Positions 1 through 64,000 of a DNA stretch of 64,000 bases are shown piece by piece; position 1 is the first letter of the stretch; each line of letters starts with the position of its first letter. The position numbers and the translations under genes were made by a program. The stretch spans positions 1 to 64,000 of the forward strand of contig CANJBX010000008.1 in NCBI GenBank assembly GCA_947472885.1. The letters are read 5' to 3'. The notes under the pieces are model-generated. The model did not search any database. It was not told the origin of the DNA and saw only the letters and a program-made list of their open reading frames with translations. Source of the DNA: Hyphomicrobiaceae bacterium. Its GTDB lineage: Bacteria; Pseudomonadota; Alphaproteobacteria; Rhizobiales; Xanthobacteraceae.

Positions 1-93
1 TCGCATGGCTTGGCAGATGCCGCAGGCTCGCCAAGGACTGGGAGTGCCTGAATGGAAAAGCGCTCGCGTTCTTGCGTCTCGCCTCGATCCGAC

Positions 94-1704
94 TCATGGT
101 GAGAAAGCTAAGCAATCCTGCTTGAACTTTCCGAACAGACTCTCAGGCGTGTCGTCGCCATCGATATCCGCGAGGATCGCTTCACACTTCACGTTTGCCA
201 CGTGCAGGCAGGCTGGCAAAGACCACCTTTGCTGAAAGTTCAACCAGTCCTGCGCAAGAAATGCTGCCGGCAATGTCCCACCGGCGGGATGGATCACCGT
301 GATGCTCGCAGTCCGCGATTGCGGGGTCGAGGCTGGCGGTTGACTGCCGAAGCGGTTGCGGTTGCCGTCCGCCAAATTTCGCCAGTCCAGTGCTTCATTC
401 GCCTTGAACGAAATACGCTCCGCCTCGGGGCTGCCGCTCTTGGTCTTGAGCGCCAGCAATGCCTGCTCGCCGTAACGGCCGCCATGGAAACGCAGAAATG
501 CGAAGTCGAATCTCTCCAAAGGCGTCTGGCCGCTTTCGAGCCGCGCCATTTGATCGTTGACGGCGATGCGGGCGGGATCGGCAATCGGCGTCAGTAGTGC
601 AAGCGTTACGCCGACGATGACAAAAGCGGTGGCGATATTTGTCGTTGCAATACCGCGGAACTGGAGGCGGTAGCGGATCGCCGAGATGAGGTATCCGCCC
701 GCATAACATGCGCCGACGACGATGAGGGCGATCACCAGGACGCGCGATGCGCTGATGCCGTACTGCGCAATGCGCAGCCAGAGCCCATAGGCCGCAAGCG
801 CGGTCAACGGAACGAGGACAACGGTGCCGACCAGCCGCGCATAAAGCAGCACTTTGGCGGTGCCACTTTCGGCGTCAGTCTCCTGAAAGGTTGTATTGAT
901 GAGCACAATGACCGTCGCCGCCGCCGTTAGCAGGAGCGAGGTCGCGTAGCGCGTGTTCCACAACGGCTGGAGACCCGTGAATATCAGCGCAATCAGAAAC
1001 CCGGCAGCAATCAGAACGATCAGCGGCAGCAGCCATGACAGGAGATTAAGTACGAGCGTGCGCGAGCCACGCACGATGCCTTCGCGCACATCGGTCAAAT
1101 GGATTGCGCATGCGTAGGCGAGCGTCGTGGCGGTAATGAAAAACCATTCTTTGGTGATCGTTTCATAGAACAGCTCGATCTTGATGAGCCGGAACATCCA
1201 TGCGCCGAGCCAGAGAAGGCCCCAGAATACGGCCACGAACGCCACGGAATTGAAGTGGCGAATGGCGAGCGCCCATGATGCGTCATGATATTGCGCGTAG
1301 TCGGCAATGAATTTGCGCCGCGCATCGCCGGCCGCAACAAGCGAATGGACAATAAAGAAGATTGTAGCGAGCCCTCCCCACAGCGCCGGGCTGGGCAAAA
1401 TGTGCGCCGACGTTCCCGACCAATTCGTAGTGAGGGGAGCGCGCCAGATGTCATAGATTCCGAACCCAACGCAAAGCAGCGCCGCGGCGGCGAGCCATAT
1501 CGTCATGGTGCGAGGACGGAGATTGCCAAGGCTGGTGATGGCAAGCAGCGGAACGAAAGTGGCCACTACCGCCAGCGGCGTAAACAACAGGCCATCTGTT
1601 GCGGGCCATCCCTTGGCCTGTAGCTGGCGATAAAGCAGGTACAAGACAACGCCCTGTACAAAGGCGATCGCAAGCCTTGCGGCTACAACGGTCGGCGAAT
1701 TCAT
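94..1704 (-). CDS. DUF4153-type polytopic membrane protein
   Basis: A 536-residue inner-membrane protein that resembles the DUF4153 family; its biochemical role is unknown. Roughly residues 5-400 are a series of hydrophobic segments separated by short loops, consistent with about ten or more transmembrane helices. The last 130 or so residues are hydrophilic and probably form a soluble domain. The start is an ATG with no competing start nearby. The gene lies 60 bases downstream of mbfA on the same strand and could be co-transcribed with it. The 93 bases between its stop and the window edge hold no gene I recognise. The family call rests on overall architecture, not on a catalytic motif. Confidence 0.7.
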   Translation of the reverse strand: MNSPTVVAARLAIAFVQGVVLYLLYRQLQAKGWPATDGLLFTPLAVVATFVPLLAITSLGNLRPRTMTIWLAAAALLCVGFGIYDIWRAPLTTNWSGTSAHILPSPALWGGLATIFFIVHSLVAAGDARRKFIADYAQYHDASWALAIRHFNSVAFVAVFWGLLWLGAWMFRLIKIELFYETITKEWFFITATTLAYACAIHLTDVREGIVRGSRTLVLNLLSWLLPLIVLIAAGFLIALIFTGLQPLWNTRYATSLLLTAAATVIVLINTTFQETDAESGTAKVLLYARLVGTVVLVPLTALAAYGLWLRIAQYGISASRVLVIALIVVGACYAGGYLISAIRYRLQFRGIATTNIATAFVIVGVTLALLTPIADPARIAVNDQMARLESGQTPLERFDFAFLRFHGGRYGEQALLALKTKSGSPEAERISFKANEALDWRNLADGNRNRFGSQPPASTPQSRTASITVIHPAGGTLPAAFLAQDWLNFQQRWSLPACLHVANVKCEAILADIDGDDTPESLFGKFKQDCLAFSP

Positions 1705-1764
1705 ATCCCGGCCCTCATCCGTGTCATCAATCTTCCGGCGATTGATGGTATCTCGATGGTCTTA

Positions 1765-2721
1765 TTATGAATTTCCGATCAGGATGCCACCAAGAAACAC
1801 CAGTACACCGCCGACCACGACCTGAAAAGCTGCCTGCAGAAACGGCGTGTCCATATAACGATATCTTATGTACGATATCGCGCCGAGTTCGAGCACGACG
1901 ACGCCAATCGAAACGGAAGTTGCCACCACGAAATTCGGAATGAGGTAAGGCAGCGTGTGGCCAAGACCGCCGATGGTCGTCATGACACCGCTTGCCGTGC
2001 CGCGCAGCCAGGGCGTGCCGCGCCCTGTCAGCGAGCCGTCATCCGACAACGCCTCGGCAAATCCCATCGAAATGCCGGCGCCGATTGAAGCCGCCATGCC
2101 GACCAGAAACGTCTCCCAGGTGTTGTGGGTGGCGAAAGCCGCTGCGAACAGGGGCGCGAGCGTCGAGACGGAGCCGTCCATCAAGCCGGCGAGGCCCGGC
2201 TGCACGTATTGCAGAAGGAATATGCGCCGCGCGGTCTCGTCTTCCTTGCCGCGGGCATCGGTGGTGAGGATTTTCTCGTCGAGTTCGTTGGCGCGGTCCT
2301 CGTGCGTCGACTCGATTTCGGCGAGCCGCACCAGCAATTCGCGGATCGAAGCGTCGCGCGTTGTTTCCGCCGCCTTGCGATAGAATCGCTCGGCTTCATA
2401 CTCCATGCTGGCGGCGTATTTGCGCACTTCGTCGAGGCCGAGCGAGCGCGACAGCCACAGCGGCTTGTGTCTGAGAAAGCCCTTCACGTCCTGGCGGCGG
2501 ATCAGCGGCAGGAAATCGCCGAACTTCTTGCGGTAAAGGTCGTAGAGCATCGCGCGGTGGTCGGCTTCCTCGGCGGCCATGCCCTCGAACACTTTGGCCG
2601 AGGCGGGATATTGCGCGCGCAGGGAGTCGGCGAAGCTGTGATAAATCCGGTTGTCTTCCTCTTCGTTGGAAATGGCCAACGCGAGAATCTGCTGTTCGGT
2701 GAGATCTGAAAATCGTTGCAT
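1765..2721 (-). CDS. mbfA: Membrane-bound ferritin / iron exporter MbfA
   Basis: A 318-residue protein with an N-terminal ferritin/rubrerythrin-like four-helix domain (about residues 1-150) and a C-terminal VIT1/CCC1-type membrane domain (about 160-318). The ferritin part has several acidic E-x-x-H type motifs (EEADH, ESTHED) typical of diiron sites. The VIT part has the small-residue-rich helices around MDGSVSTLAP and MGFAEALSDD. MbfA of Bradyrhizobium and Agrobacterium exports iron from the cytosol and is repressed by Irr when iron is scarce. I chose the ATG giving MQRFSDLTEQQ because family members start there; a TTG at 2745 would add eight residues. An iron control element lies just upstream. 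Confidence 0.9.
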   Translation of the reverse strand: MQRFSDLTEQQILALAISNEEEDNRIYHSFADSLRAQYPASAKVFEGMAAEEADHRAMLYDLYRKKFGDFLPLIRRQDVKGFLRHKPLWLSRSLGLDEVRKYAASMEYEAERFYRKAAETTRDASIRELLVRLAEIESTHEDRANELDEKILTTDARGKEDETARRIFLLQYVQPGLAGLMDGSVSTLAPLFAAAFATHNTWETFLVGMAASIGAGISMGFAEALSDDGSLTGRGTPWLRGTASGVMTTIGGLGHTLPYLIPNFVVATSVSIGVVVLELGAISYIRYRYMDTPFLQAAFQVVVGGVLVFLGGILIGNS

Positions 2722-2775
2722 GATGGCTGTCGCCGATTCTGCCAACGCTTGTGGGACTGGAGCTATTCTAGTCAG

Positions 2776-2792
2776 TTTGGAATTACTCTAAA
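2776..2792. promoter_or_regulatory. Iron control element (Irr box) upstream of mbfA
   Basis: The 17-mer TTTGGAATTACTCTAAA is an inverted repeat that reads TTTRGARTWAYTCYAAA on both strands. It closely matches the ICE/Irr-box pattern of Rhizobiales (TTTAGAA-n-TTCTAAA type). It lies 54 bases upstream of the chosen mbfA ATG and 9 bases before the divergent Nudix gene, so it could block both promoters. The assignment is by motif and by the known Irr control of mbfA. Confidence 0.75.
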
Positions 2793-2801
2793 GAGGTTTC
2801 T

Positions 2802-3284
2802 GTGAGCTTTTCGCCGTTGAGGCAAGTCTTTGAGCCGGTTCTGCGCCGGGTCTTCCACCTGTATTGGCTTTTTTCGCGCGGACTGACCTTTGGCGTCCGT
2901 GCGCTGGTGATCGACGACCGCGGCCGGGTGTTCCTCATCAAGCATTCCTATGTCAGCGGCTGGCACCTTCCTGGCGGTGGCGTAGAGCCCGGCGAAACCA
3001 TGCGGCAGGCGCTGGCGCGCGAACTGATGGAGGAGGGCAATATTGAGCTGCTCGAACAGCCGCCGCTCTATTCGCTCTATTATCACCCAAGCGTTTCCAA
3101 CCGCGACCACGTTGCACTGTTCGTCGTGCGCGACTTTCGCCAGACCGCGCCGCCGCAGCCCAATCATGAGATCGTCGCGCATGGTTTCTTTGCGCCGGAC
3201 GACATGCCGGGCGACACCAGCAAGGCGACGCGTGCACGCCTCGCCGAAGTGATGCTCGGTACGCCGGTATCGGAACGGTGGTGA
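2802..3284 (+). CDS. Nudix hydrolase
   Basis: A 160-residue Nudix protein that should hydrolyse a nucleoside diphosphate linked to another moiety; the substrate cannot be read from the sequence. The Nudix box is present at about residues 62-84: GGGVEPGETMRQALA followed by RELMEEGN, with the metal-binding glutamates in place. The N-terminal 35 residues include a hydrophobic, basic stretch. Translation starts at a GTG preceded by AAGAGG at 2791-2796. The gene is divergent from mbfA and shares its promoter region. Its stop codon overlaps the truncated end of the reductase remnant on the other strand. Confidence 0.85.
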   Translation: MSFSPLRQVFEPVLRRVFHLYWLFSRGLTFGVRALVIDDRGRVFLIKHSYVSGWHLPGGGVEPGETMRQALARELMEEGNIELLEQPPLYSLYYHPSVSNRDHVALFVVRDFRQTAPPQPNHEIVAHGFFAPDDMPGDTSKATRARLAEVMLGTPVSERW

Positions 3285-3460
3285 TAGCGCCCGGCCTCGG
3301 CCTTGAACCCGCCCGAGCCGGTGGGGCCGGGGCTGCCGTCGGCGGTGATGAAGCTGCGGAAGCTGGTCGTGGGGCGCTGGAAGCTGCCGCCCTTGTCGTT
3401 GCGCTGCTTTTCGTCGTCCTGCCGGACGCCCTCGACAAACATTCCCATGAAACGCTCCAT
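3281..3460 (-). pseudogene. Glutathionyl-hydroquinone reductase N-terminal fragment
   Basis: Sixty codons read as the start of a YqjG-type glutathionyl-hydroquinone reductase (xenobiotic-class glutathione transferase). Residues MGMFVEGVRQDD, then GGSFQRPTTSFRSFITADG and GGFKAEAGRYH follow the family's conserved N-terminal order. Intact proteins continue with a CPWAH-type active-site motif and total over 300 residues. Here the frame loses all similarity directly after GRYH, at the stop codon of the Nudix gene, so the active-site cysteine and the rest of the protein are missing. I read this as a deletion remnant. The same strand carries nothing else recognisable up to the GNAT gene. Confidence 0.75.
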
Positions 3461-3586
3461 TTACCGGCCGGACAGGCACCCGGAAACTGCTGTTGAATAA
3501 GGTACATAGGGAGAGTCTGGCCGAACGGCAGTGCGCGGGCAGTGGACTGGGCAGGCGGCGGATGTTAAGCCGCGCGGGGCTGAACG

Positions 3587-4096
3587 ATGAACGATATTTC
3601 CCTCACCATATTGCCGGAAACCGCGACCGACGCGGTGGCGATCGATCATTTGCACGAGCGCACGTTCGGTCCCGGCCGTTACGCCAAGACGGCCTACCGT
3701 ATTCGCGAAATCACGCCGCATGACCTGGCGCTATCGTTCACGGCGCGCATCGGCACGCTGCTGGTGGGTTCGGTACGCCTGAGCCGCATTCGCATCGGCG
3801 AGGTCAAGGCATTGCTGCTAGGTCCGCTGACGGTCGAGCCCCCGTTCCGCTCGCGCGGAATCGGGCTGAAGTTGATCGAACGCGCCATGGCTGAAGCGAA
3901 GAACAGCGGCAACCGGCTGGTGGTGCTGGTCGGCGACGAGCCGTATTATGCCCGCGCCGGTTTCAAGCGCACCGCAAAGGGCCAGATCAGGTTGCCGGGG
4001 CCAGTCGATCCCGCGCGCTTGCTGGTTGCCGAACTGGTCGAAGGCGCGGCGGCGGATGTCGCCGGCGCAATCAGGCCTGAGTGGGAAGCGGCCTAG
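3587..4096 (+). CDS. GNAT family N-acetyltransferase
   Basis: A 169-residue single-domain acetyltransferase of the YhbS-like GNAT group, predicted to move an acetyl group from acetyl-CoA to an unknown amine. The acetyl-CoA-binding motif A is visible at about residues 79-98: LTVEPPFRSRGIGLKLIERA, with the R-x-x-G-I-G loop. The C-terminal part YYARAGF is the usual GNAT beta-strand/tyrosine region. The ATG at 3587 fits the family start, but the ribosome binding site is weak. The stop overlaps the end of the convergent membrane-protein gene by four bases. Confidence 0.85.
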   Translation: MNDISLTILPETATDAVAIDHLHERTFGPGRYAKTAYRIREITPHDLALSFTARIGTLLVGSVRLSRIRIGEVKALLLGPLTVEPPFRSRGIGLKLIERAMAEAKNSGNRLVVLVGDEPYYARAGFKRTAKGQIRLPGPVDPARLLVAELVEGAAADVAGAIRPEWEAA

Positions 4097-6156
4097 CGGC
4101 CTTCGCGCAGCCACGTCGCCGCAAGGCTTCCGATCAGCAGCAGCAGGCCGAGCAATCCGGCGAACATCGGCAGCACGCCGATGCCACGCACGACGCTGGC
4201 GTCACGCAGCTTAAGGCCGATCCAGTCCTCGCCCTTGAACGTGTCGCTTGAGCGCACGCCGAGAACGCGCGGCATGTTCAATGCATCTCCCGAAGCGATC
4301 CGGCGCGCCTCACCGCCGGTGGCAGCCGCGAGCGGCGCCAGCATTTCGGTTGTCGAGGTCACTTCGGCAAACTCGCGCGGATTGGCCGGGCCGACGTTGA
4401 CCAGCGCCGTGAGCTTGCCGTCGGTCGCGCGCCACAGGCCGAGTTCGTTGGCGTCCACCGTCTTTTGCCACACACCGGGACCATCGGGATTGAGCGGGAA
4501 TGCGCGCGTCGCGCCGGACGGCGAGGTGAGCGTAATGTCGCTGACCGTGTCGGCCATGGTCTGCCGCCGCACGGTGAGCGCACGGTTGCCGCCGGAGATG
4601 CGCAGCGACTCTTCCTCAAGATCGGGCTGCTTCATCAGCCAGTGCGACAGGCGGCGCAACAGGTCGAGGTGCGGTCCGCCGTTTTCATAGCCGCGCGCCC
4701 ATAGCCAGATGTGATCTGACAGCAGCAGCGCAATGCGTCCTTCGCCCTCGCGGCCCAGCACCATCAGCGGTTTGTTGTCCGGCCCGCTCATGACGGCGGT
4801 GCCGGTCACGGCGCGCGTATCGACAAGGCGGAACCAGCGGCTCCAGTGCGGAGGCTGCTCGCCGCCGTCGAGGCCGCGCGTCACCGGATGGCGGCGGCCA
4901 AGGTCCGTGAGCTGCGGCAGGAATGGCACTTCCGTCATCTTGCCGCTGGGCTCGGCCGGCAGTACGCTCTCCAGCGGGGTGCGCCAGATGCTGGTCTGCG
5001 AAGCGTAGTCGGGACCGGCCGCGACCAGCACCGCGCCGCCATCGCGGACATATTTCGCGATGTTGTCGAAATAGATGATCGGCAGCACGCCCTGGCGCGC
5101 GTAGCGGTCGAAGATAATCAGCTGGAATTCGTTGATCTTCTGCTGGAACAGTTCGCGCGTCGGGAAAGCGATCAGCGACAGTTCATTGATCGGCGTTCCG
5201 TCCTGCTTTTCCGGCGGACGCAAAATCGTGAAGTGAACGAGGTCCACGTTGGCGTCGGACTTGAGCAGGTTGCGCCAGGTGCGTTCGCCGGCATGCGGCT
5301 CGCCCGACACCAGCAGCACGCGCAGCTTGTCGCGCACGCCGTCGATGGAGACGACCGCGCGGTTGTTGACAAGGGTGAGTTCGCCTTCGAGTGGGGAGGT
5401 CTCGATCTCGACGATATTCGGGCCTGCATGCGGGATCGGAATTTGTACCCGCACCGTGCTGCCGGATTGCACCGTGCGCTGGTCGATGACCTCGCCGTCG
5501 CGGCGGATCGTGACCTGCGCGGGGGCTGGACCCGAGCCGGAGTCCTCGACCTTGAACACCACGGTCTGCTGCTGGCTGACGATGCCGAAGCGTGGCGCGG
5601 TGATGAGCGCTACGCGGCGGTCGCGCTCGTCGGCGCGTCCGGTGATGAGCGCATGGAGGGGGGCGGTGAAGCCGAGTGCGCTCGCCTCAGCCGGAACGTC
5701 ATGCACGCGGCCGTCGGTGAGCAGGATTGCGCCGGCGACACGATCCGGCGGCACGTCGGAGAGGGCGGAACTCAGCGCGGTGAACAACCGCGTGCCGTCG
5801 GTCTCGCCATTGGCTTCGCCGGCTTCGACGGTGCGGACTTCAAGGCCCGGAATGCGTCCGAGACGTTCGGCGAGTAAAGTGCGTGCCGCCTGTGTCTGCG
5901 CCTCGCGTCCGCCGAAACTCTGGCTCGGGCTTTTATCGACGACGACAACAGCGACGGAGGTGAGCGGTTCGCGGTCCTCGCGGGTGAATGAGGGGTTCGC
6001 CAGCGCCAATGCGACCAGCGCCAGTGCGACGACGCGCATCCACGCGCCGCGCGTGCGGGCGAGGAACAGCAACGTGGCCAGAATTGTCACAGCCGCCAGC
6101 GCAGCCCACAGAACGTAGGCAGGAACCAGTGGCGCAAATGCAATTCCGTAACCCAC
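4093..6156 (-). CDS. Membrane protein with VWA-like and amidotransferase-like domains
   Basis: A 687-residue membrane protein, last gene of the MoxR operon. Two hydrophobic helices occupy about residues 10-55. A VWA-like segment follows with a MIDAS-type D-x-S-x-S at 74-78 (DKSPS). Residues about 270-560 resemble the class I glutamine amidotransferase-like fold often seen in this operon type, without an obvious catalytic triad that I can certify. A last membrane helix lies near 660-682, followed by basic residues. It begins 10 bases after the stop of the upstream gene. Function is unknown; the context suggests a membrane-anchored partner of the MoxR ATPase. Confidence 0.75.
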   Translation of the reverse strand: MGYGIAFAPLVPAYVLWAALAAVTILATLLFLARTRGAWMRVVALALVALALANPSFTREDREPLTSVAVVVVDKSPSQSFGGREAQTQAARTLLAERLGRIPGLEVRTVEAGEANGETDGTRLFTALSSALSDVPPDRVAGAILLTDGRVHDVPAEASALGFTAPLHALITGRADERDRRVALITAPRFGIVSQQQTVVFKVEDSGSGPAPAQVTIRRDGEVIDQRTVQSGSTVRVQIPIPHAGPNIVEIETSPLEGELTLVNNRAVVSIDGVRDKLRVLLVSGEPHAGERTWRNLLKSDANVDLVHFTILRPPEKQDGTPINELSLIAFPTRELFQQKINEFQLIIFDRYARQGVLPIIYFDNIAKYVRDGGAVLVAAGPDYASQTSIWRTPLESVLPAEPSGKMTEVPFLPQLTDLGRRHPVTRGLDGGEQPPHWSRWFRLVDTRAVTGTAVMSGPDNKPLMVLGREGEGRIALLLSDHIWLWARGYENGGPHLDLLRRLSHWLMKQPDLEEESLRISGGNRALTVRRQTMADTVSDITLTSPSGATRAFPLNPDGPGVWQKTVDANELGLWRATDGKLTALVNVGPANPREFAEVTSTTEMLAPLAAATGGEARRIASGDALNMPRVLGVRSSDTFKGEDWIGLKLRDASVVRGIGVLPMFAGLLGLLLLIGSLAATWLREGR

Positions 6157-6166
6157 AGCGTTACTC

Positions 6167-8983
6167 CTACTGACCCAGGCGTTCGATTAGCGCCGGGACA
6201 TGGACCTGATCGGCCTTATAGTTGCCGGTCAGCGTATACATCACGATGTTGACGCCGGCGCGGAAGGCGAATTCGCGCTGGCGCGGTTCGCCCGGCGACA
6301 GCGGCAGCATCGGCTGGCCGTCGGGCCGCTGCGCCCATGCGCCGGCGAGATCGTTCGAGGTGATGATGATGGACGATACGCCGTCGCCGCCGCGCGCCGG
6401 TCGCTTGGTCTCGTCTTCCTCTTCACCCTTGTCGGTCTGCAGCGCCTCGACCCACAGTTGCCCGGAGTTGAAGCGGCCGGGGAAGTCGCGCAGCAGATAA
6501 AAAGTTTTCGCAAGCACATGATCGCGCGGGATCGGCTCAAGCTCGGGAATATCGAGCGACGACAGAATGCCGCGCAGCGCGACCATGCCGGGGCTGCGGT
6601 TTTCGCCGCCGGGGCCGGGCGGCGCCATCACGGCGTCGCGGGTGTCGAACAACACCGTGCCGCCCTGTTTCATGTAGGCGTCGATGCGCGCCAGTGCGGC
6701 AGCCGTCGGCTTGGGTGCGCCCGGCGCGACCGGCCAGTAGATCAGCGGAAAGAACGAAAGTTCGTCCTTGGCAATGTCGAGGCCCATGGGTTCGCCGGCT
6801 TCCAGCGCCGTGCGTTGGCCGAGAAACAGCGTCAGTCCCGTTAGGCCGGCCTTGCTCACGGCATCGACCTCGGCGTCGCCGGTGATGACATAGGCGAGAT
6901 GGGTTTCGACGGTGGCCTTGGCGGCGAACTGGTCGGAGGCCTGATCGGCAAATGACGGCGTTGGTAATGCCGCGAGGGCGAGCGTTCCCAGCGCGAACAA
7001 TACGACGGCTGCGCTGGCGCGGCGCGGCATCAGTCGGGTCAGTCCGCCGGAGAGCCAGAACACGACCAGCCCGTCGATCACCAGCAGCAGCAATCCGATC
7101 ACGAACAGCGGTCCGCGCAGGTCCGTCGGTTCGCCGACGCGATAGGGCTCGATATTGGCTTTCAGCGGCGCAAGATCGAGCGGCTTGAGGCGATCTGTCG
7201 GTGCAAGCGTGTTCACGGCGAGCAATCCTTCCGGCGGGCCGTAGAAGCCGGGCGGGTTATCGGCCTTGGCGCGGCCGGTGTAGTTCGCCGCGACCGGGCG
7301 CGCGTAGACCGGCGGCGGGCCGAATGCGCCGAAGCCGTTGAGGATGCGCGTGGGGGGGAGGAATTCGCGCGAGGCTTCCTGCTGCGGTGTTGTTTCCTGC
7401 TGCACAAGGCCGGCGAGACCAACGAGGCGCTTGAGCATGTCCACGAACACGCCGGACAGCGGCAGGTTCGACCAGCGTGCGTCGGCGGTGACGTGGAACA
7501 ATACGATAACTCCCTTGCCGCGTTTCACGGCGGTGACGAGCGGCGTGCCATCGGCAAGCGCAGCCCAGGTGCGGTCGCCGAGCCCGGCTTCCGGTTCGGC
7601 CAGCACCTGCCGCGTGACGGTGACGTCTTCGGGCACCGGCATGCCGACAAACGGGCCTTCACGCGAGAACGACGCAAGCTGTTGCGGCTTGTCCCAGCTC
7701 AGTGAGCCGCCGAGGATGCGGCCGCCGCGGCGCAGCTTCACCGGCACGAGGTCGTCGCCGCCGCTGGCAAGGCGGGGGCCTGCGAACCGCACCAGCACGC
7801 CGCCGGTCTCGACCCAGCGCAACAGCTTGTCGCGCGCTTCGCCGGAGACGTTGCCGACGTCGGCAAGGATCATCATCGGCACGCCTTGCTCGATGAACCG
7901 GGTGACGGCATCGACCGGCGAACTCTTCTCAGCAATGCGCACGTCGGCGAACGGGTTGAGCGCGCGGGAGAGATAGTAGTTGGACGCGAGCAGCGGCTGC
8001 GCAGTGTCGGCGGTCGAGCCGGTCATGATGCCGACGGTGCGGCGGCGCCAGCGTTTGTCGAGCAGTTGCACCGAGCCCGACGAATGTTCCGAGACGATTT
8101 CGAGCCGCGTGATGTCGTTGCGCAATTCCACCGGCAGGTCGAACTGTGCCTCGGTTTCGGTCTGGCCGCTGGCGAACTTGAACGGCGTATCGCCGAGTGA
8201 AAGCCCCTTGAGGTCGAACGCGCGCACGACACCGGCATCGCTGCCATCCGGCGACAGCCGCAGCACCTTGACCGCAAGCGCGCTGGCCGCGTTCTCCGCC
8301 GCCGTCAGGGCGCGTGGCGAGGGAAGTCCGCCGGTGATGACCGTGACCGTGCGGCCTTCGGTCATGCCGGCGAGGCCCGCGACGAATTCAGGCGACTGCG
8401 TGACATCGACGCCATCCGACAGCCAGATCAGCTCGGCGGTGGGTGTTGCCGCAAGAAAGCGCTTGATCGCGGGCAGCACGTCGCCGCGCGCAAGGCTGTG
8501 CGGCTTTGGCACGATCTGGTGCGCGCGCACACGTGCCGCGCCCGGCGTTTCGAGCGAAATATCGCGCGTGGTTTCTGACAGCGGCACCAGCGCCACGCCG
8601 CGCCCGTCGCTTTCAGCGCGCGAAATGAGATCGTCGATGGTGCGCACGCGCGCATCCCATGAAGCGGCCGCCGACCAGCCATCGTCGATCAGCAGCGCCA
8701 TCGGCACTTTCGCCTGCGTCGTCGCAATCGGCGGATTCCATAACGGCCCGGCAGCGGCGAGGATCAGCAGCGCGGCCAGCGTCAGGCGCAGCAGCGTCAG
8801 CCACCAGGGCGTGCGGGCCGGGGTTTCTTCCTTGGGTACGATGTCGAACAACATGCGCGTCGGCGGGAAGCTGATGCGGCGCGGGCGCGGCGGAATGAGC
8901 CGCAACAGCCACCACAAGGCGGGCAGCGCGATCAGGCCGATCAGCACCAGGGGCTGCGCGAATGCGAGCGGCAGGCCCATCAT
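6167..8983 (-). CDS. BatA/DUF4159 domain membrane protein
   Basis: A 938-residue protein with a BatA-type N terminus and a DUF4159 C terminus. Residues 1-90 hold two membrane helices around the typical PPRPRRISFPPTRML stretch. Next comes a VWA-like segment in which the metal-binding motif is degenerate (DDGWS). Membrane helices recur near residues 630-670, and DUF4159 fills about 675-938 with HLAYVITGD and DELSFFPLIYWP. The ATG overlaps the stop of the DUF58 gene by four bases, indicating translational coupling. The role is inferred from the MoxR context: such proteins are thought to work in assembly or maturation of envelope proteins, but no substrate is evident here. Confidence 0.85.
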   Translation of the reverse strand: MMGLPLAFAQPLVLIGLIALPALWWLLRLIPPRPRRISFPPTRMLFDIVPKEETPARTPWWLTLLRLTLAALLILAAAGPLWNPPIATTQAKVPMALLIDDGWSAAASWDARVRTIDDLISRAESDGRGVALVPLSETTRDISLETPGAARVRAHQIVPKPHSLARGDVLPAIKRFLAATPTAELIWLSDGVDVTQSPEFVAGLAGMTEGRTVTVITGGLPSPRALTAAENAASALAVKVLRLSPDGSDAGVVRAFDLKGLSLGDTPFKFASGQTETEAQFDLPVELRNDITRLEIVSEHSSGSVQLLDKRWRRRTVGIMTGSTADTAQPLLASNYYLSRALNPFADVRIAEKSSPVDAVTRFIEQGVPMMILADVGNVSGEARDKLLRWVETGGVLVRFAGPRLASGGDDLVPVKLRRGGRILGGSLSWDKPQQLASFSREGPFVGMPVPEDVTVTRQVLAEPEAGLGDRTWAALADGTPLVTAVKRGKGVIVLFHVTADARWSNLPLSGVFVDMLKRLVGLAGLVQQETTPQQEASREFLPPTRILNGFGAFGPPPVYARPVAANYTGRAKADNPPGFYGPPEGLLAVNTLAPTDRLKPLDLAPLKANIEPYRVGEPTDLRGPLFVIGLLLLVIDGLVVFWLSGGLTRLMPRRASAAVVLFALGTLALAALPTPSFADQASDQFAAKATVETHLAYVITGDAEVDAVSKAGLTGLTLFLGQRTALEAGEPMGLDIAKDELSFFPLIYWPVAPGAPKPTAAALARIDAYMKQGGTVLFDTRDAVMAPPGPGGENRSPGMVALRGILSSLDIPELEPIPRDHVLAKTFYLLRDFPGRFNSGQLWVEALQTDKGEEEDETKRPARGGDGVSSIIITSNDLAGAWAQRPDGQPMLPLSPGEPRQREFAFRAGVNIVMYTLTGNYKADQVHVPALIERLGQ

Positions 8984-9927
8984 GTGCGCTGCTCCGATTG
9001 CTTCGGCGTGCGCCGCCCGATGCCGATATCGCGGCCGATGCCGAGCTGGCCATGCAGCTTGAGCAGCAGGTCGGCGGCTGCCTTGTCGGTGCGGTGGACG
9101 ATGAAGCTCCAGCCGAGATGGTCGGTTTCTTCGCGGATTTCATTGCGGTGGCGCTCGACACGCGCCTGATAATCGCCGCGCCACATTTCGGCGCGGCCGG
9201 CGGTGACGGTGCCGGCGCCTTCCGGCTCGACGAATTCGACACGGCCGCCGTAAGGGAAGGTTTCCTCCGCGGGATCGACGACCTGCACGACATGGCCGCT
9301 GGCGCCGCTGGCTGAAAGCTGCGCGATCATCTGGCGCACTTCTGCAATCGGCGACCACAGATCCGATAGTACGATGACTTCAGCGAGCGGCGAGGGCGCG
9401 AATGCCGGCGGCAGGCTGTGCCGCGTGCTGGTGTCGTGAACGATAGCCTGCGCAATTTTCTCGACGATGTTGCGGCTCGAAGTCGGGCGCAGCAATCCGG
9501 GAATGCCGACGCGCTCGCCGCCCTCGACCAGCACTTCAGCCAGCGCAAGCGCAAGGATGAGTGCGCGGTCGAGCTTGGTTTCGCGCATGAGGGGCGACGA
9601 GAACGCCATCGAGACCGAACGGTCGGGCCAGATCCAGATCGTATGCGCGGCTTCCCATTCCTGCTCGCGCACATACAGATGATCGTCACGGGCCGAACGC
9701 CGCCAATCGACGCGGGTTGCAGCTTCGCCGGAAACGAAACGCCGGTACTGCCAGAAATTCTCGCCGGTGCCGGCGCGGCGGCGGCCGTGCAAACCATGGA
9801 TCACGGATGCGGCGATGCGGCGCGCTTCAAGAATGAGACGTGGCATCGACGCCGCCAGCGACCGGCCTTCGCCGACCGCGCGGGTGACTGCGCCTCTATC
9901 GTGTTGCTGCGTGGCGTCGTCTGCCAT
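8980..9927 (-). CDS. DUF58 domain-containing protein
   Basis: A 315-residue soluble DUF58 protein. The family signature is at about residues 67-92: RFVSGEAATRVDWRRSARDD, followed by YVREQEWE and a VWA-like core (WIWPDRSVSM). DUF58 proteins are almost always encoded next to MoxR ATPases and are thought to be their adaptors or substrates. The gene begins three bases after the moxR stop and overlaps the next gene, so the four genes are almost certainly one transcript. Function in this organism is unknown. Confidence 0.9.
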   Translation of the reverse strand: MADDATQQHDRGAVTRAVGEGRSLAASMPRLILEARRIAASVIHGLHGRRRAGTGENFWQYRRFVSGEAATRVDWRRSARDDHLYVREQEWEAAHTIWIWPDRSVSMAFSSPLMRETKLDRALILALALAEVLVEGGERVGIPGLLRPTSSRNIVEKIAQAIVHDTSTRHSLPPAFAPSPLAEVIVLSDLWSPIAEVRQMIAQLSASGASGHVVQVVDPAEETFPYGGRVEFVEPEGAGTVTAGRAEMWRGDYQARVERHRNEIREETDHLGWSFIVHRTDKAAADLLLKLHGQLGIGRDIGIGRRTPKQSEQRT

Positions 9928-9930
9928 TCG

Positions 9931-10938
9931 TCAGCCGATCTTCCCCTTCAGACGCGCGATGACCCCGGAAATCGTTTCGCCGTCGGCGCGCGCCGAGAAC
10001 GTCAACGCCATGCGGTGTTTCAGGATCGGTTCGGCGAGCGCGATCACATCGTCAATCGATGGCGCGTAACGGCCTTCAAGCAAGGCGCGGGCGCGCACGG
10101 CAAGCATCAGCGACTGGCTGGCACGCGGGCTGGGTCCCCATGCAATGAGCTTGCCTTCGGAACCGGCGTCGGGGCCGGGACGTGCGGAGCGCACCAGCGT
10201 CAGGATGGCTTCGATGACCGACTCGCCGACCGGCAGGAGGCGCACGAGGCGTTGTGCCGCCATCAGGTCTTCGGCGGTCATTGCTGCCTTTGCCTTGTGT
10301 TCTTCCGCGCCGGTGGTGTCGAACAGGATGCGGCGCTCGGCTTCCTTGTCGGGATAATCGACGTCGATTTCCATCAGGAAGCGGTCGAGCTGCGCTTCGG
10401 GGAGCGGGTAGGTGCCTTCCTGCTCCAGCGGGTTCTGTGTGGCGAGTACATGGAACGGCTTGGGCAGATCGTGCCGCGTGCCGGCGACGGTAATGTGTTG
10501 CTCCTGCATCGCCTGCAGCAATGCGGACTGCGTGCGCGGCGAAGCGCGATTGATTTCGTCGGCCATCAGCAGCTGCGCGAACACCGGGCCGGGAATGAAG
10601 CGGAAGCCGCGCTTGCCGCCCGCGCTTTCTTCCAGCACTTCGGCGCCGAGAATGTCCGAGGGCATCAGGTCTGGCGTAAACTGGACGCGGCGTGCATCGA
10701 GACCCAGCACGGTGCCCATGTTTTCCACAAGCTTGGTCTTGGCGAGGCCTGGCACACCGACCAGCAGGGCGTGGCCGCCGGACAGCACGGTGATGAGCGC
10801 ATGCTCGATCACTTTTTCCTGGCCGAAAATCACCAATCCGATGGCGGCCTTGGCGGCCTGTGCATGGCTCGCGGCGGTTTCCGCCGCGCGGACGATCATG
10901 TCCTCCATTTTCTCGACGCCTTCTCCGCTTGCGGCCAT
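9931..10938 (-). CDS. MoxR family AAA+ ATPase
   Basis: A 335-residue AAA+ ATPase of the MoxR group, the first gene of the four-gene operon. The Walker A is the MoxR form GVPGLAKTK (about residues 60-68), Walker B is LLMADEINRA, and sensor 1 is ATQNP. A C-terminal lid domain follows (about 225-335). MoxR ATPases act as chaperones that help metal or cofactor loading or assembly of partner proteins with VWA domains, which fits the genes downstream. The start is ATG 10938. The 193-base divergent region to the DUF1285 gene must carry both promoters; I saw no clear operator in it. Confidence 0.92.
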   Translation of the reverse strand: MAASGEGVEKMEDMIVRAAETAASHAQAAKAAIGLVIFGQEKVIEHALITVLSGGHALLVGVPGLAKTKLVENMGTVLGLDARRVQFTPDLMPSDILGAEVLEESAGGKRGFRFIPGPVFAQLLMADEINRASPRTQSALLQAMQEQHITVAGTRHDLPKPFHVLATQNPLEQEGTYPLPEAQLDRFLMEIDVDYPDKEAERRILFDTTGAEEHKAKAAMTAEDLMAAQRLVRLLPVGESVIEAILTLVRSARPGPDAGSEGKLIAWGPSPRASQSLMLAVRARALLEGRYAPSIDDVIALAEPILKHRMALTFSARADGETISGVIARLKGKIG

Positions 10939-11131
10939 GCGTGCTCCTTATGCGCAAATGCGAGACCTGGGTCCGCTCTCGCCGTTACAGTGCAGCTATC
11001 GTACCAACCACCAGACGAATCTAAAGTCTGGCACACCAGAGTGCCTTGACCTTACGCTATTTTGGGACGGAATTCGGCGGCGTCCATCAAGTTCGCGCGA
11101 GCGCAGGCGCGACACAAAATCGGGGCCAACC

Positions 11132-11722
11132 ATGGCGAACGAAGGGCAGACCGGCCGGCTGGACGCCATTACGCAGGCGGTTCGCAAGTCTGGCGACGGC
11201 ATTCCGCCGGTTCATCTCTGGAATCCCCCCTATTGCGGGGAAATCGACATGCGGATCGCGTCCGACGGGACGTGGTTTTATCAACAGACTCCGATAGGCC
11301 GGCCCGCGCTGGTGAAGCTGTTTGCCTCGGTTCTCAAGCGGGAAGGCGACCGCTACTACCTTGTTACCCCGGTGGAAAAGTGCGGCATCGTGGTGGACGA
11401 CGCGCCGCTGATGGCGGTGGATATGGCGGTCGGCGGTTCGCCGGCTGACCCGCTCCTGAAATTCCGCACCAATGTGGGCGACGAAATCGTCTGCGGACCG
11501 GATCACCGGCTGCGATTCGAACGGCAGGAGACGAGCGGCGGCTACAAACCCTACCTGCATGTGCGCCGCGACCTGTGGGCAAAGGCCACGCGGCCGGTCT
11601 ATTACGATCTGGTCGAACGGGGCGAGCAGCGTGCCATCGACAACGTGATGTGGTTCGGGGTGCGTTCGCAGGGCGAGTTCTTCCCCATCGCACCGGCGGA
11701 CCAACTGGAAGATTTGAGCTAA
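11132..11722 (+). CDS. DUF1285 domain-containing protein
   Basis: A 196-residue protein of the DUF1285 family, conserved in alphaproteobacteria and of unknown function. The characteristic N-terminal part runs VHLWNPPYCGEIDMRI with GTWFYQQTPIGRPALVKLF (about residues 26-60), followed by a mainly beta region. I start it at the ATG giving MANEGQTGRL; the frame stays open far upstream but those codons are antisense to moxR. It opens a tightly packed series with the Nudix, DUF6111, cca and TauE genes, 14 bases before the Nudix ATG. Confidence 0.85.
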   Translation: MANEGQTGRLDAITQAVRKSGDGIPPVHLWNPPYCGEIDMRIASDGTWFYQQTPIGRPALVKLFASVLKREGDRYYLVTPVEKCGIVVDDAPLMAVDMAVGGSPADPLLKFRTNVGDEIVCGPDHRLRFERQETSGGYKPYLHVRRDLWAKATRPVYYDLVERGEQRAIDNVMWFGVRSQGEFFPIAPADQLEDLS

Positions 11723-11736
11723 GTGAAAGTTTCCGC

Positions 11737-12414
11737 ATGAATTCCGTCAACGCGCCGTCGAACGTCCAGCCGGAGCAGATCGTCGCCGGCGATTTCTTCG
11801 CGCGCGCAAAGGCCCGCCTGACGCTCGATGTGCCCAGAGCGCTGCACGATCTCGGCGCGGAAGCCGTGCGTGGCGATCTTGACCTCGATCCGGCGATGTG
11901 GGTGACGGCCGGTGTCGTCGCATCGCGTCCCGCTGCAGTGCTGGTCGGCATCGTGGACCGCCCGATCCCGACCGTGCTGCTGACGCGGCGCACGCCGGAC
12001 CTGTCCAGCCACGCCGGGCAGATCGCTTTTCCCGGCGGCAAGATCGATCCGCACGACGAAACGCCGCTGTCGGCGGCGATGCGCGAGGCGCACGAAGAGA
12101 TCGGCCTCGATGAAAAATTCATCGCGCCGATTGGCTACCTCGATCTTTACCTGACGTTTTCGGGCTTTCGCATCCTGCCGTCGCTGGCGCGCATCTCGCC
12201 CGACTACACGATGACGATCAATCCCGGCGAAGTCGATGACGCCTTCGAGGTGCCGCTCGAATTCCTGATGACACCTGCCAACCACCGCAGGGAATCGCGC
12301 GAGAACCGCGGCGTGACGCGACACTATTACGCAATGCCATACGAGGAACGCTACATCTGGGGCGTGACGGCTGGTATCATCCGCAATCTTTACGAACGGA
12401 TTTACAGCCCATGA
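11737..12414 (+). CDS. Nudix hydrolase, CoA pyrophosphatase type
   Basis: A 225-residue Nudix protein of the NudL/CoA-pyrophosphatase group. The group's N-terminal signature TRRTPDLSSHAGQIAFPGGK precedes the Nudix box (KIDPHDET through MREAHEEIGLD) at about residues 85-130. Members split coenzyme A or its derivatives into 3',5'-ADP and phosphopantetheine; the exact substrate here is inferred. The ATG 11737 has AAGTGAAAG upstream. The gene overlaps DUF6111 by four bases (ATGA), part of an operon that continues into cca. Confidence 0.9.
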   Translation: MNSVNAPSNVQPEQIVAGDFFARAKARLTLDVPRALHDLGAEAVRGDLDLDPAMWVTAGVVASRPAAVLVGIVDRPIPTVLLTRRTPDLSSHAGQIAFPGGKIDPHDETPLSAAMREAHEEIGLDEKFIAPIGYLDLYLTFSGFRILPSLARISPDYTMTINPGEVDDAFEVPLEFLMTPANHRRESRENRGVTRHYYAMPYEERYIWGVTAGIIRNLYERIYSP

Positions 12415-12674
12415 TACGCCCGGTGTTCACCGAGATTGCCTTGTTCGCGGCGCCGTTCGTCATCTACGCGGTCTATCTGTGGGTGACGCGCGCCGGCGTG
12501 TTCGACGCGGAGTCCTGGAGCTGGTCGGCGATTGGCTGGCTGACAATCGTCGCGCTGGTGCTGATGCTGGGCAGTTTCCTAGTCCTCGCGCATTTCTCGG
12601 GCTCGCCGCCTGGCTCGGAATACGTGCCCGCGCGCATGGAAAACGGACGGCTGGTGCCGGGGACCGATAAGTGA
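12411..12674 (+). CDS. DUF6111 family small membrane protein
   Basis: An 87-residue protein with two hydrophobic helices (about residues 6-24 and 38-60) and a C-terminal tail rich in prolines and charged residues. It matches the DUF6111 proteins that sit between a Nudix gene and cca in Rhizobiales. It overlaps the upstream gene by four bases and the downstream cca by four bases (GTGA), so it is translationally coupled at both ends. Function unknown. Confidence 0.85.
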   Translation: MIRPVFTEIALFAAPFVIYAVYLWVTRAGVFDAESWSWSAIGWLTIVALVLMLGSFLVLAHFSGSPPGSEYVPARMENGRLVPGTDK

Positions 12675-13918
12675 CGCAAGATGCACGCGCCGCGCAATTG
12701 CTGGGGCTGGACAAGCCGCCGCTGTCGCGCGTGCTGGACATGCTCAACGGCAATGGCGAGGAAGCGCGTGTCGTCGGCGGCGCGGTGCGCAATGCGCTGA
12801 TGGGCCTGGCCGTCGCCGACACCGACATTGCGACGACGGCGTTGCCGGGGGAGGTCATGCGCCGCGTCAAGGCGGCGGGCTTCAAGGTCGTGCCGACAGG
12901 GATCGAGCATGGCACGGTAACGGTTGTTGCCGAAGGCAAACCGTTTGAAGTCACGACATTGCGTGAAGATATCGAAACTTATGGCCGCAAGGCCAAGGTC
13001 GCGTTCGGTCGCGACTGGCAGCGCGATGCGCAGCGGCGCGACTTCACGATCAATGCGCTGTCGATGTCGCGCGACGGCAAGGTGCACGACTATGTAAACG
13101 GCAGGCCCGACATTGATGCGAAGCGTGTGCGTTTTGTCGGCGAGCCGGCAACGCGGATCGCGGAAGATTATCTGCGCATCCTGCGGCTGTTTCGCTTTCA
13201 CGCAATCTACGGGCAGGGCGACCTCGATCCTGCGGGACTGGCGGCAAGCATTTCCGCGCGGGCCGGCATCGCAACGCTGTCGCGCGAACGGGTGCGGATG
13301 GAGATGATGAAGCTCCTCGCCGCGCCGCAGGCGGCGGCAACGCTTGTGGTGATGGCCGACTCTGGCATTTTGCTCGACGTGCTGGGCGGCGTGCCGCGCG
13401 CCGATACGGTCGCGCGCATGAAGGCAGCGGAAACCGCGGTTGGCGTAACGCAAGATACCGTGCGTGCGCTGGCGGCGCTCGGCGTGTCGATTGTCGAGGA
13501 CGCCGAACGGCTGGCGCAGCGGCTGCGTCTTTCCAATGCGGAACAGGCACATCTGGCGTCGATGGCCGACGGCTGGTGGCGGGTGACACCCGGCATGAGT
13601 GAAGCGCAGGCGCGCGCATTGCTGTACCGGCTGCACCCGGATCGTTACGTGGACCGCGTGATGCTGGCGTGGGCGCGCTCGCAATCCGACACCGGCGATG
13701 TCGAGTGGCGCACCTTGGTGCGGTTGCCGCAGCGGTGGACTGCGCCTGTGCTTCCATTAAAGGCCGCAGACTTCATCGCGCGTGGCATAGCCAAGGGCCC
13801 GGCGCTCGGCAAGGCGCTGGCGTCGGCGGAAGCCGACTGGATCGCCGCCGATTTTCCGGCCGACGCCGCGGCGCTGGCCGCGATTGCGGATCGCGCTATG
13901 CTTGCGGCGCAGGCATGA
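12671..13918 (+). CDS. cca: CCA tRNA nucleotidyltransferase
   Basis: A 415-residue class II polymerase-beta-type nucleotidyltransferase that adds or repairs the 3' CCA end of tRNAs. The N-terminal catalytic region is visible at about residues 35-60: VVGGAVRNALMG with the D-x-D metal ligands in DTDIAT. The motif RRDFTINALSM near residue 119 and the RNA/primer-binding EDYLRILRLFRFHA near 160 are typical of the family. Translation starts at GTG 12671, overlapping the DUF6111 stop. The end overlaps the TauE start by four bases. Confidence 0.95.
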   Translation: MTQDARAAQLLGLDKPPLSRVLDMLNGNGEEARVVGGAVRNALMGLAVADTDIATTALPGEVMRRVKAAGFKVVPTGIEHGTVTVVAEGKPFEVTTLREDIETYGRKAKVAFGRDWQRDAQRRDFTINALSMSRDGKVHDYVNGRPDIDAKRVRFVGEPATRIAEDYLRILRLFRFHAIYGQGDLDPAGLAASISARAGIATLSRERVRMEMMKLLAAPQAAATLVVMADSGILLDVLGGVPRADTVARMKAAETAVGVTQDTVRALAALGVSIVEDAERLAQRLRLSNAEQAHLASMADGWWRVTPGMSEAQARALLYRLHPDRYVDRVMLAWARSQSDTGDVEWRTLVRLPQRWTAPVLPLKAADFIARGIAKGPALGKALASAEADWIAADFPADAAALAAIADRAMLAAQA

Positions 13919-14679
13919 GCGAGATGCTCGCGACGGTCTTCGCCGATATTTCGCTTGCGCAACTTGGACTGATTGCCGTCATCGCCGTGCTGGCGTCGAT
14001 TGTCGGCGGTGTTGCAGGCTATGGCACCGGCGCGCTGATGCCTTTGGTGCTGGTGCCGATTGTCGGCGCGGAGCCAGTGGTGCCGATCATCGCACTATCG
14101 TCGCTGCTGACGAACTCCAGCCGCGCAATTGCGTTTCTGCCGCAGGTCGATGTCCGGCGCACGCTGATCGTGCTCGTCTTCGCGATCCCGACCTGTATCG
14201 TCGGCGCTTACGGCTATTCGCTATTGACGGGGAAGGGCGCGCAGATCGTCATTGGCACGATGATGCTGTTGAGCGTGCCGCTGCGGCGCATCTCGCGAAA
14301 GCGCGGCTATACGCTCAGTGACAAGGGTCTTGCCGTATCGTCCGTCGGCTGGGGCGTTGTCGTTGGCGGCACCAGCGGCGCGGGCATAATCCTGCTGTCG
14401 ATGCTGATGGCGGCGGGTGTGCAGGGCGCTGCCGTGATCGCGACCGATGCCGCGATCTCGATTGTCATTGGTATCGTCAAGCTCGCGGTGTTCGGCGTTG
14501 CCGGCATCGTGACGCCGAAAGTGATCGCCGTTGCCCTGCTGATCGGCCTCGTGGCATTCCCCGGTGCGTTCATCGCCAGGCGGCTGGTCAAGAATCTGTC
14601 GCTCGCGGCGCACACCGCGATCCTCGACGCCGTCGTGATGTTCGGCGGCGCGGCGATGCTGCTGGGGGCGTTGAGGTAG
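13915..14679 (+). CDS. TauE/SafE family sulfite/organosulfonate exporter-like protein
   Basis: A 254-residue polytopic membrane protein of the TauE/SafE (DUF81) family, with about seven or eight hydrophobic helices. The family's repeated small-residue motifs are present, such as GGVAGYGTGALMPL near the N terminus and SVGWGVVVGGTSGAG in the middle. These proteins are proposed anion transporters; the substrate here cannot be told. The ATG overlaps the cca stop (ATGA). The stop codon abuts the end of the convergent hemF gene directly. Confidence 0.88.
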   Translation: MSEMLATVFADISLAQLGLIAVIAVLASIVGGVAGYGTGALMPLVLVPIVGAEPVVPIIALSSLLTNSSRAIAFLPQVDVRRTLIVLVFAIPTCIVGAYGYSLLTGKGAQIVIGTMMLLSVPLRRISRKRGYTLSDKGLAVSSVGWGVVVGGTSGAGIILLSMLMAAGVQGAAVIATDAAISIVIGIVKLAVFGVAGIVTPKVIAVALLIGLVAFPGAFIARRLVKNLSLAAHTAILDAVVMFGGAAMLLGALR

Positions 14680-15591
14680 CTATGGCCACTTCACGACAGG
14701 TGGCAGCGACGACAATATTGAATCGACATTACCGCCGGTCTTGAGACCGAACACCGTGCCGCGGTCATACAGCAGGTTGAACTCCACATAGCGTCCGCGC
14801 CGCACCAGCTGTTCTTCGCGCTGTGCTTCGCTCCATGGCGTCGCGAAATTCCTTCGCACCAGTTCGGGATAGATGTTCAGGAACGCGCGGCCGACGTCCT
14901 GTGTGAAGGCCAGGTCCGCATCCCAGTCGCCGCTGTCGAGCCAATCATAGAAGATGCCGCCGACGCCGCGCATCTCCTTGCGGTGCCTGAGATAGAAATA
15001 CTCATCGCACCAGGTTTTGTATTTGTCGTAGTCGGCGACCTTGTGCGCGTCGCAGGCGGCCTTCAGCGCGGCGTGAAACGAGGCCGTGTCCGGGTCTTCC
15101 TGCGTGCGCCGCGCAGCCAGCACCGGCGTCAGGTCCGCGCCGCCGCCGAACCATGCCTTCGACGTCACCACCATGCGCGTGTTCATGTGAACCGCGGGGA
15201 TGTTCGGGTTCGCCAGATGCGCAATCAGCGAAATGCCGGAAGCGTAAAACCGAGGGTCGGTGTCTGCGCCCGGAATTTCCTTGCGGAATTCCGGTGCGAA
15301 CTCGCCATGCACCGTTGAGCAGTGGACGCCGACCTTCTCGAACACGCGGCCCTTCATCATGGACATGACGCCGCCGCCGCCTTCCGCGCCGGTGTGGTCG
15401 GCGCGCTTCCATGGCGTGCGGACAAAGCGCCCGGCATCACCGGGATAGAGCGTGGCCGGGGCATCGTCCTCGATCTGCTCCAGCGCCGCGCAAATCCGGT
15501 CGCGCAGGCTCTCGAACCAGACGCGGGCACGCGCCTTGCGGGCATCGAGGGTCGCGGGGTCGGGCAAGGGGCTTGGAGAGGGCGAGGTCAT
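14680..15591 (-). CDS. hemF: Oxygen-dependent coproporphyrinogen III oxidase
   Basis: A 303-residue HemF enzyme that uses oxygen to convert coproporphyrinogen III to protoporphyrinogen IX in haem synthesis. Family motifs are clear: [20 protein letters not shown], then [20 protein letters not shown] and the C-terminal [18 protein letters not shown]. Length is usual for bacterial HemF. It lies 9 bases downstream of trmL on the same strand and directly abuts the TauE gene. It sits close to the bc1 genes, which need haem, but on the opposite strand. No oxygen-responsive site was seen upstream. Confidence 0.95.
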
Positions 15592-15600
15592 GTCGCAGTT

Positions 15601-16095
15601 CTAGCCTTTCGGAAAGCCGTTCGTCTGCCGCAACGCTTCGCCGACGGCCATGGCGCAGGCCACCGCCAGATTGACCGAACGCAAACCGAGTTTCATGGGA
15701 ATCAGCAGCCGTGTATCGGCCGCCTCATGCACCTCGTCCGGGACGCCGGCGGATTCCCGCCCGAACAGCAGGATTTCGCCTGCCATATAGGCGTGGTCGA
15801 GATAACTCCCGGCCGCCTTGGTCGTAAACAGCGCGAGCTTCAGCCCGTTTTCACGCCGCCAGCCGTCGAATTCCGTCCAGGAAACATGTCGCCGGATTGC
15901 AACCTGGTCGAGGTAGTCCATCCCGGCGCGGCGGAATGCGCGATCCGTCGAAGGAAACCCGGCCGGACCCACCAGATGCGCCTCGACGCCAAGGCACGCG
16001 CACAGCCGGAGAATCGTTCCGGTATTTTGCGGGATATCCGGCTCGTAAAGCGCGAGCCGGAGCGTGGGCGGGGCTATGCTGGAAATGGGCTGCAA
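15601..16095 (-). CDS. trmL: tRNA (cytidine(34)-2'-O)-methyltransferase
   Basis: A 164-residue SPOUT methyltransferase that 2'-O-methylates the wobble base of tRNA-Leu isoacceptors. The N terminus LRLALYEPDIPQNTGTILRL, the central LLFGRESAGVPDEVH and the C-terminal RSVNLAVACAMAVGEALRQ are the conserved SAM-binding knot motifs. I take TTG 16095 as start because it gives the expected length and no ATG is available; no clear ribosome binding site precedes it. It is followed by hemF after 9 bases and is divergent from petA. Confidence 0.92.
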   Translation of the reverse strand: MQPISSIAPPTLRLALYEPDIPQNTGTILRLCACLGVEAHLVGPAGFPSTDRAFRRAGMDYLDQVAIRRHVSWTEFDGWRRENGLKLALFTTKAAGSYLDHAYMAGEILLFGRESAGVPDEVHEAADTRLLIPMKLGLRSVNLAVACAMAVGEALRQTNGFPKG

Positions 16096-16184
16096 AGGCT
16101 GAAAACTCGGGCAAAAGCAGAGGCTTGGGGAGGGCGCAACAGACCTGCATGGGCGGACTTGCGCTCGCTCGGCAAGGGTGTCAA

Positions 16185-16199
16185 TAGAACCACTCTAGA
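16185..16199. promoter_or_regulatory. Possible Irr-box-like inverted repeat upstream of petA
   Basis: TAGAACCACTCTAGA resembles the core of the iron control element (TAGAAC-nn-TTCTA) with one mismatch in the right arm. It lies 163 bases before petA in the trmL/petA divergent region. It is much weaker than the mbfA element and is offered only as a candidate. Confidence 0.3.
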
Positions 16200-16361
16200 T
16201 CGTGCCGTCGAGCCCCTTTCCGAGGTGACCGCGGCCGGTTTGCCCGCCCCAGAGTGTCTTTCCCTCATCGAAAGGCGCCACTGCGGTTCGCACCGCAATC
16301 GTGTTCCTTTGCGGTGTCGCGGGTTGACCGTAGGAATTTGGAACGTGAGAGGGCCTGACTT

Positions 16362-16889
16362 GTGACGACGATGTCTTCGGACGGTCATTCGCGCCGCGAT
16401 TTTCTTTTCATTGCTACGGGTACGGTTGCTGCTGTCGGCGGCGCCGCTACGCTGGTTCCGCTGGTCGCCCAGATGAACCCGGACGCTTCCACCATTGCTG
16501 CCGGCGCTCCGATCGAGGTCGATCTGACCCCGATCACGGAAGGCCAGGCCATCAAGGTGTTCTGGCGCGGCAAGCCAATCTACATCAGCCATCGCACCAA
16601 GAAGGAAATTGAGGAGGCCCAGAAGGTCTCGCTCGCCGACCTTCCCGATCCGCAGACCGACGCCCAGCGCGTCAAGAAGGGCCATGACCAGTGGCTCGTG
16701 CTGGTCGGCATCTGCACGCATCTCGGCTGCATCCCGATCGCGCATCAGGGCGATTACGACGGCTTCTTCTGCCCCTGCCACGGTTCGCAATACGACACCT
16801 CGGGTCGTATCCGCCGCGGTCCGGCGCCGCTCAATCTTGCGGTGCCTCCTTATGAATTTGTGTCGGACAGCAAAATCAAAATCGGCTGA
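16362..16889 (+). CDS. petA: Ubiquinol-cytochrome c reductase Rieske iron-sulfur subunit
   Basis: A 175-residue Rieske protein of the cytochrome bc1 complex (also called fbcF), which passes electrons from ubiquinol to cytochrome c1. A Tat-type N terminus [11 protein letters not shown] leads into one membrane anchor. The [2Fe-2S] ligands are in C118-T-H120-LGC123 and C137-PC139-H140-GS, with the disulfide cysteines in place. I start at GTG 16362, preceded by GAGAGGG; an ATG at 16371 is possible. fbcH follows after 29 bases, giving a two-gene bc1 operon. Confidence 0.96.
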
Positions 16890-16918
16890 TCCATCGAGCG
16901 GAATTGCGGGACCGGACC

Positions 16919-19039
16919 ATGAGCGGAAATACGTCGAACCACCAAGGGTGGCCTTATAATCTCAAGACCGAAGCGGGCGAGCCTTACGTCATCCCGCAGT
17001 ACGAGCCGCAGAACGGCGTGCTGCGCTGGATCGAATCCCGGCTTCCGATCGGCGGCCTGCTGTTCGGAACGGCGGTTTCGTTCCCGACCCCGCGCAACCT
17101 GAACTACTGGTGGACCTTCGGCGGCATCCTGTCGTTCATGCTGGTGGTGCAGATCATTACCGGCATCGTGCTGGTGATGCACTTCACCCCGCACGTCGAT
17201 ATGGCGTTCAATTCCGTTGAAGCCATCATGCGCGACGTGAACTACGGCTGGCTGTTGCGTTACCTGCACGCCAACGGCGCATCGATGTTCTTCGTTGCCG
17301 TCTACATCCACATGTTCCGCGGCATGTATTACGGCTCCTACAAGGCGCCGCGCGAAATCCTCTGGATCCTCGGCGTCATCATCTACCTGCTGATGATGGC
17401 CACGGGCTTCCTTGGCTACACGCTGCCATGGGGCCAGATGAGCTTCTGGGGCGCCACCGTCATCACCAACTTCTTCTCGGCCATTCCGATCGTTGGTGAG
17501 TCCGTCGTGACCTGGCTGTGGGGCGGCTATGGCATCGGCAATCCGACGCTCCAGCGCTTCTTCTCGCTGCACTACCTGCTGCCGTTCGTGATCGCGGGCG
17601 TCGTCATCCTGCACATCTGGGCGCTGCATGTGGTCGGCCAGAACAATCCGACCGGCGTCGAGCCCAGGACCGTCAAGGACGTGGTTCCGTTCACGCCTTA
17701 CGCCACGGTCAAGGACATGTTCTTCATGTGCGTGTTCTGCGTGGTGTTCGCGTGGTTCGCGTTCTACATCCCGAACTATCTCGGCCATCCCGACAATTAC
17801 ATCCCGGCCAATCCCGGCGTGACCCCGACGCACATCGTGCCGGAATGGTACTACCTGCCGTTCTACGCGATCCTGCGCTCGATCCCGGACAAGCTCGCGG
17901 GCGTCTGCGCGCTGTTCGGCTCGATCCTGCTGCTGGCATTCCTGCCGTGGCTCGATACGTCCAAGGTCAAGTCGGCGACCTATCGCCCGCTGTACCGCCA
18001 GTTCTTCTGGATCTTCGTTGCGACCTGCTTCGTTCTCGGCTGGCTCGGTTCGAAGCCGGCGGAAGGCGGCTACGTCCTCGCCTCGCGCGTGCTGACGGCC
18101 TGGTACTTCATCCATCTGCTGGTGGTGCTGCCGATCCTCGGCTTCGTCGAGACGCCGAAGGCGTTGCCGAATTCGATTTCCGAATCCGTCCTCAAGAAGG
18201 GCAGCGTTGCGGCACTCGTCGCGCTCGTCATCGGTCTTGCGGCGACGTTCGGAATGACCAACTCGGCTTCGGCCCAGGATCACGCGCCGAATCCTCCGGC
18301 GGTGAAGTGGAGCTTCTCGGGTCCGTTCGGCAAGTACGACCGCGGCCAGCTGCAGCGCGGCTTCAAGGTCTATCGCGAAGTCTGCCAGGCCTGTCACTCA
18401 CTGTCGCTGGTGTCGTTCCGCAACCTTGCTGAAAAGGGCGGACCGGAATTCTCCATCGCGCAGGCCGAAGCAGTCGCTGCCGAATACAAGGTCAAGGCCG
18501 AGCCGGACGACAATGGCGACGTCAATGACCGCCCGGCGCGTCTCGCTGACCGCTTCCCGGCGCCGTTCGCCAACGAACAGGCGGCACGCGCGTCCAACGG
18601 CGGCGCCTATCCGCCGGACATGTCCGTGCTGGCCAAGGCGCGCGGCTACGAGCGCGGCTTCCCGCTGTTCATCGCCGACATCTTCACGCAGTATCAGGAA
18701 GGTGGCCCGGATTATCTCGTCGCTGTCCTGACCGGCTACGAGAACCCGCCGGCGGGCTTCAAGCTGCCGTCGGCTTCGAGCTTCTACAACAAGTACTTCC
18801 CCGGCCACGCGATCGGCATGCCGAAGCCGCTGTCGGACGGGCAGGTCGAATACGGCGACGGCGCTCCGGCAACGGTCGATCAGTATTCCAAGGACGTCAC
18901 GGCGTTCCTGATGTGGGCGGCCGAACCGCACCTCGAGGCGCGCAAGCGTCTCGGCCTGCAGGTGCTGGCCTTCCTCATCATCCTGTCGGGCCTCCTGTAT
19001 TTCACCAAGAAGAAGGTGTGGAACGACGTTCACGCGTAA
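16919..19039 (+). CDS. fbcH: Cytochrome b / cytochrome c1 fusion polyprotein
   Basis: A 706-residue precursor carrying both cytochrome b (about residues 1-425) and cytochrome c1 (about 450-706). The b part has eight hydrophobic helices with the histidine pairs for two haems. A second signal sequence, [18 protein letters not shown] ending NSASAQ, precedes c1, and the haem c site is CQACH at 489-493. A last membrane anchor lies near 680-700 ([14 protein letters not shown]). In Bradyrhizobium FbcH is cut into the two proteins at this second signal. The ATG 16919 is preferred over an upstream in-frame codon. Confidence 0.97.
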
Positions 19040-19074
19040 GCGTGCAAGCGTCTGTCACACGAATCAGCTTGACC

Positions 19075-19097
19075 AAGGGCCCCGTTTTGGGGCCCTT
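19075..19097 (+). terminator. Hairpin terminator after fbcH
   Basis: AAGGGCCCC and GGGGCCCTT form a strong stem around a short GTTTT loop, 36 bases after the fbcH stop, followed by a short T-rich stretch (CGGTTTTG). It probably ends the petA-fbcH transcript. It lies 30 bases before the mtnP start. Confidence 0.75.
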
Positions 19098-19126
19098 CGG
19101 TTTTGTGCGCCTTGAGGACGAATGAC

Positions 19127-20011
19127 ATGACCAAATCCATCCTCGGCATCATCGGCGGCTCCGGCATCTACGATCTGCCGGGCCTTGAGAATGTGCGTCA
19201 CGAGAAGGTTGCAAGCCCGTGGGGCGAGTCTTCCGCGCCCGTGCGCCTTGGCGAGATGGCCGGCCTGCCGGTCGCCTTCATGCCGCGCCACGACAAGGGC
19301 CACCGGCTGTCGCCCTCCGACATCAACTACCGCGCCAACATCGACGTCCTGAAGCGCGTCGGCGTCACCGACCTGATCTCGCTGTCGGCCTGCGGCTCGT
19401 TCAAGGAAGAGATGCCACCGGGCACCTTCGTGCTGGTCGATCAGTTCGTCGACCGCACCTACAAGCGCGAGAGTTCGTTCTTCGGCAAAGGCTGCGTCGC
19501 GCATGTCTCGATGGCGCATCCGGTTAGCCCACGCCTGCGTATCCACCTTGCGGCCGCCGCCGAAGCCGAGGGCATCGCCTTCGCGCGCGGCGGCACGTAT
19601 CTGTGCATGGAAGGGCCGCAGTTTTCCTCGCTGGCCGAAAGCCTGACCTACAAGGGGCAAGGTTATTCGGTCATCGGCATGACCAACATGCCGGAAGCCA
19701 AACTCGCGCGCGAAGCCGAGATTTGCTATGCGACCGTCGCCATGGTGACGGACTTCGATTGCTGGCACCCCGACCATGACGCGGTCACGGTGCAGGACAT
19801 CATCAAGGTGCTGCTGGCCAATGCGGAGAAGGCCAAGCAGCTGGTCGCGCGCTTCGCCAAGGATTTTCCGCGCGAACATGAGCCGTGCCCAATTGGCTCC
19901 GACCGCGCGCTCGACACCGCGATCATCACGGCCCCGGCAGCGCGCGACCTGGAGCTATTGAAGAAGCTCGATGCGGTGGCGGGCAGGGTGCTGAAGACTG
20001 GGACTATCTAG
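19127..20011 (+). CDS. mtnP: S-methyl-5'-thioadenosine phosphorylase
   Basis: A 294-residue purine nucleoside phosphorylase of the MTAP type, which splits methylthioadenosine into adenine and methylthioribose-1-phosphate. The phosphate/ribose-binding residues are visible in GIIGGSGIYD at the start, MPRHDKGHRLSPSDINYRAN near residue 55, and MEGPQFSSLAES and GMTNMPEAKLAREAE in the middle. The ATG 19127 is preceded by GAGGA. Adenine made here is the substrate of Apt, whose gene lies 1.5 kb downstream beyond a block of accessory DNA. Confidence 0.95.
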   Translation: MTKSILGIIGGSGIYDLPGLENVRHEKVASPWGESSAPVRLGEMAGLPVAFMPRHDKGHRLSPSDINYRANIDVLKRVGVTDLISLSACGSFKEEMPPGTFVLVDQFVDRTYKRESSFFGKGCVAHVSMAHPVSPRLRIHLAAAAEAEGIAFARGGTYLCMEGPQFSSLAESLTYKGQGYSVIGMTNMPEAKLAREAEICYATVAMVTDFDCWHPDHDAVTVQDIIKVLLANAEKAKQLVARFAKDFPREHEPCPIGSDRALDTAIITAPAARDLELLKKLDAVAGRVLKTGTI

Positions 20012-20085
20012 TTGCCTTGATGCTTATGCATAGTCAGACTGTATGCTGTTCCAACCTGTGGCCCACGTTGAGCGTAGGACATCTT

Positions 20086-20688
20086 ATGGTGGGATGGCTG
20101 GCTAAGAAGGCGCAAAACTCTCGCGTCTATATGTGCATCAAAGAAGTGAAGTGGACATTAGAAAGTGCTGATGCGATCCAGCGCGCAATGATTTTAGCTC
20201 TTGCTCAGTTATTGCGGGGGCAAATGGTCAAAGAGAGTAACTTTCCTCTTCAAGTGCTCAATCGTCCACTTGATTATGATCGAGATGAATTGATGCAGGC
20301 TTATGATGGATTTGAGGACATAAGAAATCAGAATAATCAGTTGCTTGAAACAACGAAGAAAAACATGCGCCGGTTTGGCACGAACCTTCCTCAGTTCTCA
20401 ATTGATCATGCAGTTAATGTGGGTAAGAGCGTCGAATTTTGGATGAGCACGCTCGGGGCGGGTGTATGCCCAGAGCGCCGAGATGACGTTCGTGAGATTT
20501 GGTCATACTTGGCAAGTTCATACAGTCATTTGCCAGAGGCGATAGTTGCCCTCCGGAAAGTAGAAGAGCTGACGGCTGAGATGACTGGGTCTGAGGACTA
20601 TGAGATGTTCGATTTGATCGATGAGGATTGGCTGAGGTTTTGTCGGTTTTTTCCAGAAGCGTTTTCTAGAGAACTTCGTTTGGACTAG
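20086..20688 (+). CDS. AT-rich orphan hypothetical protein
   Basis: A 200-residue protein I do not recognise. It looks largely helical and acidic, with no signal peptide, membrane helix or obvious catalytic motif. Its codons are much more AT-rich than those of the flanking genes (many AAT, GAT, TTA, AGA), which suggests recent acquisition. I start it at ATG 20086 because AGGA lies six bases upstream (20076-20079); in-frame ATGs at 20020 and 20026 are possible. It lies just after mtnP and before a toxin-antitoxin pair, in an accessory block between two purine-salvage genes. It may be a cargo or defence-type gene, but nothing shows that directly. Confidence 0.6.
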   Translation: MVGWLAKKAQNSRVYMCIKEVKWTLESADAIQRAMILALAQLLRGQMVKESNFPLQVLNRPLDYDRDELMQAYDGFEDIRNQNNQLLETTKKNMRRFGTNLPQFSIDHAVNVGKSVEFWMSTLGAGVCPERRDDVREIWSYLASSYSHLPEAIVALRKVEELTAEMTGSEDYEMFDLIDEDWLRFCRFFPEAFSRELRLD

Positions 20689-20745
20689 ATCACCCCTTAT
20701 AATATCGAAAGTCAGCGTAGCCCGGATGAGTCCTCGGATCTCGCC

Positions 20746-20832
20746 TTTGGCGCGCCCAAAGATAACTCCGCGAAATTCGGAGGTAGGTTCTCCAATTCCC
20801 GCATATCGCTTCCGCGAAGGTTTCCACCTTCG
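20746..20832. repeat. Hairpin-rich intergenic stretch
   Basis: Between the orphan gene and brnT the 249-base gap holds short palindromes: TTTGG-CGCGC-CCAAA at 20746-20760 and CGAAGGT-TTCC-ACCTTCG at 20815-20832. The upstream GCGTAGCCCGGATGAG resembles parts of dispersed intergenic repeats. I see no convincing gene here. Confidence 0.5.
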
Positions 20833-20890
20833 CCTCCTGGGTTTCGGTGGAGGTGTCGGCAACAGGCCGCTTCATGCGTGCTGCGTGCAA

Positions 20891-20911
20891 TTACATTTGT
20901 ATTTACATTTG
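20891..20911. promoter_or_regulatory. Direct repeats in the brnTA promoter
   Basis: TTACATTTG occurs twice with a 12-base period (20891-20899 and 20903-20911), followed by a third partial TTACA at 20915. A possible -10 (TATGCT, 20921) comes next, 17 bases before the brnT ATG. Repeats at this place could bind the BrnA antitoxin, which autoregulates such operons. Inference from position. Confidence 0.4.
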
Positions 20912-20937
20912 CCATTACACTATGCTAGGCTCTCGCG

Positions 20938-21255
20938 ATGGACCTGCGGATAGCTGGGTTTGATTGGGACCAGGGCAACCGTGACAAGTGTCAAAAACAC
21001 GGGCTTGCGGTCCTCGACATCGAACATGCGCTGCTGCGCGCGCAAAATCTGATTGTCCGTGACGTTAAAAACTCGATTGCCGAGGACCGTTATATTGCCA
21101 TTGGAAAAACCCGGGCGGGGCGTTTTGCTTTTGTGGCTTTCACGCTGCGCCAGAGTGCGGGTGGCCTGAAGCTGCGTCCGATCAGTGCCTGCTACATGCA
21201 CAAGAAGGAGGTCGTCAAATATGAAAAAGAAATTGCCCAAATTCAAAACCGATGA
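20938..21255 (+). CDS. brnT: BrnT family toxin
   Basis: A 105-residue BrnT toxin, a small ribonuclease-fold protein that inhibits translation until bound by BrnA. The family pattern is visible: FDWDQGNRDKCQKHGL at residues 8-23 (usual form F-x-W-D-x-x-K-x-x-x-N-x-x-K-H), then DRYIAIGKTRAGRFAFVAFT and the basic C-terminal LRPISACYMHKKEVVKYE. The frame overlaps the antitoxin gene by 35 bases, the usual arrangement of brnTA. The pair lies in a block inserted between mtnP and apt. Confidence 0.85.
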   Translation: MDLRIAGFDWDQGNRDKCQKHGLAVLDIEHALLRAQNLIVRDVKNSIAEDRYIAIGKTRAGRFAFVAFTLRQSAGGLKLRPISACYMHKKEVVKYEKEIAQIQNR

Positions 21256-21490
21256 TGCGGCCGCGCGCTTTCTCGAAAAGGGCGACCTTTCGGATTACAT
21301 CAATGCCGGGAGCATGCTGCCGGTGCGCTTTGAGTTCGAGAAAAAATCAAAGAGCCTCACCATGCGGCTGCCAGAGTCACTGCTCGATGCGGTGAAGGCA
21401 CGGGCGGTCCGTCAGGGCATTCCGTATCAGCGGTTGATCCGGCAGGTGCTGGAGCATGCGGTCGGAGAAAGCGTGCGGCAGGGGAAGTAA
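21221..21490 (+). CDS. brnA: BrnA/CopG-type antitoxin
   Basis: An 89-residue antitoxin. The C-terminal half carries a ribbon-helix-helix pattern, SLTMRLPESLLDAVKARAVRQ and IPYQRLIRQVLEHAV, for DNA binding and dimerisation. The N-terminal half (KLPKFKTDDAAARFLEK) is the toxin-binding segment typical of BrnA/CopG antitoxins paired with BrnT. The ATG has AAGGAGG at 21205-21211. The protein is expected to neutralise BrnT and repress its own promoter. Confidence 0.87.
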   Translation: MKKKLPKFKTDDAAARFLEKGDLSDYINAGSMLPVRFEFEKKSKSLTMRLPESLLDAVKARAVRQGIPYQRLIRQVLEHAVGESVRQGK

Positions 21491-21558
21491 CGCAAATCCC
21501 TCGCCACTCCGGCCGTGACCGACTAGAACAACCCGTCCGAAATCGAAATGAGTAACCG

Positions 21559-22107
21559 ATGATCAGCCCCGCCGTCGAAAACGACCTGCGCGAAGCCATC
21601 CGCACGATCCCGGATTATCCCAAGCCCGGTATCCTGTTTCGCGATATCACCACGCTCCTTGGCAATGCGCGGGCGTTCCGCCGCACCGTCGATGAACTGG
21701 TGCAGCCCTGGGCTGGCTCCAAGATCGACAAAGTTGCGGGCATGGAAGCGCGCGGCTTCATTCTCGGCGGCGCGGTGGCGCATCAGGTCTCGGCCGGGTT
21801 CATCCCGATCCGCAAGAAGGGCAAGCTGCCGCACAAGCGCGTCTCGATTGCCTATTCGCTGGAATACGGCATCGACGAGATGGAGATGCACGAGGACGCC
21901 GTGGTGAGGGGCGAGAAGGTCATTCTGGTCGATGACCTGATCGCGACCGGCGGCACGGCCGAAGGCGCGGTGAAGCTCCTCAAGCAGCAGGGTGCCGACG
22001 TGCTGGCTGCGTGTTTCGTGATCGACCTGCCGGAACTTGGCGGGGCCGACAAGATCCGTGCGCTCGGCGTGCCGGTCCGCACGCTGGTGTCGTTCGACGG
22101 GCATTGA
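21559..22107 (+). CDS. apt: Adenine phosphoribosyltransferase
   Basis: A 182-residue Apt enzyme that joins adenine and PRPP to give AMP. The N-terminal [20 protein letters not shown] and the PRPP-binding loop [17 protein letters not shown] (about residues 120-138) are characteristic. It is the natural partner of mtnP, which releases adenine from methylthioadenosine; the two genes are often neighbours in Rhizobiales. Here they are separated by the orphan gene and brnTA. It converges with the frameshifted ATPase gene 14 bases downstream. Confidence 0.96.
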
Positions 22108-22121
22108 CCGGATTTGCCGCG

Positions 22122-22879
22122 CTAGGCGTCGGTGCCTGTCAGCAACGGCATGTGGCCGAGCGAATTGCTCAGCTTGTGCATCAGCAGCGCCAGCTCTGAC
22201 TCGCGCAGCTGCCGGAACACCCGCTTCATGAACGTCGCCGTTTCGTCGCGCAGATGGTCGGCGGCACGGCGCGGAATTCACGGAACGAGAACGGTCTGCG
22301 GTCAACCTGCGTGCGCAGCGCCGACGACATCTGCGGGATTTCCAGCGGTAACGGGATTTCCGCCATGGTTGGAAACCGCCGCCGGATTTCCAGGCCGCGC
22401 GAGACCGCGTCGTTGAACACCGGCAGGAATGTCAGCGCCGGGAACTTCTCGCGCAGGATCGCATAGGTCCGCACCGAGATCGGTGACGGGTCGGCGATAT
22501 ACATCACCACCGCCGAAATGCCGCGCGCGCGGGCTTCCTCGGCGAAGCCGATGTCGAAGGCGATGGTGAAGAACTTTTCCAGCACCATGTGGCTGAGATC
22601 GATGACCTTGGTCCTGTCGTCATCGACGATCAGTTCGTCGAACAGCGCGATCTGCCCGCGGGTGTCCTCAAGCGAGCTTTGCCTTGAGATGGTGGGGAGG
22701 AATTCAGAAAGCCCCGGCTCGTAGGGCGACAGGTCATAGCCGACGACGGGTTTGGCTTCCGATTGTCCGATGGCCTTGGCGTTGGACAGGTAGAATTCGG
22801 CTGTCAGCCGGGCAAGCAAGGTCTTTCCGGTGCGCGGGCGGGGCGAACAAACAATGAAAACGTGGGTCGACCCGCTCAT
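22122..22879 (-). pseudogene. ParA-like P-loop ATPase with C-terminal frameshift
   Basis: A P-loop protein of the ParA/MinD-like class beginning MSGSTHVFIVCSPRPRTGKT, with a Walker A in the last residues. It continues for about 200 residues in one frame and then ends in an unlikely basic tail (CATKRRRS). In another frame the strand continues as DHLRDETATFMKRVFRQL and RESELALLMHKLSNSL, a natural amphipathic C terminus, to a stop at 22122. A one-base deletion near 22257-22270 would explain the switch. The gene follows a second ParA-like gene on the same strand. The first 200 residues may still be made; the defect could also be a sequencing error. Confidence 0.65.
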
Positions 22880-23034
22880 GCCGCAGCGCCTTTCCGCCGG
22901 CAAACGGCGGTACGAATCACATCGCTACAGACGCTATTATATCCCAGCCCGCGAGAGGCCGGATCATGATGCCACGACAAAATGATGTCAGCGGCGCGGT
23001 GTGCACAGGAAAATTGGCCAGACGGCGATAGTGG

Positions 23035-23778
23035 CTAGACAGCAATAGCCTTGGCTTCGGTCTCGCCGATGATCTCGCTCAGCTTGATGCGGTCGTACTC
23101 GCCCCAGACATTGCCGAGCCAGTGGCGTACATAGCCGAGCAGCACGAACGAATAGGTGGCGGCTTCCCCGTGCGGGCCCTTGTTGCCGATGAAGGTCAGG
23201 AACGGCACCGAGGCCAGTTCAACCTGCTCGCAGGCCATTTCGTTGAGCTTCGGAATGGTGATTTCGACGGCGTTCTTCACCTTGTGGAAGTAGCTGTCGT
23301 AGGTCGCCTGATCCCATTCGAAGAAGTGCGTGTTATTGATGAAGTTCTTGACCAGGAAATACTTGGAATCCTGAACAAAGGCCGAGGTTTCCGCGATTTC
23401 GTTGAGCGAGGCAATCGACGGCCCGAGGATGTGGAACACTGCCAGCGTGACCTGGTTCTTGCGCGCGGCGTCGATGAAGCCGATGTCGCGCAGCGACTTC
23501 AGGGTCGGAGACAGCAATCCGGCGCGAACATCGATGACGGTGACCTGACTGTCGTTCAGGGTGTCAAAAATCTTCATCTGATCGGGGACCTGATTGAGAT
23601 CGACGATCGAGGTGATTTCGGGGTGGAAGCGCTTGAGCGTGCCGCGCGGCGTCTCGGTGTCGAAGGCGCGAACCGGCACCCGGCGCGCCGCGAAATAATC
23701 GAGCAGCGTGCGGGAAACCGTGGTCTTGCCAACGCCGCCCTTGTCGGCGCCGACGATGATCACTGCCGGCTTAGCCAT
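23035..23778 (-). CDS. ParA/MinD-like ATPase
   Basis: A 247-residue P-loop ATPase with the deviant Walker A KGGVGKTT (residues 13-20) and a ParA-like N terminus, PAVIIVGADKGGVGKTT. The next strands, VRAFDTETPRGTLKRF and VTVIDVRAGLL, fit the Walker A' and B positions. The C-terminal part is not similar to plasmid ParA, and no ParB or centromere-like gene is adjacent, so a chromosome or plasmid partition role is unlikely. The protein lies 155 bases upstream of a second, frameshifted P-loop gene on the same strand. Exact function unknown. Confidence 0.8.
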   Translation of the reverse strand: MAKPAVIIVGADKGGVGKTTVSRTLLDYFAARRVPVRAFDTETPRGTLKRFHPEITSIVDLNQVPDQMKIFDTLNDSQVTVIDVRAGLLSPTLKSLRDIGFIDAARKNQVTLAVFHILGPSIASLNEIAETSAFVQDSKYFLVKNFINNTHFFEWDQATYDSYFHKVKNAVEITIPKLNEMACEQVELASVPFLTFIGNKGPHGEAATYSFVLLGYVRHWLGNVWGEYDRIKLSEIIGETEAKAIAV

Positions 23779-23961
23779 AGCTCACCCCTTGGTGGACATA
23801 ACTTCTACGCAGGATTCCATGGCCAAGCCCGATGCAAGCCAGAATCATTAATATTGATGCTCGCCGCGCGGACGCGCGAAAACAAGTCAAACCGCCGTTC
23901 TATATTGGCGATGCATAGATAATTCTTGTTGTGGCGGTGTCTTTCGCACTCGCACAATGCC

Positions 23962-25203
23962 TTACGGCTTTGGCGTCGTGCCCCACGGACCTTTTCCTGC
24001 GCCATGCGAATCGCCGCCGCCGGGTGACGGGCCGCCCTGGCTGCCCCAGGGACCCGCCGGATCGGACGTTGTGCCGGGGGAGGCGTCCTGCGGCCCGGAC
24101 GCTTCCGGCGGGGTGCCGTCTGCCGTCTGGTCCTCGATCTGCGGTTCGGGGTCGTCGATTTTCCCCGGATCGTGGCCGCCCGCGAACTGCACCAGCGCCG
24201 CCACCCGGCGATCGACCGAAGGGTGGGTGGCAAACAGGTCGGCGAACTCCTCGCGCGGATTATCGACGCACATTTCCATGATGGCCGAGGTCGCGCCGGG
24301 CAACTCGCCGCGGCCCTCGATCTTGCGCAATGCGGTGATCATGGCGTCGGGATTCTTGGTGAGTTCGACCGAGCCGGCGTCGGCCAGCATTTCGCGTGAA
24401 CGCGAGAGCGCCATCCTGATGACGACAGAGAGAAGCCAGGCGAGCGCGATCAGCACGAGCGCGATGACGATCACGATGATCGCGCCGCCGCCGCCTTTCT
24501 TGTCGCTGCTGCCGCTGCTGCTGGAACTGCTTGAGCCGCTGCTCCAGCTGCTGCCTGAACTGCCGGACCCGCCTGAACTGTACGAGCCGCCAGTGCGGCC
24601 CGAATTGAACAGGATGCGGAAGATCATCTCGCCGGCGAACGACACCACGCCGGCGATGATGACGGCAATCACCATGAGGCGCACGTCGCCGTTGCGGATA
24701 TGCGTCAGTTCGTGGCCGAGTACGGCTTCGATCTCGGCGTCATTAAGCCGCTTGATGAGGCCGGTCGTGACCGTGATCGAATATTGCTTCTCGCTCATGC
24801 CCGTGGCGAAGGCGTTGAGTGCGTCGCTTTCCATCACCTTGAGCTTCGGCATCGGAATGCCGCGCGAGATGCAGAGGTTTTCCAGCGCGTTGTAGAGCCT
24901 CGGCTGCTGGTTGCGCGTCACCAGCTCGCCGCCGGTGAGCTGGTCGATCATCGATTGGTGGAATTTATAGGCGATGAATATCCACGCGATGGTGCCGACG
25001 GTAACGAACGGCGCGGCCTGTCTGGTGTCCCAGATCGCATTGGCCATGTACCAGTCGTAGGACTGTTCGGGATAGAGAATGACCCCCGCGATCAATGCGC
25101 CGGCATAGGTCAGCACATAGACCAGGAAGAACAGGCCGATCAGCAGGACGGCTGACCGGACCTTGTTCGACTGGATATGCGTGTAAAGACCGTAGGCGGC
25201 CAT
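23962..25203 (-). CDS. M48 family zinc metallopeptidase (HtpX-like)
   Basis: A 413-residue membrane metallopeptidase related to HtpX, expected to degrade damaged or misfolded membrane proteins. The zinc site is HELTH at residues 164-168, followed by a membrane pair at about 175-198 and 241-262. Between these helices, residues 201-240 form a Ser/Gly-only linker, unusual for the family. Two N-terminal helices lie at about 17-45 and 65-80. The C-terminal 60 residues are Pro/Gly-rich and probably disordered. The gene follows lemA by 30 bases on the same strand, a common pairing. Confidence 0.9.
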   Translation of the reverse strand: MAAYGLYTHIQSNKVRSAVLLIGLFFLVYVLTYAGALIAGVILYPEQSYDWYMANAIWDTRQAAPFVTVGTIAWIFIAYKFHQSMIDQLTGGELVTRNQQPRLYNALENLCISRGIPMPKLKVMESDALNAFATGMSEKQYSITVTTGLIKRLNDAEIEAVLGHELTHIRNGDVRLMVIAVIIAGVVSFAGEMIFRILFNSGRTGGSYSSGGSGSSGSSWSSGSSSSSSSGSSDKKGGGGAIIVIVIALVLIALAWLLSVVIRMALSRSREMLADAGSVELTKNPDAMITALRKIEGRGELPGATSAIMEMCVDNPREEFADLFATHPSVDRRVAALVQFAGGHDPGKIDDPEPQIEDQTADGTPPEASGPQDASPGTTSDPAGPWGSQGGPSPGGGDSHGAGKGPWGTTPKP

Positions 25204-25233
25204 CGGCCTTGCCGATCATGCTTCAGGAGAAAG

Positions 25234-25797
25234 CTAAAACTTGACCTGCGGCGCCTGGTCGAGCGCCTTGCGGTCCTCGCCAAGGTCGAAGAACGGCCGC
25301 TGGTGGAAACCGAAGATGCCGGCGAACAGCGCGGCCGGGAATTGCTGGATGCCCGCATTGTATTCGGAGACCGCGTTGTTGAAGTAACGGCGCGCGGCGG
25401 CGAGCTTGTTCTCGATGTCGCCGAGTTCGGTCTGTAACTGGAGGAAGTTCTGGTTGGCCTTGAGGTCGGGATAGGCTTCCGACAGCGCGAACAGTTGCCG
25501 CAGCGCGCCGCTCAACATGTTTTCAGCCGCGACCTTGGCCTCGGTCGAAGGGGCGGCGATGGCGGCGTTGCGCGCCTTCACCACATCGTCGAGCGTGCCG
25601 CGCTCGTGCGAGGCATAGCCCTTCACGGTTTCGATCAGGTTCGGGATCAGGTCGTGGCGCTGCTTCAGCTGCACGTCGATGTCGGCGAACGACTGGTTGG
25701 TCCGCTGCGCCATGGCGACGAGGCTGTTGTAGGTCATGATCGCCCACAGGACGATGACGCCGATAATGCCGAGGACGACCCAGGTAGTGGTGGACAT
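25234..25797 (-). CDS. LemA family protein
   Basis: A 187-residue LemA protein: one N-terminal membrane helix (about residues 5-25, VVLGIIGVIVLWAIMTYNSL) followed by a long alpha-helical domain outside or at the membrane. The conserved N-x-x-V-x-x-x-x-x-x-x-x-x-x-F-A-D-I-D-V-Q-L-K-Q-R-H-D-L-I-P-N pattern is clearly present near residues 24-54. LemA genes commonly sit directly before M48 peptidase genes, as here, but their role is unproven. It starts the LemA/M48 pair. Confidence 0.92.
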   Translation of the reverse strand: MSTTTWVVLGIIGVIVLWAIMTYNSLVAMAQRTNQSFADIDVQLKQRHDLIPNLIETVKGYASHERGTLDDVVKARNAAIAAPSTEAKVAAENMLSGALRQLFALSEAYPDLKANQNFLQLQTELGDIENKLAAARRYFNNAVSEYNAGIQQFPAALFAGIFGFHQRPFFDLGEDRKALDQAPQVKF

Positions 25798-25992
25798 CGT
25801 TGCGCTCCAGAAAATCGTTGCTAGACGGCAATAGGAACCGCACCGCCGCCAGGGTGCGTCACGCGTTGCGTACCGGAGTGTGGCAGCAACAACTGGCCAA
25901 ATCTATGTCGGATATCACAGCCGCCAAGCCCAAAAAGACGGCCGCAGGCTGGCGGTTCTACTGGCCGCCGCGAATGGCCGGGCAAGCTGCAG

Positions 25993-28900
25993 TTATGCGG
26001 AGTCGCGGATCTTGACGGCGCCTTCGAGATCGACCGAGACGAGCTGCGACACGCCGCGTTCCGCCATGGTGACGCCGAACAGCCGGTTCATGCGCGCCAT
26101 GGTGATCGGGTTATGCGTGATAATCACGAAACGCGTGTCGGTCGAGCGGATCATTTCGTCGAGCAGGCTGCAGAAACGATCGACGTTGTGATCGTCGAGC
26201 GGTGCATCGACTTCGTCCAGCACGCAGATCGGGGCAGGGTTCGTGAGGAACACCGCGAAGATCAGCGCCATGGCGGTGAGCGCCTGTTCGCCGCCGGAGA
26301 GGAGCGAGAGGGTCGCCGGCTTCTTGCCGGGCGGCTTCGCCAGAATGTCGAGGCCGGCCTCGAGCGGGTCGTCGCTTTCGATCAGCTGTAGTTCGGCGGT
26401 GCCGCCACCGAACAGTTCGCTGAACAGCCGTTTGAAGTGATTGTTGACGACCTCGAATGAGGCCAGCAGGCGTTCGCGCGCTTCCTTGTTCAGGCTCTGG
26501 ATGCCTTGGCGCAGCCGCTTGATGGCTTCGACCAGGTCGTCGCGTTCGGCGGTCAGCTTGGCGTGCTGTTCCTCGACTTCGCGCAGTTCTTCCTCGGCGC
26601 GCAGGTTGACCGCACCAAGGCGTTCGCGCTCGCGGCGCAGCTTTTCAAGGTCGGCTTCGACATCGGTGACGGACGCAAGCGCGGTGCCGGGCTCGATCTC
26701 GGCCAGACCTGCAACCGCATCCGGCTCGACTTCGAGCATTTCGCGGATTTCGTGGGCGACATCGGTCAGGCGGCGTTGCGCGCCCTCGTGACGTTCCTCG
26801 GCGCGGGCGAGTTCCTCACGCGCGGCCGACATGGCCTCTAACGCAGCGCGGGCAGCACGGTCGGCCTCGGCCAGCGTGTTCTCGCCGGCGGCGAGTTCAT
26901 CGGCGGCCGTCTTGCGGGTGGTTTCCGCGCCGCCGATTTCGTTGATCAGGCTGGAGCGGCGCTCGGCGAACTTCTGCGGGGCGTCGTCGAGTTCACGGCG
27001 CTCCAGTGTCGTTTCCGACATGCGGGCGTCGAGAATTTCGATCTGGCCGGTGGCGCTTTCGCTGCGGGTCTTCCAGTCGGTGATTTCGGTCTTCATCGCC
27101 GCGAGGCGGCGTTCGGCGAGTTCGACTTCGCGGGCAAGCGCCTGCGCTTCGGCGCGCACTTCGGCGACGCGGGCGCGTTCATGCGCGAGCTTGTCGCGGG
27201 CCTCGTTCAGCCGCCCTTCAAGGTCGGCGCTCGGCGGCAAGGCGGCGATGGCGGTCGTGACTTCGTGACGCGCGGCTTCCGCTTCGGTCAGGCTCGAAGT
27301 GAGCCGTGATTGTGCTTCCGCAAGTGCCGAGCGGCGCGCGGTGACGCGGTTGATCTCGCGTTCCGCATTGGCGTGCTGCTCGCGGGCAGCATCAGCCGCG
27401 CGCTGGGCGTCGCGGCGCTGGTTGCGTGCCTGATTTTCGCCTTCCGCGGTGGTTTTCACTTCGGCTTCGGCCTTGGCGACTTCGGCGCGGCGGTTTTCCA
27501 GATCGGTGCGCGCGGCCTGCAACTCGGCCTCGATTTCGGCGAGACGGTTGCGGCCGGCGAGGCGGCGTGCGGCGGCGGTCGGCGCATTGGCGGCAACGGC
27601 AAAACCGTCCCAGCGCCACAGGTCGCCTTCGTTTGAAACCAGCCGCTGGCCGGGCCGCAATTGCGCTGCGAGCGCGGGGCCGTCGGCGCGTGCGACGAGA
27701 CCGATCTGCGCAAGGCGGCGCGCCAGTTCGGCGGGCGCCTGCACATGATTGGAAAGCGGCGTTGCACCGGCAGGCAGCGCCGGGTCGTTGTCGGCGGATG
27801 CGCCGGCCCAGTGGATCGGCGACTTGGTATCAATCGGCGCATCGAGGTCGTCGCCGAGCGCCGCGCCGAGCGCGGTTTCAAAGCCCTTGTCGACGCTGAG
27901 AAGTTCGAGGGCTGCCGGCCACAGGTTCTTGGCTTCGACATGCAGCACCTTGGCAAGCGTCTTGGCTTCGGTGTCGAGCCGTTGCGCGCGGCGTTCGGCT
28001 TCCGTCATCGGCTGGCGCACCACATCGAGCGCCTGACGCGCGCCCGAATGTCCGGCTTCCGCGCGCAGGGTCGCGGCTTCGGCGGCAGCGACAGCTTCCT
28101 GCGCGCTTTGCACGGCGGCGGCAGCGCTTTCGAGATTGACGGCAGCGGCGGTGTCGCTGGCAAGTTGCGCGATGTCGCCTTCGACGGAAGTCAGCTCGCG
28201 TTCGAGGCGGGTATGGCGTTCGCCATGCTCGCGCGCGGCGCGCTCCAGTTGCGAGCGGCGGGCGGCAAGCTCTGCCAGTGCGGCGGTGAGTTCGCCGAAT
28301 GTCTTTTCGGTGCCGGTCAGCGAAGCATCGGCCTCGGTGGCGCGTTGCGTGACGGCGTTGCGGCGCTCGGTGCCGGCGGCGGCTTCGGCTTCCAGCGTTG
28401 ATTGCTCGGCGACCAGTTTCGCCAGCGCGCTTTGCGCGTCGGCAGTAAGCTGCTTGGCGCGTTCGCTGTCTTCGGTGATCTGCACCAGACGGCGGTCGAG
28501 TTCGGCCATGCGCTCAATGGCGCGGGCCTCTTCGCGGTCGAGCGTCTCGCGCGCCACCACAAGGCGGTGCAAGGCAGCGCCTGCGCGGGCTTCGGCATCG
28601 CGCAGCGCGGGCAGCGCGGCGGAAGCATTGACCTGAATAGTGGATGCCTGGGCCTGCATTCCGGTGCGTTCCGCGACCGTGCGGACGGCAACATCGCGGG
28701 CATGTTCGGCATTGCCGACTTCTGCGGTCGCATTGACGAAACGCAGGTGGAACAGCGTGGCTTCGGCCTTGCGGACCTTCTGGGCGACTTCGCGGTAGCG
28801 CACGGCCTGACGGGCCTGACGCTTCAGGCCGTCGATCTGGGTAACGAGTTGCCCGACGACATCTTCAAGACGCGTGAGGTTGGCTTCGGCGGCGCGCAAA

Positions 28901-29448
28901 CGCAGTTCCGCTTCGTGGCGGCGCGCATGCAGGCCGGAAATGCCGGCGGCTTCTTCCAGCACGCGGCGGCGCTGTTCAGGCTTGGCCTGAATGATCTCGC
29001 CGATGCGACCCTGATGGACGAGGGCCGGCGAACGCGAGCCGGTCGAAGCATCCGCGAACAGCATCTGCACATCGCGGGCGCGGACTTCCTTGCCGTTGAC
29101 GCGATAGACCGAGCCTTCGTCGCGTTCGATACGGCGTGAAACGTCGAGGGATTCCTCGCCATTGAACTGTGCGGGCGCGCCGTGGTCCTTGTTGTCGATC
29201 AGGATCGCGACTTCAGCCGAGTTGCGCGGCGGGCGGTTGTTGTTGCCGGCGAAGATGACGTCGTCCATATCGACCGCGCGCATCGACTTGTGCGAGGTCT
29301 CGCCCATCACCCAGCGCAGGGCTTCGACGAGGTTCGATTTGCCGCAGCCGTTCGGGCCGACGACGCCGGTCAGGCCCGGCTCGATCAGGAAATCGGTCGG
29401 CTCAACGAATGACTTGAAGCCAAGAAGGCGCAGCCGCGTCAGCTTCAT
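25993..29448 (-). CDS. smc: Chromosome segregation protein SMC
   Basis: A 1151-residue SMC ATPase that folds and separates chromosomal DNA. The N-terminal Walker A is GPNGCGKSNLVEAL (about residues 32-45). Long coiled coils (about 165-500 and 660-990) flank a hinge domain, and the C-terminal ATPase half carries the signature LLSGGEQALTAMAL and the Walker B VLDEVDAPLDD. Length is normal for bacterial SMC. It is the last gene of the mutY-divergent minus-strand cluster with the DsbA-like gene. The 259 bases between them hold no gene that I recognise. Confidence 0.97.
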   Translation of the reverse strand: MKLTRLRLLGFKSFVEPTDFLIEPGLTGVVGPNGCGKSNLVEALRWVMGETSHKSMRAVDMDDVIFAGNNNRPPRNSAEVAILIDNKDHGAPAQFNGEESLDVSRRIERDEGSVYRVNGKEVRARDVQMLFADASTGSRSPALVHQGRIGEIIQAKPEQRRRVLEEAAGISGLHARRHEAELRLRAAEANLTRLEDVVGQLVTQIDGLKRQARQAVRYREVAQKVRKAEATLFHLRFVNATAEVGNAEHARDVAVRTVAERTGMQAQASTIQVNASAALPALRDAEARAGAALHRLVVARETLDREEARAIERMAELDRRLVQITEDSERAKQLTADAQSALAKLVAEQSTLEAEAAAGTERRNAVTQRATEADASLTGTEKTFGELTAALAELAARRSQLERAAREHGERHTRLERELTSVEGDIAQLASDTAAAVNLESAAAAVQSAQEAVAAAEAATLRAEAGHSGARQALDVVRQPMTEAERRAQRLDTEAKTLAKVLHVEAKNLWPAALELLSVDKGFETALGAALGDDLDAPIDTKSPIHWAGASADNDPALPAGATPLSNHVQAPAELARRLAQIGLVARADGPALAAQLRPGQRLVSNEGDLWRWDGFAVAANAPTAAARRLAGRNRLAEIEAELQAARTDLENRRAEVAKAEAEVKTTAEGENQARNQRRDAQRAADAAREQHANAEREINRVTARRSALAEAQSRLTSSLTEAEAARHEVTTAIAALPPSADLEGRLNEARDKLAHERARVAEVRAEAQALAREVELAERRLAAMKTEITDWKTRSESATGQIEILDARMSETTLERRELDDAPQKFAERRSSLINEIGGAETTRKTAADELAAGENTLAEADRAARAALEAMSAAREELARAEERHEGAQRRLTDVAHEIREMLEVEPDAVAGLAEIEPGTALASVTDVEADLEKLRRERERLGAVNLRAEEELREVEEQHAKLTAERDDLVEAIKRLRQGIQSLNKEARERLLASFEVVNNHFKRLFSELFGGGTAELQLIESDDPLEAGLDILAKPPGKKPATLSLLSGGEQALTAMALIFAVFLTNPAPICVLDEVDAPLDDHNVDRFCSLLDEMIRSTDTRFVIITHNPITMARMNRLFGVTMAERGVSQLVSVDLEGAVKIRDSA

Positions 29449-29707
29449 TACAAGATGCTTTCCTGACCGGCGGATGTCATTTGGCCGGCTGTCGTGTTGG
29501 CAACTAACCCCATAACACCACAGCAGATTTCCGTGCGGAAACGCGCTCTGGCCAAGGCTTTATGGGACATTGGGTGTCGCATTGGCGCGGACAATGAATC
29601 GTCACGCGCACAGGAGCAACAGGGCCGGCACGGTTTCCTGTGGGTGGCCGGCAGAAAAACCCGCAAATGCGGCGGAAAAAGCCGAAAAACCCAGAAACGC
29701 CCGGTAA

Positions 29708-30370
29708 TTAGGCCTTCAGATAGGGGGCTATTTCTTTTTCGAGTTCCTCAATCGACAGGGCGCCCGGTACGCGCTTGCCGTTGATGAAGAACGTCGGGGT
29801 CGAAGTGACCTTGAGCTTGTCGGCGGCCCGGTTGCGGGTCGATTCGACGGCGGCGAGGATCTTCTTGCTGTTCTCGTTGGCGCGGGTGTCGAGGCAGGCG
29901 TTGAACGCCTCGCGGCTGTAGCCGGCCTGCTTGACCACATTGAACAGCGGTTCGATCGGGTTCTGCACGGCCCACTGGTTCTGGGTCGCGAACAGCAGTT
30001 CGAGCAGCGAGAAGAATTTGTCCTTGTCGCCGCAGCGCGCCAGCATGGCGGCGCCGGCCGCCAGCGGGTCGAGCGGGAATTCGCGGAAGATGTATTTGAC
30101 CTTGCCGGTGTCGATGTAGCGTTCCTTGAGCTTGGGGAACGTCTCGACCGTGAAGTGTGCGCAATGCGGGCAGGTCATCGAGGCGTATTCGATGATCGTC
30201 ACCGGGGCGTCGGCCTTGCCCATGACCATGTCGCCCAGCGGGCTGGGTTCGGCGAGGTCGCCTGACGGCACCATGTCGTTGCGCTGTGCAAAAGCTGCGC
30301 CGGGCAAGCTGGCGACGGCCAGCATCGCGACAACGGAAACACCAGTGTTGAATTCACGGCGGGTCAGCAC
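29708..30370 (-). CDS. DsbA-like thiol-disulfide oxidoreductase
   Basis: A 220-residue exported thioredoxin-fold protein with a CPHC active site at residues 67-70. The N terminus is a signal peptide (REFNTGVSVVAMLAVASLPG ending AFAQ). The central helical insertion and the cis-proline region (TSTPTFFINGKRV) fit the DsbA/BdbD-type family, which forms or isomerises disulfides in periplasmic proteins. It starts at GTG, with GAGGTG upstream. It lies between smc and the DciA-like gene, an arrangement seen in many Rhizobiales. Confidence 0.92.
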   Translation of the reverse strand: MLTRREFNTGVSVVAMLAVASLPGAAFAQRNDMVPSGDLAEPSPLGDMVMGKADAPVTIIEYASMTCPHCAHFTVETFPKLKERYIDTGKVKYIFREFPLDPLAAGAAMLARCGDKDKFFSLLELLFATQNQWAVQNPIEPLFNVVKQAGYSREAFNACLDTRANENSKKILAAVESTRNRAADKLKVTSTPTFFINGKRVPGALSIEELEKEIAPYLKA

Positions 30371-30459
30371 AGGACACCTCGTAATCGGGTCAAACTCGCT
30401 ATTCCGGTAGCCTGCCCGGCGGAATGTGGCAATGCCAAGACATCATCAGCCCCCGCCGG

Positions 30460-30939
30460 TCACGGACGTTTGACCGCAGCCCCCAACCTCCCCAATGCCT
30501 GCCGCAGCGGGTCGTCGGTGATGCCGGTCAGGCTGTCGGCGACCCGTTTGGCGGCGGCGGGATCCGGTTTCGGGCGCGTTTTACGGACTTCCCGGCGGGC
30601 CAGCGGGGCCTGGCGGAGCGCGATAGTGTCGATGGCCTGCCAGCCGAAAAAGCGGTTCACGCGCTCGATAATGAGGTGGGTCTGGTGCTGGACCTCGATG
30701 GCCGCCGGGCCTTCGACGCGCAGGATCAGGGTTCCCGGCAGGCCTTCGTCCTGCGTGTTCTTCGACCACTGCATCTTCAGCGGTTCGGAAAACCGCGAAA
30801 TGTCGGTGCCCACAATCTGCGGCCAGCGCGTCACGATTTCGCGCGAGGCAAAGCCCTGACGCTTGAAGGCGTCGGCGAGCGGCTTGTCCACCAGTTCGGA
30901 CAGCTTGCGAAGGTAGGTTCTCTTGACGGTCTTGTTCAT
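30460..30939 (-). CDS. DciA-like DUF721 protein
   Basis: A 159-residue DUF721 protein. The conserved region is at about residues 30-95: ASREIVTRWPQIVG, then SEPLKMQWSK and GTLILRVEGPAAIEVQHQ. DUF721 proteins include DciA, the ancestral loader of the replicative helicase DnaB in bacteria without DnaC, so this one may do the same job. The C-terminal tail is basic. It is divergent from mutY across 27 bases and sits with smc and the DsbA-like gene. Confidence 0.82.
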   Translation of the reverse strand: MNKTVKRTYLRKLSELVDKPLADAFKRQGFASREIVTRWPQIVGTDISRFSEPLKMQWSKNTQDEGLPGTLILRVEGPAAIEVQHQTHLIIERVNRFFGWQAIDTIALRQAPLARREVRKTRPKPDPAAAKRVADSLTGITDDPLRQALGRLGAAVKRP

Positions 30940-30966
30940 GAAGCCGGGCTCTGCCACACCGGAAAC

Positions 30967-32064
30967 ATGACGGTAGCAGCCAGAACAGCGGCAAGGAAGC
31001 GCGATGCGGCGCCACCCACGCCGCGCGCCGCCGACCTGCTGACCTGGTACGACCGCTACCGGCGCAAACTGCCGTGGCGGGCGCTGCCAGGCGAACGGAT
31101 GGACCCGTACCGCGTGTGGCTGTCGGAGATCATGCTCCAGCAGACGCAGGTGACGACGGTGCTGCCGTATTTCGAGCGGTTCCTTGCGAAGTTCGAAACC
31201 GTCGCGGCGCTGGCCGCCGCCGATATCGACGATGTGCTGCGGCTGTGGGCGGGGCTTGGCTACTACGCACGGGGCCGCAACCTGCATGCCTGCGCGAGGG
31301 CGGTTGCTGAACGGCACGGCGGAAAATTTCCCGACACCGAGGCAGCGCTCGCTGAGCTTCCCGGCATCGGCCCCTATACGGCAGCCGCCATCGCCGCGAT
31401 TGCGTTCGACCGCAAGGCGTCTCCCGTCGATGGCAACATTGAGCGCGTGATCGCGCGGCTCTATGCGGTCGAGGAGCAATTGCCGGCGGCAAAGCCGCTC
31501 ATCAGGAAACTTGCGGCAGAACTCACGCCGGAAAAACGCGCAGGCGATTTCGCGCAGGCGATGATGGACCTCGGTTCCGCCATCTGTACGCCGAAGAATC
31601 CCGCCTGCGGGGTGTGTCCGTGGCGTGAGGTCTGCGCCGCAAGACTGCGTGGAGACGCCGGGACATTTCCCCGCAAGGCGAAAAAGGTCGCGGGCAAGTT
31701 GCGCCGCGGCGCGGCGTTCGTTGTCTTGCGTGCAGACGATCACGTGCTGGTGCGGACGCGTGCGTCAAAGGGATTGCTCGGCGGCATGACGGAAGTGCCG
31801 ACGACCGAATGGTCGCGCGACTTCGATGAGGCGAATGCGCTCGCCGCTGCGCCGCTGAAAGCCAAATGGCAGCGGCTGCCCGGCGTCGTCACGCATGTCT
31901 TTACGCATTTTCCACTGGAACTGACGGTCTATGCCGCGCGTGTGCCCGCGCGCACGAAAGCGCCCGCAGGCGCGCGCTTTGTGCCGCTGGACCAGCTAGA
32001 AGGGGCGGCGTTCCCGAGCGTCATGCGCAAGGTGCTGGCACACGCGGATGTCGGTTCACGCTGA
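30967..32064 (+). CDS. mutY: A/G-specific adenine glycosylase
   Basis: A 365-residue MutY that removes adenine mispaired with 8-oxoguanine. The catalytic glutamate is in SEIMLQQTQV, and the helix-hairpin-helix with catalytic aspartate is LPGIGPYTAAAIAAIAF followed by PVDGN. The four [4Fe-4S] cysteines are in CTPKNPACGVCPWREVC. A C-terminal Nudix-like domain for 8-oxoguanine recognition fills about residues 230-365. The ATG 30967 is preferred because upstream in-frame codons are antisense to the DciA-like gene. It is divergent from that gene across 27 bases. Confidence 0.97.
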   Translation: MTVAARTAARKRDAAPPTPRAADLLTWYDRYRRKLPWRALPGERMDPYRVWLSEIMLQQTQVTTVLPYFERFLAKFETVAALAAADIDDVLRLWAGLGYYARGRNLHACARAVAERHGGKFPDTEAALAELPGIGPYTAAAIAAIAFDRKASPVDGNIERVIARLYAVEEQLPAAKPLIRKLAAELTPEKRAGDFAQAMMDLGSAICTPKNPACGVCPWREVCAARLRGDAGTFPRKAKKVAGKLRRGAAFVVLRADDHVLVRTRASKGLLGGMTEVPTTEWSRDFDEANALAAAPLKAKWQRLPGVVTHVFTHFPLELTVYAARVPARTKAPAGARFVPLDQLEGAAFPSVMRKVLAHADVGSR

Positions 32065-32139
32065 CGACTTTCCGCGATAAGCTCTCCCTCCCGCCTACGT
32101 TAAATCCATTCAAGAAAAGCAAGCTTTAAGGAGACTGCA

Positions 32140-32490
32140 ATGACCATTCAACGCATGGAAACCGGCCCGCGCATGAGCCAGATCGTCATTCACGGCGATA
32201 CGGTCTATCTGGCCGGGGTCGTTGCGAACGAGCCGGCGGACAAGAGTGTCGCCCAGCAGACCAAGAATATTCTGGACACCATCGACGGTTATCTTGCCAA
32301 GGCCGGCTCGGACAAAACCAAAATCCTGTCGGCGCAGATATTTCTCGCCGATATTTCGACCTTCGCCGACATGAATTCGGAATGGGACAAGTGGGTGCCG
32401 AAGGGCCATACGCCGGCGCGTGCAACCACCGAGGCGAAGCTGGCTGCGCCGCCCTACAAGGTCGAGATCATGGTGGTCGCCGCCAAGTAA
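32140..32490 (+). CDS. RidA family protein
   Basis: A 116-residue RidA/YjgF-type protein, expected to deaminate reactive enamine/imine intermediates formed by PLP enzymes. The fold's signature is the C-terminal RATTEAKLAAPPYKVEI, with the substrate arginine in it, and the N-terminal YLAGVVANEPADKSVAQQT. An AAGGAG ribosome binding site precedes the ATG. It follows mutY after 75 bases and precedes a broken monooxygenase gene by 10 bases. Confidence 0.93.
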   Translation: MTIQRMETGPRMSQIVIHGDTVYLAGVVANEPADKSVAQQTKNILDTIDGYLAKAGSDKTKILSAQIFLADISTFADMNSEWDKWVPKGHTPARATTEAKLAAPPYKVEIMVVAAK

Positions 32491-32500
32491 GAATCCGCGC

Positions 32501-33718
32501 ATGACGACGAACCGCACGGACGGCAGGCGCGCGCTTGTTGTCGGCGGTTCGCTCGGCGGATTATTCGCCGGCCTGCTGCTGCGGCAGGCCGGATGGCATG
32601 TCGATATATACGAACGCGCCGAAGGCGAATTGTCCGGCCGTGGCGCGGGCATCGTCGTGCAGCCGCAACTGATCTAACGGCTGCATGCGCTCGGTCTCGA
32701 TCCCGCCGACCTCGGCGTCACGGTTTCCACCCGCAAGCTGTTAGATGCGAGCGGGCGCGTGGTTGCGACGCGCGGTTGCACGCAGATCCTGACCGCGTGG
32801 GAACGCGTCTATCGTTTTTTGCGCGATGCGTTTCCGGCGGCGCACTATCATCAGGGCAGGACGCTGGCTGCCGTAGCGCAGGATGCGCGCGCCGTCACGG
32901 CGACATTCGCCGATGGCAGCAAGGTGGAAGCCGATCTGCTGGTCGGCGCCGACGGAATACGCTCGCCGGTGCGGCAACTGCTGTTGCCCGATCTCGCGCC
33001 AGGTTACGCAGGTTACGTGGCGTGGCGCGCGTTGCTGGCCGAACAGGATTTCCCCTCGCAGCTGCGCGAGGAAATCTTCCCCTTCATGTCGTTCGGCCTG
33101 CCGCCCGGTGAGCAGTTTCTCGGCTATCCCGTCGCCGGGCCTGACAACGATCTGCGGGCTGGGCGCAGACGCTATAACGTGATCTGGTATCGCCCGGCCG
33201 ATGAACACACCACGCTTATCGACCTGTTGACCGACAGCAACGGTGTTGCGCATGACAATTCCATTCCGCCGCCGCTGATCCGCAAGCAGGCAATCGACGA
33301 TATGCGCGATGCCGCGGAAAGATTCCTGGGCTGGCAGTTTCGCGACATCGTGCGCCTGATCGACGAGCCGATCCTGCAGCCGATCTGCGATCTCGAATCC
33401 CCGCGCATGGCGTTCGGGCGGATTGCCATTGTCGGCGATGCGGCCTTCGTGGCGCGGCCCCATGTGGCGGCAGGCGTTACCAAGGCGGCGGACGATGCGG
33501 CTGCGCTCGCGCAGGCTTTGGCACATGCAGACAATGTCGAAGCCGGGTTAAAAAATTTTGAGGCCGGGCAGGTCGCGGTCAATCGCCGGATCATCCAGCG
33601 TGCGCGCCATCTTGGCGCTTACCTGCAAGCCTCGCAGACGGCAGACGAGCGCGCGAATTCGGCGCGCCATGGCATTCCCGAAGCGGTGCTGGCGGAAACG
33701 GCGTTGCCGGGTACCTAG
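32501..33718 (+). pseudogene. FAD-dependent monooxygenase with in-frame stop
   Basis: A 1.2-kb frame that codes for a UbiH/PHBH-class flavin monooxygenase of the type that includes 2,6-dihydroxypyridine and 6-hydroxynicotinate hydroxylases. The N-terminal FAD site is VVGGSLGGLFAGLLL and the C-terminal one GDAAFVARPHVAAGVTKAADD. At codon 59 a TAA (32675-32677) interrupts the reading frame, and similarity resumes at once in the same frame (RLHALGLDPADL). A single G-to-T change (GAA to TAA) would suffice. A restart at GTG 32759 could give a truncated product lacking the FAD fold, so the gene is probably dead unless the stop is an assembly error. Confidence 0.8.
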
Positions 33719-33728
33719 AAGTTCGCAA

Positions 33729-33989
33729 TCAGCGATCCATGCAGACGGCGTAGGCGTCGCCGTAAGCCTTGGCATTCTTGTTGAGCATCACGCGGCCGGT
33801 GCCGCCGCCGGTGTTCTGGATTTCCTCCATCTCCGCCGGGAATTTCTGCATGGCCTCGGCGCGGCAGGCGGTGGCCCTGGGCGAGGTGTCGTCGGTGCGG
33901 GTGAAGAGATTGGGGAAGGCGAGGGCGATAATCAGCCCCGCCATGACCAGACCCATGATGACGATGCGCAGCGTGCCACGTTGTTGCAT
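33729..33989 (-). CDS. Small membrane-anchored hypothetical protein
   Basis: An 86-residue protein with one N-terminal hydrophobic helix (about residues 8-27, TLRIVIMGLVMAGLIIALAF) and a hydrophilic tail containing two cysteines that could form a disulfide. I do not recognise it. It lies 51 bases downstream of ccrM on the same strand and converges with the broken monooxygenase gene. The coding statistics look like the neighbours, so it is likely a real gene of unknown role. Confidence 0.6.
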   Translation of the reverse strand: MQQRGTLRIVIMGLVMAGLIIALAFPNLFTRTDDTSPRATACRAEAMQKFPAEMEEIQNTGGGTGRVMLNKNAKAYGDAYAVCMDR

Positions 33990-34040
33990 GGCGGCATGCT
34001 ACAGGATCGCGAAACCGGCGGCTATCGCGCCGGGAAGCGG

Positions 34041-35240
<1,200 letters not shown>

Positions 35241-35302
35241 CTACAACCGGCAAGCAGGACAATGAACGGCCAAGGTAAAAATCGAGTTATCGACCGGCTG
35301 GC

Positions 35303-35355
35303 GGATTTGAAATTCCTGAAGAAGTGCAGCAGGCAGGGTCGGGAATTTCAAATCC
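35303..35355. repeat. 14-bp inverted repeat with 25-base loop (ccrM/peptidase gap)
   Basis: GGATTTGAAATTCC at 35303-35316 and its exact complement GGAATTTCAAATCC at 35342-35355 enclose a 25-base loop. It lies in the 363-base gap between ccrM and the metallopeptidase gene, which otherwise holds no gene I can support. The reading frame 35262-35471 spans both arms but does not look coding. Confidence 0.8.
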
Positions 35356-35398
35356 GGGGCGACGCCGGGCTGAATGGCCTCACCAGCGTCCTTTTGAT

Positions 35399-35444
35399 TC
35401 CAAAGTTCGCCCGGAACGTGCTGCAAGCATGGGCGAACTTCGGA
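35399..35444. repeat. Second inverted repeat in the ccrM/peptidase gap
   Basis: TCCAAAGTTCGCCC (35399-35412) pairs with GGGCGAACTTCGGA (35431-35444) with one mismatch; ten central pairs are exact. Together with the first repeat and a smaller palindrome, GGCAAAATTTGCC at about 35472-35484, it makes the gap look like a structured RNA or protein-binding region. The GACGCCGGGC motif is repeated at 35361 and 35449. Confidence 0.75.
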
Positions 35445-35558
35445 AGTGGACGCCGGGCATTGGCGAACTAGGCAAAATTTGCCGGGTGCCTATATTGGGT
35501 GTTCGGCGGAACTACATGTTGTGCGGGGAGTCGTTACGGCGGCTTGGAGGACTGAAGG

Positions 35559-36485
35559 ATGCGTTGGGACGATTTTCGCCGCAGTGACAATGTCGAGGAC
35601 GACCGCGGCGGCGATAGCGGCGGCTATGGCGGCGGGATGGGTATTCCCGGTGGTGGCGGCGGTCTCGGCATCGGTACGGTCATCGTGCTTGGCCTGGTCG
35701 GCTGGGCCTTTGGCATCGACCCCAGCCTCCTGATCAACGGCGCGGAAATCCTCACCGGCGGCGGCCAGCCGCGCTACGAGCAGCAGGAACGCCCGCGCGC
35801 GTCCCGCACTGCGGCGCCGGACGACGAGATGGGCAAGTTCGTGTCGGCCGTGCTGGGCGATACCGAAGACACCTGGACCGTGATCTTCCAGGCGAGCGGG
35901 CAGACCTACCGCAAGCCCAAACTGCGGCTGTTCTCCGGCTCGGTGGCGACGCAGGCCTGCGGCATGGCGCAATCGGCGATGGGGCCGTTCTATTGCCCCG
36001 GCGAGCAGCGGATTTATCTCGACACCTCGTTCTTCAACGAAATGCAGACACGCTTCAAGGCGTGCACCAGCGCCAAGGCGTGCCAGTTCGCCGAGGCCTA
36101 CGTGATTGCGCACGAAGTCGGCCATCACGTCCAGAACCAGCTCGGCATTCTCGGCAAGGCGCGCCAGGCGCAGGCGTCCGCCGGCAGCCGCGCGGCGGCG
36201 AACCGCATTCAGGTGCAGGTCGAATTGCAGGCGGACTGCTTCGGCGGCATCTGGGCCAACCGCTCCAACAAGCGGCGCAACTTTATCGATCCGGGCGACG
36301 TCGATCAGGCGTTGCAGACCGCGAGCGCCATCGGCGACGACCGGCTGCAGAAGCAGGCCACCGGCCGCGTGGTGCCGGATAGCTTCACCCATGGTTCGTC
36401 GGAACAGCGCAAGCGCTGGTTTATGACCGGCTTCGAGAAGGGCAGCATCGCCGCCTGCAACACCTTCGGCGCGCCGCAGGTTTAA
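35559..36485 (+). CDS. Neutral zinc metallopeptidase, YpfJ family
   Basis: A 308-residue membrane-anchored metallopeptidase. One hydrophobic helix (about residues 38-52) follows a Gly-rich N-terminal segment. The zinc motif HEVGH is at 185-189 (YVIAHEVGHHVQNQ), and the third ligand glutamate is probably in the VQVELQADCFGG region. The family is widespread, with no defined physiological substrate. It starts with ATG 35559 behind the repeat-rich gap and ends in a hairpin. Confidence 0.88.
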   Translation: MRWDDFRRSDNVEDDRGGDSGGYGGGMGIPGGGGGLGIGTVIVLGLVGWAFGIDPSLLINGAEILTGGGQPRYEQQERPRASRTAAPDDEMGKFVSAVLGDTEDTWTVIFQASGQTYRKPKLRLFSGSVATQACGMAQSAMGPFYCPGEQRIYLDTSFFNEMQTRFKACTSAKACQFAEAYVIAHEVGHHVQNQLGILGKARQAQASAGSRAAANRIQVQVELQADCFGGIWANRSNKRRNFIDPGDVDQALQTASAIGDDRLQKQATGRVVPDSFTHGSSEQRKRWFMTGFEKGSIAACNTFGAPQV

Positions 36486-36506
36486 TTAATCCCGTTCAAA
36501 TCTGGT

Positions 36507-36527
36507 GGCAGCCGCAAGACGGCTGCC
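36507..36527 (+). terminator. Hairpin after the metallopeptidase gene
   Basis: GGCAGCCG-CAAGA-CGGCTGCC is a perfect 8-bp stem 22 bases after the stop. No T-run follows, so it may be a weak terminator or a processing/stability element. Confidence 0.45.
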
Positions 36528-36596
36528 GACGCCCATGATAAAGTCTCCCCAAGTCCGCCGCGCCATGCGCCATGACGGACATCAGGGGAGGTCGAT

Positions 36597-38123
36597 ATGA
36601 GTGGCTTTCTGACCAAGGACGAGATCAACGAACTCAATCCGTCGGAACTGTTGCCGCACGCAACGCCGATCCCGACGCAGATTGTTTCCAGCGACGAATA
36701 CACGCCGCCGCCGCAGAGCGCGCAGCAGAAACAGGTCGAGGCGCGGCTGCTCGACATGGCCGACACGCTCGGCAAGCATCAGGGCCTCGACCGCCGCAGG
36801 TTTTTCCAGACCGCCGCCGGCATGGCCGCGGGCTTTGTCGCGCTCAACGAAACGTTTGGAAACATTTTCGAGGCAAGCCGCGCGGAAGCCGCGACCCCCG
36901 CGATGGCGCAGGAACGCGCCGCCAGCCTCAAAGACCAGTTCATCATGGACATGCACACGCATTTCCTGCGCGACGATACGCGGCTGGTGAACTTCGTGCG
37001 TTCACGCGAGGCGGTCGGCAAGGCCGGCTGGAATCCGTCGCTGGTCGACAAGCCGCAGACGCTCGAGGACCTGAAGTTCAACAACTACTTCAAGGAAATC
37101 TATCTCGACAGCGATACCAAGATCGCGCTGATTTCATCGTCGCCGTCGGAAATTCCGCGCGACTGGTTCCTCACCAACGAAATGATGATCGAGGCGCGCG
37201 ACAAGGTGAACAAGGAAGCGGGTGCGCGGCGCATGTTCGCGCATGCGATCTTCACGCCCGGCTATGACGGCTGGCTCGAACACCTCGAAGGTTCGCTCGC
37301 CCGCAAGCCCGAGTCGATTAAGGGCTACACCGTCGGCGACAACACCAACAAGGACGAGGCCAAGCATCCCTGGCGTATGGACGACGAGAAGCTGACCTAC
37401 AAGGCCTACGAACTCGCGGTGAAGCACGGCATCAAGAACGTCTGCGTGCACAAGGGCCTGTTCCCGCGTGCGACGGCGGAGAAGTATCCGCATCTCCTCG
37501 ACTACGCGGCGGTCGGCGACGTCGGCAAGGCGGCAAAGGACTGGCCGCAGCTCAACTTCGTCATCTATCACGGCGGTTATCGCCACGCCGCCGGCGGGCG
37601 TGCCGAGGATGGCTGGGAGGAATTCCAAAAGACCGGCCGCGTGTCGTGGGTGTCGGACCTCGCGGAGATCCCCGAGAAGTTCGGCGTCACCAATGTCTAT
37701 GCCGACGTCGGGCAACTGTTCGCGCAAAGCGTTGCCGCGGCGCCGCAGGTATCGGCGGCGATGATGGGCATTCTCGGCAAGGGCCTCGGCTACGACCGCG
37801 TTGTCTGGGGTACGGACGCGGTGTGGACCGGCTCGCCGCAATGGCAGATCGAGGCGTTGCGCCGCCTCGAAATCCCGGAAGACATGCAGAAGAAATATGG
37901 CTTCAAACCGCTCGGTGCGGCGGATGGCCCGCTCAAGAACATGATTTTCGGCGGCAACAACGCGAAGCTCTATAATTTCGACGTGAGCAAGCGCACCGAC
38001 ATCGGCCCGAACAAGGACCGCTTTGCGCTGATGAAGGACCAGTACGAGAAGAACGGTCCGGCGCGCAGTAATTTGCGCTACGGTTATGTGAGCGGTCCGG
38101 TGGACTGGAACGCGTTTGCGTAA
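36597..38123 (+). CDS. Amidohydrolase family protein
   Basis: A 508-residue TIM-barrel metal-dependent hydrolase. The metal-binding H-x-H is in DMHTHFLRDD (about residue 117-126), and further conserved histidines are spread over the barrel, including KHGIKNVCVHKG and YHGGYRHA. An internal twin-arginine-like sequence, DRRRFFQTAAGMAAGFVAL near residue 62, suggests export or membrane association, unusual so far from the N terminus. The ribosome binding site is GGGGAGG. Substrate unknown; the family includes decarboxylases such as the 2-amino-3-carboxymuconate type. Confidence 0.8.
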   Translation: MSGFLTKDEINELNPSELLPHATPIPTQIVSSDEYTPPPQSAQQKQVEARLLDMADTLGKHQGLDRRRFFQTAAGMAAGFVALNETFGNIFEASRAEAATPAMAQERAASLKDQFIMDMHTHFLRDDTRLVNFVRSREAVGKAGWNPSLVDKPQTLEDLKFNNYFKEIYLDSDTKIALISSSPSEIPRDWFLTNEMMIEARDKVNKEAGARRMFAHAIFTPGYDGWLEHLEGSLARKPESIKGYTVGDNTNKDEAKHPWRMDDEKLTYKAYELAVKHGIKNVCVHKGLFPRATAEKYPHLLDYAAVGDVGKAAKDWPQLNFVIYHGGYRHAAGGRAEDGWEEFQKTGRVSWVSDLAEIPEKFGVTNVYADVGQLFAQSVAAAPQVSAAMMGILGKGLGYDRVVWGTDAVWTGSPQWQIEALRRLEIPEDMQKKYGFKPLGAADGPLKNMIFGGNNAKLYNFDVSKRTDIGPNKDRFALMKDQYEKNGPARSNLRYGYVSGPVDWNAFA

Positions 38124-38134
38124 TCTCGATCCGC

Positions 38135-38236
38135 CCTCATCCTGAGGAGCGCCGCAGGCGCGTCTCGAAGGATGGGGTGGGCACTGTGGCTGCCTCGATC
38201 CTTCGAGGCTCGCTACGCTCGCACCTCAGGATGAGG
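38135..38236. repeat. Palindromic intergenic repeat, copy 1
   Basis: A 102-base palindromic element with outer arms CCTCATCCTGAGG (38135-38147) and CCTCAGGATGAGG (38224-38236), and inner arms around CTCGAAGGAT and ATCCTTCGAG. A second copy lies at 54544-54665. Elements of this type are scattered in Bradyrhizobium-like genomes. It lies between the amidohydrolase gene and moaB. Confidence 0.85.
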
Positions 38237-38246
38237 CAGAGTGAGT

Positions 38247-38267
38247 TGGCCGGGCTTGTCCCGGCCA
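38247..38267. repeat. Short palindrome, TGGCCGGG type
   Basis: TGGCCGGG-CTTGT-CCCGGCCA, directly after the larger repeat. The same core (GGCCGG, CTTGT, CCGGCCAT) recurs at 59051-59073, so it is a separate dispersed repeat family. It could also act as a hairpin upstream of moaB. Confidence 0.75.
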
Positions 38268-38330
38268 TCTGCGTCTTTATGTTTAGTGAGCCCGTGCTGC
38301 ATCGGGCATGACCGCAAAGAGAGTTTTGCA

Positions 38331-38888
38331 ATGCCCGGCATCGACGAGACCCGCCAGTTCATCCCGCTCAGGATCGCGGTGCTGACCATATCCGACACGC
38401 GCGAACTGGCCGACGATAAATCGGGCTCCACGCTTGCGGAACGTATCGCGAAGGCCGGCCACGCCGTCGGCGCGCGCGCCATCGTCACGGACGATGTTTC
38501 AAAAATCCAGGCGCAGGTGAAAACATGGATTACCGATCCGGCGATTGATGTGGTCATCACGACGGGCGGCACCGGCTTCACCGGCCGCGATGTCACGCCG
38601 GAGGCGCTTGAGCCGCTGTTCGAAAAGCGCATGGAAGGTTTTGCGACGCTGTTCCTGATGGTCAGCCACGCCAAGATCGGAACGTCCGCCATCCAGACGC
38701 GCGCGACGGCGGGCGTTGCCGGCGCGACCTATATCTTCTGCGTGCCGGGTTCGCCCGGCGCCTGCAAGGATGCGTGGGACGACATTCTTGTCCACCAGCT
38801 CGACTATCGCTATCGCCCGTGCAACTTCGTCGAAATCATGCCGCGGCTGGACGAACACCTGAAACGCGGCAAGGCGAAAGCGGTATAG
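38331..38888 (+). CDS. moaB: Molybdenum cofactor biosynthesis protein B
   Basis: A 185-residue MogA/MoaB-type protein involved in molybdopterin adenylylation, a late step of molybdenum cofactor synthesis. The substrate-binding motifs are TISDTRELADDKSG, VVITTGGTGFTGRDVTPEA and the GSPGACKDAWDDIL region. The ATG 38331 has AGAGAG upstream; the frame runs further back but into the repeat. It converges with the MarR-GNAT gene, with a palindrome between them. Confidence 0.92.
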   Translation: MPGIDETRQFIPLRIAVLTISDTRELADDKSGSTLAERIAKAGHAVGARAIVTDDVSKIQAQVKTWITDPAIDVVITTGGTGFTGRDVTPEALEPLFEKRMEGFATLFLMVSHAKIGTSAIQTRATAGVAGATYIFCVPGSPGACKDAWDDILVHQLDYRYRPCNFVEIMPRLDEHLKRGKAKAV

Positions 38889-38895
38889 CGTTGCT

Positions 38896-38934
38896 GTCAT
38901 TGCTTCGTCGCGCTGACGCGCTCCTCGCAATGAC
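38896..38934. repeat. REP-like palindrome between moaB and MarR-GNAT
   Basis: GTCATTGC (38896-38903) and GCAATGAC (38927-38934) are exact inverted repeats around the GC-rich TTCGTCGCGCTGACGCGCTCCTC type core. It resembles the common REP element of Rhizobiales and probably serves as a terminator for the two convergent genes. Confidence 0.7.
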
Positions 38935-38939
38935 GTGGC

Positions 38940-39911
38940 CTACAACTTCAGATCCCATGTTTCGGCGACCAGGGTCTTGCCGAAATCGTCGTGGGTCCAT
39001 TCTTTCGTCAGTTTGAAGCCGGTGTTGACGTAAACCTTGCGCGCCGCTTCCAGCACGCGATGCGTCCATAGCGTGATGCACTTGTACCCGGCTTGCCGCG
39101 AAAACCGGATGCACTCCTCGACCAGCCGCGCACCGATGCCCAGTCCGCGCGCCGATGGATCGACCAGCAGCAGGCGAAGCCGCGCGGTCTCGTCATTCTC
39201 TTTCACGATGAAGACGCAGCCGACGTTCTCGCCGTTGCGCTCCGCGATCCAGCAGCATTCGCGCCTGGCATCGAAGTTGCGCACGAAGGCGGCGGCGATC
39301 TCGGCGGTGAGGGCTTCGATACTGTGGTCCCAGCCGAACTCGCGGCCGTAGAGCGTACCGTGACGCGCAACGACCCAGCCCATGTCGCCGGGCTGCAATG
39401 GCCGCAGGATATACGGCACGCGCGGTGCTTCGGCATTTTCATCGAGCAGCGTCTCGATGGTCTGCATCGCGCTGGTGATCCGGTGTTGCGTGCCGTCAGG
39501 CAAGGCCTCCAGCATCGCCGTGACTTCCGCCATCGTGTGCGCCTCGATGGGCGCGAAAGCCTTGCGGCCGCGCGGCGTCATCGAAAGGAGCGACTGGCGG
39601 CCGTCGCTGCCGGAGGTCTCGCGCACGATGTAGCCGCGCACTTCGAACGCCTTGAGGATGCGGCTGAGATAACCGGCGTCGAGGCCGAGTTCGCGCGCCA
39701 CATCGGTCGCGGTCGGCTTGTCGCGCTGGCCGATTTCGTACAGCACGCGCGCTTCCGCGAGCGAGAACGGCCCGCCGCTGTAGCCCTCCTGCAGGACGCC
39801 GATGCGTTTGGTGTAAAAGCGGTTGAAGCGCCGCACGGCGGCGACGCGTTCCGGGGTCTTGCCAGCGGGTGTGGAGTCGCGCGCAGGCGGGGAGGGGCGA
39901 GGCGAGGGCAT
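38940..39911 (-). CDS. MarR-type regulator fused to a GNAT acetyltransferase
   Basis: A 323-residue two-domain protein. Residues about 20-160 form a MarR winged helix with TDVARELGLDAGYLSRILKA (helix-turn-helix) and the wing VRETSGSDGRQSLLSM. Residues about 165-323 form a GNAT domain with RLLLVDPSARGLGIGARLVE (acetyl-CoA loop). The combination suggests sensing of, and acetylation of, some small molecule. A palindrome 22 bases upstream of the start probably is its operator. The N-terminal 15 residues are Pro-rich. Confidence 0.9.
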   Translation of the reverse strand: MPSPRPSPPARDSTPAGKTPERVAAVRRFNRFYTKRIGVLQEGYSGGPFSLAEARVLYEIGQRDKPTATDVARELGLDAGYLSRILKAFEVRGYIVRETSGSDGRQSLLSMTPRGRKAFAPIEAHTMAEVTAMLEALPDGTQHRITSAMQTIETLLDENAEAPRVPYILRPLQPGDMGWVVARHGTLYGREFGWDHSIEALTAEIAAAFVRNFDARRECCWIAERNGENVGCVFIVKENDETARLRLLLVDPSARGLGIGARLVEECIRFSRQAGYKCITLWTHRVLEAARKVYVNTGFKLTKEWTHDDFGKTLVAETWDLKL

Positions 39912-39932
39912 TGCCTAAAGTCAACCAGATAT

Positions 39933-39945
39933 TTGACTTAGTCAA
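39933..39945. promoter_or_regulatory. Candidate MarR operator
   Basis: TTGAC-TTA-GTCAA is a 13-base palindrome, 22 bases upstream of the MarR-GNAT start. MarR proteins usually bind such palindromes in their own promoter, so this is a likely autoregulatory site. Confidence 0.55.
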
Positions 39946-39952
39946 GTATATG

Positions 39953-40552
39953 TCAGATGTCGTCCTCGCGCCCGACCATGTGGGCCTCCGTCCGCAGCAT
40001 CGTGATCTGGCGGCGGCCGATGCGTTCGAGCAGGTCGCCCTCCGGGTCGGCCTTGCCGTCGCGATGGCCGCCGAGGCTGTCGTAGAACTTGCGGGAGATG
40101 ATCAATCCTTGTTCCGTACGTGGCCGGCCTCCCAGCGCCGCGCGCAGCAGCGTAATCGCCTCTGCTAAGACAGTTCGCGAGCCGCCAGCGTCCGGCGAAG
40201 GCCGGAAGATCGCTGCCCGTTTGCCCGTTGCCTGCTGATATTCGGCCTGCTGCTGGAAGCGCACACACTCCTCGACCCAGGTCGGATTGATGACGACGCC
40301 GGGCCGCAGGAACATCAGCCACGGCGCGCGCGCCCGCGCTGCAGCCATCCGAAGCCGTTGTGCCAGCGGGGCTTTTTCAATGAAAAACTCGCAGCCGGCG
40401 ATGTCCGCGACTTCCGGCGTATCGTCGGTCGAGCCGCCATCGACGACGATCACATCGCGCACCGCGCCTGCCGCCGCGCCCGACACCAGCGATGCCAGCG
40501 TCGGCACCAGCGGGCGCTCGCTATTATGTGTCGCAATCACGACGCTCAGCAT
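39953..40552 (-). CDS. Family 2 glycosyltransferase
   Basis: A 199-residue GT-A fold glycosyltransferase-like protein. The N-terminal SVVIATHNSERPLVPTLASL and the nucleotide-sugar metal site DVIVVDGGSTDDT (about residues 29-45) are clear. The middle ARAPWLMFLRPGVV and the C-terminal RISRKFYDSLGGH type sequence fit the family. The ATG giving MLSVVIATHN is preferred. Acceptor unknown; the length is short for a full enzyme. It lies just upstream of the MarR-GNAT gene and is divergent from the radical SAM gene. Confidence 0.82.
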   Translation of the reverse strand: MLSVVIATHNSERPLVPTLASLVSGAAAGAVRDVIVVDGGSTDDTPEVADIAGCEFFIEKAPLAQRLRMAAARARAPWLMFLRPGVVINPTWVEECVRFQQQAEYQQATGKRAAIFRPSPDAGGSRTVLAEAITLLRAALGGRPRTEQGLIISRKFYDSLGGHRDGKADPEGDLLERIGRRQITMLRTEAHMVGREDDI

Positions 40553-40598
40553 CGAAAGCCCATCCCGGTAGATGAAAACCCAAACCCGCACCACGGGT

Positions 40599-40623
40599 GG
40601 AACCGCAGCGCAGATTTTTCGTT
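40599..40623 (+). promoter_or_regulatory. EcfG-type stress promoter
   Basis: GGAAC, 16 bases, then CGTT (40599-40603 and 40620-40623) match the general stress sigma factor EcfG promoter exactly (GGAAC-N16-17-CGTT). It points toward the radical SAM gene 109 bases downstream. Function inferred from the motif. Confidence 0.6.
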
Positions 40624-40692
40624 AGAAAAATAGACACTAGATCAGAGGGATAGCCGCCTGCAACGTGAAGCATGAGGCATCGTCGTCATTTT

Positions 40693-40707
40693 GTTCTTGT
40701 TTTGTTC
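40693..40707 (+). promoter_or_regulatory. LexA (SOS) box
   Basis: GTTC-TTGTTTT-GTTC fits the alphaproteobacterial LexA site GTTC-N7-GTTC exactly, 24 bases before the radical SAM ATG. A binding site at this place would block transcription until DNA damage. Confidence 0.7.
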
Positions 40708-40731
40708 ATAAGGTGGTATTAGATATTTCCC

Positions 40732-41889
40732 ATGCGCCCCTCGTCAGCAGTTCGCAAACCACTTCCCGATCCGGCCTTCCACCCCGCCGGTGAAACCGCC
40801 GATGTTCATGTCGGCAGTGAGCGCCGCCGTGGCCGCGGCGCCCAATCCAATGCCTCCGGCCGTTATGAACCGACGGCGCGGATCGCCGTCGATGACGGGT
40901 GGCAAAGCCTCGAGGAGCTGGCACCGTTCAAGACCACGGTCGCCATCGACAACGCGCGCAAGATCATCACGACGAACGACTCCCCGGACATTTCCTTTGA
41001 CCGTTCGATCAATCCCTACCGGGGCTGCGAACACGGCTGCGTCTATTGCTTCGCGCGGCCTACCCACGCCTATCTCGGCCTGTCGCCGGGGCTGGATTTC
41101 GAGTCCAGGCTCTATATGAAGCCGGATGCGCCCGAACTCCTTGAGCGCGAACTGTCGGCTGCAAAATATTCGCCGCGGACCATCGCCATCGGCACCAACA
41201 CCGATCCCTATCAGCCGATTGAAAAGAAATACGAGATCATGCGGCGCATCCTGCAGGTGCTGGACCGCGCCAACCACCCTGTCGGCATCGTGACGAAGTC
41301 GGCGCTGGTGCTGCGCGACATCGACATTCTCTCCAGCATGGCGAAGCGCAATCTGGTGAAGGTTGCGGTGTCGGTGACGACGCTCGATCCGGGCCTTGCC
41401 CGCGTGATGGAGCCGCGCGCCGCAACGCCGCAGCGCCGCCTCAACACGCTGCGTGAGTTATCCGCCGCCGGCATTCCGACCACGGTGATGGTCGCGCCGG
41501 TCATTCCGGCCATCAATGACGACGAGATCGAGCGCATCCTCGATGCCGCGAAGGCTGCGGGCTGCACCAGCGCCGGCTACGTGCTGCTGCGGCTGCCGCT
41601 GGAGGTGCGCGACATCTTCAAGGAATGGTTGATGGCGAATTTCCCGGACCGCTATCGCCATGTGCTGTCACTCATCCGCCAGACCCGCGGCGGCAAGGAC
41701 TATGACGCGCAGTGGGGCACCCGCATGAAGGGCGGCGGCCCGGTTGCGTGGCTGATCGGCCGGCGCGTCGAACAGGCGTGCGAGCGGCTCGGCCTCAATA
41801 CTGTGAAGAAGCGGCTGACAACGGAACTGTTCACGCCGCCGCTCCAGCAGGAGAAGGCTGCGCAACTCAGCCTGTTTGAGATCGCGTAA
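40732..41889 (+). CDS. SplB-like radical SAM protein (PA0069 family)
   Basis: A 385-residue radical SAM enzyme of the PA0069/Rv2578c group, related to spore photoproduct lyase. The 4Fe-4S ligands are C99, C103 and C106 (C-x3-C-x2-C, in GCEHGCVYCFARPTH). SAM-binding parts include AIGTNTDPYQPIEKKY and the RLPLEVRDIFKEWL region. The role is unproven, but the lyase-like family name and the LexA box upstream both point to DNA repair. It starts at ATG 40732, downstream of EcfG and LexA sites. The N-terminal 60 residues look disordered. Confidence 0.87.
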   Translation: MRPSSAVRKPLPDPAFHPAGETADVHVGSERRRGRGAQSNASGRYEPTARIAVDDGWQSLEELAPFKTTVAIDNARKIITTNDSPDISFDRSINPYRGCEHGCVYCFARPTHAYLGLSPGLDFESRLYMKPDAPELLERELSAAKYSPRTIAIGTNTDPYQPIEKKYEIMRRILQVLDRANHPVGIVTKSALVLRDIDILSSMAKRNLVKVAVSVTTLDPGLARVMEPRAATPQRRLNTLRELSAAGIPTTVMVAPVIPAINDDEIERILDAAKAAGCTSAGYVLLRLPLEVRDIFKEWLMANFPDRYRHVLSLIRQTRGGKDYDAQWGTRMKGGGPVAWLIGRRVEQACERLGLNTVKKRLTTELFTPPLQQEKAAQLSLFEIA

Positions 41890-41924
41890 CATACAAAAGA
41901 GAACAATCCGGGGGCGTAACTTCG

Positions 41925-42365
41925 ATGAATATTTCTCCGCGTCTGACGGTCGTCACGCTTGGCGTCAGCGACATGGCCCGCAGCATCGCGTTTTATGAAC
42001 GGCTGGGGCTCAGGCGCAAAATGAAGGCAACCGGCGAAGCCGTCGCGTTCTTCGAGGCCGGGGCGATGACGCTCGCGTTGTTTCCGTGGGATCAGCTTGC
42101 GGCGGATGCGCAGCTCAAGGACTTGCCGCGCCCGATGGCGTTTCGCGGCAGTACGCTCGCCTGGAATTGCGTATCGCCCGAGGAAGTGAAGGCCAGCCTG
42201 GCGCATGCGCTGGCGGCCGGCGCCAGGGAACTGAAATCGCCGCAGGTTACGGACTACGGCGGCTTCTGCTGCTATTTCGCCGATCCCGATGGTCATGTCT
42301 GGGAGATCGTCACTGCGCCGGGTATCGAGGTGCTGGCGGACGGGCGGGTGGGATTGCCGGAGTAG
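41925..42365 (+). CDS. VOC family protein (glyoxalase fold)
   Basis: A 146-residue vicinal oxygen chelate protein with two beta-alpha-beta-beta-beta units. The N-terminal LTVVTLGVSDMARSIAFYERLGL and the C-terminal YFADPDGHVWEIV with its metal-binding histidine and glutamate are typical. Substrate cannot be told; the family includes glyoxalases, dioxygenases and resistance proteins. It follows the radical SAM gene after 35 bases. Confidence 0.9.
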   Translation: MNISPRLTVVTLGVSDMARSIAFYERLGLRRKMKATGEAVAFFEAGAMTLALFPWDQLAADAQLKDLPRPMAFRGSTLAWNCVSPEEVKASLAHALAAGARELKSPQVTDYGGFCCYFADPDGHVWEIVTAPGIEVLADGRVGLPE

Positions 42366-42463
42366 CAAAACCTTATCCCGGCAATTCACAGCCAGTATTT
42401 TGAAAGTGTGCGCCGACCCGATGTATGTTGATCGCCTTGCATGCCCATGTGCACCATGGCCGC

Positions 42464-43156
42464 ATGAGTCGCCAACAGACTAAAATCATTCCCCGCGTGC
42501 AGAAGCTGCTGCTGCCAGAGGCGGAATTGCGCCCGACGTTCCATCGTGAACGGCATGCGATGAAGCGCGGCGTCTGGCCGGTCGCAGGCTGCGACGAGGC
42601 GGGCAGGGGACCGCTCGCGGGCCCGGTGGTGGCTGCCGCCGTCATTCTCGACCCGAAGAAAATTCCGCGCGGGCTCGACGACTCCAAGAAACTGACCCGT
42701 GCGCAGCGCGAGGCGCTGTACCTCAAGATCACCGCAACCGTAGAATTCTCGGTTGCGGTGGGCTCGCCGGCGCGCATCGACCGCGACAATATTTTGCGCG
42801 CATCGTTGTGGGCGCTGGCGCGCGCGGTACACGGACTGCATTCGCGGCCGCAGCTCGTTTATGTCGATGGCCGCGACTGCATCGATTGCGGCTGCGATTG
42901 CGAGGCGGTGATTTCCGGCGACGCCCAGATGCTGTCGATTGCGGCGGCCTCGATCATCGCCAAGGTGGTGCGTGACCGGCTGATGGTCCGGCTCGGCGAA
43001 ATGCATCCGGGCTACGGCTTCGAGCGCCACATGGGCTATGGCGTGCCGGAACATTCCCGCGCGCTCGCCGCGCTTGGCCCGACGATCCATCACCGCCGCT
43101 CGTTCGCGCCGGTGGCGGCGGCACATGCCCGCTGGAACGAGGCGCAAACCGCATAA
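42464..43156 (+). CDS. rnhB: Ribonuclease HII
   Basis: A 230-residue RNase HII that cuts RNA at ribonucleotides in DNA. The active-site acidic residues are in [20 protein letters not shown] and VYVDGRDCI, and further conserved parts are [19 protein letters not shown] and [14 protein letters not shown] basic N-terminal extension of about 35 residues precedes the catalytic core. I start at ATG 42464 (MSRQQTK); an in-frame ATG at 42425 would add 13 residues. Neither has a strong ribosome binding site. Confidence 0.94.
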
Positions 43157-43268
43157 ATCCCCGAAACCGCAGCTGTGCGCGACCCGCAATAAGGTCATTG
43201 CATCGGCCTCTGCCGCGCGCTTATGTCGGGGCTGGCCACTCGTTAAAACCTCCCGTTGCCCGGAACCC

Positions 43269-44873
43269 ATGCTTCACGTCTCGATCATCGTCGAGTTGTT
43301 GCGCTCGCAGCCGCGGCTGGTGTTCTGGCTGATGACGCTGGCGCAGGCCGCGTTGTGGTGGCTCGCGCCGGCATTGTTTTATTCCGCGCCGCCCGGCGAC
43401 CTGCCGATACTGCTGGCCGTCGGTCATGAATTCCAGCTCGGTACGCTGACCGGCCCGCCGCTCGCCTCGTGGTTTGCCGAAATCGCGTTCTGGCTCGGCG
43501 GCATGCCGGGTGTTTATCTGCTGTCGCAAATCTGCGTGGTCGTCACCTATTGGGCGGTGTTCACGCTCGGCTGCGCCATCGTCGGCGTGCTGCACGCGAC
43601 GCTCGCGGGCATGCTGATGGTCGGCATCGCCGTGCTGTCGATCCCGACGCCGGAATTCGGTTCGTCGGTGCTGGCGATGGCGATGGTCGCGCTGCTGATC
43701 CTGCATTTCTGGCGCGCCATCGGCGAGGGCAAGCGGACCTACTGGCTCGCGGTCGGCGTCGAGACCGGCCTGCTGCTGATGACGAGCTACGCCGGCATGA
43801 TTCCCTGCGTCATGCTGGTGCTGTTCACGGCTGGCACCGCGCGCGGCCGCGCCGCGCTCTCCACCATCGAGCCATGGATCGCCGGCGTCGTCGCTGTCAT
43901 CCTGATGTTTCCGCACCTGATCTGGCTCGACTCCACCACCGAGCAATGGTCTCCCGGCCTGCAGCGCATGTTCACGCTCGATGCGCTCAACACCAACATC
44001 GGCGATTTCTTCCGCATGTGGGTGCGGATCGTCGCGCTGCACGCGGGCTTCGTCGGCCTGATCCTGTTTTCGTCGGCGTGGCGGCTGAAGGCGCGCGCCG
44101 AGCGCGTGCCGGTGTTCCTGCGTTCGCCGGTCGATCCGTTCGCGCGGCTGTTCATTTATTATCATGCGCTGGCGCCGGTGTTGATCGCGTCGGTGATCTC
44201 GGTGATTTTCGGCGAACGCGGATTGTTCGGGGGCACCGCGCCGCTCGTCATCCTGTCGGGCCTCGCCGCCGTCGTGTGGGCGGGCGACATCATCAGCCTC
44301 AATCGCCAGCGGCTGGTCGGCATCATGTGGCTGTCGTGGCTCGTAGTCCCGCCGGTGGTTGCGCTGCTCGCGCTCGTGAAGGTGCCATGGATCACGGGTG
44401 CGGATTTCGCGGTGTCGCAGCCGGCGAGTGCGCTCGGCCGGTTTTTCTCCGACAGCTTCACGCGCCGCACTGGCAAGCCGCTTGAGATCGTCGCGGGCGA
44501 TCCGCACCTCGCGTCATTGGTCGCGCTCTATGCGGAGCCGCGCGCGCGGCTTTATGTCGATAACGCGCCGGAACAGTCGTCGTGGATGACGAAGGACGAG
44601 ATCGCGCGCAAGGGTGCGGTCGTCGTGTGGGTTGCGAACGACACGGCGGGCACGCCGCCAAACGATATCAAGGCGCGCTTCCCGACATTGGTGCCTGAAG
44701 TGCCGCGCGCGTTCACCCGAGCGGTGCAGGGCCGCACACCGCTGCTGCGCGTCGGCTGGGGCATGCTGCGTCCGGGCGATGCCTTGTCGCCGCCACAGCC
44801 TGCCGCTCCCGCTCCCGCACCAGCAGCTGCGCCTGCAATGTCAGCACCCGCACGTCCCGCACCTGCGCGTTAG
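43269..44873 (+). CDS. ArnT/PMT-like membrane glycosyltransferase
   Basis: A 534-residue polytopic membrane protein similar in plan to the family 39 glycosyltransferases (ArnT, protein mannosyltransferases): about ten N-terminal hydrophobic helices and a C-terminal globular part. The first loop, LFYSAPPGDLPILLAVGHEF, corresponds to the usual acidic catalytic loop region. It probably moves a sugar from a polyprenyl carrier to an envelope lipid or polymer, but the acceptor is unknown. The last 35 residues are Pro/Ala-rich. I start at ATG 43269. Confidence 0.75.
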   Translation: MLHVSIIVELLRSQPRLVFWLMTLAQAALWWLAPALFYSAPPGDLPILLAVGHEFQLGTLTGPPLASWFAEIAFWLGGMPGVYLLSQICVVVTYWAVFTLGCAIVGVLHATLAGMLMVGIAVLSIPTPEFGSSVLAMAMVALLILHFWRAIGEGKRTYWLAVGVETGLLLMTSYAGMIPCVMLVLFTAGTARGRAALSTIEPWIAGVVAVILMFPHLIWLDSTTEQWSPGLQRMFTLDALNTNIGDFFRMWVRIVALHAGFVGLILFSSAWRLKARAERVPVFLRSPVDPFARLFIYYHALAPVLIASVISVIFGERGLFGGTAPLVILSGLAAVVWAGDIISLNRQRLVGIMWLSWLVVPPVVALLALVKVPWITGADFAVSQPASALGRFFSDSFTRRTGKPLEIVAGDPHLASLVALYAEPRARLYVDNAPEQSSWMTKDEIARKGAVVVWVANDTAGTPPNDIKARFPTLVPEVPRAFTRAVQGRTPLLRVGWGMLRPGDALSPPQPAAPAPAPAAAPAMSAPARPAPAR

Positions 44874-44906
44874 TGCGCACAGTCATTTCAGTGTCGGATG
44901 TTTCGG

Positions 44907-45791
44907 TTACGCGCTCACGGGTTTTGCAAGTTCCTGCTTGATCGACAGGAAATCGCGCCACGCCAGCCGCTTCTCCAGCGGTGAGCGCAACAGATAGGCC
45001 GGATGGAATGTCGCGATGGCGCGGATCTCGCGCTTGCCGGTGTTGTAGGCGAGGAAACGCCCGCGCGTCTTGCGGATGCCGTCGGTGAAGCCGAGCAGCG
45101 TCTGCGATGACGGGCCGCCGAGGCAGACGAGAATGTCCGGGTCCGCAAGCTCGATCTGGCGCGAGATGAATGGCAGGCAGATCTGGCTTTCCTGCGGCGT
45201 CGGCGTGCGGTTGCCCGGCGGCCGCCACGGAATGATGTTGGCGATGTAGGCGCCGGTGCGGTCGAGCCCGATGGCCTTCATCATCAGGTCGAGCAATTTG
45301 CCCGAGCGCCCGATGAACGGAACGCCGGCGCGGTCTTCGTCGCTGCCCGGCGCTTCGCCGACGAACATCACACGCGCCTGCGGATTGCCGTCCGAGAACA
45401 CCAGCTGCTTGGCGGATTTCTTCAGCCCGCAGCCGTCGAACGTACCCAGAATGGCCTTCAACTCCTCAAGCGAACCGGCGGATTTTGCGGCTTCCCGGGC
45501 AGCCATCACGGCAACGTCGGGGGCAGGCGGCGCATTTACCGCGGGCGCCGCTTTCGGCACGTTCTTGGGCGGCAAGGTCGTGCGGATGGTTGATACCGGA
45601 CGCTCGGCCTGTTCCGCAGGCGTGGTCGCCACCGCTTGTGGCTGGAGCGCGGGGGCGGCGGCTTCCGGCGCAAAACGGTCGACGGGCTCCTCGCCGACAA
45701 GCGCGTCCACGCCCGCCTCCATGTAGAAGGTCAGGATTTCCCGCGCGGCAGCCCGGTTGCCCGGGGTGTTGTCGATGTGGTCGTTCGCCAT
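44907..45791 (-). CDS. Family 4-like uracil-DNA glycosylase
   Basis: A 294-residue UDG whose core resembles family 4 enzymes: motif GEAPG at about residues 145-149 and later LHPAYLLRSP-type HPAYLLR. Family 4 enzymes carry four cysteines for an Fe-S cluster. Here only two matching cysteines are seen (C121 in DGCGLKK and C205 in QICLPF); the first (F118) and the one in the RPPGNR loop (W189) are replaced, so the cluster may be absent. The first 105 residues form a Pro/Ala-rich low-complexity arm. I start at ATG 45791. Confidence 0.87.
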   Translation of the reverse strand: MANDHIDNTPGNRAAAREILTFYMEAGVDALVGEEPVDRFAPEAAAPALQPQAVATTPAEQAERPVSTIRTTLPPKNVPKAAPAVNAPPAPDVAVMAAREAAKSAGSLEELKAILGTFDGCGLKKSAKQLVFSDGNPQARVMFVGEAPGSDEDRAGVPFIGRSGKLLDLMMKAIGLDRTGAYIANIIPWRPPGNRTPTPQESQICLPFISRQIELADPDILVCLGGPSSQTLLGFTDGIRKTRGRFLAYNTGKREIRAIATFHPAYLLRSPLEKRLAWRDFLSIKQELAKPVSA

Positions 45792-45903
45792 GCCCGACTT
45801 TAGCACAGGCGCGCCGCGCGGCGATTGCCCGGCGGCGGCGAAAGTGGAAAAACATCTGGAGGGAATCTAAATACCAGCCTTCAGGCCATCCGAGGAGGTT
45901 TCA

Positions 45904-47556
45904 TTGTCCGAAGAACTGCCCGCCCGCGAGGCAATGGAATTCGACGTGGTCGTCGTCGGCGCCGGACCCGCGGGCCTGTCGGCAGCGATAAGGCTCAAGC
46001 AGATCTCGCCGGACATTTCCGTCGTGGTCGTGGAGAAGGGCTCCGAGGTCGGCGCGCATATTCTCTCGGGCGCGGTGATCGACCCGGTCGGTCTCGACAA
46101 GCTGCTGCCGGAATGGCGCAATGAAGAAACCCCGGTCCAGACCGCCGTCACCGACGACCGCTTCTACATGCTGTCGGACAAGCACGCATTGCGGCTGCCG
46201 AACTTCATGATGCCGCCGCTGATGGGCAATCACGGCAATTTTATCGTGTCGCTGGGCAGCGTGTGCCGCTGGCTTGCGGGCAAGGCCGAGGCGCTTGGCG
46301 TCGAAATCTATCCAGGCTTCGCGGGTTCCGAAATTCTCTATGATGCCAATGGCGCTGTCACCGGCATCGCGACCGGCGACATGGGCGTCGGCAAGGATGG
46401 CGCGCCGAAAGCTTCGTTCACGCGCGGCATGGAGCTGCGCGCGAAATACACGCTGTTCGCGGAAGGCGCGCGCGGCAGCCTCACCAAGATCCTGATGGCG
46501 CGTTTCGGTCTCGACAATGACAGCGAACCGCAGAAGTTCGGACTTGGCCTCAAAGAACTCTGGCAGGTCGCGCCCGACAAGCATCGCAAGGGACTGGTGC
46601 AGCATTCGTTCGGCTGGCCGCTCGACAACGGCACCGGCGGCGGATCGTTTCTCTATCATTACGACGACAATCTGGTTTCCGTCGGCTTCGTCGTGCATCT
46701 GAACTACCAGAATCCCTATCTGTCACCATTCGAGGAATTCCAGCGCTTCAAGACGCATCCGCTGGTGCGCGAGACATTTGAAGGCGGGAAACGTCTCGCT
46801 TACGGCGCGCGTGCGATCACCGAAGGCGGTTATCAGTCGGTGCCGAAGCTGTCGTTTCCCGGCGGTGTGCTGGTCGGCTGCGCGGCGGGTTTCGTCAATG
46901 TGCCGCGCATCAAGGGCAGCCATAACGCCGTGCTTTCCGGGATGCAGGCAGCGCAATCGGTTGCGGCTGCGCTGTTGGCGGGCCGCGCCAATGACGAGCT
47001 TGCGGACTATGAGGCAGGGTGGCGCACGTCCGAGATTGGCAGCGACCTGTGGAAGGTGCGCAACGCCAAGCCGCTGTGGTCGAAGTTCGGCACGCTCGCC
47101 GGCATCGCGCTCGGCGGCATGGACATGTGGACCAGCACGTTCGGCTTTTCGCTGTTCGGCACGCTCCGCCACGGCAAGCGCGACAGCCAGACCTTGAAGC
47201 CGGCGTCGGAATGCACGCCGATTGCGTATCCCAGGCCCGACGGCAAGCTGACGTTCGACCGCCTCTCCTCGGTGTTCCTCTCCAACACCAACCACGAGGA
47301 AGACCAGCCGGTCCATCTCAAGGTTGCGGACCCCGCGCTGCAGTTGCGCTCCGAACACGATGTCTACGGCGGGCCGTCGGCGCGCTATTGCCCGGCCGGC
47401 GTTTACGAATGGGTGGAGGAGGGCGGTCAGCCAAAGTTCGTCATCAATGCGCAGAACTGCGTCCACTGCAAAACCTGCGACATCAAGGATCCCAACGCCA
47501 ATATCACCTGGGTCGCGCCGGAGGGCAGCGGCGGCCCCAGTTATTCCACGATATAG
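45904..47556 (+). CDS. Electron transfer flavoprotein-ubiquinone oxidoreductase
   Basis: A 550-residue ETF-QO, which passes electrons from ETF to ubiquinone and so links fatty acid and amino acid oxidation to respiration. The N-terminal FAD site is VVVVGAGPAGLSAAIRL (about residues 15-31). The C-terminal ferredoxin part has the [4Fe-4S] cysteines in RYCPAGVYEW and NCVHCKTCDIKDP. A membrane-binding hydrophobic plateau lies in between. Translation starts at TTG behind GAGGAGG (45889-45895). Confidence 0.95.
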   Translation: MSEELPAREAMEFDVVVVGAGPAGLSAAIRLKQISPDISVVVVEKGSEVGAHILSGAVIDPVGLDKLLPEWRNEETPVQTAVTDDRFYMLSDKHALRLPNFMMPPLMGNHGNFIVSLGSVCRWLAGKAEALGVEIYPGFAGSEILYDANGAVTGIATGDMGVGKDGAPKASFTRGMELRAKYTLFAEGARGSLTKILMARFGLDNDSEPQKFGLGLKELWQVAPDKHRKGLVQHSFGWPLDNGTGGGSFLYHYDDNLVSVGFVVHLNYQNPYLSPFEEFQRFKTHPLVRETFEGGKRLAYGARAITEGGYQSVPKLSFPGGVLVGCAAGFVNVPRIKGSHNAVLSGMQAAQSVAAALLAGRANDELADYEAGWRTSEIGSDLWKVRNAKPLWSKFGTLAGIALGGMDMWTSTFGFSLFGTLRHGKRDSQTLKPASECTPIAYPRPDGKLTFDRLSSVFLSNTNHEEDQPVHLKVADPALQLRSEHDVYGGPSARYCPAGVYEWVEEGGQPKFVINAQNCVHCKTCDIKDPNANITWVAPEGSGGPSYSTI

Positions 47557-47785
47557 TGCCGGTAACTGCCTGAAAAAGCAGCGTAACCCCTGCCACGATC
47601 CGGCCACGGTCTCGGCGTCAATGCGGGGGTGCGCAATCTTGCGGCTCATGCCTGAAAAGTCCATTGTCGCAAGCATCGAGTAGCTGGTCGATTCCGGTGG
47701 ACGATCCCGTCAGGCCGGTTCGTGAAGGGCACATCTTCCGGCATGTGTTTGCCGCCTCCGTCTCGCCGTTGCATTGGAGCAATTC

Positions 47786-49555
47786 GTGAACAGGCCCAAC
47801 ATTTTTTCAGCCATTCGCATCGTCGGCACGCTTGCCGCGATTGGTCTGCCGACCGCGCTCTCAGCGCAGGTCCAGAATGCCGTGCCGACCCGGCTCGATC
47901 TCGCGCGCACGACGATTGCCGGGAACTACCTCGCCGGCCGTCAGGCCAACGTGGCGAAGGACGCCGCGGCAGCGGCAACCTATTACCGCGCCGCGCTGCG
48001 GGTGGACCCCAAGAACGTCGAACACCTCACCATGGCGTTCCATTCCGTCCTGGCTGAAGGCAACATCGAGGAAGCCGCCAAACTGGGCGACCGCCTGCTG
48101 CTCGCCGACAAGACCAACCGCAACACGCGGCTCGTTCTTGGCGTCAAGGCGCTCAAGGCCAAGCAATATTCTGCCGCCAAGACGCAGCTTTCGCAGGCCG
48201 CGCGCGGCCCGATTTCGGATCTTGTCGCCACGCTGCTGACCGGCTGGGCGATGACCGGCGCGAACGACGCCAAAGGCGCGGTCGCGGCCATCGACAAGCT
48301 TGCGGGACCGGACTGGTACGCCACGCTCAAGAGCCTGCACGCGGGTCTCATTCTCGATCTGTCGGGCAACAAGAAGGACGCCGGCAAGCGTTTCGAGGTT
48401 GCCTACCGGCTTGACAATACCGCGCTGCGTGTCGTGCAGGCTTACGCCGGATGGCTGTCGCGCAACGGGCAGGCAGAAGAAGCCACCAAGGTGCTGACGG
48501 ATTTCGACAAGTCGTTGCCGAACCATCCGCTGATTGTGACCGCGCTGGCGCAGATCAAGCGCGGCGAAAAAGTCCCGATGATCGCCGAGAACGTGCAGGA
48601 AGGCGCAGCCGAAGCGCTCTACAACCTAGGCTCGGCGCTCGGCCGCCGCGAGGAAGAACTCAGCCTCGCCAATCGCGGCCTCGCGTATCTCCAGCTTGGC
48701 CTCTATCTCCAGCCGACGCATAACCTCGCGCTGTTGTCGCTCGCCGATCTCTTTGAGGCGATGAAGCAGCAGCAGCTTGCGGTCGATACCTATGAGCGCG
48801 TGCCGGCGAATTCGCCGCTCAAGCGCAGCGCGGAAATCCAGCAGGCGCTGGACATGGATTCGCTTGACCGCACCGACGCCGCCAAGAAACAACTGAGCAG
48901 GCTGATCTCGGCCGAGCCGAATAATCGCGATGCGATCCTCGCGCTCGGCGGTATCCTGCGCGAGCGCAAGCAATACGCCGAATGTGCGGAAGCCTACGGC
49001 AAGGCGATTGCCACCGTTGGCAAGCTCGAGCGCGCGAACTGGACGATGCTGTATTTCCGCGGCATCTGCTTTGAACGCTCCAAGCAGTGGGACAAGGCCG
49101 AAGCCGATCTCAAGAAGGCGCTGGAGCTGTATCCCGACCAGCCGCACGTCCTGAACTATCTCGGCTATTCGTGGGTCGACAAGGGCACCAACCTCGACGA
49201 GGGCGTGCGCATGATCAAGCGTTCGGTCGAGCAGCGCCCGGACGACGGCTACATCGTGGACTCGCTCGGCTGGGCCTATTACCGGCTCGGCAATTACGAA
49301 GAGGCCGTGAAGCATCTCGACCGCGCGGTCGAGTTGAAGCCGACCGACCCGACCATCAACGACCATCTCGGCGATGCCTACTGGCGCGTCGGCCGCACGC
49401 TGGAAGCCAGGTTCCAGTGGTCGCATGCGCGCGACCTCAAGCCGGAGCCGGAGGATCTCGTGAAGATCGAGCAGAAGCTCAAGACCGGCACGCTGGAAGA
49501 TGTCACTGCGCCGGCCGCGAGCAACGATCCGCCGCCGAAGAAGGACGGCGGCTGA
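47786..49555 (+). CDS. Exported tetratricopeptide repeat protein
   Basis: A 589-residue protein with a signal peptide (SAIRIVGTLAAIGLPTALSAQ) and about fifteen tetratricopeptide-type helical hairpins. The last repeats are well conserved, for example LNYLGYSWVDKGTNLDEGVR and DSLGWAYYRLGNYEEAVKHL. Such proteins act as scaffolds in the periplasm or outer membrane; the partner is unknown. I prefer GTG 47786 because GGAG lies at 47776-47779; the frame has a TTG at 47774. ispE follows 28 bases downstream. Confidence 0.88.
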   Translation: MNRPNIFSAIRIVGTLAAIGLPTALSAQVQNAVPTRLDLARTTIAGNYLAGRQANVAKDAAAAATYYRAALRVDPKNVEHLTMAFHSVLAEGNIEEAAKLGDRLLLADKTNRNTRLVLGVKALKAKQYSAAKTQLSQAARGPISDLVATLLTGWAMTGANDAKGAVAAIDKLAGPDWYATLKSLHAGLILDLSGNKKDAGKRFEVAYRLDNTALRVVQAYAGWLSRNGQAEEATKVLTDFDKSLPNHPLIVTALAQIKRGEKVPMIAENVQEGAAEALYNLGSALGRREEELSLANRGLAYLQLGLYLQPTHNLALLSLADLFEAMKQQQLAVDTYERVPANSPLKRSAEIQQALDMDSLDRTDAAKKQLSRLISAEPNNRDAILALGGILRERKQYAECAEAYGKAIATVGKLERANWTMLYFRGICFERSKQWDKAEADLKKALELYPDQPHVLNYLGYSWVDKGTNLDEGVRMIKRSVEQRPDDGYIVDSLGWAYYRLGNYEEAVKHLDRAVELKPTDPTINDHLGDAYWRVGRTLEARFQWSHARDLKPEPEDLVKIEQKLKTGTLEDVTAPAASNDPPPKKDGG

Positions 49556-49583
49556 TCCAGCCGCCGCGGCCTGCTGTGCAAAC

Positions 49584-50525
49584 GTGAGCGGCAGCAAACC
49601 CGTGTCGCCCAAATCCGCCAGCAAGCCGCCGGCCCGCAGATCTCCGGTCCGGCTTGCGGCGCTGGCCGAGCCGGCTTTCGCCAAGATCAATCTCACCTTG
49701 CGTGTCACCGGCCGCCGCGCCGATGGCTTTCATCTGCTTGAAAGCCTCGTCTGCTTTGCCGCCTTGGCGGATCGCGTGGAACTGCATGTCGGCGCAAGGC
49801 TCGAACTCAAGGTCGGCGGCCCGACTGCGACCGATGCCGGGCCTGACGGCGAAAATCTCGTGCTGCGTGCTGCGCGCGCGCTCCAGCAGCGGGTGCCTAG
49901 GCTCAAGCTCGGACGCTTCACCTTGACCAAGCGCCTGCCGGTGGGTGCGGGTCTTGGCGGCGGCTCGGCGGATGCAGCTGCCGCGCTGCGGCTCTTGGCG
50001 CAGGCCAACAAGCTGCCGCAGGACGATCCAGAACTTTACGAGGCAGCGCGCGAGACCGGCTCGGATGTTTCCGTATGCCTGGCGTCGGCAACACGCTGGA
50101 TGAGCGGTACCGGCCACGAACTCTCCGCGCCGGTCGCGATGCCGAAGCTGTTTGCGGTGCTGGTCAATCCGGGCATTCCGCTGGCAACGCGCGACGTCTA
50201 TGGCGCGCTCAAAGCGCCAAAGGTGTCCGAAGCGGCGAAATTCAGGCCGCCTGCATTGCCCAATGGCCGCAAGGAATTCCTGGCGTTTGTGGCGGGCCTT
50301 GCCAATGATCTCGAACCGCCGGCGATCAAGCTCGCGCCCATTGTGGAAGTTGTATTGGCTACGCTGCGCGATCAGCCGGCCTGCGTGCTGGCGCGCATGT
50401 CCGGTTCAGGCTCGACGTGTTTTGCGATTTTCGCGACGCGTAATGCCGCCAAGCTCGCGGCGCGCACGCTGACGATCCGGCATCCGGCGTGGTGGGTCAG
50501 GGATACGGAACTGGGCGCGAGCTAG
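49584..50525 (+). CDS. ispE: 4-diphosphocytidyl-2-C-methyl-D-erythritol kinase
   Basis: A 313-residue GHMP kinase of the methylerythritol phosphate pathway to isoprenoids. The ATP-binding motif PVGAGLGGGSADAAAAL lies near residue 118, and EPAFAKINLTLRVTGRRADG is the usual N-terminal substrate region. GSGSTCFAIF near residue 274 is the third GHMP motif. The GTG 49584 is chosen; GTG 49602 would be possible. The gene converges with ispB, another isoprenoid gene, with one base between the stops. Confidence 0.93.
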   Translation: MSGSKPVSPKSASKPPARRSPVRLAALAEPAFAKINLTLRVTGRRADGFHLLESLVCFAALADRVELHVGARLELKVGGPTATDAGPDGENLVLRAARALQQRVPRLKLGRFTLTKRLPVGAGLGGGSADAAAALRLLAQANKLPQDDPELYEAARETGSDVSVCLASATRWMSGTGHELSAPVAMPKLFAVLVNPGIPLATRDVYGALKAPKVSEAAKFRPPALPNGRKEFLAFVAGLANDLEPPAIKLAPIVEVVLATLRDQPACVLARMSGSGSTCFAIFATRNAAKLAARTLTIRHPAWWVRDTELGAS

Positions 50526-50526
50526 T

Positions 50527-51549
50527 CTAATGCGTTCTGGCGATGCAGAACGCGACGGCGTCCTCGATGGCTTCCTTGGTCGGCGATGCCGGGAACAGCG
50601 CCAGCGCATCCTTCGCCATCGCACCGTAGTGGCGGGCGCGCGAAATCGTGTCTTCCAGAGCGCGGTGCTTGGTCATCAGGCCGATGGCATGATCGAGGTC
50701 GCCGCCGTTGACTTCGCTGGCTTCCAGCGTGCGTTTCCAGAATTCGCGCTCGCTGTCGGAGCCGCGGCGGAACGCCAGCACCACCGGCAGCGTGATCTTG
50801 CCTTCGCGGAAATCGTCGCCGGTGTTCTTGCCGAGCTTCTGCGCGGTGCCGCCGTAGTCGAGCGCGTCGTCCACCAGCTGGAACGCGATGCCGAGGTTCA
50901 TGCCGAACGAGCGGCACGCCGCCTGCTCGGCCTTGGGACGGTTTGCCACCACGGGTCCGACTTCGCAGGCTGCGCCGAACAGCTCAGCCGTCTTGGCGCG
51001 AATGACCGCGAGGTATTCGTCTTCGGTCGTCGATGTGTTCTTGGCCGCCGCCAACTGCATGACTTCGCCTTCGGCGATCACGGCCGCGGCCGACGACAGG
51101 ATTTCGAGCGCGCGCAGCGAGCCGACCTCGACCATCATCTTGAATGCCTGGCCGAGCAGGAAGTCGCCAACCAGCACGCTCGCCTCGTTGCCCCAGACCA
51201 TGCGCGCCGCCAGCTTGCCGCGCCGCATGTCGCTTTCGTCCACGACATCGTCGTGCAGCAGCGTGGCCGTGTGCATGAACTCGACCGCCGCCGCGAGCTT
51301 GAGGTGGCCGTCGCCGTCGTAGCTGGTGAGATTGGCCATTGCCACGGTCAGCATAGGGCGCAGCCGCTTGCCGCCGGAATTGATGAGGTGGTTCGCGACT
51401 TCGGGGATCATGGTGACCTCGGAGCCGGTGCGCGACAGGATGGTGGCGTTGACGCGCTCCATATCGGCTGCGCAGAGCTTCACGAGGCGGTCGATAGTGG
51501 CCCGCGCGCTGGAATCGGCTTGGGATTCGAAAGGTACGATGACAGCCAA
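50527..51549 (-). CDS. ispB: Polyprenyl diphosphate synthase (octaprenyl/decaprenyl type)
   Basis: A 340-residue long-chain prenyl transferase that makes the side chain of ubiquinone. Both aspartate-rich motifs are present: LLHDDVVDESDMRRG (first) and LVDDALDYGG (second). The conserved GKRLRPML is near residue 55. It starts at TTG 51549 with CCGGAG upstream. It is convergent with ispE and divergent from the DUF2007 gene. The chain length made cannot be told from the sequence. Confidence 0.94.
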   Translation of the reverse strand: MAVIVPFESQADSSARATIDRLVKLCAADMERVNATILSRTGSEVTMIPEVANHLINSGGKRLRPMLTVAMANLTSYDGDGHLKLAAAVEFMHTATLLHDDVVDESDMRRGKLAARMVWGNEASVLVGDFLLGQAFKMMVEVGSLRALEILSSAAAVIAEGEVMQLAAAKNTSTTEDEYLAVIRAKTAELFGAACEVGPVVANRPKAEQAACRSFGMNLGIAFQLVDDALDYGGTAQKLGKNTGDDFREGKITLPVVLAFRRGSDSEREFWKRTLEASEVNGGDLDHAIGLMTKHRALEDTISRARHYGAMAKDALALFPASPTKEAIEDAVAFCIARTH

Positions 51550-51718
51550 GGCGAGGCTCCGGTTGGTCGCTGAACACGCTATATAGTCCGAAGCACGGCC
51601 GGATACAGCCCACACCCCGAAATCGAGACAGCGGAGCATAGAAACGCTATGCTGCCGGGGCAAGTGCGCCGCTGGCATAAGACGACTTTCACGGTGCGGC
51701 ATCTGGGCGGCGACAAAT

Positions 51719-51949
51719 TTGCGTGAACTGATCAGGGCGACAGATCCGGTGCTGATTTCCGCGGTGGGCGCGCTGCTCGACGGCGCGGGCCTCGGCCATT
51801 TTGTGCTCGACCGCAACATGAGCGTGCTGGACGGCTCGCTCGGCATCCTGCCATGCCGGATCATGGTGGCCGACGACGATGTAGAGCCTGCGAAGCGCAT
51901 GCTGCGCGATGCGGGCCTCGGCCACGAGCTTCGCCCGGATGTCACCTGA
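51719..51949 (+). CDS. DUF2007 domain protein
   Basis: A 76-residue DUF2007 protein, a small alpha-beta fold (RATDPVLISAVGALLDGAGL then FVLDRNMSVLDGSLG, ending PAKRMLRDAGL). DUF2007 proteins are found widely and may bind metal or signal molecules. The TTG start follows GGGCGGCG. It overlaps the methyltransferase gene by 11 bases and is likely co-translated with it. Confidence 0.88.
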   Translation: MRELIRATDPVLISAVGALLDGAGLGHFVLDRNMSVLDGSLGILPCRIMVADDDVEPAKRMLRDAGLGHELRPDVT

Positions 51950-52727
51950 CCTGACCAGCGATATCACCGACGACGGCGCCCTCGGCGGACGGTTGCAGCT
52001 TCTGCAACCGCGCAAGGGCCACCGCTTTGGCCATGACGCAATCCTGCTCGCGGCGGCGACACCCGCGCGCGCGGGCGAACATGCGGTCGATCTCGGCGCC
52101 GGTGTTGGCGCGGCGGGTCTGGCGCTCGCGAAGCGCGTCGATGGCGTTGCAATCACATTGGTCGAGATCGACGCGGCGCTGTGTGCGCTGGCGCGCGACA
52201 ACGCCGCACGCAACGGCATGGCGGATCGTGTGCGGATCGCGGCGCTGGATGTCACCGCGGCTGAATCTTTTTTCGATGAAGCCAATCTGAAATCCGGCTG
52301 CACCGATCGCGTGCTGATGAATCCGCCATTCCACGATGCGGCCACCGCGCAGGCTTCACCCAATGCTGCGCGCCGCGTCGCGCATGTGGCGCAGGCAGGA
52401 TCGCTTGCGGTGTGGGTCGATGCAGCTGCGCGGCTGCTGCGGCCGGAGGGCACGCTGAGCATGATTTACCGGGCCGATGCGCGCAACGAAGTGATCGCCG
52501 CGCTGGCGGATAAATTCGTGTCTGTGGATGTTCTGCCGGTCTATCCGAAGCCGGGCGCGTCGGCGATCCGGATTATTCTGCAGGCAGTCCGCGGTGAATG
52601 CGTGCGCAACGAAAAGGCAGTCGTGAATACGTCGGCTGGCCTGGTTCTTAACGGTTTGGATGGACGCCCGGCGGCGGAAGCGGAAGCGATTTTGCGGAAC
52701 GCGGCTGCGCTTCCCGTTAAGGGTTGA
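51939..52727 (+). CDS. TrmN6-like tRNA/rRNA adenine-N6 methyltransferase
   Basis: A 262-residue SAM-dependent methyltransferase with the amino-methylation motif NPPF (VLMNPPFHDA, about residue 127) and motif I AVDLGAGVGAAGLALA. It resembles TrmN6, which methylates A37 of tRNA1(Val), but substrate assignment is inferred. The N-terminal PRKGHRFGHDAILLAA is the usual signature of this group. It overlaps the DUF2007 gene by 11 bases. Confidence 0.88.
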   Translation: MSPDLTSDITDDGALGGRLQLLQPRKGHRFGHDAILLAAATPARAGEHAVDLGAGVGAAGLALAKRVDGVAITLVEIDAALCALARDNAARNGMADRVRIAALDVTAAESFFDEANLKSGCTDRVLMNPPFHDAATAQASPNAARRVAHVAQAGSLAVWVDAAARLLRPEGTLSMIYRADARNEVIAALADKFVSVDVLPVYPKPGASAIRIILQAVRGECVRNEKAVVNTSAGLVLNGLDGRPAAEAEAILRNAAALPVKG

Positions 52728-52763
52728 TCAATCTTACCGCCTAGCGATGAGGCGGTCGTGCGC

Positions 52764-52889
52764 CTAGATGGGCAGCACCGGCTGATCGTCGCGCACGTTA
52801 CGCTCGCGCTTGGATACGTTCTGTCCGACATGCGAAAACGCTGCAATCACGCCAATCAGCGCCGTAAGGATCATGATCTTGATATCCAT
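52764..52889 (-). CDS. Small single-helix membrane protein
   Basis: A possible 41-residue protein with one hydrophobic helix (IMILTALIGVIAAFSHV) and a charged tail. AAGCAGG precedes the ATG by a suitable distance. I do not recognise it; conservation would be needed to confirm it. It sits in the gap between the methyltransferase and S49 peptidase genes. Confidence 0.5.
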   Translation of the reverse strand: MDIKIMILTALIGVIAAFSHVGQNVSKRERNVRDDQPVLPI

Positions 52890-53072
52890 TGCGAACCTGC
52901 TTCTTTTCTTCCGGCACTGCCAACGACCTGAACGGTCAATCCTGTTACGCAAGAAGCGTTCCAGTTCGGGAAAGAGCATTGCTGTAGTAAAGAAAGGGTA
53001 ACGTGCAGGTGCGTCTTTATGGCCGCTGACGCGTTACCGTGTTCACGCTACTCGTCTGATCCTCCCCACCTT

Positions 53073-53966
53073 ATGGAGCTTGTGCGACAAATGTTTGCGC
53101 GCCTTGCCGATTTTTTGCGCCCGATTCTCCCCAAAAGCTGGGTGTCGAATCGCGCCATCGTGCCGGTGGTAAATCTGTCCGGCGTGATTGGCATTTCGAC
53201 GCCATTGCGGCCCGGTTTGATGCTCTCCGGCGTCGCCCCGTTGCTCGATAAAGCCTTCGGTACGAAGGGCGCAAAAGCGGTCGCATTGGTGATCAATTCT
53301 CCGGGAGGATCGGCCGTGCAATCGCACCTGATCTTCAACCGCGTGCGACAGCTCTCGGCGGAAAAGAAACTGACGGTGTTTGCCTTCGTGGAAGATGTCG
53401 CAGCGTCGGGCGGCTACATGATTGCCTGCGCGGCGGACGAAATCATCGCCGACGCATCATCCATTGTCGGTTCGATCGGCGTGGTCGGTGCGTCGTTCGG
53501 CTTTGTCGAGGCCATGAAGAAGCTGGGTATCGAGCGGCGCGTCTACACGGCGGGCGAAAACAAGGTGACCCTCGATCCGTTTCAGCCGGAAAAGGCGGAA
53601 GACGTCGACACGCTGAAGGCGCTGCAGGCTGAAATTCACAGCAATTTTATCGGACTGGTCAGGGAGAGCCGCGGGGTCAGACTGACTGGCCCGGAAAAAA
53701 CCTTGTTCTCCGGGGAATATTGGCTTGCCGGACCTGCGCTGGAATACGGTCTGATCGACCGTATCGGCGATATCCGGTCGGTACTGCGTGAGAAGTTCGG
53801 CGACAAGGTGCAATTGCCGGTCATCGCGCCGGGCCGCAGGTTCTTGTCGCGTCTGGTGCCGGGAATGAAGCTTGCGGGAATTGCCGGCGGCGCCGAGATC
53901 GGCCTGGCCGACGAGATCGTGAGTACGATGGAAGCGCGCGCGATCTGGGCGCGCTTCGGATTCTAG
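53073..53966 (+). CDS. S49 family signal-peptide peptidase-like serine protease
   Basis: A 297-residue serine protease of the SppA/SohB family. The nucleophile serine is in VAASGGYMIACAADE and the general-base lysine probably in YTAGENKVTLDPF. The first strand VPVVNLSGVIG is typical. Such enzymes digest cleaved signal peptides in the membrane. I start at ATG 53073 (MELVRQMF); an in-frame ATG at 53019 would add 18 residues, and neither has a clear ribosome binding site. The start region reads as a hydrophilic, amphipathic anchor rather than a clear membrane helix. Confidence 0.88.
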   Translation: MELVRQMFARLADFLRPILPKSWVSNRAIVPVVNLSGVIGISTPLRPGLMLSGVAPLLDKAFGTKGAKAVALVINSPGGSAVQSHLIFNRVRQLSAEKKLTVFAFVEDVAASGGYMIACAADEIIADASSIVGSIGVVGASFGFVEAMKKLGIERRVYTAGENKVTLDPFQPEKAEDVDTLKALQAEIHSNFIGLVRESRGVRLTGPEKTLFSGEYWLAGPALEYGLIDRIGDIRSVLREKFGDKVQLPVIAPGRRFLSRLVPGMKLAGIAGGAEIGLADEIVSTMEARAIWARFGF

Positions 53967-54027
53967 TGCATTATCGCTGTAAGCTGTATCGCTTGCAGAT
54001 TCACGCATAAACTTTTGTGAGGAACGG

Positions 54028-54228
54028 ATGCCAGTTCCAACAGTGCTTGCCTGGATGGTCGGGGTGGCCGGTGTTGCCGCCTTGGCGAAGGTTGCGGCGA
54101 GGGAATGGAAGAAGGCTCAGGCCACGATGCGTCCGGCGGACGCGCGGCGGGCCACTGAACCTTTCAGGCGGGAATCGCTGCCGACGTTGCGGCGCGATCC
54201 GCGCACGGGAATCTATCGCGCAGACTGA
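54028..54228 (+). CDS. Small membrane-anchored hypothetical protein
   Basis: A 66-residue protein with a hydrophobic N-terminal helix (about residues 4-24) and a basic tail. GTGAGGAAC lies just before the ATG, a good ribosome binding site. I do not recognise the family. It lies downstream of the S49 peptidase gene. Confidence 0.6.
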   Translation: MPVPTVLAWMVGVAGVAALAKVAAREWKKAQATMRPADARRATEPFRRESLPTLRRDPRTGIYRAD

Positions 54229-54263
54229 TCCGTCTTGGCGGACCGTGGCTGTCTTGCGCGCGA

Positions 54264-54353
54264 CTAGTAGCGCGCAACCGGACGGTCGTGTCCGAACAGC
54301 GGGGCCAGAAACAGCCCCAGGAAAATAACGCCTAAAATCGTGAACATCACCAT
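54264..54353 (-). CDS. 29-residue membrane microprotein
   Basis: A possible 29-residue protein that is almost one hydrophobic helix (FTILGVIFLGLFLAPLFG), then a charged end (HDRPVARY). GGGAGT lies seven bases upstream of the ATG. It faces the small gene at 54028-54228, tail to tail. Too short for standard gene calling, so support is limited to the ribosome binding site and helix. Confidence 0.5.
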   Translation of the reverse strand: MVMFTILGVIFLGLFLAPLFGHDRPVARY

Positions 54354-54543
54354 TGTTGTCACTCCCGATACCGCTTTCTGGGGATCGGTGTCATGGTGCC
54401 TCGCCCGCTTCAATTCGGCGTAAATTTGCGCTGCCTCAAAGGGGCCGCAGGAGCGAAATTGCGATTAAGCCTTACCGCGTCGTTAAACGGTTAGCGGCGG
54501 GTTAAAGCGCGCGATTGATACAATCCGCGGAATTACGCGTAGG
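54354..54543. other. AT-rich gap with no gene seen
   Basis: The 344 bases between the microprotein and the Bug gene hold the dispersed repeat and this non-coding part. I see no further gene or clear operator in it. Confidence 0.6.
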
Positions 54544-54665
54544 CCTCATCCTGAGGAGCGATGCAAAGCATCGCGTCTCGAAGGACGAGGCCGTGCGAAG
54601 GATGGTTGCGCGCCCGCCCTCTATCCTTCGAGACGTTGCGCTGCGCGCAACTCCTCAGGAAGAGG
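54544..54665. repeat. Palindromic intergenic repeat, copy 2
   Basis: Outer arms CCTCATCCTGAGG (54544-54556) and CCTCAGGAAGAGG (54653-54665, one mismatch) match the repeat at 38135-38236, with inner arms around CTCGAAGGAC and ATCCTTCGAG. It lies just after the stop of the Bug gene. Confidence 0.85.
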
Positions 54666-54697
54666 GCTTCTTGAAAGCTGCAAATAGGGAGAAAGTA

Positions 54698-55690
54698 TCA
54701 AGACCCTTCCTTGATGCCCTTTTCCTTCACGATCTTGCCCCAGCGTTCGTTTTCGCCCTTGAGCATCGCGTTCATTTCGACGGGCGTGTTCGTTGAGGGA
54801 ATCGCGCCGGACTGCGTGATCTTGTCCTTCAACACCGGATCGGCATACGCGGCTGCGACCGCCTTGTTGAGCTTGTCGATGATGGCCGCGGGCGTCTTGG
54901 CCGGCGCGAGCAGTGCGTACCAGTTGTCCGACTGGGTGTTCGGATAGCCCTGTTCGATCAGCGTCGGCACATCCTTCAGCATGGGATTGCGCTCTCCCGA
55001 AGCTGCGCCGAGCGGGCGCAGCTTGCCGCCCTGGATCTGCGACAGGATCACCGGCACGTCGAGCGCAACCGCGCGGACCTGGCCGCCAAGGAGATCGGTG
55101 AGGGCGGGGGCCGCGCCGCGGTACGGCACATGCAGGAACTTCACGCCTGCGGCGCTCTGGAACAATTCCATCGCGAGATGCGGCGTGGTGCCTGAACCCG
55201 TCGAGGCGAATGGAATGGTATTCGGGCTGGCCTTGGCAAGCTCAGCGAGTTCCTTCGCGGTCTTCACGGTGTCTTCGGTGCGAACGACCATCACGGTCGT
55301 GTTGCGCGCCACCAGCGAAACGCCGGCGAAATCCTTGACCGCGTCATAGGGCATGTTCTCGCGCATGTGCGGCGTGATCGCGACCGCGCCGACGGTGGTC
55401 AGAAACAGCGTGTAGCCATCGGGATCTGACTTCGCGACATAGTCGGCACCGATGGTGCCGCCCGCGCCGCCATTGTTTTCGATCAGCACGGGCTGGCCGA
55501 GAATTTCCTTCAGCTTGTCGGAGAGGATGCGCCCCACGAAATCGGTCGGCCCACCGGCCGGGAAGGCGATGACGACCTTGACCGGGCGGGTGGGGAATTC
55601 CTGCGCGTTGGCCAATCCTGCGACCAGCGCCAGAGCCGCGCCCAAGGTGGCTCCCGTGGCGGCAACCGCCCGATATTTCGACAGACGCAT
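54698..55690 (-). CDS. Bug-type tricarboxylate transporter substrate-binding protein
   Basis: A 330-residue periplasmic binding protein of the Bug family, the receptor part of tripartite tricarboxylate transporters. The signal peptide is MRLSKYRAVAATGATL to LANA (about residues 1-27). The signature VKVVIAFPAGGPTDFVGRIL and GGAGGTIGADYVAKS are present. The membrane subunits (TctA/B) are not in this window, so it is an orphan receptor, common in Bradyrhizobium and relatives. It starts at ATG 55690 with GGGAGGG upstream. Confidence 0.92.
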   Translation of the reverse strand: MRLSKYRAVAATGATLGAALALVAGLANAQEFPTRPVKVVIAFPAGGPTDFVGRILSDKLKEILGQPVLIENNGGAGGTIGADYVAKSDPDGYTLFLTTVGAVAITPHMRENMPYDAVKDFAGVSLVARNTTVMVVRTEDTVKTAKELAELAKASPNTIPFASTGSGTTPHLAMELFQSAAGVKFLHVPYRGAAPALTDLLGGQVRAVALDVPVILSQIQGGKLRPLGAASGERNPMLKDVPTLIEQGYPNTQSDNWYALLAPAKTPAAIIDKLNKAVAAAYADPVLKDKITQSGAIPSTNTPVEMNAMLKGENERWGKIVKEKGIKEGS

Positions 55691-55830
55691 TCGCAAACCC
55701 TCCCTGAATCCAGTTATTGGCCGGACTATAGGATATTCGCCGCGCGGGTTGCACCCGCAATATTGGCGTGTTTGCTGCGTGCCTTGACCGGCTGCTTGAC
55801 CCTTGCAAGGCCCGCCGATAGACACCCCCA

Positions 55831-56772
55831 ATGCCGGAAATCTCCCCCAATCTCAGTGCCGACCACATGGACCCGCGGCGCTCGTTCCAGGGCCTCATTC
55901 TCAGCCTGCAGCGGTTCTGGGCCGACCACGGCTGCGTTGTCCTGCAGCCCTATGACATGGAAGTCGGCGCCGGCACGTTTCATCCCGCGACTACGTTGCG
56001 CGCGCTCGGGCCGAAGCACTGGAATGCCGCTTATGTCCAGCCGTCGCGCCGCCCGAAGGATGGCCGCTACGGCGAGAACCCGAACCGGCTGCAGCACTAC
56101 TATCAGTTCCAGGTCATCCTCAAGCCGTCGCCGCCGGACCTGCAGGAGCTCTATCTCAAGTCGCTCAAGACCATCGGCGTTGACGCCGCGCTCCATGACA
56201 TCCGCTTTGTCGAGGACGATTGGGAAAGCCCGACACTCGGTGCGTGGGGCCTCGGCTGGGAATGCTGGTGCGACGGCATGGAAGTTTCGCAGTTCACGTA
56301 CTTTCAGCAGGTCGCGGGTTTCGAGTGCGCGCCGGTCGCCGGCGAACTCACCTATGGCCTCGAGCGTCTCGCGATGTATGTGCAGGGCGTCGACAACGTC
56401 TACAACCTGAACTTCAACGGACGCGACGGCGCGCAGAAGGTGACGTATGGCGATGTGTTCCTGCAGGCCGAGCAGGAATATTCGCGCCACAACTTCGAAC
56501 ACTCCGACAGCGACATGCTGTTCAAGCAGTTCACCATGGCCGAAGGCGCGTGCAGGAAATATCTTGAAGCCGGTTACTCCGCCGACAAGTCGAAGCACCT
56601 CATGGTGCTGCCGGCCTATGACCAGTGCATCAAGGCGAGCCACGTCTTCAATCTGCTCGATGCGCGCGGCGTGATCTCCGTTACCGAGCGGCAGAGCTAT
56701 ATCCTGCGCGTGCGCGAACTTGCCAAGGCATGCGGCGAGGCGTGGCTCAAGACAGAAGCGGGTGGGATGTAA
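55831..56772 (+). CDS. glyQ: Glycyl-tRNA synthetase alpha subunit
   Basis: A 313-residue class II synthetase catalytic subunit. The glycine/ATP core has [20 protein letters not shown] and [20 protein letters not shown]. Length and motifs fit bacterial GlyQ. The glyS start follows four bases after its stop, so the two subunits are co-transcribed and made in balance. Confidence 0.97.
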
Positions 56773-56775
56773 GCG

Positions 56776-59016
56776 ATGCCCGATCTTCTGTTTGAAATTT
56801 TCTCCGAGGAAATCCCCGCGCGCATGCAGGCGAAAGCCGCTGACGATCTGCACAAGATGGTCACCGACAAGCTCGTGGCCGAAGGGCTTGTGTACGATGG
56901 CGCGAAGGCATTCGCGACGCCGCGCCGCCTGACGCTGACGGTGCAGGGCATTCCCGTTCGCCAGCCGGACCTGAAGGAAGAAAAGAAAGGCCCGAAGGTC
57001 GGCGCGCCCGATGGTGCGGTCCAGGGCTTCCTGCGCAGCGCGGGTTTGAAGTCGCTTGACGAAGCGGTGATCCAGAAGGACCCCAAGAAGGGCGACTTCT
57101 ATGTGGCGCTGATCGAGAAGCCGGGCCGCCCGGCCATCGACGTGCTGGCGGAAATGCTGCCCGTTATCATCCGCACGTTCCCGTGGCCGAAGCAGATGCG
57201 CTGGGGCGAGCGGTCGGCAAGGCCGGGCGCACTGACGTGGGTGCGGCCCTTGCATTCGATCATCGCGACGTTCGGGCCGGAAACCGAGGAGCCGGAAGTC
57301 ATCCGTTTTGAAGTGGATGGTATCGCCGGCGGCAACATCACCTACGGCCACCGCTTTCTTGCACCCGACGCGATCAACGTGAAGCGCTTTGACGATTACG
57401 TCGCGAAGCTCGAGAAGGCGAAAGTGGTACTCGATCCCGAGCGCCGCCGCGACATCGTGCGAACTGATGCGAAGAACATGGCGTTCGCGCAAGGCTTCGA
57501 GGTCGTCGAGGACGAAGGTCTGTTGGCGGAAGTCGCGGGACTGGTCGAATGGCCGGTCGTGCTGATGGGTTCGTTCGATGAATCTTTCCTGAAAATTCCG
57601 GGCGAAGTCATCCGCGCAACGATCCGCAACAACCAGAAGTGTTTTGTGGTGAAGAAAGGTGAGGGGCTGGCGAACAAGTTCATCCTCGTCGCCAATACCG
57701 AAGCCAGCGACGGCGGCAAGGCGATTGTCGCCGGCAACGAGCGCGTCATCCGCGCGCGCTTGAGCGACGCCAAGTTTTTCTATGAGACCGACCTCAAGAC
57801 GAAGCTGGAAGAGCGCCTCAAGAAGTTCGACCAGATCGTATTCCACGAAAAGCTCGGCACGCAGGCAGAACGCATCAAGCGGATCGAGCGGCTTGCCGCC
57901 GAGATCGCGCCGCTGGTGAAGGCCGACGTCGAGAAGGTTCGCCGCGCGGCGATGCTGTGCAAGGCGGATCTGCTGACCGAAGTCGTCGGTGAATTCCCCG
58001 AGACTCAAGGCTTGATGGGAAAATACTACGCGCTGGCGCAGGGCGAGGACAAAGCTGTCGCTGCTGCCTGCGAGGATCATTACAAGCCCGTCGGCGCGGG
58101 CGACCGCGTGCCGACCGATCCGGTGTCGATTGCTGTGGCGCTGGCCGACAAGATCGACACGCTGGTCGGGTTCTGGGCGATTGATGAAAAGCCGACGGGG
58201 AGTAAAGACCCGTATGCGCTAAGGCGCGCAGCGCTTGGGGTGATTAGGATTGTTCTCGATAGAGAGATTAGGTTTTCGTTGATTCAAAAAATGACACACG
58301 CACTTCGTTTTTCAGTCGTGCATTCAAATATTGCTATGCAGCGAATGTTGCAGGGGTTGTCGGCGGAAAATAATCCCGAAATTGCGTCGCGAATGCTTCA
58401 ACTAGGAGCCCAAGCTCAAGAGATTGGTTCGCGTCTTCGTTTCAATGCTCCGGCTCAAGATGATGAACTCGTGGTTTTACAATCACTAGTTGGGTTCTTC
58501 GCCGACCGCCTGAAGGTCCAACTCCGCGAGCAGGGCGCGCGCCACGATCTCGTCGATGCGGTTTTTGCGCTCGGCAATCAGGACGATCTCGTGATGGTCG
58601 TCCGCCGCGTCGATGCGCTCGGCAAATTCCTCGCGACCGACGACGGCAAGAGCCTGCTGGCCGGCACCAAGCGCGCGGCGAATATCCTGCGTATCGAAGA
58701 GAAGAAGGACAGCGCGACTTACGACAGCGCGCCGGATGCTTCGCTCTATCAGCAGGACGAGGAGAAGGCGCTCGCCGGAGCGATCACTTCCGCCAAGGAC
58801 GAAGCCAGCAAAGCTGTTGCGAAGGAAGACTTCGCCGCCGCCATGACGGCGCTGGCGAAACTGCGTCCCGCCGTCGATGCGTTCTTCGACAAGGTGACGG
58901 TCAATGTGACTGAAGGCGGCAACGCCGCAGACATCCGGAAGAACCGCCTCAAGCTCTTGTCCGAAATCCGCGCCGCCACGCGCGCCGTCGCGGATTTCTC
59001 GAAGATCGAAGGCTAG
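56776..59016 (+). CDS. glyS: Glycyl-tRNA synthetase beta subunit
   Basis: A 746-residue GlyS that binds tRNA-Gly and works with GlyQ. The N-terminal [20 protein letters not shown], the central [10 protein letters not shown] and the anticodon-binding region with [13 protein letters not shown] are conserved. Codons about 473-573 (58195-58495) are AT-rich and use AGA, AGG, ATT and TTG, quite unlike the rest of the gene. That part covers the variable linker before [14 protein letters not shown]. The frame is intact, so the enzyme is presumably functional. Confidence 0.96.
58195..58495 (+). other. AT-rich mosaic segment in glyS
   Basis: About 300 bases inside glyS are much more AT-rich than both flanks and use codons rare elsewhere in the window (AGA, AGG, CTA, TTG). 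The borders lie in conserved sequence ([11 protein letters not shown] and [13 protein letters not shown]), which fits gene conversion or recombination with a foreign glyS. The reading frame is kept. Confidence 0.6.
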
Positions 59017-59050
59017 ACCTTTTTTCCAAGACCGCACTTCTTCTGTTGTC

Positions 59051-59073
59051 ATGGCCGGACTTGTTCCGGCCAT
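59051..59073. repeat. Short palindrome, ATGGCCGGA type
   Basis: ATGGCCGGA-CTTGT-TCCGGCCAT, related to the palindrome at 38247-38267. It lies after glyS, and a further arm (TTGCCCGGCGATGACG) at about 59155 completes the usual Bradyrhizobium-type repeat. Confidence 0.7.
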
Positions 59074-59207
59074 CTCGCTTAGGGACGCAGATTGCCCGAC
59101 TTGCCGGGGTCGCCGGGCATAAGCGCGAGAAGCGCCGCCGTCCTTCAGACGGCTTTGCCCGGCGATGACGAGTGGAGAAAGTACGGCCATTGCGCTAACA
59201 TCAGGCG

Positions 59208-59660
59208 ATGTCCACGTTCGAAATTCTCGTCCGTCTGCTTGCCGCGGCACTCGCGGGCGGCGCGCTTGGACTCAACCGCGATCTGCACGGCAAGCCGACC
59301 GGCGTGCGCACGCTCGGCCTTGTCGGTCTTGGCTCGGCAGTTGCAGTCATGGCGGCAAGCGCCATCGGTGGCCCCGGAGACGCGACGCGCGCGATCCAGG
59401 GTATCCTCACCGGCATCGGCTTTCTGGGCGCGGGCGTCATTATGCGGCCGTCGTCCGGGTTTCACATTCATGGTCTGACTACCGCCGCCTGCACCTGGCT
59501 GACAGCATGCCTCGGCATTGTCTGCGCGATTGCGGAATGGCGGTTGCTGATCATTGGATTGCTGCTGTCATTTGTGCTGCTGATGTGGGGCGGGCATTTC
59601 GAGAAGCTGATGGCGCGTTATTTTCATCCGCCCTCCGACGAGCCGCCACCGTCGAGTTAG
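59208..59660 (+). CDS. MgtC/SapB family membrane protein
   Basis: A 150-residue MgtC/SapB-type protein with about four membrane helices. The signature LAGGALGLNRDLHGKPTGVRTLGLV and GFLGAGVIMRPSSGFHIHGLTTA are typical. The family includes MgtC, a virulence and magnesium-stress protein that regulates F-ATPase. No Mg2+ sensor is visible. It precedes the ParB-like gene by nine bases and probably shares its transcript. Confidence 0.92.
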   Translation: MSTFEILVRLLAAALAGGALGLNRDLHGKPTGVRTLGLVGLGSAVAVMAASAIGGPGDATRAIQGILTGIGFLGAGVIMRPSSGFHIHGLTTAACTWLTACLGIVCAIAEWRLLIIGLLLSFVLLMWGGHFEKLMARYFHPPSDEPPPSS

Positions 59661-59668
59661 GAGACAAC

Positions 59669-60289
59669 ATGGCGTTGATCCGCGAACCGATCCTGACGCC
59701 GGTTGCCATCGCCGATCTGCGGCCGACGCAGATCACCGTCGGCATGCGCGAAGTGAAGGCGAAGCGCGCCGAGTTGAAAAAGCGCAAGCCGAAGAAGATC
59801 GGAAAGTTCCTCGGCGATCACATGATCCCGGTGATCCTCGGGCCGCGCGGACGGCACTACGTCATCGACCATCATCATCTTTCGCTGGCGCTGCACGGCG
59901 AGGGTATCGAACATGTGCTGGTCACGGTGGTTGCGGATTTGAGCGCGCTGACGCTCGATGATTTCTGGACTGTGCTGGACCATCGCGCCTGGGTGCATCC
60001 TTACGACGTTCATGGTCGCCGCCGCGATTTCTCCGCCATCCCGAAATCCATTACCGGCCTGAAGGACGATCCGTTCCGCAGCCTCGCCGGTGAGCTGCGC
60101 CGCATCGGCGGCTTCGCCAAGGACACGACGCCGTTTTCCGAATTCCTGTGGGCGGATTTTCTGCGGCGGCGGATGAAGTCCGGGCAGGTCGAGAAGAACT
60201 TTGCGTTGGCCATGAAGCAGGCGATGAAGCTCGCCAAAAGCCAGGACGCGCATTACCTGCCGGGCTGGTGCGGACCAAACGCGGGCTGA
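59669..60289 (+). CDS. ParB-like nuclease domain protein
   Basis: A 206-residue protein of the putative ParB-like nuclease group (ParBc_2), beginning ALIREPILTPVAIADLRPTQ. The N-terminal half (RPTQITVGMREVK, then GRHYVIDHHHLSLAL) is the ParB/Srx-type fold; the rest contains WVHPYDVHGR. It lacks a helix-turn-helix, so a classical partition role is not supported. Function unknown. TTAGGAGAC precedes the ATG. Confidence 0.83.
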   Translation: MALIREPILTPVAIADLRPTQITVGMREVKAKRAELKKRKPKKIGKFLGDHMIPVILGPRGRHYVIDHHHLSLALHGEGIEHVLVTVVADLSALTLDDFWTVLDHRAWVHPYDVHGRRRDFSAIPKSITGLKDDPFRSLAGELRRIGGFAKDTTPFSEFLWADFLRRRMKSGQVEKNFALAMKQAMKLAKSQDAHYLPGWCGPNAG

Positions 60290-60303
60290 AATTCAGGAAA
60301 TAG

Positions 60304-60328
60304 GGAACTCTGTCCGCGAGTGTGCGTT
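60304..60328 (+). promoter_or_regulatory. EcfG-type stress promoter
   Basis: GGAAC (60304-60308), 16 bases, then CGTT (60325-60328) is an exact match to the EcfG general-stress consensus. It lies 31 bases upstream of the DUF3096 gene, a suitable distance. Confidence 0.75.
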
Positions 60329-60359
60329 GAACGGCGCATCCTCAGGGGAGAGTTTTTCG

Positions 60360-60500
60360 ATGATCACCGTTGCCCATATCCAGCCGATTGTTGCGCTTGT
60401 TGCCGGCATCCTGATTTTGATTGTGCCGCGGCTCCTCAATATTATCGTCGCGATCTACCTGATCGTCGTCGGCGTCACGGGACTGGGCCTCTTCCGCTAG
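60360..60500 (+). CDS. DUF3096 family small membrane protein
   Basis: A 46-residue protein that is almost entirely hydrophobic: two short helices around IVALVAGILILIVPRLLN and AIYLIVVGVTGLGLF. This is the DUF3096 pattern; such proteins are small membrane proteins without a known role. GGGGAG lies at 60344-60349 before the ATG. An exact EcfG promoter lies just upstream, so it is likely a stress-induced gene. Confidence 0.82.
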   Translation: MITVAHIQPIVALVAGILILIVPRLLNIIVAIYLIVVGVTGLGLFR

Positions 60501-60596
60501 TTTCAGGAGTTGTCCGCGCGCCCAAAGACGGGCTTGCGCGTGGGCACACCGCCATGGTTTTGTGCGGCGCAACCTTAATCATGGAAGCGTCACGCA

Positions 60597-63431
60597 ATGG
60601 CCAAACCTGTCCGTAAGCTGCTCATGATAAAGGCGAAAACCAAGTCGAAGCGGGACAAAAAAGCCGCTGCGATGAAGACTCGCAAGGCGTCAAAAGCCAA
60701 GAAAGTGGCAGCCAAGGCCGCCGCCAGACCGGGCGCGGCCAGCGCCGCCAAGCCGGGCAAATGGGTCTACGCCTTCGGCGACGGCAAGGCCGACGGCAAA
60801 TCGGACATGCGAAACCTCCTCGGCGGCAAGGGTGCGAACCTTGCCGAGATGGCCAATCTCGGCCTGCCGGTGCCGCCGGGCTTCACGATCTCGACCGACG
60901 TCTGCGTGTATTTCTACGCCAACGGAAAAAACTATCCGAAGGAATTGCAGGCGCAGGTTTCTTCAGCACTCGCCCATGTCGGCAAGCTGGCGGGAAAAGT
61001 TTTCGGTGACGCCAATAATCCGCTGCTGGTTTCCGTGCGCTCCGGCGCGCGCGCGTCGATGCCGGGCATGATGGATACGGTGCTCAATCTCGGCCTCAAC
61101 GACCTCACGGTTGAGGCGCTGGCGAAAAAATCCGGCGACCGGCGCTTTGCGTATGACTCCTATCGTCGCTTCATCACGATGTATTCCGATGTCGTGCTCG
61201 GCGTGGAATCCCATCACTTCGAGGAAATGCTCGACGAACACAAGGAAAGCCACGGCTACGTCCTCGACACCGACATGACCGACGCCGACTGGGTCGAGAT
61301 GGTCAAGCTCTACAAGGTCAAGGTGAAGGAAGAGCTCGGCGAGGATTTCCCGCAGGATCCGAATGCGCAGCTCTGGGGCGCCATCGGCGCGGTGTTCGGC
61401 TCGTGGATGAACACGCGCGCCAACACCTATCGCCGCCTGCACAGCATTCCCGAAAGCTGGGGTACGGCTGTCAATGTGCAGGCCATGGTGTTTGGCAACA
61501 TGGGCGAGACGTCGGCGACCGGCGTTGCCTTCACGCGCAACCCTTCGACCGGCGAGAAGCGCCTCTATGGCGAATTCCTCATCAACGCGCAGGGCGAGGA
61601 TGTTGTTGCCGGGATTCGTACGCCGCAGGAAATCACCGAGATTGCGCGCACGGAAGCGCACTCCGACAAGCCTTCGATGGAAGCGGCGATGCCGCTCGCG
61701 TTCAAGGAACTCACGCGCATCTACAATCTGCTTGAGCGGCACTACCGCGACATGCAGGACCTCGAGTTCACCGTCGAGCAGGGCAAGCTGTGGATGCTGC
61801 AGACCCGCGGCGGCAAGCGCACCGCCAAGGCCGCGCTGCGCATTGCGGTCGAACTCGCAAACGAAGGTCTCATCACCAAGAAGGAAGCCGTGACGCGCGT
61901 CGATCCGGCCTCGCTCGACCAGCTGTTGCATCCGACCATCGATCCGTCGGCCGAGCGTCAGGTGCTGGCGACTGGATTGCCGGCGTCGCCCGGCGCTGCT
62001 TCCGGCGAGATCGTGTTCTCTTCCGATGAAGCCGAAACGCTCAAGGCGCAAGGGAAGCGAGTCATCCTCGTGCGCGTGGAAACATCGCCGGAGGACATTC
62101 ACGGCATGCACGCCGCAGAGGGCATTCTGACGACGCGCGGCGGCATGACCTCGCACGCAGCCGTCGTTGCGCGCGGCATGGGCAAGCCCTGCGTCTCCGG
62201 CGCGGGCACCGTGCGCGTCGATTATGCGGCCGGCACGTTCACGACCGGCGGCAAGACACTCAGGAAGGGCGATATTATCACCATCGACGGCTCGACCGGC
62301 CAGGTACTCAACGGCAAGGTGCCGATGCGCGAGCCGGAACTGTCCGGCGAATTCAACACGCTGATGGGCTGGGCCGACAGCGTGCGCCGCCTCAAGGTGC
62401 GCGCCAACGCCGACACGCCGGCCGACGCCATGGTTGCGGTGAAGTTCGGTGCCGAAGGCATCGGCCTCTGCCGCACCGAACACATGTTCTTCGACGAAGA
62501 CCGCATCCGTGCCGTGCGCGAGATGATCCTGTCCAACGACGAGAAGAGCCGCCGCGCCGCATTGGCGAAGATCTTGCCGATGCAGCGTCAGGATTTCGTC
62601 GGCCTGTTCGAGATCATGAAGGGCATGCCGGTGACGATCCGCTTGCTTGATCCGCCGCTGCACGAATTCCTGCCGCATACGGAAGCCGATATCGCCGAAG
62701 TCGCCAAGGCGATGGGCGAAGACCCGCGCAAGCTCGCGGACCGCGCGCGCGATCTGCATGAATTCAATCCGATGCTGGGATTCCGCGGTTGCCGTCTTGC
62801 GATTGCATATCCGGAAATCGCCGAGATGCAGGCGCGTGCGATTTTTGAAGCCGCGGCGCAGGTGCAAAAGTCCACCGGCAAGCCGGTGGAGCCGGAAGTG
62901 ATGGTGCCGCTGATCGCGACCAAGGCGGAGTTCGATATCGTCAAGGCGCGCATCGATGCGATGGCCGAGGCGGTGGTGAAGGAGACCGGCGTCAAGCTCC
63001 ACTATCAGGTCGGCACCATGATCGAATTGCCGCGCGCCGCCCTGATGGCCGGCGAGATCGCGGAGACAGCGGAGTTCTTCTCCTACGGCACCAACGACCT
63101 GACGCAGACCGTGTTCGGCATTTCGCGCGACGACGCGGCAAGTTTTCTGGGCATCTACACGGCCAAGGGCATTCTTCCGGTCGATCCGTTCATGTCGATC
63201 GACCAGCAGGGCGTCGGCGAACTGATCCGCATCGGCAACGAACGCGGCCGCAAGACACGCAAGGATATCAAGCTCGGCATCTGCGGCGAGCATGGCGGCG
63301 ATCCGGCGTCGGTGGCGTTCTGCCATGAGGTCGGGCTCGATTACGTCTCGTGTTCGCCGTTCCGTGTGCCGATTGCGCGCCTCGCGGCGGCGCAGGCGGC
63401 GCTCGGCAAGTCGGCGGCCTCAACGGCGTAG
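60597..63431 (+). CDS. ppdK: Pyruvate, phosphate dikinase
   Basis: A 944-residue PPDK that interconverts pyruvate, ATP and phosphate with PEP, AMP and pyrophosphate. The catalytic histidine is in [19 protein letters not shown], and the C-terminal PEP/pyruvate barrel has [13 protein letters not shown] with its active-site cysteine. The ATP-grasp core begins [20 protein letters not shown]. The first about 50 residues form a Lys/Ala-rich extension not typical of the family. Length is otherwise normal. The start is ATG 60597. Confidence 0.96.
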
Positions 63432-63492
63432 AAGCGTCCCGTATTCATTTTGCTTTCGCCTGTGCAATACTCCCCCGGAATGGGGGGGATCT

Positions 63493-64000
63493 GTGCTGCA
63501 GTTTCTGAAAAAGCTCAGCCGTACCGGCGTCGCCGACGATCTGCCGGACCGTGAGGTCAAGCACGTCGTCTTTCTCAATGTCGTGACGCTGCTCGTTCTT
63601 GTCATCGGCGCTCAGGACATTGCGCTGTGCATGCTGTTTCTTCCAGAAGCAGGGCCCGTTGTCGTTGCATCATTCCTGCATATTAGCCTGATCGAGCTGA
63701 CCCTCATCTTTAATTATTGCCGTAACTATCTCGGCGCGCGCATCTGGTTCAGCGTCATCGCGGCGGTGTTTCTGACATATCACGCGTTCGAATTGGGCAG
63801 CGGGACGCTGTGGCATTTCTTTCTCGCAGTCTGCGTCTTTCTTCTGTTCTACATGTTTCCGCCGCGCGAAAAGGCATGGATGTTTTCGCTGATTGCGATG
63901 TTCAGCGCGTGCTTTGTCGCCTGCGTACTCTTCGCTGGTGACGGTTTTATCGCGCGTGGGATGCCGGAACTATTCATGCAGGCCCAATATTTTTATAACG
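63493..64000 (+). CDS. Polytopic membrane protein, N-terminal part (cut by window)
   Basis: An open frame of 169 codons running off the window end, starting at GTG 63493. It reads as a short cytoplasmic N terminus (FLKKLSRTGVADDLP) and about six hydrophobic helices. The plan fits the membrane sensor half of an adenylate/guanylate or diguanylate cyclase, but no catalytic domain is visible yet. A C5-G5 hairpin (63472-63486) precedes and may cover the ribosome binding site. Confidence 0.65.
   Translation, partial: MLQFLKKLSRTGVADDLPDREVKHVVFLNVVTLLVLVIGAQDIALCMLFLPEAGPVVVASFLHISLIELTLIFNYCRNYLGARIWFSVIAAVFLTYHAFELGSGTLWHFFLAVCVFLLFYMFPPREKAWMFSLIAMFSACFVACVLFAGDGFIARGMPELFMQAQYFYN

Follow-up and report, generated by a model that had tools for sequence, protein, structure and literature searches.

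This locus raises the question whether a single promoter region places a radical SAM gene under two regulators, LexA of the SOS response and EcfG of the general stress response, and whether the encoded enzyme acts in DNA repair. The window, i.e. the whole stretch of DNA that was analysed, comprises 64,000 nt of a Hyphomicrobiaceae bacterium (contig CANJBX010000008.1). An earlier note had described an EcfG-type and a LexA-type motif upstream of this gene. Both were confirmed at their exact coordinates, on the + strand and in the described order before the radical SAM gene (Table 1).

Table 1. Features of the radical SAM locus, in window coordinates.
Feature	Position	Strand	Basis or remark
Divergent glycosyltransferase family 2 gene (start GTG 40594 or ATG 40552)	39953..40594	-	PF00535
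EcfG-type promoter-like site GGAACCGCAGCGCAGATTTTTCGTT (GGAAC-N16-CGTT)	40599..40623	+	exact sequence; start 94 nt 5' of LexA box start
LexA (SOS) box GTTCTTGTTTTGTTC (GTTC-N7-GTTC)	40693..40707	+	exact sequence; orthologue conservation
Predicted -35 element TTGTTT, inside LexA box spacer	40697..40702	+	inference from conservation
Predicted -10 element TAGATA, 17 nt past -35	40720..40725	+	inference from conservation
PA0069-family radical SAM gene, 385 aa, ATG at 40732	40732..41889	+	NF033668, PF04055
Glyoxalase-fold gene, second in putative operon	41925..42365	+	PF00903; downstream, same strand in 27/67 loci
Ribonuclease HII gene (rnhB), third in putative operon, start codon uncertain	42425..43156	+	NF000595, 231 bits (cut-off 167)
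Family 4 uracil-DNA glycosylase near operon	44907-45806		profile match

The earlier note had also given weight to the mere occurrence of two exact matches in one promoter region. Counted by itself, however, neither pattern is above chance in the window or in its genome. GTTC-N7-GTTC occurs twice in the window (2.1 expected) and 101 times genome-wide, compared with 122 for the reversed pattern. GGAAC-N15..17-CGTT is found three times in the window (1.9 expected), and GGAAC-N16-CGTT 47 times genome-wide, compared with 73 for its reversed pattern. An exact motif match alone was rejected as evidence for this reason, and the significance of both motifs rests on the comparison of orthologues.

The search for orthologues covered whole genomes of the same order, taxonomic family and phylum, where 133 of 150, 117 of 119 and 159 of 299 genomes, respectively, had a match to the protein family. 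The search also took in named genomes, and upstream stretches were taken for a part of all matches. Matches cut by contig edges (G029, G034, G043, G095) were left out of the order sample; the family sample included about 75 of the 116 genomes over the cut-off; and the phylum sample combined 20 hand-picked loci with 18 loci returned by the search. The 304 alphaproteobacterial loci gave 291 distinct upstream regions of at least 300 nt, after removal of the window's own copy (L308), duplicates and rows with less than 300 nt upstream. Ten non-alphaproteobacterial loci were counted apart from these 291.

Comparison of the upstream regions revealed GTTC-N7-GTTC in 278 of the 291 distinct alphaproteobacterial orthologues, whereas 50 dinucleotide shuffles of the same regions gave a mean of 2.4 and a maximum of 6. 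Similarly, the real direct repeat occurred in 168 of the 177 upstreams of a first set, whereas eleven permuted versions of it occurred in 0 to 6. The spacer sequence departs strongly from randomness, and the commonest form of the box across orthologues is GTTCTTG[T/A/C]TTTGTTC. The exact box is absent from 13 of the 291 regions, one of which (L119) carries it reversed. This conservation strongly supports the predicted LexA site upstream of the radical SAM gene as real, and the SOS half of the earlier proposal was thereby borne out. Searches in up to 500 nt upstream of the ten orthologues from other classes revealed no alphaproteobacterial box. Seven of these hand-picked orthologues carry CTGT-N8-ACAG (shuffled mean 0.04), which we take to be the LexA box of gamma- and beta-Proteobacteria; it lies near the aligned start in six and about 200 nt upstream in one, and the remaining three are without it. 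Because the alphaproteobacterial box and CTGT-N8-ACAG precede the gene in different classes, it seems to be tied to LexA under two different motifs. PA0069 itself belongs to the LexA regulon of Pseudomonas aeruginosa.

LexA control of the radical SAM gene, although rightly proposed, is essentially known already. It was predicted in 2012 for a splB homologue of alpha- and beta-Proteobacteria, with different LexA motifs (PMC3323433). That gene and the one described here are both SplB-like and under predicted LexA control; the locus tags in the available text of the paper are unmatched to the PA0069 family. The same text argues for the tie between gene and LexA from fewer species than were compared here, makes no mention of an EcfG site, and describes the trait as not seen in the gamma-Proteobacteria studied, whereas CTGT-N8-ACAG was detected in seven of our ten non-alphaproteobacterial orthologues, pooled without assignment to classes. 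The accessible part of PMC9380542 lists a LexA site for a radical SAM gene of Streptomyces venezuelae. The terms 'radical SAM', 'splB' and 'photolyase' are absent from the main text of a Caulobacter SOS paper (PMC12700426), and the available parts of PMC3188799 and PMC8092242 hold nothing on this gene. Literature searches revealed no published report of control of this gene by EcfG together with LexA.

The end of the LexA box and the ATG of the radical SAM gene are 24 nt apart in the window. In 148 of the 278 orthologues with a box, the first in-frame ATG lies at +38 to +40 from the box start (window: +39), and this fixed distance suggests leaderless SOS transcripts. Across the 278 boxes, positions +4 to +6 read TTG with a conservation of 0.91, 0.90 and 0.84, and a second conserved patch consists of T at +27 and +31 (0.55 and 0.54) with A at +28 (0.59). 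The simplest reading of these patterns is a housekeeping-type promoter with its -35 element inside the LexA box and a transcript start at or beside the ATG. Both predicted promoter elements are weak matches in the window, with three of six bases each.

The EcfG-type site has a different distribution. The strict form GGAAC-N16-CGTT was present in seven of the 278 boxed upstreams (shuffles: mean 0.58) and in 4 of 168 of the first set, where permuted motifs gave a mean of 0.66 and 2% of them were as high. From these counts the site was initially read as rare and marginal, a reading that was dropped after the wider pattern GGAAC-N17/18-GTT, which includes N16-CGTT, matched 21 of the 278 upstreams, ten with n = 17 and eleven with n = 18. 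This pattern was picked after seeing the data: spacings were tested, and the control GGAAC...TTGC, with six matches at each of two spacings, exposed GGAAC-N16/17-GGTT at the same place in many relatives. The mean count of the wider pattern was 1.49 in 200 shuffles (maximum 5) and 0.94 at 35 other spacings. When 30 permutations of GGAAC were combined with 30 spacing pairs, the EcfG pattern came first of 900, with 16 distinct spacers in its 21 matches. The runner-up, CGGAA at the same spacings, had 17 matches with 10 distinct spacers, inflated by related Mesorhizobium-like rows. Nine of the 14 matches of the control CGGAA-N17-GTT are close variants of one sequence in these rows, so that relatedness explains most of its count.

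The distance from the site to the downstream LexA box is 93 to 105 nt in 15 of the 21 upstreams, 66 to 74 nt in four and shorter in two. On a tree of 147 rows, which include the window and 20 of the 21 site rows, the site needs 8 changes compared with 20.0 in shuffles, none of 500 being as low. One large branch, the family clade, holds 19 of the 21 sites together with the window; all nine rows of the clade with Pseudolabrys and four of five in the clade with Pseudorhodoplanes have it. None of the 67 rows of the clade holding Bradyrhizobium, Afipia and Rhodopseudomonas has the site, it is rare in the remaining order sample, and the window's nearest row in the tree (L166) is also without it. In a MAFFT alignment of 14 upstream regions the EcfG-type sites were not in register, which was not counted as evidence of absence. 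Judged by this comparison of upstream sequences, EcfG-type sites before this gene appear to form a genuine class, confined for the most part to one portion of the family, and the site of the window would belong to it.

GGAAC-N16-CGTT is given as the EcfG1 consensus of Rhizobium etli in the available text of PMC3892343. The window thus carries the form of EcfG/RpoE2 general stress promoters, but EcfG, NepR and PhyR were not detected in its genome. A scan of ten phyR-nepR-ecfG loci revealed the strict form in six of eight genomes, while G154 and G163 are without it in the stretch scanned; in L270 and L276, the only loci where sites were compared with genes, it lies directly before phyR and on the opposite strand. 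NepR is present in 16 of 18 other genomes of the same family (three of them below the family cut-off). Tests for PhyR and EcfG were positive in all 11 same-family genomes examined, with 69 to 77% identity for PhyR and 71 to 81% for the best EcfG copy (the query's own genome apart); one of the PhyR matches (G258) holds a stop. Corresponding searches in the window's genome revealed no NepR, a best PhyR match of 27.7 bits that covers the receiver part only, and a best EcfG match with 40% identity, which is a paralogue. This EcfG-like sigma factor (G000:C30) is the only PhyR_sigma2 match there (65.5 bits) and adjoins a putative anti-sigma gene (weak match).

The assembly of the window's genome comprises 128 contigs and is estimated to be 99.4% complete. 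As phyR, nepR and ecfG are clustered in relatives, one assembly gap could hide all three. A synteny comparison fits loss and gap alike: four of five Pseudorhodoplanes-like (g118) genomes have the module at about 25 kb from the radical SAM gene, but ppdK, a marker gene near the window end, is located elsewhere there. It is possible that this genome has lost the alphaproteobacterial general stress response, which would make the EcfG site a relic, or that an assembly gap contains the module. Since PhyR, NepR and EcfG were not found, the EcfG input is probably inactive in the window's genome, and with a gap possible as well, we did not file the gene as a member of the EcfG regulon there. The stress half of the earlier proposal is supported at the level of a clade of relatives, in which the site comes back at a fixed spacing, but EcfG regulation is doubtful in this genome.

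Neighbourhood counts were made for the 67 of 80 named-genome loci (L190-L269) that had long flanks. In 62 of them the radical SAM gene is followed by an RNase HII gene of the same orientation, and in none of these 62 does a LexA box lie between the two genes. In 26 loci a family 4 uracil-DNA glycosylase gene follows in the opposite orientation, and in 45 a glycosyltransferase homologue is encoded upstream on the opposite strand. The conserved pairing of the radical SAM gene with the RNase HII gene may be functional, and the conserved order of the radical SAM, (glyoxalase) and rnhB genes suggests a repair unit. Gene order makes it possible that the radical SAM gene and rnhB form one transcription unit; the gaps before rnhB are often longer than 100 nt, for which reason rnhB may have its own promoter. 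Positions 38940-39911 of the window encode a MarR-type regulator fused with a GNAT acetyltransferase.

The radical SAM protein matched NF033668 (PA0069 family) with 561.3 bits over the full model (cut-off 360) as well as PF04055, and at the family level it does not differ from PA0069 family radical SAM proteins. The related Rv2578c family (NF038135) scored 233 bits, under that family's cut-off of 430. NCBIfam also holds a spore photoproduct lyase model, which was not among the four NCBIfam families matched at E values up to 0.001. Among solved structures, a sequence search with the single protein gave no relative at E 0.001, and a profile search with a limit of E = 1 gave no spore photoproduct lyase. 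An AlphaFold2 model built from 47 sequences had a mean pLDDT of 68, with values below 50 for residues 99-124 around the cluster. The best solved fold matches of this model are spore photoproduct lyase (SplB) entries: 4fhc with a Foldseek E value of 1.7e-7, and 4fhg with a VIA Z of 15.3 and an rmsd of 3.9 over 263 residues; lipoyl synthase is the next family (Z 13.1). The fold and the CX3CX2C motif are alike in SplB, at about 11-13% identity in structure alignments.

The cluster motif reads CEHGCVYC, and its cysteines C99, C103 and C106 are present in 304 of 304 distinct sequences. The next cysteine column, at position 350, holds cysteine in 139 of the 304 and is the only other column with more than 20% Cys. 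Spore photoproduct lyase has a hydrogen-donor cysteine, Cys141 in B. subtilis, according to the available text of PMC9850924. As only the three cluster cysteines are invariant, this donor is without a conserved counterpart here, judged from the sequence columns of the 304 sequences. The modelled protein appears to resemble spore photoproduct lyase in fold, with a different active site, and we do not claim that it is one. A DNA-repair role is plausible in view of the regulation, the fold and the neighbourhood.

Directly observed are the conservation and spacing of the sites, the family membership, the fold resemblance of a medium-quality model, the gene order and the absence of the module from the assembly. 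We infer from them an SOS-regulon radical SAM gene with LexA over its -35 element, which likely encodes a lesion enzyme, and with an EcfG-type second promoter that is probably inactive here; taken as a whole, we consider this explanation likely. LexA would sit on GTTCTTGTTTTGTTC and cover the -35 element of a housekeeping-type promoter, from which transcription would start at or next to the ATG and yield a leaderless mRNA. On DNA damage, LexA would come off and the radical SAM enzyme would be induced; read-through would perhaps also induce the downstream glyoxalase and RNase HII genes. The enzyme would most likely reverse or process a DNA lesion by radical chemistry. General stress would act through the upstream EcfG-type promoter, which part of the family shares; this second input is probably silent in the window's genome.

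Instead of being inactive, the second promoter could be live if the PhyR-NepR-EcfG module lies in an assembly gap; the gene would then be expressed by EcfG in stationary phase or under stress, and from the LexA promoter after damage. The site of the window has the strict N16-CGTT form of the relatives' phyR-nepR-ecfG loci, the assembly is in 128 contigs, and a loss of the module would be unusual for the family, given NepR in 16 of 18 and PhyR plus EcfG in 11 of 11 genomes. However, the estimated completeness of 99.4%, the separate searches for the three proteins, none of which was found, and the lack of a genome-wide excess of GGAAC-N16-CGTT (47 versus 73) argue against it, and we regard live dual control as possible but on the unlikely side. 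Chance could also have produced the GGAAC-N16-CGTT of the window, despite the real sites in related species. This is consistent with pattern counts at or below chance in window and genome, with the nearest tree row L166 lacking the site, and with the absence from the window of a GC-rich stretch found just after the site in many relatives; we nevertheless think it unlikely, as the distance of -94 to the LexA box fits relatives at -93 to -96 (L348, L185, L190, L350) and the site has the strict form. It is very unlikely that another ECF sigma factor, the EcfG-like protein at G000:C30 beside the putative anti-sigma factor, reads the GGAAC site. In favour of this, a weak GGAAT-N18-GTT lies 5' of one of its candidate start codons, and it is the only PhyR_sigma2 match, with 40% identity to EcfG; yet EcfG-bearing relatives also have paralogues with 39-47% identity to EcfG, so that it looks like a different sigma group, and GGAAC-N17/18-GTT is absent from the surrounding 4-kb stretch.

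The function of the enzyme allows another alternative: it could work on tRNA, a peptide or a cofactor, with its SOS induction a coincidence. Radical SAM enzymes of other kinds fit the model too (lipoyl synthase with Z 13.1 versus 15.3), and the donor cysteine of spore photoproduct lyase has no conserved counterpart. We consider this alternative unlikely, since likely LexA sites of two kinds occur in different classes, an RNase HII gene adjoins, and the top-ranking folds are those of spore photoproduct lyase. Lesion repair under LexA is thus the preferred function, and it can be extended to a joint reading that we offer tentatively and consider unlikely to hold in full: the PA0069 family would be an SOS-induced, lesion-reversing radical SAM enzyme, widespread in Proteobacteria, with a hydrogen transfer unlike that of spore photoproduct lyase; it would work with RNase HII in Rhizobiales; in the Pseudolabrys/Pseudorhodoplanes line an EcfG transcript would have to pass the LexA site; and the species of the window would have lost the module and kept the promoter. 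If true, this would be a stress-and-damage gate on one repair gene.

Nearly all Rhizobiales orthologues examined in this radical SAM family are preceded by a likely LexA site, and most of the small sample from other classes by the other motif. With the likely site so conserved, deletion and damage assays would be a direct test of the putative repair role. Since part of the family has the EcfG-type site, natural pairs of promoters with and without a predicted general-stress input exist, which may serve to study circuit integration.

Eleven other box regions of the window's genome were picked by eye, and a part of them was scanned for protein families. Three lie near repair or replication genes, i.e. 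the uvrA/ssb interval, the gene for DNA polymerase III alpha (about 470 nt before it) and a RecD-like helicase gene; the other eight have no clear repair gene adjoining the box. The box of the helicase gene, GTTCTTTTTTTGTTC at G000:C14:63019-63033 (L003), is located 57 nt before that gene, which encodes a RecD2-like protein of 369 residues. At G000:C18:37996-38010 (L010), GTTCTACAAATGTTC precedes the gene of a serine recombinase with Resolvase and Recombinase domains by about 200 nt and may be a chance match. The box GTTCTCTATTTGTTC at G000:C14:2738-2752 (L002 1239-1253) is followed by a frame of 151 residues that has no Pfam or NCBIfam match at E 0.001, and this frame is possibly a previously unrecognised SOS gene.
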